Shown here: in pieces, positions 1 through 37,154 of the stretch
How the letters are laid out: every line of letters starts with the position of its first letter
Numbering within the stretch: position 1 is the first letter of the stretch
NCBI GenBank assembly: GCA_004299485.1
Contig: SCQP01000016.1
Span: 277,842 to 314,995, forward strand
Reading direction: 5' to 3'
DNA length: 37,154 nt
From: Acidobacteriota bacterium
Lineage (GTDB): Bacteria > Acidobacteriota > Terriglobia > Terriglobales > SCQP01
Made by a program: the position numbers and the translations under genes
Notes under the pieces: generated by a model
The model's database searches: none
The model's input: only the letters and a program-made list of their open reading frames with translations
Told to the model about the DNA's origin: nothing

Positions 1-1
1 C

Positions 2-109
2 TCCCTCAGCCGCAACTCACCCTTCGCGGGCTGGAAGCTGCGCGGCAAAGCCATCTACACCATCGTGGGCGGACGGGTGGTTTACTCCGCTAGGACACCG
101 GAATTGTGA
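2..109 (+). CDS. pyrC: Dihydroorotase, 3' end only (partial)
   Basis: The last 35 codons of a gene that begins before the window. The visible tail contains an [20 protein letters not shown]-type stretch followed by RVVY. This matches the conserved C-terminus of class I dihydroorotases (N-S-P-F-x-G-W, then T-x-V-x-G-x-x-V-Y), the zinc enzyme that cyclises carbamoyl aspartate in pyrimidine synthesis. Other amidohydrolases (hydantoinases, allantoinases) have related but less similar tails. The stop codon TGA is at 107-109, and the end overlaps tail-to-tail by 20 bp with the convergent gene on the minus strand. The catalytic core lies outside the window, so activity cannot be judged. Confidence 0.72.
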
Positions 110-536
110 GATCCAGGCGCACCGTCGGGTTGGGATTATATTGCGAGTCGGTGCGGGTTTTGCTGCGGTGGCCCTGCCATTCGGCGTAGACCTGGTAGCT
201 GGCGCCGGGCTGCAGATCGTGAAAGGCGTAGGCGCCGCGCTCATCGGTGATCACGTTGTGGATCACATTGGACTTCATGTTCTTGAGGACCACGATGGCG
301 GAGGCGATGGGCTGGTTCAGGGCGCTGAGCACCGTGCCGTAGATACTGCGGCCCAACGGCGGCGCTTGCTGCGCGCCCATGCTCACGGCCAGCGTCAACA
401 GCAAGGCCGCCAAGGCCTGCGCCTTTTGACGGGCGCGGGGCCGGGGGGGGCTGCGCCACGCCACCCGCTTAACGCTCGGCCGGGCTGGGAGCCCCGGGAG
501 CCCCAGTCCGGCCCCCGCGTTACGCGAGCCACTCAC
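90..536 (-). CDS. Small secreted carboxypeptidase-regulatory-like (CarboxypepD_reg) protein
   Basis: 148 residues from a GTG at 536. This start overlaps the stop of the upstream gene as GTGA, so translation is probably coupled. Residues about 37-57 form a hydrophobic export signal ending near GAQQ. The rest ([20 protein letters not shown], then [20 protein letters not shown]) is one beta-sandwich carboxypeptidase-regulatory-like domain of the kind that precedes Oar-type TonB receptors; here it stands alone. Residues about 6-36, before the signal peptide, are encoded by repeat copy A1 and are probably not ancestral. A later start inside the repeat (GTG giving MAWRSPPRP) would give a conventional signal peptide. 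Role unknown; likely periplasmic or surface-exposed. Confidence 0.7.
428..521 (+). repeat. Dispersed palindromic repeat family A, copy A1
   Basis: About 94 bp matching the other A copies: GGCGCGGGGCC at the left, CTGCGCCACGCCACCCGCTT in the middle, then a hairpin with arms GGGCTGGG and CCCAGTCC (one G-T pair). It lies wholly inside the reading frame of the minus-strand secreted protein, between its start codon and its signal peptide, and contains no stop in that frame. Its first hairpin is degraded by a G-run, so it looks like an older copy. Confidence 0.8.
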
Positions 537-805
537 TCCTCGTCCTCATCGTCGTTGTCGACATCGTCGCCATAGCCGTCTTCGTCCTCGTCTTCATCGT
601 CGTCATCGTCATCATCGTCGTCGAAATCGTCGTCATCGTCTTCGTCATCGTCGTCGTCGTCGTCGCCTTGCACTTTTTCGAGTTCCAGCGGATGCAGGTT
701 AACGACCTCACAACGAGAGCCGCAGTCTTCGCAGTGGACGATGCCACCTTCCTGCAGTTGTTCCTCGTCCAGATCCAGGTCGGCTTCGCAAGCAGGGCAG
801 TTCAC
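533..805 (-). CDS. LysW-like zinc-ribbon protein with poly-Asp/Glu tail
   Basis: 90 residues from GTG at 805. The start is chosen because a strong Shine-Dalgarno (GGGAGGAATCTT) directly precedes it; the frame is open further upstream to 859 without such a signal. Residues 1-45 form a CxxC...CxxC zinc ribbon (CPAC...CEDC) followed by CEVVNLHPLELEKV. This resembles the amino-group carrier protein LysW (C-x-x-C-G...EVV-x-L-x-P). LysW ends in EDWGE, whose terminal Glu carries the substrate; here the end is DDEDEE after about 40 almost purely acidic residues. It is therefore unlikely to be a standard LysW carrier. The acidic tail may bind metal or basic protein. No lysine/arginine LysX-Z genes are nearby. 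Confidence 0.72.
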   Translation of the reverse strand: MNCPACEADLDLDEEQLQEGGIVHCEDCGSRCEVVNLHPLELEKVQGDDDDDDDEDDDDDFDDDDDDDDDEDEDEDGYGDDVDNDDEDEE

Positions 806-811
806 AAGATT

Positions 812-816
812 CCTCC
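812..816 (-). promoter_or_regulatory. Shine-Dalgarno GGAGG for the zinc-ribbon gene
   Basis: GGAGG on the minus strand six bases upstream of the GTG at 805. It decides the start of the zinc-ribbon protein in favour of 805 rather than the upstream in-frame ATG at 859. Confidence 0.65.
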
Positions 817-896
817 CAGCAGGGGGTGCTTCGCGCCCCTGCCTACGACTAAGATACACAGATTCGGCAAGAGGCGGCTACTATGGTCAAGCAAGC

Positions 897-1340
897 ATGA
901 GCCATCACGCTTCTTCCTCTGGGCGAGAGTTCCCGCAGCGTCCCATCGTCGGGGTGGGGGTGACGGTGCGGAGAGGGAATGCTGTGCTACTGGTCGAGCG
1001 TGGCCATCCGCCGCTGGAAGGTTTGTGGAGCGTGCCGGGCGGCGCCGTCGAGCTGGGCGAGACGACGCGCGCCGCGGCCGCGCGTGAAGTGGAGGAAGAA
1101 ACCGGCATTGCGATCGCGGTGGGCCGCTTGCTCACGGTCGTGGACCGCCTGGTGCGGGATGCCTCGGGCCAGGTCCAATATCACTACGTACTGGTTGAGT
1201 ACGAAGCCAGTCCGCTGGACACGCGCGCCGAACCGCACGCCGCGACCGATGCCCGGCAGGCGCGCTGGGTCGAATGGCCCGATCTGGCGCAGTACGCCTT
1301 AGTCCCGGGGCTGGACGAGGTTTTGGCTCTCGTGCACTGA
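897..1340 (+). CDS. NUDIX hydrolase
   Basis: 147 residues from ATG 897. The NUDIX box is complete: G-G-A-V-E-L-G-E-T followed by R-E-V-E-E-E-T-G-I (G-x5-E-x7-R-E-U-x-E-E-x-G-U), around residues 43-66. This box binds Mg2+ and hydrolyses nucleoside diphosphates linked to another moiety. The N-terminal VGVGVTVRRGNAVLLVERGH and C-terminal RWVEWPDLAQYAL fit the MutT/ADP-ribose pyrophosphatase-like branch, but the substrate cannot be read from sequence. A five-codon frame (ATG at 882, better placed after GAGGCGGC) ends in TGA overlapping this start as ATGA, so the gene may be translated by coupling to a mini-leader. yebC follows 28 bp later. Confidence 0.88.
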   Translation: MSHHASSSGREFPQRPIVGVGVTVRRGNAVLLVERGHPPLEGLWSVPGGAVELGETTRAAAAREVEEETGIAIAVGRLLTVVDRLVRDASGQVQYHYVLVEYEASPLDTRAEPHAATDARQARWVEWPDLAQYALVPGLDEVLALVH

Positions 1341-1350
1341 TAGGCTTTGC

Positions 1351-1356
1351 TACAAT
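1351..1356 (+). promoter_or_regulatory. Candidate -10 element (TACAAT) for yebC
   Basis: TACAAT ends 12 bases before the yebC ATG at 1369, which predicts a very short 5' leader. No convincing -35 is seen at 16-18 bp spacing. It gives yebC its own promoter in addition to any read-through from the NUDIX gene. Confidence 0.4.
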
Positions 1357-1368
1357 AGCTTCCGCGCT

Positions 1369-2112
1369 ATGTCCGGACATTCCAAATGGGCCACGATCAA
1401 GCATAAGAAGGCTGCCACCGACGCCAAACGCGGCAAAATCTTCACCCGCCTGATCAAAGAAATTGCCATTGCCGCCCGCGAAGGCGGCGGCGACGCCGAG
1501 AGCAACCCCCGCCTGCGCACCGCTGTGCTGGCGGCCAAGGCGGAAAACATGCCCGCCGACAACATCAAACGCGCCATCCAGCGCGGCACCGGCGAGCTTC
1601 CGGGCGCGGTGTACGAGGAGTTTTCGCTCGAAGGCTACGGCCCGGGCGGCGTGGCCGTGCTGATGAATGTCACCACCGACAATCGCAACCGCACCGTCAG
1701 CGAAATCCGCCACCTGATGAGCAAGAACAACGGCAACATGGGCGAGGCCGGCAGCGTCGCCTGGATGTTCAAGAAGCGCGGCTCGATTTCCGTTCCCAAG
1801 GCCGCCGCTGCCGAAGATGATCTGATGGCGACGGTTCTTGAGGCCGGCGCGGACGACATGCTCGATGACGGCGAAAGCTGGGAAGTGCTGACCGCTCCGG
1901 AAAATTTCGATTCCGTCCTCAGCGCCGTCAAACAGCAGAAGATCGAGCCCGCCAACGCCGAAGTCGCCATGATCCCGCAGAACTACATCAAACTGCACGG
2001 CAAGGACGCCGAGCAGATGGTGAAGCTGCTCGACGCCATTGACGAAAGCGACGACGTCACTCAGGTCTACTCCAACTTCGACATGGACGAAGCCGAACTG
2101 GCCAGCGCCTAA
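1369..2112 (+). CDS. yebC: YebC/TACO1 family protein
   Basis: 247 residues, full length for the family. It begins with the signature MSGHSKWATIKHKKAATDAK and continues through RGKIFTRLIKEIAIAAREGG, NPRLRTAVLAAKAENMPADN and the ELPGAVYEEFSLEGYGPGGV block. The acidic C-terminal half ends in TQVYSNFDMDEAELASA. Family members are cytoplasmic; some were described as transcriptional regulators (PmpR), and YebC2 and mitochondrial TACO1 help ribosomes through proline-rich stretches. The sequence does not decide between the branches. No ruvC follows, although ruvC is a frequent neighbour elsewhere; repeat B1 begins 28 bp past the stop. Confidence 0.95.
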   Translation: MSGHSKWATIKHKKAATDAKRGKIFTRLIKEIAIAAREGGGDAESNPRLRTAVLAAKAENMPADNIKRAIQRGTGELPGAVYEEFSLEGYGPGGVAVLMNVTTDNRNRTVSEIRHLMSKNNGNMGEAGSVAWMFKKRGSISVPKAAAAEDDLMATVLEAGADDMLDDGESWEVLTAPENFDSVLSAVKQQKIEPANAEVAMIPQNYIKLHGKDAEQMVKLLDAIDESDDVTQVYSNFDMDEAELASA

Positions 2113-2140
2113 GAGCTAGAGCCGCACGCAAGCAGCAACG

Positions 2141-2250
2141 TGGCTCGCCACTTATTGCCCTGGTCGCTCCCGATGGTCGCTTGGAGTGTGGGCTTCGATT
2201 CCCGGCCGGGTCCGCCCGCTGGCGCTCCGGGCTCCTCCAAGCTGCCGCCA
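2141..2250 (+). repeat. Dispersed repeat family B, copy B1
   Basis: A 110-bp unit identical at 107 of 110 positions to copy B2 at 34461-34570. It begins TGGCTCGCCACTTATTGCCC and ends GCTCCTCCAAGCTGCCGCCA. Arms GCTTGGAG and CTCCAAGC can pair. It lies between the yebC stop and the ketosynthase start. One frame through it is open and joins the ketosynthase frame, so an automatic gene caller could wrongly extend that gene to 2140. Confidence 0.9.
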
Positions 2251-2316
2251 CTGGATTCAGAAATACTGAAGAACTTATCTGCATCCCAAGGCAGGTCTAA
2301 GACTCATAGTAGGATC

Positions 2317-3573
2317 ATGCAATTCCGTCGGGCGGTCATCAGCGGAATCGGGGCGGTGAGCCCCAACGGGTTGGGGCGGGAAGCTTTCTGGCAAGCGACG
2401 ACGGCAGGCGCAAGTGGAATCCGGCGCATCGACGCCTTTGTCGAAGCACAACTGCCGATTGAGATCGGCGGCTACGCCGCTAGCTTCGAGCCTCGGGACT
2501 ACATGGACGAGACCGAGCTGCGGCACGTCAGCCGGGTGGTGCCGCTGCTGCTGGCGGCCAGCGGTGAGGCGCTGACGGATGCGGGCATCGACCCGGCAGC
2601 CTTGCGCCTGGACGAGCGCCGCCGCATGGGCGTGCTCATCGGCAGCGGAGGCGGCGCGCTGGAATTCGTCGAGCGCCAGTTTTCGCTGTATTTCAGCGGT
2701 GCCGACCGGCGTTGCAGCGTGTATACGATTCCTTCGGCGACGCATGGCACCATCGCCAGCGAAGCCTCCATGCGCTTTAATTTGCGCGGCTTCAGCCACC
2801 TGATTTCCACCGGCTGCACCTCCTCCACGGATGCGCTCGGCTACGCACGCCAGCAGATCCAGTGCGGAACGGTGGATGCGGTCCTCTGCGGCGGCACCGA
2901 CGCGCCGCTCTCCCCGCTGATCGTGCGGGCGTTTCATCTGATGAAAATTCTCACCACGCGCTGGAATCAGGAACCGGCGCGTGCCTCACGCCCCTTCTCG
3001 CGCGACCGTGATGGCTTTGTGCTGGGCGAAGGCTCCTGGATGTTCGTGGTCGAAGAGCGCGAGCATGCGCGGGCGCGCGGCGCCCATATTTACGGCGAGA
3101 TCGCCGGCTACGGTTCCACGTGTGAAGCCTTTCACCGGGTGCGCCTGGACGAGTCGGCGGAAGAACCCGCGCGCGCCATGACCCTGGCGCTGGAAGACGC
3201 CGGCCTCGCGCCGCAAGTCATCGATTACGTCAATCTGCATGGCACCGCGACCGTACTCAATGACCGCATCGAGACCCGCGCCATCAAGCGCGCCTTCGGC
3301 CCCGCGGCCTATGCCATTCCCATGTCGTCGTTGAAATCGCTCATCGGGCATCCGCAGGGAGCCTGCGGCGCCGCCGGGGTAGCCGCAACTTTGCTGGCCA
3401 TACGCGACGGCACGCTGCCACCCACGGCCAACCTCGAAGCTCCCGATCCCGACTGTGATCTGGACTACGTGCCGCAACCCGGCCGCAAAACCGCCATCCG
3501 CCATGCCCTGTGCAACTGTATTGCGTTCGGATCGAAAAACTCCGCGCTGGTGCTCAGCGCCGCGGAGGCTTGA
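2317..3573 (+). CDS. Beta-ketoacyl synthase (FabF/KAS II-like)
   Basis: 418 residues from ATG 2317, the length of a FabF-type ketosynthase. The full catalytic set is visible: Cys167 in STGCTSSTDA, His308 in NLHGTATVLND, Lys340 in SSLKSLIGH and His345. It should therefore condense acyl-ACP with malonyl-ACP. The frame stays open upstream to 2140, but that part is repeat B1; the chosen start aligns with the normal N-terminus (RAVISGIGAVSPNGLG). It is first of three tightly joined genes (methyltransferase 5 bp later, then an overlapping FAD oxidoreductase). No ACP, malonyl-CoA transacylase or FabG/FabZ is present, so this is more likely a dedicated tailoring or secondary-metabolite ketosynthase than the housekeeping fabF. 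Product unknown. Confidence 0.88.
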   Translation: MQFRRAVISGIGAVSPNGLGREAFWQATTAGASGIRRIDAFVEAQLPIEIGGYAASFEPRDYMDETELRHVSRVVPLLLAASGEALTDAGIDPAALRLDERRRMGVLIGSGGGALEFVERQFSLYFSGADRRCSVYTIPSATHGTIASEASMRFNLRGFSHLISTGCTSSTDALGYARQQIQCGTVDAVLCGGTDAPLSPLIVRAFHLMKILTTRWNQEPARASRPFSRDRDGFVLGEGSWMFVVEEREHARARGAHIYGEIAGYGSTCEAFHRVRLDESAEEPARAMTLALEDAGLAPQVIDYVNLHGTATVLNDRIETRAIKRAFGPAAYAIPMSSLKSLIGHPQGACGAAGVAATLLAIRDGTLPPTANLEAPDPDCDLDYVPQPGRKTAIRHALCNCIAFGSKNSALVLSAAEA

Positions 3574-3578
3574 TCGCC

Positions 3579-4214
3579 GTGCGGCAGCAGTTGGCGCAGG
3601 AGCTGCTCGATGACGATGCCGGCACGCCGCAGGAAGTCAACCGTAGTCTTGCCGAGCTTTGGTGGATCAACCGCCATCTCGGGGGCCTGAGCTCCTGGCG
3701 GCAACTGCTGCATGCTGCCCAGATCGCTCCGGCCACATGGCTGGATGTCGGCTCAGGCCGCGGTGAGCTGGCAGCACTCCTGGCCCAAATGTCCGGCGCG
3801 CAGGTGGTGATGCTCGACCGCCGCACCTCCCATTTGGGCGCAAGCGGCTGCCGGGTCGCAGGCGACGCGCTGCAGCTCCCCTTTACGGACGCCAGCTTTG
3901 ACGTGGTCACCTGCAACTTGTTTTTGCACCATTTTCATGGCGATATGGCACGGCAGTTGCTGGCGGAAATGCGGCGCGTCGCCCGGCGAGCGGTGCTCAT
4001 CAACGACCTCGAGCGCGCCTGGATTCCTTACTGGTTCATTCGCCTGCTGGCAGCGCGCTTCAGCCGCATCACCCGCTACGACGGACCGCGCAGCGTGCGC
4101 CAGGCCTACACGGCCGCCGAACTCGATCAGCTTGCGCAGCCCTGGCCCCATAAGGTTCTGCGGCTGAGCCACTATCGCGTGGGTCTCATCCTCTGGTGCA
4201 ACCGTGATCTATGA
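3579..4214 (+). CDS. Class I SAM-dependent methyltransferase
   Basis: 211 residues from GTG 3579, with GGAGG at 3564-3568; the frame is open further upstream, but that part overlaps the ketosynthase. Motif I is WLDVGSGRGELAALLA, followed by an acidic loop (VVMLDRR) and the post-I/II region DALQLPFTDASFDVVTCNLF with LHHFHGD, as in UbiE/Methyltransf_11 enzymes. A hydrophobic WIPYWFIRLLAARFSRITRYDG stretch near the C-terminus suggests a lipid-like substrate; this is inference. The stop overlaps the next start by 11 bp, so the trio is translationally coupled and the enzyme probably methylates the ketosynthase product. Confidence 0.85.
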   Translation: MRQQLAQELLDDDAGTPQEVNRSLAELWWINRHLGGLSSWRQLLHAAQIAPATWLDVGSGRGELAALLAQMSGAQVVMLDRRTSHLGASGCRVAGDALQLPFTDASFDVVTCNLFLHHFHGDMARQLLAEMRRVARRAVLINDLERAWIPYWFIRLLAARFSRITRYDGPRSVRQAYTAAELDQLAQPWPHKVLRLSHYRVGLILWCNRDL

Positions 4215-5286
4215 TGTCGCCATTGTCGGCGCCGGCCCGGCGGGCACGAGCGCGGCGCTCGCCGCCACCGAACGCGGCCTGACGGCGGTGCTCTGCGAGC
4301 GCAGCGGCTTCGACGACGGCCGCGCACGCGACAAGGTGTGCGGTGAATTTATCTCCGCCGAAGCTGTGCCGTTACTGGAGCGTTGGACGCCCGCGCTGCT
4401 TGCCCAGGCTCCCGTCATCCGCCAAGCGCACCTGGTCAGTTCCCACGGGGCCAGCGCCGCCTTTTCTTTGCCGCAGCCGGCGCGCGGCATTTCGCGCCTG
4501 GCGCTCGATGCCACTCTCTGGCGCGCCGCTGGACAAGCCGGCGTCAGCCTGCGGCCGCGGTGCGCCATCGCGGACGCTACGCCATCTGGCCAGGGCTGGC
4601 TATTGCGCACGGCCACCGGCGAGCCGCTGGCCGCCCGCGCTGTCATTTGGGCCACCGGCCGGCAGCCAGCCACCGGCGGAGCGCGCTGGCTGGGCCTTAA
4701 GGCCCGCTTCGACGGCCTGCCGCTGCGGCCGGAAGTCGAGCTCTACAGCCTGCGCGGGGGCTATTGCGGGGTGGCGCCGGTGGAGAACGGCTGGACCAAC
4801 GTCTGCTGCCTGCTGCGCGCGCGGCTCGCGCCGCCCCCAGCGGACAGTTCGGATTTTCTATCCTGGCTCGCGCGCGTCGAGGGCAGCGCCGCTCTCGTGG
4901 CCCGCTTGCGCGGCGCACACCAGGCCACGCCCACGGTGATCACCGCCGGAATCACGCTCGGCCCGCGGGTGGCGCTTGCCGGCGGCCACCTCATGGCAGG
5001 CGATGCCAGCGGATTTGTGGATCCGTTTACCGGCGACGGCATCGCCCGCGCGTTGTTTTCCGGTCAGCTTGCGGCGGCGGCCATCGCGGAGGGAAATACG
5101 GCCGGTTACGCCACGGCACTGCGGCAAGCCTCGCGCGCCAGTTTCCGTACCGGCGCCGGGCTGCGCGCCGCAGTGCTCGCGCCTGCCTGGCTGCAAGCCG
5201 CGCTACTGCCTCTCTGCGCTCATCCGGCCCTGGGCAGGCGACTCGTGGCGGCTACCCGCTGGCGCGCCGGAAGAGACCGAAGGTGA
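4204..5286 (+). CDS. FAD-dependent oxidoreductase (geranylgeranyl-reductase / monooxygenase-like)
   Basis: 360 residues from GTG 4204. The N-terminus carries a Rossmann dinucleotide fold (VAIVGAGPAGTSAALAATER, then an acidic residue in VLCERSG). A second FAD motif, GDASGFVDPFTGDGIARAL, lies near residue 265. This layout fits the geranylgeranyl reductase/halogenase/hydroxylase superfamily, which reduces isoprenoid double bonds or hydroxylates aromatic rings. Together with the ketosynthase and methyltransferase it forms a compact biosynthetic operon. The last 35 bp overlap the 3' end of the convergent methyltransferase gene. Whether it is a reductase or a monooxygenase cannot be read from the sequence. 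Confidence 0.83.
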   Translation: MIYDVAIVGAGPAGTSAALAATERGLTAVLCERSGFDDGRARDKVCGEFISAEAVPLLERWTPALLAQAPVIRQAHLVSSHGASAAFSLPQPARGISRLALDATLWRAAGQAGVSLRPRCAIADATPSGQGWLLRTATGEPLAARAVIWATGRQPATGGARWLGLKARFDGLPLRPEVELYSLRGGYCGVAPVENGWTNVCCLLRARLAPPPADSSDFLSWLARVEGSAALVARLRGAHQATPTVITAGITLGPRVALAGGHLMAGDASGFVDPFTGDGIARALFSGQLAAAAIAEGNTAGYATALRQASRASFRTGAGLRAAVLAPAWLQAALLPLCAHPALGRRLVAATRWRAGRDRR

Positions 5287-5875
5287 ACGGCTGCACGCCG
5301 CCCGCAGGGGTGACGTGGCGCTCGCTGCCGCTCTCCTCCAGAACGAATTGGGGTCCGAGTTCCGCCTGTAAGCCTGCGGCATCGTAGCGCCGGACCTCGC
5401 GGCCACTGCATTGGAATGGCCCACCGGGCGCAAAGGTACGGAGCATCAGGAAGCCGCCTGGCTTGATGGCCTTGTGCGCCTGACGCGCATAGGCGTGGCG
5501 CTCGTCCGCGCCGGTCAGGAAATGGAACAGTGCGCGATCGTGCCAAATGTCGAAGGCGGCGGCTTCGAGCGGGGCGGTGGTGATGTCTGCGGCAAGCCAG
5601 CGCACGCGTTCCGCCGCCGCGCCCAGGCGTTTTTGCGCCGCCGCCAGTGCTGCCGGCGCGATATCGAGCACCGTCAGCCGGGAATAGCCGCGTGCCAGCA
5701 GATCGTCCACCAGAGTGGCGTCACCCCCGCCGACGTCGATGATCGCCGCGTCCGGCGGGCCGGCCACGCGCATGATCAGCTCCAGCGAGCACTCCAGATG
5801 CGGGCGGTGCCAGCTCCGCTCGCCGGGTTTACCCTTCGCGTATACCTGCTGCCAGTGCGCTTTCGCGTCCGCCAT
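5252..5875 (-). CDS. Class I SAM-dependent methyltransferase
   Basis: 207 residues from ATG 5875 (a GTG two codons upstream is possible). Motif I is IIDVGGGDATLVDDLLARGY, followed by LTVLDIA and, after a spacer, DIWHDRALFHFL and IKPGGFLMLRTFAPGG, a complete seven-strand methyltransferase. The opening AHWQQVYAKGKPGERSWHR resembles the TPMT/Tehb-like small-molecule group; substrate unknown. It is divergent from ubiD with only 17 bp between the start codons, so the two promoters must overlap. It converges with the FAD oxidoreductase gene. Confidence 0.85.
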   Translation of the reverse strand: MADAKAHWQQVYAKGKPGERSWHRPHLECSLELIMRVAGPPDAAIIDVGGGDATLVDDLLARGYSRLTVLDIAPAALAAAQKRLGAAAERVRWLAADITTAPLEAAAFDIWHDRALFHFLTGADERHAYARQAHKAIKPGGFLMLRTFAPGGPFQCSGREVRRYDAAGLQAELGPQFVLEESGSERHVTPAGGVQPFTFGLFRRASG

Positions 5876-5881
5876 GCACAC

Positions 5882-5887
5882 TATAAT
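5882..5887 (+). promoter_or_regulatory. Consensus -10 (TATAAT) for ubiD; probable leaderless start
   Basis: A perfect TATAAT ends five bases before the ubiD ATG at 5893. Transcription would then begin at or within a base or two of the start codon, giving a leaderless mRNA. No clear -35 is seen. The opposite strand has CATTATAG here, which could serve the divergent methyltransferase. Confidence 0.5.
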
Positions 5888-5892
5888 GGCGC

Positions 5893-7419
5893 ATGGCGTT
5901 TGCCGATTTACGCGAATTCATCGCCGCCCTGGAACAAGCCGGAGAACTGAAACGCATCCGCGCCGCGGTCGACCCGGTACTGGAAATCACCGAGGTCACC
6001 GACCGCGTCAGCAAACGCGGCGGCCCGGCACTGCTGTTTGAAAACCCTACCGGCTACGCTGGTCATCCGCTGCTTATTAACCAAATGGGTTCGCGCCGCC
6101 GCATGGCGATGGCGCTTGGGGTCAATCAAGTAGATGAAATCGCCGCGCGCATCCGCGCCCTGCTCGAAATGAAACCGCCGGAGGGTTTGCTGGGCAAGCT
6201 GAAGATGTTGCCCAAGCTGGCCGAAATGGGCGCCTTTTTCCCGCACACGGTCAAATCCGGCGCCTGCCAGGAGGTCGTGAAGCGAGCAGATTTTTCGGTT
6301 CTCGATTTTCCGGTTTTGCAGTGCTGGCCAGAAGATGCCGGCCGCTACATCACGCTGCCGCTGGTGTTCAGCAAGCATCCGGTCAGCGGACGGCGCAACG
6401 TGGGCTTGTACCGCTTGCAGGTTTTCGACGGCCAGACGCTGGGCATGCACTGGCAGATTCACAAGCAGGGCGCGGATCACCTGCGTGAACGCCAGCGCGC
6501 GCTGGGGGAGGCGGGCGGCGAGGTGCTCCGCCGCGCCCACGGTTTGCCCGCGGTGCAGGCGCCGCTCGACCGCTCCCCCCAGGGTGAGCGCATGGAGGTC
6601 GCCGTCGCCATCGGTACCGATCCGGCCACGACGTTTGCCGCGATTCTGCCGGCGCCGCCTTCGCTGGACGAAATGATGCTTGCCGGCTTCCTGCGCCAGC
6701 ATCCCGTGGAACTGGTCAAATGCCAGACGGTGGATTTGGAAGTCCCGGCCTGCGCCGAAATCGTGCTCGAGGGTTACGTCGATCTGGGCGAGCGCCGGCG
6801 CGAAGGCCCCTTCGGCGACCACACCGGCTTCTACTCCCTCGCGGATGACTACCCGGTGCTGCATCTCACCGCCATCACCCATCGGCGTGATCCCATTTAC
6901 GCCACGACGATCGTCGGCAAACCGCCCATGGAAGACGGCTGGATGGGCGAGGCCATCACGCGCATCTTCCTGCCGCTGATGCAAATGCAGTTCCCCGAGA
7001 TTGTGGATGTGAATCTGCCCGTTGAAGGCGTGTTTCACAACCTCATGATCGTCAGCATCCGCAAGGCGTATCCCGGCCATGCGCGCAAGATCATGAACGG
7101 CATCTGGGGTCTCGGGCAGGCGATGTTCACCAAGTGCATCGTCGTCGTGGACGAGGATGTCGACGTGCAAAATATTCCCGATGTGGTCCTGAAAGCCTTC
7201 AATCACATCGATCCGGAGCGCGACATTCAATTCACGCTCGGTCCCGTGGACGCCCTCGACCACGCTTCGCGCTTGCCCAACTTCGGCTCGAAAATGGGTG
7301 TCGATGCGACGCGCAAATGGCCCAGTGAAGGCTTTCTCCGCCCCTGGCCGGGCGAAATTCTCATGGACGCTGCCACCAAGGCCACCGTCGACGCCCTCTG
7401 GCCGAAGTTGGGTCTCTAG
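5893..7419 (+). CDS. ubiD: UbiD family prenylated-FMN decarboxylase
   Basis: 508 residues, normal UbiD length. Conserved stretches include FADLREFIAALEQAGELKRI at the N-terminus, NVGLYRLQVFDGQTLGMHWQ and AVAIGTDPATTFAAILPAPP in the middle, and the signature EGPFGDHTGFYS with nearby acidic residues used with prenylated FMN. UbiD/MenA-type decarboxylases act on 4-hydroxybenzoate-derived quinone precursors or, in other branches, on futalosine-route menaquinone intermediates or aromatic acids. A quinone role is most likely but is not shown by neighbours, as no ubiX or other quinone gene is in the window. The TAG stop forms part of an inverted repeat shared with the convergent gene. Confidence 0.92.
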   Translation: MAFADLREFIAALEQAGELKRIRAAVDPVLEITEVTDRVSKRGGPALLFENPTGYAGHPLLINQMGSRRRMAMALGVNQVDEIAARIRALLEMKPPEGLLGKLKMLPKLAEMGAFFPHTVKSGACQEVVKRADFSVLDFPVLQCWPEDAGRYITLPLVFSKHPVSGRRNVGLYRLQVFDGQTLGMHWQIHKQGADHLRERQRALGEAGGEVLRRAHGLPAVQAPLDRSPQGERMEVAVAIGTDPATTFAAILPAPPSLDEMMLAGFLRQHPVELVKCQTVDLEVPACAEIVLEGYVDLGERRREGPFGDHTGFYSLADDYPVLHLTAITHRRDPIYATTIVGKPPMEDGWMGEAITRIFLPLMQMQFPEIVDVNLPVEGVFHNLMIVSIRKAYPGHARKIMNGIWGLGQAMFTKCIVVVDEDVDVQNIPDVVLKAFNHIDPERDIQFTLGPVDALDHASRLPNFGSKMGVDATRKWPSEGFLRPWPGEILMDAATKATVDALWPKLGL

Positions 7420-7532
7420 AGCAAAACCAGACTTGGTGTAGCACGCTCGGCCGGAGTGCGTGCGGCTTCTCCTGGTGTCGAAGCCGCAAACGACCCGGGC
7501 CGCCGGGCTATAGCAGGTCTGGTTTTGCTCTA
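7417..7532. repeat. 116-bp inverted-repeat element between convergent genes; possible bidirectional terminator
   Basis: The 16-base arm TAGAGCAAAACCAGAC at 7417-7432 is repeated exactly in inverse orientation at 7517-7532. The first three bases of each arm are the stop codons of the two convergent genes (ubiD and the PHP phosphatase). The interior holds two more hairpins (GCACGC/GCGTGC, and TGCGGCTTC/GAAGCCGCA) and a CCCGGG-rich part. It could end transcription from both sides or be an inserted palindromic element. It shares ACGCTCGGCCGG with family A but is otherwise different. Confidence 0.75.
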
Positions 7533-8330
7533 ACTGTTCATCAGCCGGGCGAAGAAACTCTTCTTCTTCTCGGGCGGCTTGGGCGCGTAGGGTAACTTCG
7601 GCCGGTCGAGCGCTATCGCCAGTGGATTGGCGCTGCAGAGCGCCTGAGCCATCTCTTCATCGGCACGCTCGGCAATGAACGCGGCCGCCGCGGACATCTT
7701 CGGTGAGCGTTGCTCGGCGGAATGGCCGTCGCTGGCGACGAGGTGAATGCGGCCGCCGCGCAGCAGTTCCAGGCTGAACTGTTCGGCGCGCTTGCCAAAA
7801 CGCCCGCGAAACGAGGAGGCCGTCACTTGCGCCAGGCAGCCGAGCCGCAAATATTCATCCAGCGTTCCCGGATTCTGCTGCAGCACGGGGTTACGCTCCG
7901 GATGCGCCAGCACCGGCACCATGCCCCCCGCGGCGATCTGCTCCAGCGCGCTGCCGAGCGCCTGCCGCTCGAAGAATTCAGGGAATTCCACCAGAACATA
8001 GCGGCCGCCATTCAGCGAAAGCTCGCGCGGCCGCTCCAGCAGCGCGCTGACGTTTTCGAAGCTGAGATGCACCTCGCAGCCGGCCATGACCTGCACGCGC
8101 CCTTGCAGCTTTTCCTGCAGCTCGCCGCAGAGTTCGGCGGTCCGCGCCCGTGAGAAGGAGAACTGATAGTTGCTGTGCGGCGTTACCACGACGTGCGTCG
8201 TGCCGTCAGCGATCAGCACCTCAGCCATCGCCAGCGATGCGTCCCAATCTTTGGGGCCATCGTCCAGGCCGGGCAATAGATGCAAATGGGTATCCACCCA
8301 TCCGGCAGAGTCGGAATTAGAATGTGCCAT
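7530..8330 (-). CDS. CpsB/CapC-type PHP-domain tyrosine-protein phosphatase
   Basis: 266 residues from ATG 8330; the frame is open for 22 more codons, but that part only overlaps the upstream gene. PHP motifs are present in order: VDTHLHLLPGLDDGP (HxH plus D), VVTPHSNYQFSF, GCEVHL, VLAHPERNP and HLVASDGHS. These residues bind the three metal ions of the manganese-dependent phosphatases CpsB, YwqE and Wzb-like enzymes, which control bacterial tyrosine kinases in capsule and exopolysaccharide export. The tail PKPPEKKKSFFARL is basic. It overlaps by 14 bp with the CelD/BcsL-like gene, a partner that also suggests an exopolysaccharide role. The cognate kinase is not in the window. Confidence 0.85.
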   Translation of the reverse strand: MAHSNSDSAGWVDTHLHLLPGLDDGPKDWDASLAMAEVLIADGTTHVVVTPHSNYQFSFSRARTAELCGELQEKLQGRVQVMAGCEVHLSFENVSALLERPRELSLNGGRYVLVEFPEFFERQALGSALEQIAAGGMVPVLAHPERNPVLQQNPGTLDEYLRLGCLAQVTASSFRGRFGKRAEQFSLELLRGGRIHLVASDGHSAEQRSPKMSAAAAFIAERADEEMAQALCSANPLAIALDRPKLPYAPKPPEKKKSFFARLMNS

Positions 8331-9231
8331 CGTCCTTCTGGTAGCGCAACAGTTCTTCGCGGGCGGTGGCAAAACGCTGCTTGAATGCCTGCTCACCGGT
8401 CAGAAAATTGAATGCCCGCCCTTCTCTCCTAGTGTGACGCAAGAGCGCGTATAACGCCAGAACACCCGGAGACATCGCTGCCGCCCCGGGTTCATAAGCG
8501 ATGGTGTAGGCATAGCGGACCTGCGGGGTGAGCCAGCACAATAGACCCGCCACCACGTCCCCGCGGCGACGCAACTGCCACAACTCGGCCACCGCCGGCT
8601 CCTGCTCGACCATGCGCAGCACCCACCGGCATTCCTTCGGGCCCAGTACGTTGCGCTCGTTCCGGGCTTCCAGTGCCGCCGCTTTGCGGGCAAGCAGCCA
8701 GTCCAGCATGCGGAGGCGATCGGCTGGCGCCGATACTACGGCCAGGGTGACGCCGGCCGCGCGCCAGCGGTGTTCGACCCGGGGATGCCCTGCCGCTAAA
8801 TCATCCGCGCCTGCCGGGCGTAACGGCGCCGCAGCGTAGCGTTTTTCCCTTAGCCCCGACAGCCTCCAAAGCTCCCGCCACGGCGATGCCTCTGGAACGC
8901 CCGTAACCGTTACCGGTGCGCCCCATTGTGAGGCCAGCCAGCGAGCCGCATCGGCCTCTACTTCCGGCTCAGCGGCACCCACCAAATCCTGATAGTCGAA
9001 CAGTCCTTCGCCCAGCAAACCCCAGCGCCCGCGGCACCGTGCCAGGGGAATAATTACGGGAGGGTCGCTGCGCCAGGCGATGGAGATTTCGGCTTCATCG
9101 GCAAAGCAGGCGGCCCAATGGCGTGCAAAGGCGTAGGTCTGGAACACGCTTTGCGCGCCGGCCGCTTCCGCCGCCTGCCACACCGCCGCCAAAGGCGCGA
9201 GATTCGCGTCGCGGTGCCGCTTCCAGCTCAC
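8317..9231 (-). CDS. CelD/BcsL (GNAT-fold, FemAB-like) acetyltransferase family protein
   Basis: 304 residues from GTG 9231. An N-terminal half (VFQTYAFARHWAACFADEAE... IIPLARCRGRWGLLGEGLFD) and a C-terminal half with LRRRGDVVAGLLCWL, YAYTIAYEP, SPGVLALYALLRHTRREG and FNFLTGEQAFKQRF follow the Acetyltransf_6 pattern. Proteins of this type sit in cellulose and other exopolysaccharide clusters, presumably acylating a sugar or lipid carrier. The overlap with the CpsB-like phosphatase gene supports that setting. The start is 36 bp downstream of guaB. The exact acceptor cannot be told from the sequence. Confidence 0.75.
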   Translation of the reverse strand: MSWKRHRDANLAPLAAVWQAAEAAGAQSVFQTYAFARHWAACFADEAEISIAWRSDPPVIIPLARCRGRWGLLGEGLFDYQDLVGAAEPEVEADAARWLASQWGAPVTVTGVPEASPWRELWRLSGLREKRYAAAPLRPAGADDLAAGHPRVEHRWRAAGVTLAVVSAPADRLRMLDWLLARKAAALEARNERNVLGPKECRWVLRMVEQEPAVAELWQLRRRGDVVAGLLCWLTPQVRYAYTIAYEPGAAAMSPGVLALYALLRHTRREGRAFNFLTGEQAFKQRFATAREELLRYQKDDGTF

Positions 9232-9267
9232 CTTTCTCTAGGTGCTTCGGAGCGGCTCGCAGTTGCC

Positions 9268-10776
9268 TCAGTCGCTGCTTTCGCGCCGGTAGTTGGGAGC
9301 TTCCTGGGTGATGATCACGTCGTGGACGTGGCTCTCGCGCAGACCTGCGGTGGAGATGCGCAGGAAGCGAGCCTTTTGCTGAAACTCCTCAATCGACGCG
9401 CAACCACAATAGCCCATGCCGGCGCGCAGGCCGCCCACAAGCTGGTGCACCATCGCCGCCAGTGGCCCTTTGTAGGGCACGCGGCCTTCAATGCCTTCGG
9501 GTACGAGCTTGTCGCTGCGATTGCCCTCGGCGGCGGTTTGCAACTCGTGCTGGCCATAGCGTTCGGCCGAACCCGCCTCCATCGCGGCCAACGAGCCCAT
9601 GCCGCGATAGCTCTTGAAGGTCCGGCCCTGATACAGAATGATCTCGCCCGGGCTCTCGTGCGTGCCGGCAAACAGGCTGCCCATCATCACCGCGCTGGCG
9701 CCGGCCGCAATGGCCTTGCTGATGTCGCCGGAATACTTCACGCCGCCATCGGAAATTACCGGCACGCGCTTGTCCGGATTCTTGCTGGCCGCCACACTCG
9801 CCTTCACCGCATTGAGGATGGCGGTAATCTGGGGCACGCCTGCGCCGGTCACAATGCGCGTGGTGCAGATGGAGCCGGGACCGATGCCGACCTTGATGCC
9901 GTCTGCACCGGCCTCAATGAGGTCGCGTGCTCCTTCGAACGTCGCTACGTTGCCGGCGATCACATCGATATCCGGCAGTGCCGCCTTAAGCTTCCGGACC
10001 GCCTCCAGCACGCGTTTGGAGTGTCCGTGTGCCGTGTCCACCGCAACTACATCCACTTTTTTCGCCGCCAGCGCCTGTGCGCGCTCCAGAAAATCGCCGG
10101 TCGCTCCGACCGCTGCCGCTACGCGCAGACGGCCCTGCTCGTCCTTGGCCGCCAGCGGGTATTTCAGTTTTTTCTGAATGTCTTTGACGGTGATGAGACC
10201 CTTGAGCGCGTAGTTGTTATCCACCACCAGCAGTTTTTCCACCCGGTGCTGATGCAGGATGGCTTCGGCGGCTTCCAGCGTCGTGCCCACGGGCACGGTG
10301 ATCAGGTTCTCCTTGGTCATCACCTCGCCGATGGGAATATCGGTCCGCGTCTCAAAGCGCAGGTCGCGGTTGGTCAATATGCCCACCAGCTTGCCTTGCC
10401 GGGTCACCGGCAGGCCACTAATCTTGTACTTGCGCATGACCTCCAGGGCTTCGGCAATTTTTTGCTCCGGCTCCATGGTGATGGGATCGACAATCATGCC
10501 GCTCTCGGAGCGTTTGACCTTATCGACTTCTTCCACCTGGCGCTCAATCGTCAGATTGCGGTGAATCACGCCCAACCCGCCCTGCTGCGCCAGCGATATA
10601 GCCAGCCGGGCTTCGGTCACCGTGTCCATGGCGGCCGAAAGGATGGGAATGTTCAACCGGATGCGGCGGCTCATGCGCGTCGCCGTATGCACTTCCGTAG
10701 GCAGGACTTCGGAATAGGCAGGTTGGAGGAGAACGTCGTCGAAGGTGAGCGAATCAGGAATCGGCAGCTCAATCAT
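9268..10776 (-). CDS. guaB: IMP dehydrogenase
   Basis: 502 residues, full length. It opens [17 protein letters not shown], followed by a tandem CBS (Bateman) domain around residues 95-210 ([40 protein letters not shown]). The catalytic loop [20 protein letters not shown] contains the active-site Cys, and the phosphate-binding [19 protein letters not shown] and flap [18 protein letters not shown] follow. It oxidises IMP to XMP with NAD+, the committed step of GTP synthesis. It lies 10 bp after egtD, an uncommon pairing, and probably shares its transcript. Confidence 0.97.
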
Positions 10777-10786
10777 GGGTAAGCGT

Positions 10787-11908
10787 TTAGTTTACCAAGG
10801 CCAGCGTCTCCGCAAACGGCCAAGCGGCATCCACCCATTGCCTCTCCAGCCGGAAGCCGGCCTCCGTCAACAGGTTACGGATGTCGCGCAGGCGGTATTT
10901 GTGCGAGCTTTCCGTCCAGATGGTCTCGCCCCGCGCAAACTCGAACACCTCGCCGTCTGGAAGTCGCACGCGCTGCGCCCGCCGCGCCCGCAGGTGCATT
11001 TCCACCCGCCGCTGGCGCGCCCGGTAGACCGCGCGGTGCTGCCATTGCGCCAAGTCAAAATCCGTTCCCAGCTCCCGGTTCAGCCGCGCCAGCAGATTCT
11101 TATTGAACGCCGCGGTCACGCCCGCCGGATCGTCATACGCGCGGCGCAACAGCGCCGCCGGTTTAACCAGATCGAGCCCGAGCAGAAGGCCATCGCCGGG
11201 CTGCAGCAGATTGCACAGGTCCTGCAAAAATGCGACCGCATCCGGGGGATCGAAGTTGCCCAGCGTGCTGCCCAGGAACAAGACCAACAAGGGGCGCCTA
11301 CTCAGTGGCACGGCCACCTCTTGTTGGAGCCGCCCTCCCGGTGGTCGGGCTGGAGCCGAGCGTCGCTCCCCGGCATTGGACGGCCGCCGGCACTCAGAGC
11401 GTCTCCAAGTTGTCTCGTCAGGGGCCTGCCGGCGCCGGCGCGCAATCGTTCGCAATCCCTGTACGTACTCCTCGGCCAGTGGCTCGACCTCCAGGCCCGC
11501 GATCGCGGCCAGCTCGCGTTGACTGCGCTCCAGGGCATAGGACGAAATTTCAATGGGCCAATAGCGCGTTGGCGGCCGATCGTCTTTTCTGCCGGAGGTC
11601 AGAGCCCGCAAGATCCAACGCGTCTTGCGCGCACTGCCGCTGCCCAGCTCCGCCACCATCACGCCGGAGCGGAAGGGCGCGATCATTTCGCGGGCATGCG
11701 CGCGCAGCAGCCGTTCGTCGGCGGCCGTCAGTCCGTACTCCGGCAAAGCGCATATGGCCTCAAACAGCAGCGAGCCCACTTCGTCGTACAAGTATTTGCA
11801 AGGCAGGCTCTTCTGGCCCTCCCGCAGTAACCCGGCGCGAGCCGCTTGCAGCAACTCGTTATCACTGGATTCCTCGGGCAGTGCGGGGAGCGTTAGAGTC
11901 TCAGCCAT
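10787..11908 (-). CDS. egtD: L-histidine N-alpha-methyltransferase EgtD, with in-frame repeat insertion
   Basis: 373 residues; the family is normally about 320-330. Conserved parts are [30 protein letters not shown], the SAM motif [24 protein letters not shown] and the C-terminal [13 protein letters not shown], which includes the Glu/Ser that hold histidine. The enzyme trimethylates histidine to hercynine, the first ergothioneine step. Residues about 165-201, a run rich in Arg, Pro and Ser, have no place in the family and are encoded by a diverged copy of repeat B; removing them restores normal length. The insertion falls between the [12 protein letters not shown] helix and the [10 protein letters not shown] strand. 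egtB lies 6 bp upstream. Confidence 0.92.
11305..11415 (+). repeat. Diverged family B repeat inside egtD (copy B3)
   Basis: Clear but degraded similarity to copies B1 and B2 in the same relative orientation on the plus strand. Shared blocks include CCAC...TTG, CCCG-TGGTCG, GGAG, CCCGG, CGC-GGC-CTC and CTCCAAG-TG, in the same order and spacing. The gene reads the complement. The frame is unbroken and adds about 37 residues. Ends are approximate. Confidence 0.7.
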
Positions 11909-11914
11909 GTTGTC

Positions 11915-13126
11915 CTAGCTGACGCACCGAAAGCCGGCGTACACATAAGGATAGCTGGGCTGGAACCAGTTGCGAAAGCTGCGCCGCAACAGACAGGCCG
12001 CGGTACGCGCCGAACCGCCTTTCATCACGAAATGCTTGCCGTCGAAGAAATTGGCCGAATAACCGGGATAGAAATCGAATGCGGAAAAGCCTGGGAACGG
12101 CGCGAACGGCGTCGCTGTCCATTCCCAGCCGTTGCCGACCAGATCTTCCACGCCCCAGGCGCTGGCGGCCTCGGGAAACGCCGTGGTCGAGGCCGGATCC
12201 CAGCCGCGCAGATCGAAATTGCCGGCGGCGCGCTGGGGCGCGGCTTCGCCCCACGGAAAACTGCGCTCGCTGCCATCGCGCGTGCCATAGGTCATGCGGT
12301 GCCATTCCGCTTCGCTCGGCAAACGCGCACCCTTCCAGCGGCAGTAGGCGGTCGCTTCCGCGTGTGTGACGTAGACGGGCTGGTCGAGCGGCAGGGGCAC
12401 TTCGCCGAACATGCCGTGATAAAACCAAGTCGCGTCGTGCTGAGTCCAGAAATGGGGCGGTGCGGCGCCATCGTTCACGAACGCCAGATAGTCGCCGTTG
12501 GTCACCTTGTAGCGATCCGCCAAGAACGCCGTGACCGGTTCGGTGTGCGCCGGAAATTCGTTGTCCCAGCCGAAAGCGCCGCGCCGGTTTTGGCCGAGCG
12601 TAACGCAGCCTGCCGGAATGCCCACTGGCGCTGTCGCTGCTTTGACCGCTCCACTGCTCTGGCGCGGTGCCGGGCCCGGCTGTTTGTGCTCATACGGGAG
12701 GTTATGGAATAAATAGCTCAGCGTTTCCACATGCATCCAGCGGTGCTCCAGCGCCACCTCCAGCCGTTGCGCCACGGCTTCGCCTCCCTGCCGCGCCAGT
12801 GCGTCGCTGAGCCGCTGCCTCACGTTGCGATTGTAATCGCCGACTTCGCCGATCGCGGGCCAGGCCGAAGGGGGATCAGACGGCAGGGCGCCATCCACCG
12901 GATCAATGCCGAAGGCAAACAGCTTGTCCCACTCGGCGTGAAAGGGCTTCAGCTCCAGCGCCGGCGCCAGCAGGTTCCAGTCAAACGCCTCCAAGTGCCC
13001 GAGATAGAACACCAACCGATGCCGCTCCGGAACCGGGCGCTCGTACAGAGCCTCGGGCTTCACCGCCCGCCAGAGCTGATCGCTTGCCGCCTGCGCCTCC
13101 TGCCACCGCTGCAGCACCCCTGCCAT
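11915..13126 (-). CDS. egtB: Ergothioneine synthase-type nonheme-iron sulfoxide synthase EgtB
   Basis: 403 residues from ATG 13126, preceded by AGAGGAGGTG. The N-terminal DinB_2 part supplies iron ligands: His44 (LGHLEAFDW) and the H-x3-H pair His128/His132 in EHRWMHVE. The C-terminal half is a formylglycine-generating-enzyme-like domain (VPLPLDQPVYVTHAEATAYC, RLPSEAEWHRMTYG, VEDLVGNGWEWT, ending FVMKGGSARTA...GFRCVS). The family joins a thiol donor to hercynine with O2. EgtD directly follows, and no EgtA, EgtC or EgtE is near, so a short route with cysteine as donor, or use of enzymes elsewhere, is inferred. SenA (selenoneine) is a relative, but no senB or senC is present. Confidence 0.9.
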   Translation of the reverse strand: MAGVLQRWQEAQAASDQLWRAVKPEALYERPVPERHRLVFYLGHLEAFDWNLLAPALELKPFHAEWDKLFAFGIDPVDGALPSDPPSAWPAIGEVGDYNRNVRQRLSDALARQGGEAVAQRLEVALEHRWMHVETLSYLFHNLPYEHKQPGPAPRQSSGAVKAATAPVGIPAGCVTLGQNRRGAFGWDNEFPAHTEPVTAFLADRYKVTNGDYLAFVNDGAAPPHFWTQHDATWFYHGMFGEVPLPLDQPVYVTHAEATAYCRWKGARLPSEAEWHRMTYGTRDGSERSFPWGEAAPQRAAGNFDLRGWDPASTTAFPEAASAWGVEDLVGNGWEWTATPFAPFPGFSAFDFYPGYSANFFDGKHFVMKGGSARTAACLLRRSFRNWFQPSYPYVYAGFRCVS

Positions 13127-13153
13127 ATCGCACCTCCTCTATTGATTGTGCGG

Positions 13154-13588
13154 CTAGGCCAGTGGATTTTCCACCCGCACACCCAGAATGGTTGAGTCCG
13201 CCTGCAGGCCTTCCGTATACAATGTGCGGCAGCCCGCGGCCGCCGCCGCGGCAACGATCAGCGCATCCCAAATCGAAATCCGCTGCAGGATGACGCAGTC
13301 CATGGCGCTTTCGATAATCGCCGGATTCACCTGCACGAGGTCATACGCCGACAAGTCGCGAACCACCGCCCTGGCGCCCAGGGGCGAAAGCTTCAGCTTG
13401 CGCATCGCAACCGAAAATACTTCCTGCAGGATCTGGGTCGAAATTACGCCGCTGCGCGTGCACCCCAGGTCGACCAGCAGCGAGCGGCTGCGCTGCTGTT
13501 TTTCCGGCTCGTCCTTGTCGAGCGCGTAGATCAGAATGTTCGTATCGAGAAAGGCCTTACTTGATCCAGCGGCCGAGCCGTTCCTCAT
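13154..13588 (-). CDS. VapC-type PIN-domain toxin (pair 1)
   Basis: 144 residues from ATG 13588, overlapping the antitoxin end by 32 bp; the frame opens earlier at 13639, but that is antitoxin sequence. PIN motifs: FLDTNILIYALDKDE (first Asp), QEVFSVAMRK (Glu) and SIWDALIVAAAAAAGC (Asp), with a final TLYTEGLQADS. PIN toxins are Mg2+/Mn2+ ribonucleases, usually cutting tRNA or rRNA and inhibited by the linked antitoxin. egtB starts 27 bp downstream, so toxin read-through could feed the ergothioneine operon. Confidence 0.85.
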   Translation of the reverse strand: MRNGSAAGSSKAFLDTNILIYALDKDEPEKQQRSRSLLVDLGCTRSGVISTQILQEVFSVAMRKLKLSPLGARAVVRDLSAYDLVQVNPAIIESAMDCVILQRISIWDALIVAAAAAAGCRTLYTEGLQADSTILGVRVENPLA

Positions 13589-13805
13589 AAATCTCTTCTC
13601 GATTCCATTTCCAGCCGCCCGAGTGCCCGGGATGCTCATCCATCGTGCGCAACAGCCGGTCGACGCCCGCCGCCTGATCGTTCACGACTGTGCGCTCCAG
13701 CCACTCCCGAATGAGGTTATTCAGGGTGGTGTCGTGCTGCCTGGCGTAGGCGCGCGCCGCCTTCAGCGTCCGCTCATCGATCGCCAAGGTGACGTTCTTG
13801 TTCAC
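13557..13805 (-). CDS. VapB-like antitoxin (ribbon-helix-helix, pair 1)
   Basis: 82 residues from GTG 13805. The N-terminus MNKNVTLAIDERTLKAARAY with ARQHDTTLNNLIREWLE matches an Arc/MetJ-type ribbon-helix-helix DNA-binding domain. The C-terminal half (GHSGGWKWNREEIYEERLGR) would wrap the PIN toxin. The 3' end overlaps the toxin start. A perfect 32-bp palindrome lies 12 bp upstream of the start, a likely autorepression operator. Confidence 0.8.
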   Translation of the reverse strand: MNKNVTLAIDERTLKAARAYARQHDTTLNNLIREWLERTVVNDQAAGVDRLLRTMDEHPGHSGGWKWNREEIYEERLGRWIK

Positions 13806-13816
13806 GCCCTCAGGTT

Positions 13817-13848
13817 AACACATAGGCTGTGTACACAGCCTATGTGTT
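13817..13848. promoter_or_regulatory. Perfect 32-bp palindrome upstream of vapB1; operator (or terminator) candidate
   Basis: The half AACACATAGGCTGTGT is followed directly by its exact reverse complement. It sits between vapC2, whose TAG stop lies in it, and the vapB1 start. Ribbon-helix-helix antitoxins bind such operators, so autorepression of pair 1 is likely. It lacks a T-tail, making a pure rho-independent terminator less likely, although a hairpin of this strength could still stop transcription from pair 2. Confidence 0.75.
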
Positions 13849-14220
13849 GCCAGGTGCGTAGGCGAGTCTTAGCTCTTGCGCCAGATCGGCGAGGCGTTCG
13901 TCGGCGGTCCACAGCGGCCAGTTCTGCTGCTGCGCCGCAGCCAAAAGATGCAGATCGATCCAGCCCACGCCGCGACCGCAGAGTTGATGCCGGCGCGCCC
14001 ACGCGGCCACCTGCTCGTGCGGAAGCCGCGGGGCCCAAGGCAGTTCGCGGTAATCGCGGAGCAGGCGCGCCCGTCCGCCGGTGTCGCCGGCCAGCAGCTC
14101 GCCGTGGACGAGCTCGTGTCCTCCTGCGATTCGGCGCGCCAGCAGCCCGTCCAGCTTGGCTTGATACTCCAGCTTGCCCATCAGCGCGCGGACCCAGACC
14201 GACGTATCAACGAGGGTCAT
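13840..14220 (-). CDS. VapC-type PIN-domain toxin (pair 2)
   Basis: 126 residues. PIN motifs: MTLVDTSVWVRALMG (Asp), HELVHGELLAG (Glu), GWIDLHLLAAAQQQ (Asp) and LWTADERLADLA (Asp). These are the acidic residues of the Mg2+-dependent ribonuclease site. The start overlaps the antitoxin stop as ATGA, so the pair is translationally coupled. The 3' end runs into the palindrome that precedes pair 1. Confidence 0.87.
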   Translation of the reverse strand: MTLVDTSVWVRALMGKLEYQAKLDGLLARRIAGGHELVHGELLAGDTGGRARLLRDYRELPWAPRLPHEQVAAWARRHQLCGRGVGWIDLHLLAAAQQQNWPLWTADERLADLAQELRLAYAPGNT

Positions 14221-14432
14221 CGCGCCGCTCGGCGCGCGCGCAGCGGCTCGCGCCGCCGGGGAACATCGCGGGCGTCCGGCTCCGAGCCCAGGTAACGGCG
14301 CAGCCGCTCGTAGGCGGCCTGACGGACCAGAGCCCTCAGGCCCTGATGAATGGTCTCGGTATCGGTGCGCGCTTTGCAGATGGCCCGCGCCTCGGCGAGC
14401 AGCTCAGCATCGATATTGAGCGTTTTCTTCAT
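14217..14432 (-). CDS. VapB-type antitoxin (pair 2)
   Basis: 71 residues from ATG 14432. MKKTLNIDAELLAEARAIC followed by TDTETIHQGLRALVRQAAY is the type II antitoxin VapB pattern (K-T-x-x-N-I-D-x-x-L-L-x-E-A). The C-terminal part is very basic (PRRREPLRARRAAR), perhaps for RNA or toxin contact. The frame continues upstream, but that part lies in the DUF2891 gene. The start codon lies inside an inverted repeat that is a likely operator. It begins 10 bp after the DUF2891 stop, so it may also be transcribed from that operon. Confidence 0.85.
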   Translation of the reverse strand: MKKTLNIDAELLAEARAICKARTDTETIHQGLRALVRQAAYERLRRYLGSEPDARDVPRRREPLRARRAAR

Positions 14433-14462
14433 CCATACAATATTACTGCTGGTGTATGGATG
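14430..14462. promoter_or_regulatory. Inverted repeat over the vapB2 start; operator candidate
   Basis: CATCCATAC at 14430-14438 is matched by its exact reverse complement GTATGGATG at 14454-14462, with an AT-rich 15-bp centre (AATATTACTG). It covers the vapB2 start codon and the last codons of the DUF2891 gene. VapB dimers bind such sites with half-sites about two helical turns apart, so autorepression is likely. Confidence 0.6.
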
Positions 14463-15768
14463 CCACGCGCCGGCCGGCCGCCCCCGGCGGCGGCAACTCG
14501 AGTTGATACAGCAGGGCGAAGGTGGCGATCCAGTGTGTCTCCAGATAGCCGGCCCTGTCGAGGTCCTTGAAGCCGGCGTTGGCGTGGATCGCCGCCAGGC
14601 GTTCCAGCACCGGAATGCGGGCATCGCCGTGGGGCAGGGCGCCGGCAATGGCGGTCATGGCCGCGGCGCGCGAAAACGCCAGGCCGAGAAGATGCGACTG
14701 GCCCGCCATCTGCGAGGGCAGCATCTTGCTGGCGTCGAACGGCGTCACCAGCGTCCGGAAGGCGGTCGAATACATACGCGGCATGAAGGCGTTGTACCAG
14801 GCGACAAACTGCGCCTGCGGCAACAGCCGTGCCATCAGCGCGCCTTCGGCGAGGCAAGGCGACAGGAATGAAACCCCGGCAGGCTCGTACGCCGTCGGGC
14901 AATCCTGATCGTGCGCGTAGAAGCGCTGCGCCGTCGCCACAATCACCGTGTGCAGCGCCGTATCATGCGCCGCCGCGGTATAGGGCAGCATCAGATCCAT
15001 GTCGAAGGCGGTGTTCGGATGGACGCCGATGCGATCCGGCGTGGGCAGATGCTTGCAATAGTCAGCCAGGTTCTGGGAGACAAATGCCGCCAGCGGCGCC
15101 ATATTGGCAGCCCACTTTTTTGCTTCCGGGTCGTTCCAGTCGAGCAGCGAGCCATAAAGCTTCAGGATCCACGCCTGTCCGTAGGGCCGGTCGAACGACT
15201 TGTGTTGCTGCAGGTATGCCAGCTCGCCCGCCAGATTGCTCTTGCCCAGATGTTGGTTCAGCGTCCCGCGAATCAACGAATCCAGCGGCAGCTTGGGAAA
15301 CCGCTGCAGCAGGGTCACCAACGTCCAGGTGGAGTTGATCGCCGAGTGCCAGTCAAAGCAGCCGTAAAACGCCCGCTGCTTCGCATAGCCGGGCAACAGC
15401 CGGCTAGCGCCCGCCGGTTGCCAGAGATACCCGCCGCGCGGCGCAGGCGCGGCCGCCGCCGGCTTGCCCTTCGCCTTGGCCGCGACGGGCTCAAACGCGG
15501 CATACGATGTCCCCGGACTAGCCTGAATGTGATCGAGACATGACAGCGGATACGCCGCCAGCGTCATGGCATCCATCTCGGTGAGCGGCGGCGCCTGCGC
15601 CGCCGGCAAGGTCTGCAAGAACGCCTCGACCGAATGCACCTGCTCCACCGGCATCACCGGCGAAGTTTCGACCCTCGCCGGCGCAGGTGCCTTGGCGCTA
15701 CATCCGGCCAGGGCCAACGCGGCCACAAAACTGAGAACTGAGAACTGTAAGCTGTGAACTCTTCTCAT
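14443..15768 (-). CDS. DUF2891 family lipoprotein
   Basis: 441 residues from ATG 15768, which overlaps the MFS stop as ATGA; the same frame stays open far upstream across the MFS gene, but that is a shadow. An N-terminal lipoprotein signal (MRRVHSLQFSVLSF, then AALALAGC) predicts a lipidated Cys near residue 25. The body shows DUF2891 features: FYGCFDWHSAINSTWTLVTL, LIRGTLNQHLGKSNLAGELA, FDRPYGQAWILKLYGSLLDW and HPNTAFDMDL. The family has an alpha-helical toroid look, but its function is not established. It is last in the receptor-peptidase-transporter operon, so a role in handling the imported substrate is inferred. Confidence 0.82.
   Translation of the reverse strand: MRRVHSLQFSVLSFVAALALAGCSAKAPAPARVETSPVMPVEQVHSVEAFLQTLPAAQAPPLTEMDAMTLAAYPLSCLDHIQASPGTSYAAFEPVAAKAKGKPAAAAPAPRGGYLWQPAGASRLLPGYAKQRAFYGCFDWHSAINSTWTLVTLLQRFPKLPLDSLIRGTLNQHLGKSNLAGELAYLQQHKSFDRPYGQAWILKLYGSLLDWNDPEAKKWAANMAPLAAFVSQNLADYCKHLPTPDRIGVHPNTAFDMDLMLPYTAAAHDTALHTVIVATAQRFYAHDQDCPTAYEPAGVSFLSPCLAEGALMARLLPQAQFVAWYNAFMPRMYSTAFRTLVTPFDASKMLPSQMAGQSHLLGLAFSRAAAMTAIAGALPHGDARIPVLERLAAIHANAGFKDLDRAGYLETHWIATFALLYQLELPPPGAAGRRVASIHQQ
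15726..15760 (-). repeat. Five tandem heptamers in the lipoprotein signal sequence
   Basis: On the coding strand, starting eight bases after the A of the ATG: AGTTCAC, AGCTTAC, AGTTCTC, AGTTCTC, AGTTTTG. The consensus is AGTTCTC. Because seven is not a multiple of three, gaining or losing one unit would shift the lipoprotein frame. Confidence 0.7.
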
Positions 15769-17045
15769 TCCAACTCCCATCCCCGCGTTTCCGGCACAAA
15801 CAGGGCGGCCACTGCGGCGAGCGCGAACGCGATGCCGCACAACTCGAAGGCTCCCGCCAGGCCGTGCGTTTGGCCAAAGCCGCCGATCAGCAGCGGCGCG
15901 AACGCGCTCAGGCCGCGGGCGACGTTGTAGGAGGCGCCGAGTGCGGTGGCACGGATGGGCGTGGGGAACAGCTCGCTGCCCAAGATGCCGGAGCCAGTGA
16001 AAAAGCCCGTGCCGAAAAAGGCCACCAGCGAGGCGGCAATCAGAATCTCGGTGGGCTGCCGCGCGGCTGCAAACCAGGGCACCAATGCCGCCGCAATCGC
16101 CAGATAGATCACGATGGTGCGCTTGCGCCCCCACCGGTCGGCGAACACCCCAAACAGCAGATAGCCGGGCAGCATGCCGCATAGGTTCAGGATCAGCAGA
16201 AAAGCGGTGCTGCCGAGCAGGGCAAAACCGCGCCCGCCCCTGTCCAGCGGCAACATGAGATAGGCCGGCAGCCAGGTGAACATGCCCCACCAGGCAAACA
16301 TGCCGAAGGTGTTCATCGCCAGCAGCGCCACGAGGCGCGGCGTCGCCCGCCGCCATAGTTCCGGATGCGGTACTTTGGGTGGTTTGCCGCGCTGCTGCTG
16401 CCACAGCTCCGGCTCGGGCACGCCGTGCTGAATCCAAAGCGTCACCAGCGCCGGTATCACGCCCACAAAAAACACCCAGCGCCAGCTCGCATGGGCCAGC
16501 ACCAGTCCCGCGACCAGCGTGGCGAAGGCGTAGCCGATGGCCCAACTGCTCTGCACGATGCCGAGCGCGCGGCCGCGCCAGTGTGTCGGCCAGGTCTCGG
16601 CCACGAGCGCTGCGCCGGCGTTCCATTCCCCGCCCATGCCCAGGCCCAGAAAAAACCGGAACGTGGCCAGCATGGTAATGCTGGTCGAAAAACCGCTGGC
16701 GAAGGTGAACAGCGAGTAAATCAGGATGCTGACGCTCAGCATCCGCCGCCGCCCGAGACGGTCCGCCAGCAGGCCGATGATCAGGCTGCCAATGGCGCTG
16801 GCGATGAGGGTGAGAGTGTTCAGCAGCCCCGCGGTGGACTCGCTCATCCCGAAAGCGGTGATGAGGTGGGTCAACACCAGCGAGTACAGCATCACGTCGA
16901 AGGCGTCGAGCATCCAGCCCAGGCCGGACGCAACCAGCGTCTTGCGCTGGGCGGACGTCGTCGCCTTCCAGCGAAACGGCGGCGGTGCCGGGGCGGAGGC
17001 CGTCGGCGAGGTTGGCGGCGAACTGGCGGAATCGTTAATGGCCAT
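15765..17045 (-). CDS. MFS transporter
   Basis: 426 residues with twelve predicted membrane segments. Major-facilitator signatures appear after TM2 (GLLADRLGRRRML) and in the second half (GVFADRWGRKRTI). The acidic TM1 motif GLGWMLDAFDVMLYSLVL is typical of the aromatic-acid:H+ symporter / sugar-phosphate side of the superfamily. The N-terminal 25 residues are a Pro/Ser/Ala-rich cytoplasmic tail. It overlaps the carboxypeptidase gene by 11 bp and the lipoprotein gene by 4 bp. In this setting it probably imports the small products released by the secreted peptidase; the substrate itself is not readable. Confidence 0.9.
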   Translation of the reverse strand: MAINDSASSPPTSPTASAPAPPPFRWKATTSAQRKTLVASGLGWMLDAFDVMLYSLVLTHLITAFGMSESTAGLLNTLTLIASAIGSLIIGLLADRLGRRRMLSVSILIYSLFTFASGFSTSITMLATFRFFLGLGMGGEWNAGAALVAETWPTHWRGRALGIVQSSWAIGYAFATLVAGLVLAHASWRWVFFVGVIPALVTLWIQHGVPEPELWQQQRGKPPKVPHPELWRRATPRLVALLAMNTFGMFAWWGMFTWLPAYLMLPLDRGGRGFALLGSTAFLLILNLCGMLPGYLLFGVFADRWGRKRTIVIYLAIAAALVPWFAAARQPTEILIAASLVAFFGTGFFTGSGILGSELFPTPIRATALGASYNVARGLSAFAPLLIGGFGQTHGLAGAFELCGIAFALAAVAALFVPETRGWELE

Positions 17046-20000
17046 CGGGCATGGGCGCGACCTTGGGTTCGGAGCTGGGCAGGATGGGCCGCTTGCGGTT
17101 CCGCAGCCAGCTCACGCCATCTTTGCCCGGGTGCTCGCTGCGCTCGACGCGCAGCTTGCCCTGGGCAAGGTATTTCAGGTGCACCATATCATAGGCAAAG
17201 CCGGCTGAGGCCATAAGTTGCATGTAGGCGCCGTGCGCGGTTTCATCCGGTGCTTCGGTGTAGCCCTGATCCCAGGTCACTTTGTTATTGGCGCCCTGGC
17301 CGGCCATGCCTGGCCGGTGGCTGGTCGTTCCGGTTAGCGACATATAGATGCGGATGCCGTTCACAATCGGCTGCTGCATGTTGTCGGGCTGGAAGGCCTG
17401 ACCCCAGCGCTGATAGCGCGCGTCCATGCGGCTCTCCAGCGGCAGCAGGCCGGACACGTTGCGTTCGGCGTCCACAATGCGGTCGCGCAGCGCGAAGGCG
17501 ATGGCCTTGGAATAGTTGTCCGGGCTATCGGCGCGTTCATAGCCCAGGCTGGTGAACCAGCCGCGCGGCAGCCACCAGGTGCGGCCGTTGTTGGCGCCAT
17601 CGCGGCTTTGCACCCAGGCGCTATATTCGCTGAAGGGCTGCACCCACTCGTGCGAAGGGTAGCCGTGCGGATTCAGAAACGCATCCGGATTCCACTGCGT
17701 CAGCAGCAGCCGGCGAGTGCGCGATTCCGGATAGACCGGGTCGATCTCGCCTTGTCCCATCGACACATCGGCCGCCAGCGAGCCGTGATAGGCGAAGTGC
17801 AGCAGATTGTCGGGCATGATCTTGTCTTCGATCACGTCCATTTTGGCGCCGTCCGGGTTGTCAATCGGATGCAGCACCACATTTACCTGGCGCAGATCCT
17901 TGCGGTACGCCGGGTCGCTCACCAGCAGCTCCGCCAGCCGTTCGACGTGGCTGGTGCTCGAGGGCTCATCGGCGTGTTGCCGCGCCGAGTAGACAATCGA
18001 GGCCTTCCAGGTCGTCTCCTTGGGCCAGGAAATCAGCTTGGCGGGCGTGGGCAGCATGATGTCCGCGGCCCAGATCACCTGGCCTAAATAGCTGCGCCCC
18101 ATCGAGTAAACATTGACACCCGGATACTGCGCCAGACGCGCCAGATTCGCGGCGCTCTCCGCCGGCCCGATCGGCTCTTGCCACTGCACAAAGTATTTCT
18201 GCCCGGTGGGCGTGGCCATGGGCTGCACGTCCGCAATCTGCGGCCGCGCGTGCGCCGGCGGCGGCACGTTCCAGCTCACTAACATCCGTGCTTGCGGAGA
18301 TTTCGGCGGCTGCCCCAGCGCCCGCGGCAGTTCCAGCTCGACCTGCATGTGCCGTAGATCGGGCCAGGCCAGCTCGTCGGGATAAATGCCGGCGGCATGC
18401 ATCGCGTCCAGCCAGTGCAGCTCGCCACGCGCCTGATCCACGGTGAACATGCTGCTTTCCAGCCGCTCGCGGCCTTCCAGCTTCGCCCAGGCGGCCATGT
18501 CGTAATGCCGCTTGTCGACCGGCAGCAGCCAGGTCAGGTCTTCAATGCCCGGCACGTTGGCTTTCACCCGCGCGGCAATCAACCGCGGCTGAAACGCACC
18601 ACTCAGGGCCGGCAGATTGCGCAGTTCTTTATGCTGCTTGCCTTGCGCGTCCGTCCAGCTCAAGCTGACCAGCGGATTGGGCGCGGCTTTGGCGTAGAAG
18701 TTAATCTTGACCGTCCCGTCTTCACCGTCGCGCGAGGGATGCATCACCGGAATGATGCGCCCGACGTAGTCTTCCGGCCGCCCGTTTTCCAGATCGCCCA
18801 TCGTGTCGATGAACGTCTCAGTCGAATAGAACAGGTCCTCCTGCAGCGCCTCGAGCGACGAGATCCGCTCCCGGTCGATGCCGATGTTGTAGTTCGGCTC
18901 GGAGAGCTGGAAATCCATCTGCAGCGTATCGAACGGCGGCACGTACTCGGGCCGGAGATGGCCGTGCGCCTGCGCCAGGATGAAGCGGTAAATGCGCGGC
19001 AGCGTGACGGTCTGGTAGGTGTGCCAGAACTTTTCGATGTCGGTCTCGATGCGCTGATCGAGCAGTGTCTGCGCACCGTTGGTGAGCGTGACCCAGCCCG
19101 TATCCACCTGCACGTTTTCGTAGGTCGGCATGGCGCTGAAGTAGGGCTGCATTACCGTGTGCACGGAGAACGTTTTGCTCAGCAGCACGTTGCCGGCGGT
19201 GTCGTAGGCGGTGACCTTGTAGGTCGGGCTGGGCGCCGGATTCATGGGATCGCGGAAAGCGATCTGCAGCGGCGTTTCCACCGGCCGCGAGTCGTCAAAC
19301 TCCGCCAGATGAATGTCGGCGAGCGGCATCGGAATCTGCTTGGCCAGAATTTCGTCTACCGGATAGAGCTCCTGCATCCAGCGCGCGGGCGAGTACATGT
19401 CACGGATTCCGGTTTCGTCCACGTCCTTGGCGGCGTCAATATCCAGTTTGGCGATCTTGTGGCCCTGCTGCTGCAACTGCGCCAGCTCCGGCCCGACCAC
19501 GTCGTGCAGCCAGCTATAGCCCTGCTTATAGGCGTCGAGCACGGTAATGTGGAGCGCGGCGGGGTTGGCGCCCGCCTTCACCAGCATGTCGTGCAACTGC
19601 GCCGCCAGTTTCTCGCGTTCCTGCGGCCCTTCGCTCACCCGCGCTTCCAGGGTCACGGGCTCGCCCGGCTTCAGCTTCGCCGCGGCGGTGCGCACATCGT
19701 CGAGCAGCGTCGTTCCTTCCCAGGGAATATGGATGGTCTGCGAAAACGTCGGCTTCGCCTGCTGGAAGGGAAACTCCGGGTTGCTGTAATGAAAGTCCGG
19801 ATCGGCATCGCAGCAGCGCGTTCCCGCGCGCAGGCTCGCCGCTTCGACCGTCGCCGGGACATGCAGCTTGGCCTGCACCTCCTGCTGAATAAAGCCTGCC
19901 AGCTTCGGATCGACCAGATCGGCGTACAGTGACACCTGCACATGGCTCACCGGCTTGGTGCCGATGGCATCGAGCCACTGGTTCAGGAAGAATAATCCCG

Positions 20001-21408
20001 CCGATGCCTGACCCACGCCCGAGTGCAACGAGAAGAAGCGGTGCAGGGCGTAGCGCACGTTCTCCAGCGAGGCGTACTGCTTGCCCACCTGCCAGACGTT
20101 GGGAAAATGATCGGCCAGCAGACTCAGCGCCGCTGCCTGCCCGGCGGCATCGCCCTGGGCCATAACTGCGGCATTTTTGCCAAAGCTGTTGTCCACGACG
20201 CGTACTTCGCCCTCGCCGGGTGCAAGCGCCGGATCGGCTTGCGCCGCCGTGGGATCGTGTGCCTGGAGCTTCTTCGCAATCGCCTCGGCCATAGCGTTGC
20301 TACCCGCCACCACGGGCTGCGCGTCGATTTTCTTCAGGTTGGCGAGGCTCGCCGGCGAAGCGAGGGGCAGCGTGACGCCCAGCGACTCCAGCCCCATGCG
20401 CGCTGCCAGGTTCGCCAGCGCGACGCCCGCCGCGCCGGCCGGCACATACAGGTGCGCCTTGAGGACTGCCGGCACCGGCACCGGGCCGCTTTTGGCAAAC
20501 CATCCCTTGGCGGTATAAACCTTGGCCAGATCGAGGCCTTTCATGCCGTCGCCAGGAGCGTTGCCGCTGGCCGGCGACTCAGTCTCTGCCGCCGCCGGCG
20601 GCGCTGCTACCGGCTTGGCATGAAACGGCTTGGGGTTGACCGCCGTGATCGCCTTTCCTCCCAGCACGAACAGCTCATGCACCGGCGCCAGCTTGCCGCC
20701 CGCAAATGCCTTGGCCAGCCCGGCGGCGGTGATCGGCCCGCTCGCCACCAAATAGGCCTTATCGATGCCTGCCTGTCCGGCCAGATAGTCCAGCCCCACC
20801 AGCTTTACCTTCGCGCCCGGCGCCGCGGCGTTCACCGCCGCCGCAATGGCACTCAGGTCGGCAGCTTTCTTGCCGGTCGGCCACAGGAACGGCGCGTGGG
20901 CGGTAAACGCATCAGCCGCCGTGGTCATGCCCGCGGCATCGCCTACCACCAGCAGATCGTGATTGCCGGTTCCAGGCTGGAGCAGCGCCACGCGCCCATG
21001 CTTCGGTTCCAGCCGGAACGTCCAGCCGCGGAGGGCGGCTGCATCCGCGGCCGGCACGGCGCCGCGGCCGATATAGATGTGCGGCCCGCTTGCCGCTGCC
21101 GCTGTGCCTGCAACGACCACGAGCGATGGCGTCAACCCCATCGAGCCATGGGCCAGCCGCGCTGCAAAATTCGCCGCCGCGGCGTTTTGCGCTTCCGTCG
21201 GCTGCGCGGGCACGACGATGTGGCCCACGATGGCGTCCGCCAGGCCGTCGTGGTTCGTATCCTGCAGCAACCAGCCCGTCGCGAAGACGCGGCTGAGCGG
21301 TCCGGCTGCAGCCGCCGGAGACTGAGGGGCCACCGACGGCTTCGCCTGCGCCGCGCCTCCCACGCCCAGACACACCCCCAGCGAGACACACAGCAATAAA
21401 CGGCGCAT
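17035..21408 (-). CDS. Giant secreted M14-like zinc carboxypeptidase
   Basis: 1457 residues with a Sec signal peptide (MRRLLLCVSLGVCLGVGGAAQA). The C-terminal third carries M14 features: GRSYLGQVIWA before the site, the zinc motif H-A-D-E (His1145, Glu1148) and a third ligand His1180 in VLHPIDNPDG, then NPHGYPSHEW. A clear late catalytic Glu was not fixed by eye. The first 1000 or so residues, Ala/Pro-rich then beta-rich, are not recognised. An M14 domain is normally about 300 residues, so the N-terminal part may bind substrate or the cell surface. It follows the TonB receptor by 46 bp with AAGGAGGG ahead of its ATG. Confidence 0.82.
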   Translation of the reverse strand: MRRLLLCVSLGVCLGVGGAAQAKPSVAPQSPAAAAGPLSRVFATGWLLQDTNHDGLADAIVGHIVVPAQPTEAQNAAAANFAARLAHGSMGLTPSLVVVAGTAAAASGPHIYIGRGAVPAADAAALRGWTFRLEPKHGRVALLQPGTGNHDLLVVGDAAGMTTAADAFTAHAPFLWPTGKKAADLSAIAAAVNAAAPGAKVKLVGLDYLAGQAGIDKAYLVASGPITAAGLAKAFAGGKLAPVHELFVLGGKAITAVNPKPFHAKPVAAPPAAAETESPASGNAPGDGMKGLDLAKVYTAKGWFAKSGPVPVPAVLKAHLYVPAGAAGVALANLAARMGLESLGVTLPLASPASLANLKKIDAQPVVAGSNAMAEAIAKKLQAHDPTAAQADPALAPGEGEVRVVDNSFGKNAAVMAQGDAAGQAAALSLLADHFPNVWQVGKQYASLENVRYALHRFFSLHSGVGQASAGLFFLNQWLDAIGTKPVSHVQVSLYADLVDPKLAGFIQQEVQAKLHVPATVEAASLRAGTRCCDADPDFHYSNPEFPFQQAKPTFSQTIHIPWEGTTLLDDVRTAAAKLKPGEPVTLEARVSEGPQEREKLAAQLHDMLVKAGANPAALHITVLDAYKQGYSWLHDVVGPELAQLQQQGHKIAKLDIDAAKDVDETGIRDMYSPARWMQELYPVDEILAKQIPMPLADIHLAEFDDSRPVETPLQIAFRDPMNPAPSPTYKVTAYDTAGNVLLSKTFSVHTVMQPYFSAMPTYENVQVDTGWVTLTNGAQTLLDQRIETDIEKFWHTYQTVTLPRIYRFILAQAHGHLRPEYVPPFDTLQMDFQLSEPNYNIGIDRERISSLEALQEDLFYSTETFIDTMGDLENGRPEDYVGRIIPVMHPSRDGEDGTVKINFYAKAAPNPLVSLSWTDAQGKQHKELRNLPALSGAFQPRLIAARVKANVPGIEDLTWLLPVDKRHYDMAAWAKLEGRERLESSMFTVDQARGELHWLDAMHAAGIYPDELAWPDLRHMQVELELPRALGQPPKSPQARMLVSWNVPPPAHARPQIADVQPMATPTGQKYFVQWQEPIGPAESAANLARLAQYPGVNVYSMGRSYLGQVIWAADIMLPTPAKLISWPKETTWKASIVYSARQHADEPSSTSHVERLAELLVSDPAYRKDLRQVNVVLHPIDNPDGAKMDVIEDKIMPDNLLHFAYHGSLAADVSMGQGEIDPVYPESRTRRLLLTQWNPDAFLNPHGYPSHEWVQPFSEYSAWVQSRDGANNGRTWWLPRGWFTSLGYERADSPDNYSKAIAFALRDRIVDAERNVSGLLPLESRMDARYQRWGQAFQPDNMQQPIVNGIRIYMSLTGTTSHRPGMAGQGANNKVTWDQGYTEAPDETAHGAYMQLMASAGFAYDMVHLKYLAQGKLRVERSEHPGKDGVSWLRNRKRPILPSSEPKVAPMPDGH

Positions 21409-21454
21409 GGCGTTACCCTCCTTGGCCAGCCCGGAGCTGGCAGGCCTGACGTTA

Positions 21455-24379
21455 TCAGAACGAGAACTTGATGGCCAACTCCGCTTGTTGCAGCGGCCCG
21501 GCGTTGGTCGGCTGCCCCCAGGCCTTGGAGCGCAAATTGGTTGTCACCCCGGTGTAGTTGTAGGTGCCCAACACATTGAAGAGCTGGCCGATCACCTCGA
21601 GTTGCCGCGCTTCGCCCAGGCTGAACCCGCGCGAGGCCCGCAGGTCGAATTCGTTGACGCGCTCATTCGCGATGTCGGCTGAGGATACTGCGGGCAGCCC
21701 CAGCAAGGTGCGATAGGCGTTGACTGCCGTAAAATCGAGGTCGCGCCGCGCCTGGTTGCGGCTGGTGCCCACGACATACTGCGAGGTGCCGTCGGCGTTG
21801 CGCGTGGTCGAGGTCACGCTGAAGGGCGGCGAAGAACGCAGATTGTAGATCGCCCCCAGCGTGATGCCCCAGGGCGCCTGGTAGGAACTGCTGGCCACCA
21901 GCGCATTGCGGCGGTCAATCGAACACGGTCCCCAGTCGAGCGACCAGTTGTTGTAGTCGGTCACTGCCCCCTGCGCGCCACTGCCCATGCAACTGGAAAG
22001 CGTGTAGGAGAGGAGGAACTGATAGTTGCGGCTGAAGCGCTTATCCGCGCGCACATACAGCGCCTTGTACTTGGATTTGTAGATGGGATCGTGCTGCTGG
22101 ATCTGATTGAACTGCGACAGCGGACGCACGCCGTTCACCGGATAGTTCAAATCCACCACTTTGTAGTCGCGCAGCGTCAGTTCATACACCCCATCGACGT
22201 TCAGGGAGAAGTTGGGCGAAAGCTCGCGCGAAAAGCCCAGATTGTACTGCTCCGAATAGGGATTCTGGAAATTGGGCGCCAGCACGGTCAGCGTCGGCAG
22301 GATGGTGAGCGCCGGACCAGTGGCGTCGGGATAGCTGGGGCAGCTCGCCTGCCCGGGCTTGCTGCAGCTAATCAGGATTTCCTGCTGCGCGAAGTTGCGG
22401 TCTTCTCCGAAATTCTGCAGCGTCTGGATATTGCCGTAGTAAATGCCGTAGCCGGCGCGCAGCACATCCCGGCCGTTGCCATTCATATCCCAGCTCAGGC
22501 CCAGGCGCGGCCCGAAGTTGTTCTTGTCGCCGCGCTGGGACGGGTCACCCAGAAAGGGCACCGGCTGCGGATACGCGGCCGGGTTGATGTGCTCGTTGAA
22601 GGAGCCGAACTGGCGATCGTACACCAGCCCCAGGCTCAGGTTCAGGTTGCGGATGCCGGTGTATTGGTCGCTGAAAAAATAACTCGTGTCCGCGGTCGGC
22701 ACGGAGGTCGTCACCGGCGGCTGCAGCTGGAAAAAGGACGTTGGACCGTAGGCCGGCGTCGTGCCGCTGGCGGGATAGTACAGATTGGCGGCGCTGAAGC
22801 TGGCGTTATTGGGAGCGTTGCTGGGGTTGAGCGGCTGGCTGGGATCGGTGTTGAAGGAGAAATGGCCGAGATGATCGTAGCTGCCGTCATCGGCGAAGGG
22901 CACGTACTGGATATCGAAGCCGGCCTGGATGTTGTGCGCGCCGTGCAGAATGCTGAGCGTGTCCTTGTACTCGTAATGGTGCTCGATGCCCACTTCGCCA
23001 TAGTCGCTGCCCCAGGCAAAATCGGGGAAATTCAATTGCACATGGTAGGGGGCGAAGCGCGACGCCGGATACTGCCCCAGCGTCGTCCAGATGTTCTGGC
23101 CGCAGGCCTGGGGGCACTGGGTGGGCGCCAGCAGGTAGGCGGAGCGCGCGTACTGGAAGCGGAAATTGTTCACCACGTTGGAGCTGAGCTGCCAGGTGTG
23201 GCCGGCCACCAGCGACTTGCGCGGGATCAAGCCGTCGTAGCCGGAATTGGAGGCGCGGTCGCCGCCGCAGCCCTGGCAGGTAAGCAGGTTCCACTCCTGG
23301 CTATAACGCGCAAACATCATCTGGTTGGCATTGATCTGGTAGTCGAAGCGCAGATTCAGCAAGTCGTCGTGGCTGGGCCGCGGAAACACGCCCTCGAAGC
23401 CGCCAAAAATCGCCGGGTTGTTGCTGAAGACGGTGTAGGAACTGTGGGTGAGTGTGGATTCCCAACTGCCGAAAAAATGCAGCTTGTTCTTGACGATGGG
23501 CCCGCCCAGATCGCCGCCAAACTGATTGCGGTTGAGCGGCGCCTTGCCGGTATGCTGCGCCAGCTCGGCCGCCTGCTGGAAGCGGTTGTCCCGGTTCAGT
23601 CCCTGATTGCGCCAGTACTCGAAGACATCACCATGGAAGGCATTGGTGCCGCTCTTGGTGACCACGGCGACCGCCCCGCCGGTGGCCATGCCTCCGGTTC
23701 CGGCGGCGTACTGCGACGTGTACACCTTGAACTCCTGCACCGCGCCTTCGGGGATATTCTGGCGCGGCTCGCCCATCTCCGCCCAGTTGTTGTTCACCCC
23801 GTCCACGGTGAAGCTGTTGGAGTAGTAATGGCCGCCACCGCCGATCTGCACGTTGTTGTAAAAGGAGCGCGAAGCGTCCTGGGTCGTGCCCGGCATGAGC
23901 AGCGACAGATCCAGGTACTGCCGGTTGGCGATGGGCAGTTGCGTGATCTGCTTGGTGGTAATGACGCCGGCGACGTTGCTCTTGGTGACGTCAATGGGCG
24001 GCGGCGTGCCCGAGACCTCGACCGTGGTCTGCTGCGCCGCCAGCTTGAGCGCGTCGTGACGCACGATGTTGCTGCCGATCTGCAGCACGATGCCCGCCAC
24101 CTTGGTGGTGGTAAAACCCACATGGCTGAAGGTCAGGCTGTAGGGCCCGAGGGGCAGTGCCGGCAGCAGGAAGCGGCCGTCGACGCCGGTCTCCACCGCA
24201 CGCGTCGTGCCCGTGGCGGTGTTGGTGGCCACCACCTTCACGCCCGGGATCGCGGAGCCACTGGGATCACTCACCACGCCTTGAATCTGCCCGCTGGACT
24301 GGGCCTGAGCGGCCGGCAGGACCGCCAGGGCGAGCGCCAGCGCGAGCCCCAGGGTGCGCAAACGGAATAGCGTCTTCAT
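21455..24379 (-). CDS. TonB-dependent receptor, Oar-like, with carboxypeptidase-regulatory domain
   Basis: 974 residues. Signal peptide to about residue 26 (LALALALAVLPAAQAQ). Residues about 30-115 form a CarboxypepD_reg domain (GVVSDPSGSAIPGVKVVATN, GRFLLPALPLGPYSLTF). The plug follows (TTKQITQLPIANRQYLDLSL, FTVDGVNNNW, VVTKSGTNAFHGDVFEYWRN), then a 22-strand-type barrel with many aromatic beta strands ending in AELAIKFSF, the C-terminal Phe used by the BAM complex. It belongs to the Oar/SusC-like group frequent in Acidobacteriota, importing peptides or glycans through TonB energy. It heads a four-gene operon and is preceded by an AGGAG site and a strong promoter. Confidence 0.93.
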   Translation of the reverse strand: MKTLFRLRTLGLALALALAVLPAAQAQSSGQIQGVVSDPSGSAIPGVKVVATNTATGTTRAVETGVDGRFLLPALPLGPYSLTFSHVGFTTTKVAGIVLQIGSNIVRHDALKLAAQQTTVEVSGTPPPIDVTKSNVAGVITTKQITQLPIANRQYLDLSLLMPGTTQDASRSFYNNVQIGGGGHYYSNSFTVDGVNNNWAEMGEPRQNIPEGAVQEFKVYTSQYAAGTGGMATGGAVAVVTKSGTNAFHGDVFEYWRNQGLNRDNRFQQAAELAQHTGKAPLNRNQFGGDLGGPIVKNKLHFFGSWESTLTHSSYTVFSNNPAIFGGFEGVFPRPSHDDLLNLRFDYQINANQMMFARYSQEWNLLTCQGCGGDRASNSGYDGLIPRKSLVAGHTWQLSSNVVNNFRFQYARSAYLLAPTQCPQACGQNIWTTLGQYPASRFAPYHVQLNFPDFAWGSDYGEVGIEHHYEYKDTLSILHGAHNIQAGFDIQYVPFADDGSYDHLGHFSFNTDPSQPLNPSNAPNNASFSAANLYYPASGTTPAYGPTSFFQLQPPVTTSVPTADTSYFFSDQYTGIRNLNLSLGLVYDRQFGSFNEHINPAAYPQPVPFLGDPSQRGDKNNFGPRLGLSWDMNGNGRDVLRAGYGIYYGNIQTLQNFGEDRNFAQQEILISCSKPGQASCPSYPDATGPALTILPTLTVLAPNFQNPYSEQYNLGFSRELSPNFSLNVDGVYELTLRDYKVVDLNYPVNGVRPLSQFNQIQQHDPIYKSKYKALYVRADKRFSRNYQFLLSYTLSSCMGSGAQGAVTDYNNWSLDWGPCSIDRRNALVASSSYQAPWGITLGAIYNLRSSPPFSVTSTTRNADGTSQYVVGTSRNQARRDLDFTAVNAYRTLLGLPAVSSADIANERVNEFDLRASRGFSLGEARQLEVIGQLFNVLGTYNYTGVTTNLRSKAWGQPTNAGPLQQAELAIKFSF

Positions 24380-24440
24380 GGACAGACTCCTTTGTGGCGG
24401 GTGACTGAAATGGACTCTCCGGCTGCACCCGCTCCGGCCA

Positions 24441-24469
24441 TTTATAATTCATCAAAATCAGTTTGTCAA
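24441..24469 (-). promoter_or_regulatory. Near-consensus sigma-70 promoter for the TonB receptor operon
   Basis: On the minus strand: -35 TTGACA (24469-24464), a 17-bp AT-rich spacer, and -10 TATAAA (24446-24441). It predicts a leader of about 55 bases before the ATG at 24379. This is the best promoter in the window and suggests high basal expression. Confidence 0.8.
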
Positions 24470-24543
24470 TTTAATTTTGAGTCCGAGTTTGTGCTTGGGG
24501 AAGATATGGCTGTATTCTCTGGATATGCCCCGCACCTCCCGTC

Positions 24544-24573
24544 TTGACAGCACCCCACGGCACACCGTAGGAT
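24544..24573 (+). promoter_or_regulatory. Promoter for the GntR-hyuAB operon
   Basis: -35 TTGACA at 24544-24549, 18-bp spacer, -10 TAGGAT at 24568-24573. Transcription would start near 24580, inside a GntR-type operator candidate. Confidence 0.55.
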
Positions 24574-24578
24574 CACGG

Positions 24579-24590
24579 ATTGTATACCGA
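24579..24590. promoter_or_regulatory. GntR/FCD-type operator candidate
   Basis: ATTGTATACCGA contains TTGTATAC, close to the palindromic T-x-GTnnnAC-x-A core typical of FCD-class GntR repressors (ideal TTGTATACAA). It sits on the predicted transcription start of the regulator's own operon, which suits autorepression released by a pathway metabolite. Confidence 0.5.
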
Positions 24591-24625
24591 TTGTTGATTG
24601 CACCGTTTGCGCCAGGCTATTTCTG

Positions 24626-25567
24626 ATGACCACCGCCGAACGCCTCTACCGCACCCTCAAACAGGACATCATTACCTGCGCGCTGCGCCCGGGGCAGCCT
24701 TTCAGCGAGGCCGAGCTCTGCCGCCGCTACAAGGTCAGCCGCACCCCGGTGCGCGAGTCCTGCCAGCGCCTGCAGCGCGACGGCCTGATCACCATCGTCC
24801 CCTTCCGCGGCTACTTTATCGCCCCGCTCACGCTCGCCGAGTTCCATAACCTGCATGAAGTACAGCTCATCGTCGATCCCGCGGCGGCCGGCCTGGCGGC
24901 GCTGCGCGTGCAGCCGCAACAGCTCAAGGCGCTGGAACAGGCGGCCGAGTACGAGTACCGGGTGGGCGTGCGCGCCAGCTACGCCACCTTCCTGCAGCGC
25001 AATTTCAACCTGCACGTAGGCATCGCCCAGGCCACTCACAATGAGCATCTGGTGGAAATCGTGACGGCGATTCAGTCCCGGCTGATGCGCTTTTTTTATC
25101 TCATCATTGCCATGGACGCCTACGGACCGCAGCTCGTGCACGAGCACGAGCTCATCATGGACGCCATCCGCGCCCGCCGGCCCGACGAAGCCCGCCAGCG
25201 CGCCGCCGAACACGTCGCCCAGACCGTCCGCCGCTCCGCCGGGGTCTTCATGACGGCCACGGAAGCGCGCCTGGGCGAGCTCATCACCGAACCCAGCAGC
25301 CTGATGGGCGCCCCCTCCGAACCGCATCCGCTGGCGGAAGCCGCCGCCGTTATGGGCTGGCCGAGCGCGGCGGCGCCCCTCAACGATGCCGCCGCCCTGC
25401 AGCGCGGCCGCGCCGGCGTCGAAGTCCGGCCCGCGCTGCTGCCCACTCCGCGCCGGACATTGACTGGCGCGGGGCCCCGCGGGGCGGCGCCACGCGACCC
25501 GCTTAACGTCCGGCCGGGCTGCGGACCCGTGAATCCCCGGCCCGGCCGGCCGCGGAGGCGTTCGTGA
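24626..25567 (+). CDS. GntR family transcriptional regulator, FCD domain
   Basis: 313 residues from ATG 24626. The winged-helix domain occupies residues 1-70 (TLKQDIITCALRPGQPFSEA, then RRYKVSRTPVRESCQRL and LITIVPFRGYFI). An all-helical FCD ligand domain follows with conserved metal or ligand histidines (FNLHVGIAQATHNEHLVEIV, VHEHELIMDAIRARRPDEA, AAEHVAQTV). FCD regulators normally end near residue 230; the last 80 residues are low complexity, and residues about 278-309 are repeat copy A2. The stop overlaps the hyuA start as GTGA. It likely represses its own operon in response to a hydantoin, oxoproline-like or other carboxylate ligand. Confidence 0.88.
   Translation: MTTAERLYRTLKQDIITCALRPGQPFSEAELCRRYKVSRTPVRESCQRLQRDGLITIVPFRGYFIAPLTLAEFHNLHEVQLIVDPAAAGLAALRVQPQQLKALEQAAEYEYRVGVRASYATFLQRNFNLHVGIAQATHNEHLVEIVTAIQSRLMRFFYLIIAMDAYGPQLVHEHELIMDAIRARRPDEARQRAAEHVAQTVRRSAGVFMTATEARLGELITEPSSLMGAPSEPHPLAEAAAVMGWPSAAAPLNDAAALQRGRAGVEVRPALLPTPRRTLTGAGPRGAAPRDPLNVRPGCGPVNPRPGRPRRRS
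25459..25553 (+). repeat. Dispersed palindromic repeat family A, copy A2
   Basis: Starts ATTGACTGGCGCGGGG like copies A4 and A5 and includes CACGCGACCCGCTTAACG and the second hairpin GGGCTGCGG...CCCCGGCCC, with one mismatch. It is the most distant of the plus-oriented copies. It encodes the end of the GntR regulator without a stop and finishes just before the GTGA junction with hyuA. Confidence 0.75.
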
Positions 25568-27552
25568 GCGTGGCCGTCGCCTCCCGTCGCATCGCCATCG
25601 ATACCGGCGGAACCTTCACCGACTGCGTTTGGGTCGAGGAGGGCGAGCTGCGTGTGCTCAAGCTGCTGTCCACGCCGAGCCATCCTGGCCAGGCCATTTT
25701 GCAGAGCCTGAAGCAACTCGATGCCGCAGCGGCCGAAGTTCGCCATGGAACGACCGTCGGCACGAATGCCCTGCTGGAGCGCACCGGCGCCCGCGTTGCC
25801 TTCATCACCACCGCCGGCTTCGAAGATACGGTCGCCATCGGCCGGCAGGCGCGTCCGGAGCTCTATCGCTGGTCGAACCCGCAACCCGCGCCGCTCGCGC
25901 CGGAGTCCTTGCGCTTCGGGATCGCGGAGCGCACGCTGCCCGACGGCAGCGTCCTGCAAGCTCCCACGCCTGCCGATCTGGCGCGCCTGGCGGAAGCCGT
26001 CGCCACCGCCCGGCCGGAGGCCATCGCCATCTCGCTGCTGTTCGGCTTCGCCAATTCCGCCAACGAGCGTGCCGTCGCCGCTGCCCTCGCCTCTCTGGGC
26101 GTGCCCATTTCCGTATCGCACGCCATCCTGCCCGAGTTCCGCGAATACGAACGCGGCGCCACAGTTTTGCTGAATGCCTATCTCGCCCCCAAAATGGGTG
26201 CCTACCTGCGCGACTTGGATGCCGGATTAGGGCGCCAGAATCCGGGCGCGCGCCTGCATGTGATGCAATCCTCCGGCGGCATTACCTCGGCCGCGACGGC
26301 GGCCCGGGAACCCGTGCGCACCATCCTTTCCGGCCCCGCCGGCGGCGTCGTGGGAGCGTACCAGGCTGCGCGCCAGGCTGGTTTCGACCGCATCCTCAGC
26401 TTCGACATGGGCGGCACCTCGACCGACGTGGCGCTGCTGGAGAACGGCGGGTTGCACACGACCCACGAAGCGCAGGTCCTGGGCCTGCCCGTGGCCGTGC
26501 CCATGCTCGATATTCACACCGTCGGCGCCGGCGGCGGCTCGCTCGCCAGCTTCGATGCCGGCGGTGCGCTGCAGGTCGGCCCCGCTTCCGCCGGCGCTGA
26601 TCCCGGACCGATTTGCTACGGCCGGGGCGAGCGTCCCACCGTCACCGATGCCAACCTGATCCTTGGCCGGCTCGACGCTGCCGGCCTACTGGGCGGCGGC
26701 ATGCGGCTTGAGGTGACCCGCGCGCGCTGCTTTCTCGACGCCGCCAAAGGCAGCGTGGCCACGGTAGAAGCCTTTGCCGATGGGATTGTGCGCCTCGCCG
26801 AGGCCGCCATGGCCAAGGCGTTGCGGGTGATTTCGGTCGAGCGCGGTTACGATCCCCGCGAGTTCACCCTTGTCTGCTTTGGCGGCGCCGGCCCGCTGCA
26901 CGCCTGCGCGCTGGCCGAGGCGCTGGAGATTCCCCGCGTCCTGGTCCCGCGGCTGCCAGGCGCGCTTTCGGCGGTGGGCATTCTGCGCTCCGACATGGTC
27001 CGGGACTACTCCCGCACCGTCATGGCGCCAGTCACGCCGGCCCTGGCGCCCCGGCTCGAACACATCTTCCGCGAGCTCGAGCGCCAGGGCGCACAGGAAA
27101 TGCGCACCGAGCACCTGCACGCGGTGGCTGAGCGCTCGCTCGACGTCCGCTACGCCGGCCAGGGCTTTGAGCTGACGCTGCCGGCGGGCGCCGGCTTTGC
27201 CGCGCGCTTCCATCGTCTGCACGAGCGCCGCTACGGCTACGCCGATGCCGCACGGCCACTGGAGGTGGTGAGCGTGCGCGTCCGCATGATTGCGGCCTCT
27301 TCCCCACTGTCAATGCGGCGCCAGACGCCGCGCCGCGGCAATGGCCGCCAGGCGCGTGTGGCCCAGCGCCCCGTCTGGTTCCAGGGCCGCCCGCGCGCGA
27401 GCGCCGTTTACAACCGCGACCGCTTGCACGCCGGCGATGCCTTCACCGGTCCGGCCATCATTAATGAGTACAGCGCCACCACCGTCGTGCTGCCCGGCTG
27501 GCGCGCCCGCGTGGACGGCTGGCGCAACCTGATCCTGGAGGTCGCGTCGTGA
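25564..27552 (+). CDS. hyuA: Hydantoinase/oxoprolinase subunit A (HyuA-like)
   Basis: 662 residues from GTG 25564. The N-terminal nucleotide-binding signature RIAIDTGGTFTDCVWVEEG is followed by VRHGTTVGTNALLERTGARV, the central MQSSGGITSAATAAREPVRT, LSGPAGGVVGAYQAA and the ASKHA phosphate loop FDMGGTSTDVALLENG. Later GAGGGSLASFDAGGALQVGP and CFGGAGPLHACALAEAL complete the Hydantoinase_A pattern. Subunit A, with HyuB, performs ATP-dependent opening of cyclic amides such as hydantoins or 5-oxoproline; acetone carboxylase subunits are relatives, so the substrate is open. It is coupled on both sides by GTGA overlaps. Confidence 0.9.
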   Translation: MSVAVASRRIAIDTGGTFTDCVWVEEGELRVLKLLSTPSHPGQAILQSLKQLDAAAAEVRHGTTVGTNALLERTGARVAFITTAGFEDTVAIGRQARPELYRWSNPQPAPLAPESLRFGIAERTLPDGSVLQAPTPADLARLAEAVATARPEAIAISLLFGFANSANERAVAAALASLGVPISVSHAILPEFREYERGATVLLNAYLAPKMGAYLRDLDAGLGRQNPGARLHVMQSSGGITSAATAAREPVRTILSGPAGGVVGAYQAARQAGFDRILSFDMGGTSTDVALLENGGLHTTHEAQVLGLPVAVPMLDIHTVGAGGGSLASFDAGGALQVGPASAGADPGPICYGRGERPTVTDANLILGRLDAAGLLGGGMRLEVTRARCFLDAAKGSVATVEAFADGIVRLAEAAMAKALRVISVERGYDPREFTLVCFGGAGPLHACALAEALEIPRVLVPRLPGALSAVGILRSDMVRDYSRTVMAPVTPALAPRLEHIFRELERQGAQEMRTEHLHAVAERSLDVRYAGQGFELTLPAGAGFAARFHRLHERRYGYADAARPLEVVSVRVRMIAASSPLSMRRQTPRRGNGRQARVAQRPVWFQGRPRASAVYNRDRLHAGDAFTGPAIINEYSATTVVLPGWRARVDGWRNLILEVAS

Positions 27553-29285
27553 ATATCAGAGAGCAGCGCAGCCGCGGCTTGGGGCCTCGGGGCCCCCAAG
27601 CTGCGGCGAGCACAAGCGGGAAGCGCGGCGCGCACAACCCGCGCGGTCAGCATCGGCCCCGGGCAGCCGCGCAGGGACCCGCGCCAGTAAACGACGGGAT
27701 TGAGCTGGCGATCTTTAAAAGCGCCTTTCACGCCATCGCGCAGGAGATGGGCGTGGCGCTGCGGCGCACCGCTTTTTCGCCCAACATCAAAGAGCGGCGC
27801 GACTACTCCAGCGCCTTGTTCAACGCCGCCGGTGAGGTCATCGCCATGGGCGATGACATGCCCGTACACCTCGGATCCATGCCCATGTCGGTCGCCGCCG
27901 CGCTCAAGGCACTCGCGCTCGAGCCCGGCGACGTCGCCATCCTCAACGATCCCTACGAGGGCGGCACCCACCTGCCCGACATCACCCTGGTTATGCCCGT
28001 CTTCGCCGGCTCCGGCCGGGCCCGGCGCCGGCCGGAGTTCTATGTGGCCAACCGCGCCCATCATGCCGACGTCGGCGGCACCTATCCCGGCTCCATGGGA
28101 CTGTGCCGTGAGATTACTCAGGAAGGCATTCGTATCCCGCCGCTGAAGCTGATGCGCCGCGGCCAGCTCGACCAGGGCCTGCTGCGCCTGATCCTCAGCA
28201 ACGTCCGCACGCCGCAGGAGCGCGAAGGAGACCTGACGGCGCAGCTGGGCGCCTGCCGCATTGGCGCCGCGCGCCTCGAGGCCTTGGCGGCCAAGTACGG
28301 CTTGCCGCGCCTGGAGCGCAACATGGCCGCGCTGCTCGATCACTCCGAGCGCCTCATGCACGCCGAACTGCGGCGCATGCCCGGGGGCACGTTTACTGCC
28401 GAGGATTTTCTTGACGACGATGGCCTCGGTTCCGGCCCCATCCGCCTGCACGTCGCCCTCACGCTCGATCCGCGCCGCGCCCGCGCCAGGGTTGATTTTT
28501 CCGGCAGCGATCCGCAGGTCACCGGCAGTGTCAACGCCGTCGCCGCCATTACCTACTCGGCCACGTTTTACGTTTTCCGGTGCCTCCTGCCGCCCGAGGC
28601 CGCACCCACGGCGGGGCTGATGCGCCCGGTCGCCATGGTCATCCCGCCCGGCAGCGTGCTCGACGCGGGTCCGCCCGCCGCCGTCGCCGCCGGCAACGTC
28701 GAATGCTCGCAGCGCATCGTCGATGTCCTGTTGCGCGCCTTCGCGCAAGCGCTGCCCGACCGCATCCCCGCGGCCAGCAGCGGCACGATGAACAACCTCA
28801 CCATCGGCGGCCAATATCCCGCTGGCGATCATCGCGCCGGCCAGCCTTACGCTTATTACGAAACCTGCGGCGGGGGCATGGGCGCCGCGCCCGATGCCGA
28901 CGGCCTTTCCGGCGTGCACACGCACATGAGCAACACCCTCAACACGCCGGTCGAAGCGCTCGAGTACGCCTATCCGTTCCGCGTCCATCGCTACGCCTAC
29001 CGCCGCGGCTCCGGCGGCACGGGAAAGTTTCGCGGCGGCAATGGTCTCATCCGCGAAGTAGAAGTGCTTGCGCCCGCGCAGGTCACGCTGTTGTGTGAAC
29101 GCCGCCGCTTCGCCCCCTACGGTCTGAACGGCGGGTCGGATGGCGCCTGCGGCCGTACCCTGCTGGTGCAGGACGGCGAGGAACGCGAACTGCCGGGCAA
29201 GACCAATCTCCTCGTTCCCGCCGGCGCCCGCATCCGCCTTGAATCACCCGGCGGCGGCGGTATGGGCAAATCCGGTAGATCCTAA
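27549..29285 (+). CDS. hyuB: Hydantoinase/oxoprolinase subunit B (HyuB-like)
   Basis: 578 residues from GTG 27549, overlapping the hyuA stop. From residue 51 it is a normal Hydantoinase_B: ELAIFKSAFHAIAQEMGVAL, RRTAFSPNIKERRDYSSALF, GDVAILNDPYEGGTHLPDIT, FYVANRAHHADVGGTYPGSM, PGGTFTAEDFLDDDG and YETCGGGMGAAPDADG. HAD and HHAD-type residues bind metal for the hydrolase step. Residues 7-47, Arg/Gly/Pro-rich, are encoded by repeat copy A3 in the inverse direction. Without them the protein has a usual length of about 535. The 3' end overlaps the convergent GNAT gene by 4 bp. Confidence 0.9.
   Translation: MNIREQRSRGLGPRGPQAAASTSGKRGAHNPRGQHRPRAAAQGPAPVNDGIELAIFKSAFHAIAQEMGVALRRTAFSPNIKERRDYSSALFNAAGEVIAMGDDMPVHLGSMPMSVAAALKALALEPGDVAILNDPYEGGTHLPDITLVMPVFAGSGRARRRPEFYVANRAHHADVGGTYPGSMGLCREITQEGIRIPPLKLMRRGQLDQGLLRLILSNVRTPQEREGDLTAQLGACRIGAARLEALAAKYGLPRLERNMAALLDHSERLMHAELRRMPGGTFTAEDFLDDDGLGSGPIRLHVALTLDPRRARARVDFSGSDPQVTGSVNAVAAITYSATFYVFRCLLPPEAAPTAGLMRPVAMVIPPGSVLDAGPPAAVAAGNVECSQRIVDVLLRAFAQALPDRIPAASSGTMNNLTIGGQYPAGDHRAGQPYAYYETCGGGMGAAPDADGLSGVHTHMSNTLNTPVEALEYAYPFRVHRYAYRRGSGGTGKFRGGNGLIREVEVLAPAQVTLLCERRRFAPYGLNGGSDGACGRTLLVQDGEERELPGKTNLLVPAGARIRLESPGGGGMGKSGRS
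27568..27690 (-). repeat. Dispersed palindromic repeat family A, copy A3 (inverse, diverged)
   Basis: Read on the minus strand it starts TTTACTGGCGCGGG and contains CCCGCTTG and the hairpin GCTTGGGGGCCCCGAGGCCC, in family A order, but it is about 25 bp longer and more diverged. It lies between the start codon and the conserved body of hyuB and leaves the frame open. Confidence 0.6.
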
Positions 29286-29812
29286 AAGTCCAGCTCCAGC
29301 CGCAGTGCGTCCAGATCCGCGGCGTAGTAGCCTGGCAGCAGCCGCGTCATGTGATAACCCAAACGCGCGTAAAACGCCAGTGCGCCGGCGTTGTTCACCG
29401 CCGCTTCCAGCCGCATGCCGCGCGCCCCGCGCGCGCGATAATACGCCTCGGCGTTGCGCATCAGCTCCTGCCCTATTCCCTGCCGCCGCGCCTCCGGCGC
29501 CACATCAACCGTGATGACGTGCCCCCGGCCTATTGATTGGCGCGGGGCCTGGTGTGGCTGCGCCACACCACCCGCTTGACGCTTGGCGGGGCCGGGGGCC
29601 CCAGGATCCCCGGCCCGGCCCTCGCGTTTGCCCAGCGCGCTCAGCAGCACGGCGGCCAGCCGCCCCGCGCGCGAGCAGCCCTGATGAAACCCCGGCATCC
29701 GCAAGTACGCGGCAATTTCTTCCGCGCTGTAGGCAATCCCGACCGGAAAACAGCGCTGATCGAGCGCAAAAATCTCGGCCACATCCGCTTGCGTCAACCC
29801 GCGGTAATCCAC
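29282..29812 (-). CDS. GNAT family N-acetyltransferase (RimI-like) with in-frame repeat insertion
   Basis: 176 residues. The N-terminus is LTQADVAEIFALDQRCFPVG. The acetyl-CoA site is GHVITVDVAPEARRQGIGQE followed by LM (R-x-x-G-I-G), then MRLEAAVNNAGALAFYARLG and YYAADLDALRLEL, all standard for RimI-like acetyltransferases acting on protein N-termini or small amines. Residues about 62-94 (rich in Gly, Pro and Gln, containing GGVAQPHQAPRQS) are repeat copy A4, placed just before the beta-4 strand that binds acetyl-CoA. Without it the length is about 144, the usual size. Function may be altered but the frame is kept. Confidence 0.87.
   Translation of the reverse strand: MDYRGLTQADVAEIFALDQRCFPVGIAYSAEEIAAYLRMPGFHQGCSRAGRLAAVLLSALGKREGRAGDPGAPGPAKRQAGGVAQPHQAPRQSIGRGHVITVDVAPEARRQGIGQELMRNAEAYYRARGARGMRLEAAVNNAGALAFYARLGYHMTRLLPGYYAADLDALRLELDF
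29532..29628 (+). repeat. Dispersed palindromic repeat family A, copy A4
   Basis: About 97 bp: ATTGATTGGCGCGGGGCC, hairpin 1 TGTGGC-TGC-GCCACA, CCACCCGCTTGACGC, hairpin 2 GGGCCGGGG...CCCCGGCCC, and CTCGCGTTT. Both hairpins carry compensated changes relative to copy A5. It is embedded in the GNAT gene, which reads the complementary strand. Confidence 0.9.
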
Positions 29813-29821
29813 TCTGTCAGC

Positions 29822-30151
29822 TTAGCGAAGAAAGCCTCCGGCGACCCTGCCGATCACGCGGCCGGCGATCAGTCCCACCACTGCCGCAAGCGCCATGCCG
29901 GCTTCCGGGTGCCGCCGCAGTTGCTGATAGGGCATCAGGTTGCGGGCTTTGCTCCGGACGCGGCGGCGCAGGGTCGTGATGGTATCGACCATCGCGCCGC
30001 GCTGCTCTACCAGGCGGCGGTTGAGTTCCGGCATGGACATTGATTGGCGCGGGGCCTGACGTGGCTGCGCCACGCCACCCGCTTGACGCTCGGCCGGGCT
30101 GGGGGCCCCGGGATCCCCAGCCCAGCTCTCGCGTACTGTTGCATGCGACAT
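29822..30151 (-). CDS. Small membrane-associated protein, DUF3618/YqjD-like, with repeat insertion
   Basis: 109 residues from ATG 30151, which has GGAGGCG at the right distance. Residues 39-77 (PELNRRLVEQRGAMVDTITT LRRRVRSKAR) are a basic amphipathic helix like DUF3618. Residues about 83-105 (AGMALAAVVGLIAGRVIGRV) form one membrane segment as in ElaB/YqjD proteins, thought to tether ribosomes or envelope. Residues 6-38 are repeat copy A5. The sequence ATGTC(G)CATGC at the start recurs after the repeat as ATGTCCATGC, so the original protein probably began MSMPELNRR. It follows another small membrane protein by 19 bp. Confidence 0.72.
   Translation of the reverse strand: MSHATVRESWAGDPGAPSPAERQAGGVAQPRQAPRQSMSMPELNRRLVEQRGAMVDTITTLRRRVRSKARNLMPYQQLRRHPEAGMALAAVVGLIAGRVIGRVAGGFLR
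30039..30135 (+). repeat. Dispersed palindromic repeat family A, copy A5
   Basis: The best-preserved copy. It starts ATTGATTGGCGCGGGGCC, forms hairpin 1 CGTGGC-TGC-GCCACG and hairpin 2 GGGCTGGGG...CCCCAGCCC, and ends near CTCTCGCGT, which can pair with the left CGCGGGG. It is flanked by GCATGGACAT (30031-30040) and GCATGCGACAT (30141-30151), a probable target duplication. Confidence 0.9.
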
Positions 30152-30170
30152 ATCGCCTCCGGCATCTCCT

Positions 30171-30410
30171 TCAACGCCGCCGCTGGCTGTGCCAGCCCAG
30201 CGCCAGGCCGATCAGGGCGCCCGCGGCGCCGCACACCGCCATCAGCGCCAACACGTTGCGCCGCCGGCCTTCGGGCGTGCGCGCCGCCCGTAGCAGGGCT
30301 TTGGCGCGGTCGCTCTGCACCCGTGCGCGCCGCGAGCATTGCTCGGCGAGGTGCACCATCCGCTCCCGCGCGGACGGCGTTCGCGTGATCGGGATGGGTT
30401 CTTTCGTCAC
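30171..30410 (-). CDS. Small single-pass membrane protein, unrecognised
   Basis: 79 residues from GTG 30410. A basic N-terminal half (ARERMVHLAEQCSRRARVQS, with KALLRAARTPEGRRR) precedes one glycine/alanine-rich membrane helix (NVLALMAVCGAAGALIGLAL) and a basic end GWHSQRRR. The architecture resembles YqjE/YqjK-type companions of DUF883/DUF3618 proteins, and the next gene downstream is of that type. An internal ATG at residue 18 is an alternative start. Specific function unknown. It lies 24 bp after pgsA. Confidence 0.6.
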   Translation of the reverse strand: MTKEPIPITRTPSARERMVHLAEQCSRRARVQSDRAKALLRAARTPEGRRRNVLALMAVCGAAGALIGLALGWHSQRRR

Positions 30411-30434
30411 CGCACCGTAGGATGCCGCCAGCGG

Positions 30435-31016
30435 TCAAGCCCGTTGCGCGTGGTAACGCTGGGCCGAGGTGAAAGCATAGTGGATGCCGGAGACCACGGC
30501 CAGGCTGACGACGGCAACCCAGCCCACGCGCTCCAAAAACCGGAATAATCCGTTCGTCGACCAGGCTTCCAGGAGCGTGACTCCGGCAGTTGCGAGCTCG
30601 GCGGTGGTCGACGCCTTCCCCCACCAGGTGGGCTGAAAGTCGCGGAATCCTGCCCCCCAATAGAGAGCTGCCGCGGAAACCACGATGCAGAGGTCCCGGA
30701 TATAGATGATGATGGTCACCGTCCACGGCATTTCACCGACCAGCGCCAGCGTCAGAAACAGCGCCGCAATCAGAATCTTGTCGGCCGCCGGGTCGAGGTA
30801 AAGCCCCAGCGCGGAGCGCTGATTGAAGTGCCGCGCAATCCAGCCGTCGCAGCCGTCGCTGACCGCCGCAGCGATGAAGATCAAGGCGGCCCAGCCCGGT
30901 TTGCGAAGAACCACGGCGGCCACAATGACCGGAACTGCCAGCAGCCGCAGCTCGGTCAGCAGGTTAGCAGGATAGAACCATTCCGGCCAGGCCGGCTTGA
31001 CCGTTACCGTCGCCAC
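30435..31016 (-). CDS. pgsA: CDP-alcohol phosphatidyltransferase, PgsA-like
   Basis: 193 residues from GTG 31016, with several membrane helices. The CDP-alcohol phosphotransferase signature is complete: D-x2-D-G-x2-A-R-x8-G-x3-D-x3-D, seen as SDGCDGWIARHFNQRSALG followed by LYLDPAADK. It starts with PANLLTELRLLAVPVIVAAV, typical of phosphatidylglycerophosphate synthase, which joins CDP-diacylglycerol and glycerol-3-phosphate at the inner membrane. Other alcohols (inositol phosphate, for example) are possible for this family. It lies between an M23 peptidase and small membrane genes. Confidence 0.87.
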   Translation of the reverse strand: MATVTVKPAWPEWFYPANLLTELRLLAVPVIVAAVVLRKPGWAALIFIAAAVSDGCDGWIARHFNQRSALGLYLDPAADKILIAALFLTLALVGEMPWTVTIIIYIRDLCIVVSAAALYWGAGFRDFQPTWWGKASTTAELATAGVTLLEAWSTNGLFRFLERVGWVAVVSLAVVSGIHYAFTSAQRYHAQRA

Positions 31017-31039
31017 GCCCTAATTATCGCAAACGGCGT

Positions 31040-32377
31040 TTACGGGCGGCGGCCCGCTGGGGCAGCGGTGGCCGTCGCGGCATTCTTCGCTGGTTGCAGT
31101 TGCGCCAGCTCAGGCATGTAGCGCGCGCGCAAAGCTTCGAACTGGGGCATCAGCTTGGGGCCAATCGGTTTGCCTGGCGGCAACTTGCGGCGGAATACCT
31201 CGTAGTTTTTGAAGACGCCGTCGTGCTCAATTCGAAAATCCAAATGCGGTCCGGTCGCCAGGCCGCTCCTGCCCGAAAGTCCAATGTGCTGTCCCTGCGC
31301 CACGTGCTCACCCACATGCACTAAAACTCTGGACAGGTGCAGATAGAAGGTCTGGTAGCCGTTGGGATGGCGGATCTCGACCATCCGCCCGTCTTCGCCA
31401 CGCCAGCCCGCACGTGCAATCACGCCGGAACCGATGGCTTGCACCGGCGTACCCACCGGTGCGGCCAAATCCGTTCCCAGATGCGGACGATAAATTTTCA
31501 AAACCGGATTCAGGCGGTGCAAGCTGAAGCCACTGGTCACGCGCGCAATGAACGGCAGCGGTGATTTCAGAAATTCCCGCTTCATCGGCCGTCCATCGGG
31601 CATGTAGTAAGCCATGTAACCCTGCGGGTCGTGAAACCGCAGTGCCGAGTAGGGACGGCCATCGTTGACGTACTGCGCCGCCACGACCTGTCCATAGCCG
31701 GCAAACTTGCCTTGCAGCAGGTGCTCCTCGACCAGCACCTTAAACTCATCGCCCGCGCGCGTATCGGAGTTGAAATCCAGGTCCCACTGGAAAATGTCCG
31801 CCATCTTGACGGCCAGCTCATCCTGCGCCCCGGCATCTTCGATCGCCTGAAATAGCGACGACTGCACCACACCGCACACGCTCTGCAACCGGGTGGTGAA
31901 CGGAATCGTCTCGATCGTGGCCTGCCAGGTACGGGCGCCGGCGCCGGGCATGCCGGCGGCCTCGGCCTTGATCCAAAGCTTATGGTTCTGATCGATCTGA
32001 TACACGAGCGCCTTCAAATCGCCCGCGGTGTTGCGCACCAAGGTGAGCGTCCGGCCGGCACGGATGTCCGCCAGGTCGTACACAGGGCGTGCCGCGGCAA
32101 CCAGGTTGTGAAGCAGGCTCGCCGACAGATGAAACGGGGCCATCGCCAGCACAAAATTGCTGCGCCGGGGAATGGTGATGCTGTGGCTAACGGTGGCCGG
32201 CGCTGCCGCAGCGGCCTTCGCCGCAGGCGATGCGACCGTGATAGGAGCCGCGGGATTCGCCCGCGCATGCCAGCCCCAAAACCCAAGGGCCACAACGATC
32301 ACAGCCGCCCCGGCTCCCAGGGCCCACGAACGACGCGAAGGAGAACGCATTGGCGTCGATTGTAACGGATGCAGCAT
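31040..32377 (-). CDS. M23 family metallopeptidase (murein endopeptidase, MepM-like)
   Basis: 445 residues from ATG 32377, chosen for AAGGTGG nine bases ahead; ATG 32350 is an alternative with a TACAAT just upstream. One N-terminal membrane anchor (WALGAGAAVIVVALGFWGWH) is followed by a Pro/Ala stretch and an OapA/LysM-like region (DIRAGRTLTLVRNTAGDLKA). The C-terminal M23 domain carries HLGTDLAAPVGTPVQAIGSG (HxxxD zinc motif), YLHLSRVLVHVGEHVAQGQH and GPHLDFRI (HxH). These enzymes cut peptide cross-links in murein during growth. It is a periplasmic, membrane-tethered protein upstream of pgsA. Confidence 0.88.
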   Translation of the reverse strand: MLHPLQSTPMRSPSRRSWALGAGAAVIVVALGFWGWHARANPAAPITVASPAAKAAAAAPATVSHSITIPRRSNFVLAMAPFHLSASLLHNLVAAARPVYDLADIRAGRTLTLVRNTAGDLKALVYQIDQNHKLWIKAEAAGMPGAGARTWQATIETIPFTTRLQSVCGVVQSSLFQAIEDAGAQDELAVKMADIFQWDLDFNSDTRAGDEFKVLVEEHLLQGKFAGYGQVVAAQYVNDGRPYSALRFHDPQGYMAYYMPDGRPMKREFLKSPLPFIARVTSGFSLHRLNPVLKIYRPHLGTDLAAPVGTPVQAIGSGVIARAGWRGEDGRMVEIRHPNGYQTFYLHLSRVLVHVGEHVAQGQHIGLSGRSGLATGPHLDFRIEHDGVFKNYEVFRRKLPPGKPIGPKLMPQFEALRARYMPELAQLQPAKNAATATAAPAGRRP

Positions 32378-32396
32378 GCGCTTCGTCCACCTTAAA

Positions 32397-32600
32397 TCAC
32401 TGATGCGGATGCAATTTTTGCTCGATGCCCCGGCACAGAAGCTGGAGCGCCAAATAGGCGATGCCCGTCGACAAGACAATGGCCCCGGTCGCCAGCGCCA
32501 ATTCGGTAGTGCTTTCCAAAAAGATGCGGATCATATCTGATAAATTCTTGAGCACGTCAAGGGCCACTGACCCGCCGTTCTCTTTCGGTATAATGAGCAC
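32397..32600 (-). CDS. Small membrane protein, unrecognised
   Basis: 67 residues from GTG 32600, or 56 from GTG 32567; neither has a clear ribosome site. An amphipathic start (LDVLKNLSDMIRIFLEST) leads into one membrane helix (ALATGAIVLSTGIAYLALQL), then RGIEQKLHPHQ. It ends 19 bp before the M23 peptidase start and is the first gene of that minus-strand run. No family recognised. Its start region overlaps the promoter of the divergent lipoprotein gene. Confidence 0.5.
   Translation of the reverse strand: MLIIPKENGGSVALDVLKNLSDMIRIFLESTTELALATGAIVLSTGIAYLALQLLCRGIEQKLHPHQ
32567..32594 (+). promoter_or_regulatory. Promoter for the IPT lipoprotein gene
   Basis: -10 TATAAT at 32589-32594 with a -35-like CTGACC at 32567-32572 and a 16-bp spacer. 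The predicted start is about 32600, leaving a leader of about 15-35 bases depending on which ATG is used. Confidence 0.5.
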
Positions 32601-32615
32601 TGACTTTCCCGCCGC

Positions 32616-34460
32616 ATGACGAATTCAGTTTGCATGAGCCGTCGCCGCCTTTGGCCTTTTCTTTTGTTTACCGGCCTGATTCTGCTCAGTGCCGGCGGCT
32701 GTAACACCTATTACATTCCGCCGCCGCCGCTGGCCATCTCGCTCGCGGCCACCACCAGCAATCTCGTCATCTCCTCCCTCAATGCCGACGGTCAGGTCGT
32801 GCCCTCCAGCCTGGCGATGGTGGGCCAGATCGCTAACACCTCCAACCCCACCATCCTTTATGCGGTGGGTCAGGACGGCAAGTACGTGCAGGGCGGCAAC
32901 GCGGTTTTGGGCTTCATCACACCGGATGGCGTCTACCAGGCGCCGCTGGTCGTGCCCAGTCCCAATCAGGTCGTGATTCAGGCCACCGCCGCCGCCGAAA
33001 CCACCAAGACCGCGACCTGGACGCTCACCCTGCTGAATCCCACCGCCCTGGTTACGGGCGTGACGCCCAGCATCGTCACCGCGGGCCTGCCCGTCAGCTT
33101 CGATGTCCTTGGCACCAATTTTGCCCAGGGCGCCACCATCGACATGAGTGGGGCCTCGATCACCGGTACGCAATTAATCAGCCCGACGGAAATGAAAGTC
33201 GCGGCGAACATCGAGCAGCCCGGCATGCTGGGGCTGAGCGTCATCAACCCGGATCCTTTTGGCCCGCCCAATTCGGTCCTGGTCCGCAGCCTGCCGACGA
33301 ACCCCGCTACCGCCAGCGCCATCGCTATCACCGCCGTTCAGGCCGGCACCGATTCCAGCGGTAAGCCGCTGATCGCCAGCGAAGCCTACGTGCCGCAACC
33401 GGCAGCCCTGGCCGTGGTCAATCTCGATTCGGGGCAGCAGATCGCCACCGTGAACATGCCGGCCGGTTATCAGCCCAGTCTGGCCGCCGCTGATCCTGCG
33501 GGCAATCGCATTCTCGTGGCCAGTGCCGCCAGCAACCTGTTGCAGGTCGTGGATGCCAGTCAGAATTCGGTCGTGAGCTCTTTTGCACTTCCGGTCAACA
33601 CCGCGGTGACCGTCAACGGCACCTCCTGCATGGTCTGCGCCATGCTGATCGACAGTGCGCGGCATCTGGCGATTCTCGATACCGCCGCCGGCTATATCAC
33701 GCTCGATCTCAACACCGGCAAGACCTCCGCCGCCATCGCCGTGCCCGCCAGCTTCAATTTCGCCTATGACTCCCGCACCGAACGTATCTTTGCGCCGTTC
33801 GTGGCTGCCAGCGGCGCGAGCGGGGTCGATATTCTCAACTTGCAACAGGGCACGGTCGTCACCCTCTCGCCGCAAGGCGCCTTTTTCGGTACCCAGACCG
33901 CCGGTGCCGCATGGGATCCTACCAGCGGCGAACTCACGGCTGCCGATAGCGCCGCCGGAACGTTCCTGAATCTGAATCTCAACAACGCTGCGATTCAAGG
34001 AAGCACGAGCACGGCGCCTGCCGCGCAGTTTACGGTGACCAGCGGCTGCGCGCTGCCCTGGCGCGGCATGGATGTGGATTTGGTCGGCCATCTGGGCTGG
34101 CTTGCGAATACCGGCGGCTGCATCGCCGTGGTTGGGTTGCCGAAGGCCGCCGTCAACGGCACTCCCGCCCAGCCCAATCCCCTCCGCTGGGGACGCGTGC
34201 CCTCCGCCCCGGACGGCCTGCCTTGGCAGAGCAGCACCCTCGCGCAGCCGTCCACTATGGCCGTTTACACTGGCTCCGACGGCCGCGCCTACGGCCTTGT
34301 CCTGCGCCAGGATGGCCTCTTTCTGCTGAAAGTCGATCTCAGCCTGCTCCAGCAGGCGCCGGCTGTTGCCGGCGGCTTCGACAGCAACCAGGTCGACCCC
34401 ACGCAAGCCACGCAGGCTGGCCAGACGGTCTCCGCCCTCACCTACATCCGCCTGCACTAG
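32616..34460 (+). CDS. IPT/TIG-domain lipoprotein with beta-propeller-like repeats
   Basis: 614 residues from ATG 32616; a second ATG at 32634 would give a tighter signal peptide. The N-terminus RRLWPFLLFTGLILLSAGGC gives a lipoprotein signal with Cys near residue 29, then a Pro-run (YYIPPPPLA). An IPT/TIG immunoglobulin-like fold follows (VTGVTPSIVTAGLPVSFDVL, GTNFAQGATI). The rest shows repeated short beta motifs (AVVNLDSGQQIATVNMPAGY, GNRILVASAASNLLQVVDAS, HLAILDTAAGYITLDLNTGK), as in YVTN-type seven-bladed propellers. Probably a cell-surface binding protein; ligand unknown. Its stop codon directly abuts repeat B2. Confidence 0.8.
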   Translation: MTNSVCMSRRRLWPFLLFTGLILLSAGGCNTYYIPPPPLAISLAATTSNLVISSLNADGQVVPSSLAMVGQIANTSNPTILYAVGQDGKYVQGGNAVLGFITPDGVYQAPLVVPSPNQVVIQATAAAETTKTATWTLTLLNPTALVTGVTPSIVTAGLPVSFDVLGTNFAQGATIDMSGASITGTQLISPTEMKVAANIEQPGMLGLSVINPDPFGPPNSVLVRSLPTNPATASAIAITAVQAGTDSSGKPLIASEAYVPQPAALAVVNLDSGQQIATVNMPAGYQPSLAAADPAGNRILVASAASNLLQVVDASQNSVVSSFALPVNTAVTVNGTSCMVCAMLIDSARHLAILDTAAGYITLDLNTGKTSAAIAVPASFNFAYDSRTERIFAPFVAASGASGVDILNLQQGTVVTLSPQGAFFGTQTAGAAWDPTSGELTAADSAAGTFLNLNLNNAAIQGSTSTAPAAQFTVTSGCALPWRGMDVDLVGHLGWLANTGGCIAVVGLPKAAVNGTPAQPNPLRWGRVPSAPDGLPWQSSTLAQPSTMAVYTGSDGRAYGLVLRQDGLFLLKVDLSLLQQAPAVAGGFDSNQVDPTQATQAGQTVSALTYIRLH

Positions 34461-34570
34461 TGGCTCGCCACTTATTGCCCTGGTCACTCCCGATGGTCGC
34501 TTGGAGTGCGGGCTTCGATTCCCGGCAGGGTCCGCCCGCTGGCGCTCCGGGCTCCTCCAAGCTGCCGCCA
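34461..34570 (+). repeat. Dispersed repeat family B, copy B2
   Basis: A 110-bp unit with three mismatches to B1. It starts the base after the lipoprotein stop and ends 4 bp before the stop of the convergent DinB gene, filling the whole gap. A hairpin of this type could serve both genes as a terminator. Confidence 0.92.
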
Positions 34571-34574
34571 AGCG

Positions 34575-35099
34575 CTAAGCGCTGAGGTAACTTTCGTGCA
34601 CAATCGCGAGGTGGTGCGCCACGTGGCCGGGAATCAGAAACGCCAGCGCACGTACCGTGATGCGCTTGCCGCTGGCGATGCCGGCACGATCCCAGGCTTC
34701 CGCCGGCAGATGCGCCAACAGCGATACGCTGGCCAGCCGGACACGGCGAAACTCTTCGAGATGCTCGGCCCAGGCGATAGCATCCGCCTGGGCGGCGGCA
34801 GCGGCGATTTCCTGATCGTAGCTGGCCAGCGGAGTCTCGAAGCCGCGCGCGAACCAGAGCGTGCGGAAGGCGAACGCGCGCTCGGTGTCGGTCACATGGT
34901 TCAGCACCTGCCGCAGGCTCCACTTTCCGGCTGCGTAGCGGTGCTGCGACTGTTGCTCGGAGATCTTCGCGCCCAACGCGCTCACCTCGGCAAGCTGCGC
35001 CTCCATCACGGCGAGTGGGTCCTGGCCCGCGACCAAGTCGATGTAGCGGAAAAAGTACGGATCGGCTTCGTGAGCTTGCGGGCGCTCGATAGCAGGCAT
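34575..35099 (-). CDS. DinB family protein
   Basis: 174 residues from ATG 35099, with GAGGAAAGAAC ahead; the frame opens nine codons earlier without a ribosome site. The four-helix DinB fold is suggested by AGKWSLRQVLNHVTDTERAF (His at the start of the conserved helix) and GKRITVRALAFLIPGHVAHH LAIV, which supply three His ligands for a divalent metal. DinB_2 proteins are putative thiol-dependent (often mycothiol or bacillithiol) transferases; EgtB in this window uses the same fold for its iron site. Specific substrate unknown. It stands alone, convergent with the lipoprotein gene. Confidence 0.85.
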   Translation of the reverse strand: MPAIERPQAHEADPYFFRYIDLVAGQDPLAVMEAQLAEVSALGAKISEQQSQHRYAAGKWSLRQVLNHVTDTERAFAFRTLWFARGFETPLASYDQEIAAAAAQADAIAWAEHLEEFRRVRLASVSLLAHLPAEAWDRAGIASGKRITVRALAFLIPGHVAHHLAIVHESYLSA

Positions 35100-35215
35100 G
35101 TTCTTTCCTCTTCCGCATCGTAGCATCGCTGCGTCAGCCCGATTGGCTATCGAACGCCCGCGCGAAGCGGCTATTGTGGGCGTTCTACTGTTATGGCAGC
35201 CTGAGGGAATCTTCG

Positions 35216-36226
35216 ATGCTGAGTCCCGTGCTCTGGTGCTATGGCGTCTTTGGCGCCGTTATCGTGACTGCCATCATCACGCTGTGCGTGCGCCGCGGTG
35301 GCGACGCGGTCCTGTGGTTGGGCGCGGTCTGCTATGCCGCTCCGCTGGCGGCCTTCGGCAGCCAACATCTCACGCTCCACCGCGCCATTGCCGCTTTGAT
35401 ACCGCCCTGGATTCCCTGGCACGATTTCTGGGCGTACTTTGTGGGTACCTGTTTCATCGCAGCCGGCCTCAGCCTGGTGACCCGCGTCCAGGGACGCCTC
35501 GCCGCCAGCCTGGTCGCGCTCGTCTTTTTTCTCTTCGTCCTGCTCATGGATATCCCAGGGTGGTTGCATCAGCCCGGCAATCGCTTCGCTCTGGCGCTGG
35601 CGCTGCGGGAGCTTGCCTTCAGCGGTGGCGCCTTGGCGGGCGCCGCAGCGCTCACGGGCCATCGATTGGCGCGGGGCCCGGCGTGGCTGCGCCACACCAC
35701 CCGCTTGCCGCTCGGCCGGGCTGGGGGCCCCGCGAGCCCCAGCCCGGCCTTCACGGGCGATCGACGCCTCAGCGAAATCCAAGCCACGGCGGCGCGCTAC
35801 TTTGTCGCCATTGCAATTCTGTATTACAGTTTGGAGCAATTTCTGCATGCGAACTACGTGCCCGGCATTCCGCTGAACCGGGTCACGCCGCCGGGCCTTT
35901 TCGGCCACGCCTTCTGGACGTATTTCGCCGCCGTCATCTACGCCGTCGCCGGCGTGCTCTTGCTGCGGAACAAGCACACGCGCAGCGCCGCCACCGCACT
36001 TGGCGCCACCGTGCTGGTGGTGGTCGCCGCCGTTTACGTCCCCATGGCAGTGGCGCTGCGCAATCTCATCGGCTTCAACTTTCTGGCCGACACGCTCATG
36101 TTCGCCGGCGCCTTGTTTCTGCTCGCGGCGGCTATGCCCGTCACGCCATCAGCGAGCGCTGGGGACCATGAGCGGGATAAATCCAGCGAGCCCCGAGCCC
36201 GCGCAGCCGGTCCCAGCTTGCCGTGA
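35216..36226 (+). CDS. Duplicated-domain membrane protein (DoxX-like) with in-frame repeat insertion
   Basis: 336 residues from ATG 35216, preceded by CTGAGGGAA. Two similar halves, each about four membrane helices: the first contains IPWHDFWAYFVGTCFIAAGL, the second GHAFWTYFAAVIYAVAGVLL, each followed by a run ending in an SGGALAGAAAL or FAGALFLLAAAM helix. This points to internal duplication of a DoxX/DUF-type four-helix unit. The linker between the halves (residues about 149-181) is repeat copy A6. The C-terminal 28 residues are hydrophilic and overlap by 86 bp, on the other strand, with the metallo-beta-lactamase-fold gene. Function unknown. Confidence 0.78.
   Translation: MLSPVLWCYGVFGAVIVTAIITLCVRRGGDAVLWLGAVCYAAPLAAFGSQHLTLHRAIAALIPPWIPWHDFWAYFVGTCFIAAGLSLVTRVQGRLAASLVALVFFLFVLLMDIPGWLHQPGNRFALALALRELAFSGGALAGAAALTGHRLARGPAWLRHTTRLPLGRAGGPASPSPAFTGDRRLSEIQATAARYFVAIAILYYSLEQFLHANYVPGIPLNRVTPPGLFGHAFWTYFAAVIYAVAGVLLLRNKHTRSAATALGATVLVVVAAVYVPMAVALRNLIGFNFLADTLMFAGALFLLAAAMPVTPSASAGDHERDKSSEPRARAAGPSLP
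35660..35757 (+). repeat. Dispersed palindromic repeat family A, copy A6
   Basis: Starts ATCGATTGGCGCGGGGCC, with hairpin 1 GTGGC-TGC-GCCAC and hairpin 2 GGGCTGGGG...CCCCAGCCC. It is flanked by TCACGGGCCATCGA (35652-35665) and TCACGGGCGATCGA (35751-35764), 13 of 14 identical. The distance between these flanks is 99 bp, exactly 33 codons. The gene reads it in the sense direction, as GHRLARGPAWLRHTTRLPLG. Confidence 0.9.
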
Positions 36227-36731
36227 CCGCCGGCAGTTCTTCTTCGGTGGCCAGGCCCAGCGGCGGCAGATCACCGGTAAACACGCTGCCATCGTCGAGC
36301 AGCAGAGAAACGCTGTCGTCGCTGTGCCCGGGCGTAGGAACGATCTCGCCGCTCAGGCCGAGTTCGGCCAGCAGCCGCCGGCTTTCCGCAGCAGCCATTA
36401 CCAGGTTGCCGTCGCTGGTGATCTCGATGTAGTGATCGCCCGGCTTCATGTGGGCGCGCATCGCCGGAATCGCCGCCACTTGCTGCTCCAGGACGATCAG
36501 CCGCATGCCTTCGCGCTTCAGCTCTTCGGCCAGTCCGGCGTGATCCATGTGGTAATGCGTTGCCAGGCCGTAGCGCACCTCGCCGGCGGGCACGCCCGCG
36601 CGCTGCCACGCCGCCTTCATTTTGCCCAGCGTTCCCGGCCAACCCAGATCGACCAGCAGCCGATTCGGCCCGGCGCCGAGCATCCAATAGTTGGTCGAGC
36701 GATAGCCGACGTTAACGATGGGTGGCGGCAT
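36141..36731 (-). CDS. Metallo-beta-lactamase-fold hydrolase
   Basis: 196 residues from ATG 36731. The full metal set is present: ATHYHMDHAG (HxHxDH), PTPGHSDDSVSLLLDDG (second His), FTGDLPP (bridging Asp) and IYPAHGP (last His). It belongs to the glyoxalase-II/lactonase-like branch; the substrate is not readable. The probable -10 TAGAAT lies six bases ahead of the ATG, suggesting a leaderless transcript. The 3' end overlaps the membrane protein gene tail-to-tail. Confidence 0.9.
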   Translation of the reverse strand: MPPPIVNVGYRSTNYWMLGAGPNRLLVDLGWPGTLGKMKAAWQRAGVPAGEVRYGLATHYHMDHAGLAEELKREGMRLIVLEQQVAAIPAMRAHMKPGDHYIEITSDGNLVMAAAESRRLLAELGLSGEIVPTPGHSDDSVSLLLDDGSVFTGDLPPLGLATEEELPAVTASWDRLRGLGARWIYPAHGPQRSLMA

Positions 36732-36737
36732 GAGTAG

Positions 36738-36743
36738 ATTCTA
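36738..36743 (-). promoter_or_regulatory. Candidate -10 (TAGAAT) for the metallo-hydrolase gene
   Basis: TAGAAT on the minus strand ends six bases before the ATG at 36731, so the transcript would start at or near the start codon. No convincing -35 is seen. Confidence 0.4.
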
Positions 36744-37067
36744 GTCAACATGGGGTGACCGGTTCCGATGCGCGGGACAAGCGACGACGACCTCGGCCTG
36801 GTCCGGCGTCCAGGCGGGCTGGCGGCGCCGCTGCGCGGCGTTGCGACCGTGGGGGCGACGCCAGCCGGCGCGGCTCGGGAGCCCATTGCGTTTGCATGCG
36901 TTCACTCTACTCCCGAGTGTCACGCATCATTCTGGACGAGTTCAGAGGCGGAACGGGGCCGCAATGCCGCTGCTCCGGCCAGGCGACCATCGCGGCACAT
37001 TGGCTGTGTGCCTTGTTAGGATACAAAAAAAATGAGTCGAGAGTGTCAGAAAATCGAGATGTGATGA
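36744..37067. other. Intergenic stretch, no gene recognised
   Basis: About 320 bp between divergent genes. Several short frames are open on both strands but show no family motifs, ribosome sites or normal composition. The first two-thirds is very GC-rich with local inverted GC blocks (GACGCCAGCCGGCGCGGC); the last 60 bp turns AT-rich towards the final gene and contains an A-run after TTGTTAGGATAC. No clear family A or B copy is present. Confidence 0.6.
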
Positions 37068-37073
37068 TATACT
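37068..37073 (+). promoter_or_regulatory. Candidate -10 (TATACT) for the last gene
   Basis: TATACT ends ten bases before the ATG at 37084 in an AT-rich tract. A weak GTGTCA lies 19 bp upstream. It predicts a very short leader. Confidence 0.4.
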
Positions 37074-37083
37074 TTCACCCCGT

Positions 37084-37154
37084 ATGACACGCCCCCCCCG
37101 ATTCCTCATGTCCTTAGTGTCTCTTCTGGCGTTTGCGGCGGCGCTGCCGCTGGG
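37084..37154 (+). CDS. Start of a secreted protein (partial)
   Basis: The first 23 codons only, running off the window. MTRPPRFL followed by MSLVSLLAFAAALPL is a typical Sec signal: basic start, then a hydrophobic core. An internal ATG at codon 9 is an alternative start. The mature protein is outside the window, so its family is unknown. Confidence 0.5.
   Translation, partial: MTRPPRFLMSLVSLLAFAAALPL

Follow-up and report, generated by a model that had tools for sequence, protein, structure and literature searches.

It is highly probable that the egtD gene described here was entered in frame by a mobile repeat of family C, one of many elements of three families (A, B and C) which have entered genes of the same genome, and that the interrupted enzyme still works. 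The stretch of DNA analyzed (37,154 nt, G000:C16:277842-314995; hereafter the window) lies within a 3.30-Mb genome which is 98.8% complete. On the basis of EgtD, its nearest named relatives are metagenome-assembled Acidobacteria/Acidobacteriales genomes. The gene, the insert and the two family B copies of the window are as follows.

10787-11908, minus strand: egtD, L-histidine N-alpha-methyltransferase (TIGR03438 and PF10017), 373 aa, with an in-frame interruption
11305-11418, plus strand: family C mobile repeat in egtD, 103/113 identical to the C consensus (91%), with near-full copies elsewhere in the genome
11419-11422, plus strand: 3' flank of the insert, with G at +4, fitting the target motif NNNG
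2140-2250, plus strand: B1, family B, 111 nt, intergenic, 107/111 to the B consensus
34460-34570, plus strand: B2, family B, 108/111 to the B consensus; it begins with the final base of the upstream gene's TAG stop

The preliminary description of this DNA had reported a diverged family B copy of about 37 residues at 11305-11415. An in-frame mobile repeat in egtD was borne out, and the placement was almost exact, as comparison with the other genomic copies gave ends of 11305-11417 (113 nt) plus a terminal T at 11418, or 114 nt. The canonical orientation of family C corresponds to the plus strand, and egtD reads the element antisense, at about residues 164-202. The alignment of the insert in order with B1 and B2 was reproduced with shuffled controls. 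The score against B1 was 60.5 (dinucleotide shuffles: mean 1.3, sd 7.9, maximum 31; z 7.5) and z against B2 was 8.6, with 0/1000 shuffles scoring as high in either case. Shared ancestry with family B was thereby upheld, whereas membership of that family was not, since the sequences closest to the insert are family C copies: a genome search recovered about ten of them at 87-91% DNA identity over 106-118 nt. Other measured C copies are 89-98% identical to the consensus, and the egtD copy at 91% is near that range. An old decayed B copy was therefore ruled out. The further proposal that a divergence greater than that between B1 and B2 implies an old insertion also fell, as this divergence is one between families and the insert is absent in four congeners.

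The elements measure 96 nt (A), 111 nt (B) and 114 nt (C). The C consensus is GTGGCACGGCCAC...CAAGTTGCCGCG(T), and it shares 82/116 positions (71%, z 12.2) with that of B, which makes the two sister families. The genome holds at least 40 copies of family A, 112 strict matches to family B (a reversed control pattern gave 0) and about a dozen near-full copies of family C together with an older subfamily, so that the repeats number well over a hundred, all family copy numbers being lower bounds. Members of the older C subfamily (L015, L017, L018, L019, L021, L022) contain, always at the same internal site, a 39-nt hairpin (CGCTGCCACCCCAAGCCGC..GCGGCTTGGGGGCCCCGG), which may be accompanied by a 5-bp duplication (CGCTG). 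The other species of the genus have B/C-like subfamilies of their own, about 74-85% identical, and few occur outside the genus; G000, G001, G003 and G004 are rich in B/C elements, and the relatives G002 and G005-G010 are poor in them. With respect to folding, family A forms strong hairpins (z -3.3 and -4.8), while B and C gave z of -0.6 to -1.5 with a hairpin in the right half only. The elements have sharp ends, and the only terminal signature is GTGGC / GCCGC; in B and C the two ends match over 5-6 nt, imperfectly. No parent transposase-bearing element matching these ends was found. Within the window, five family A copies were located, three of which lie within genes or at their ends (GNAT, DoxX-like and GntR/FCD).

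426-520, plus strand: family A element, close to where a minus-strand ORF (90-464) starts
25459-25547, plus strand: family A element, supplying the C-terminal end of a GntR/FCD regulator (24626-25567)
29532-29627, plus strand: family A element in frame in a GNAT acetyltransferase gene (29285-29821, minus)
30039-30134, plus strand: family A element, at the 5' end of a short ORF on the minus strand (29822-30040)
35661-35755, plus strand: family A element in a DoxX-like gene (35216-36226, plus)

The window also contains, between convergent genes at 7417-7532, two 53-nt arms which are 75% complementary and spaced by 10 nt; these may be a terminator or another element. No Rfam family was found across the window.

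EgtD was present in 54/60 of the relatives' genomes searched. All four same-genus EgtDs lack the insert and gave two almost adjoining match blocks at its position. Between alignment positions 146 and 211 the window protein has 66 residues, three same-genus proteins have 28, the rest have about 21-28 and one distant relative has 41. The excess of 66 over 28 residues is 38, which equals the 114-nt C element; the insertion proposed in the preliminary description thus stands, and its size is 38 rather than about 37 residues. Elements of families A, B or C were sought in about 109 other EgtD loci and none was found, nor was the same insert present in EgtD from genomes lacking the family. The distant relative (L046, the G042 egtD) has its own expansion of about 20 residues in the same loop, which did not match families A-C. 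The closest EgtD without an insert has only 60-65% protein identity, too little for a base-by-base reading of the empty site in egtD DNA.

The egtD product scored 310.5 bits against TIGR03438 (curated cut-off 290.9) in two stretches flanking the insert, and PF10017 (Pfam) likewise matched in two stretches. Its relatives in the PDB are 4pim and 4uy5, the EgtD of Mycobacterium smegmatis, which has the same fold and core residues and lacks the 38-residue loop. An AlphaFold2 model built from a 49-sequence alignment had a mean pLDDT of 89.9 and matched 4pim (36% identity) and 6fnr. Mapped on this model the insert forms a loop with pLDDT of 57-68 within surroundings of about 91-98. The predicted fold is intact and the insert is modelled as a low-confidence, flexible loop, predicted to be disordered. 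Residues Y41, Y58, G213, S214, N218, Y258 and E333 are invariant among the 49 EgtD sequences and S335 nearly so. The enzyme with its insert most likely still works, the loop being tolerated rather than used.

In-frame copies within genes were found for all three families: 17/41 for A, 12/68 for B and 4/13 for C, or 33/122 (27%), as classified by a self-trained codon-usage model applied to the flanks, which assigned 92% of test pieces correctly. Since 53% of random positions were classed as genic, the elements are depleted in genes, yet common there. The claim that family B, too, can enter coding sequence was confirmed by these 12 copies, and exact empty sites are available for one. In an M24 peptidase the B copy accounts for exactly 37 extra residues, placed between PLPHRG and FVVMDYGV, and the two flanks are contiguous in four congeners. 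Examples among conserved genes are listed below.

L273:15417-16670: M24 peptidase with family B in-frame repeat
L121:2-2221: RNase R with family A in-frame repeat
L263:942-3899: UvrA with family A in-frame repeat
L123:2-2134: DnaE with family A in-frame repeat

According to Pfam, the element splits or directly flanks single domains in RNase R (RNB), SRAP, the NIR_SIR reductase, UvrA, the M24 peptidase, ThiE and a glycosyltransferase (GT2), and the DnaE copy sits between domains. Five frames of family B are open, including all three sense frames, and 0/12 genes use the latter; genome-wide, 12/12 intragenic B copies lie antisense to their gene despite the open sense frames, and are read in the two antisense frames that are open, which are more hydrophilic than the other three. 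Family A copies in genes are mainly in that family's own most hydrophilic frame. These data suggest that the peptide, once translated, is subject to a filter, with mainly hydrophilic frames surviving in genes. Intragenic copies were neither clearly older nor clearly younger than the others by percent identity (B 96.8 vs 97.0%, A 92.1 vs 91.3%).

With respect to the mode of insertion, nested copies were sought by pairing BLAST pieces, most of which paired by chance, and by a stricter joined-flank test. The latter gave one clean case, in which a B element is interrupted by a C copy, an insertion of 114 nt with no duplicated target. Together with the B copy in the M24 peptidase, it shows that elements of 111 and 114 nt insert without target duplication, the frame being kept. 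In the 3' flank, G at +4 (NNNG) was observed in 63/68 B copies (p 5e-24) and 12/13 C copies. Neighbouring copies were co-oriented in 113/132 cases, and neighbours of different families in 64/73; the target motif and polarity figures are from sampled copies. Orientation did not follow gene direction, which was ruled out by 142 co-oriented against 134 opposed genes. GC3 skew was +0.035 in genes co-oriented with the elements and -0.224 in opposed genes (p 2e-13), so the elements run along the G-rich, presumably leading, strand. The polarity flips several times per contig (C1, C7, C8, C14 and C16; DnaA is at C1:493671), which exceeds what a single origin and a single terminus would produce and counts against a simple replication polarity; the flips may come from rearrangement or misassembly. 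For IS608 and ISDra2 the cited passages describe single-strand insertion at the lagging-strand template (PMC6006769). By analogy, insertion of this kind would give the observed polarity. No reverse transcriptase (PF00078) was found in the 98.8% complete genome, and a search of the same genome for a Y1/HUH transposase (PF01797) gave 0 matches.

We considered whether the peptide has been domesticated, for example as a regulatory loop or as a contact surface for the adjoining EgtB-like enzyme. The neighbours of egtD are an EgtB/OvoA/SenA-like gene and guaB; the protein encoded at 11915-13126 scores on the OvoA, EgtB and SenA models, below each curated cut-off. That adjacency would suit domestication, as would the ten changed positions of the egtD copy relative to the C consensus, eight of which fall in the right half. 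These substitutions hit nine codons, however, and 8/9 of the changes are nonsynonymous, which neutral drift would also give; their concentration in the hairpin-capable right half is as expected for a dead copy, and the changes look neutral. The earlier suggestion that the insert had since evolved as protein is thus, as a statement of constraint, unsupported. As the insert is also predicted to be disordered and similar inserts occur in many unrelated proteins, we regard domestication as unlikely. Whether the polarity and abundance of the elements reflect a chromosomal function, as for KOPS or another polar motif, rather than their mobility was weighed against the same body of data. Polarity tracks GC3 skew and is common to A and to B/C, as such a function would predict, but the elements have sharp ends and a target motif, insert precisely in genes, form species-specific subfamilies and include a nested copy, all of which indicates a mobile element, and a polar motif of 100 nt in several unrelated families would be unusual. 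This explanation is improbable, if somewhat less so than domestication.

Two further alternatives were considered. Repeats of such length are frequent in this genome and can mislead short-read assembly, so that a repeat might have been misjoined into egtD when this metagenome-assembled genome was assembled or binned. A misjoin agrees poorly with a copy which differs from the consensus at 10 positions and keeps the frame exactly to the base, and dozens of further genes have the identical precise pattern; we consider it very improbable indeed. Equally hard to credit is an element removed after transcription, like an intron, or bypassed in translation to leave a normal protein. The elements do fold into hairpins, strongly so in family A, but the Rfam search of the window is against it and the bias towards hydrophilic frames makes sense only if the insert is translated. 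In Rickettsia, moreover, a gene carrying an insert of this kind is translated with the insert included, according to the passages cited from a review (PMC2229807). We infer that the insert in egtD is likewise translated as part of the protein.

The closest parallel in behaviour is provided by the Rickettsia palindromic elements (RPEs), reportedly described by Ogata et al. in 2000. In the cited passages these are 100-150 nt long, form several families per genome and lie in frame in conserved genes such as that for DNA polymerase III alpha, where the extra peptide is tolerated; a guanylate kinase with an RPE insert was tested and still active (PMC2229807, PMC10969869, PMC3767692). Families A, B and C share the approximate size, the presence of several families in one genome and in-frame insertion in conserved protein genes. 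They differ in their host, a GC-rich member of the Acidobacteriota, in frame-neutral insertion of 96, 111 or 114 nt without target duplication, in the weakly palindromic character of B and C over their whole length, and in replication polarity and the NNNG target, neither of which is stated for RPEs in the passages cited above. The likeness noted is one of behaviour. By this analogy A, B and C act like RPEs and appear to be a separate, frame-neutral system; they were not classed as RPEs, given that B and C lack a whole-length palindrome and that the host belongs to a different phylum. No paper on such repeats in Acidobacteria was found in the literature library searched.

ERIC and the 107-bp Correia/NEMIS elements are presented in the cited review passages as intragenic MITEs, small and non-autonomous, with open frames and in-frame fusions, and with terminal inverted repeats, target duplications and TA ends (PMC2229807). 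B and C are likewise small non-autonomous repeats fused in frame to genes, but their ends match imperfectly and their insertions leave no duplication. Its absence at exact 111- and 114-nt insertions led us to reject a MITE. REP/RAYT and IS200/IS605 elements also do not duplicate their target. As single-strand elements these have, in the cited passages, a sequence-specific flank and a link to the replication strand (PMC6006769), features which B and C share. REPs are 20-40 nt (PMC3733652), and A, B and C are longer; a REP/RAYT system was rejected on the absence of the Y1 transposase.

In the explanation we favour, a non-autonomous family C repeat of 114 nt, or 38 codons, entered egtD precisely and without target duplication, after the species split from its known congeners. 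The frame was kept because the length is a multiple of three, the frame hit was open and its peptide is hydrophilic and Arg/Pro/Ser-rich, and the protein acquired a flexible loop, which lies between a helix and the strand preceding the LFLGSTLGN motif, with EgtD activity probably retained. A, B and C have spread genome-wide with fixed polarity relative to replication, B and C at the NNNG target, and have entered many conserved genes as in egtD. Transposition may pass through single-stranded DNA at the fork, on the lagging-strand template, with a mobiliser which presumably acts in trans or has since been lost. It is possible, if on balance doubtful, that this represents a previously undescribed replication-coupled single-strand mobilisation, in a lineage other than the Rickettsiales and in a genome lacking both a Y1 (HUH) transposase and a reverse transcriptase, in which lengths of 96, 111 and 114 nt are held to multiples of three, no target is duplicated and in-frame loops steadily arise in core enzymes such as DnaE, UvrA, RNase R and EgtD.

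Selfish repeats which often enter working genes are known chiefly from Rickettsia and Wolbachia. The cited part of a 2024 review describes the extent to which proteins are shaped by such insertions as unexplored, and regards their occurrence elsewhere as conceivable (PMC10969869). The present genus of GC-rich Acidobacteriota is an independent case, with over a hundred copies and exact empty sites in related species. The mobiliser can be approached through the strand polarity and the target motif, and the hydrophilic-frame filter together with the empty sites makes the origin of new protein loops testable across species.
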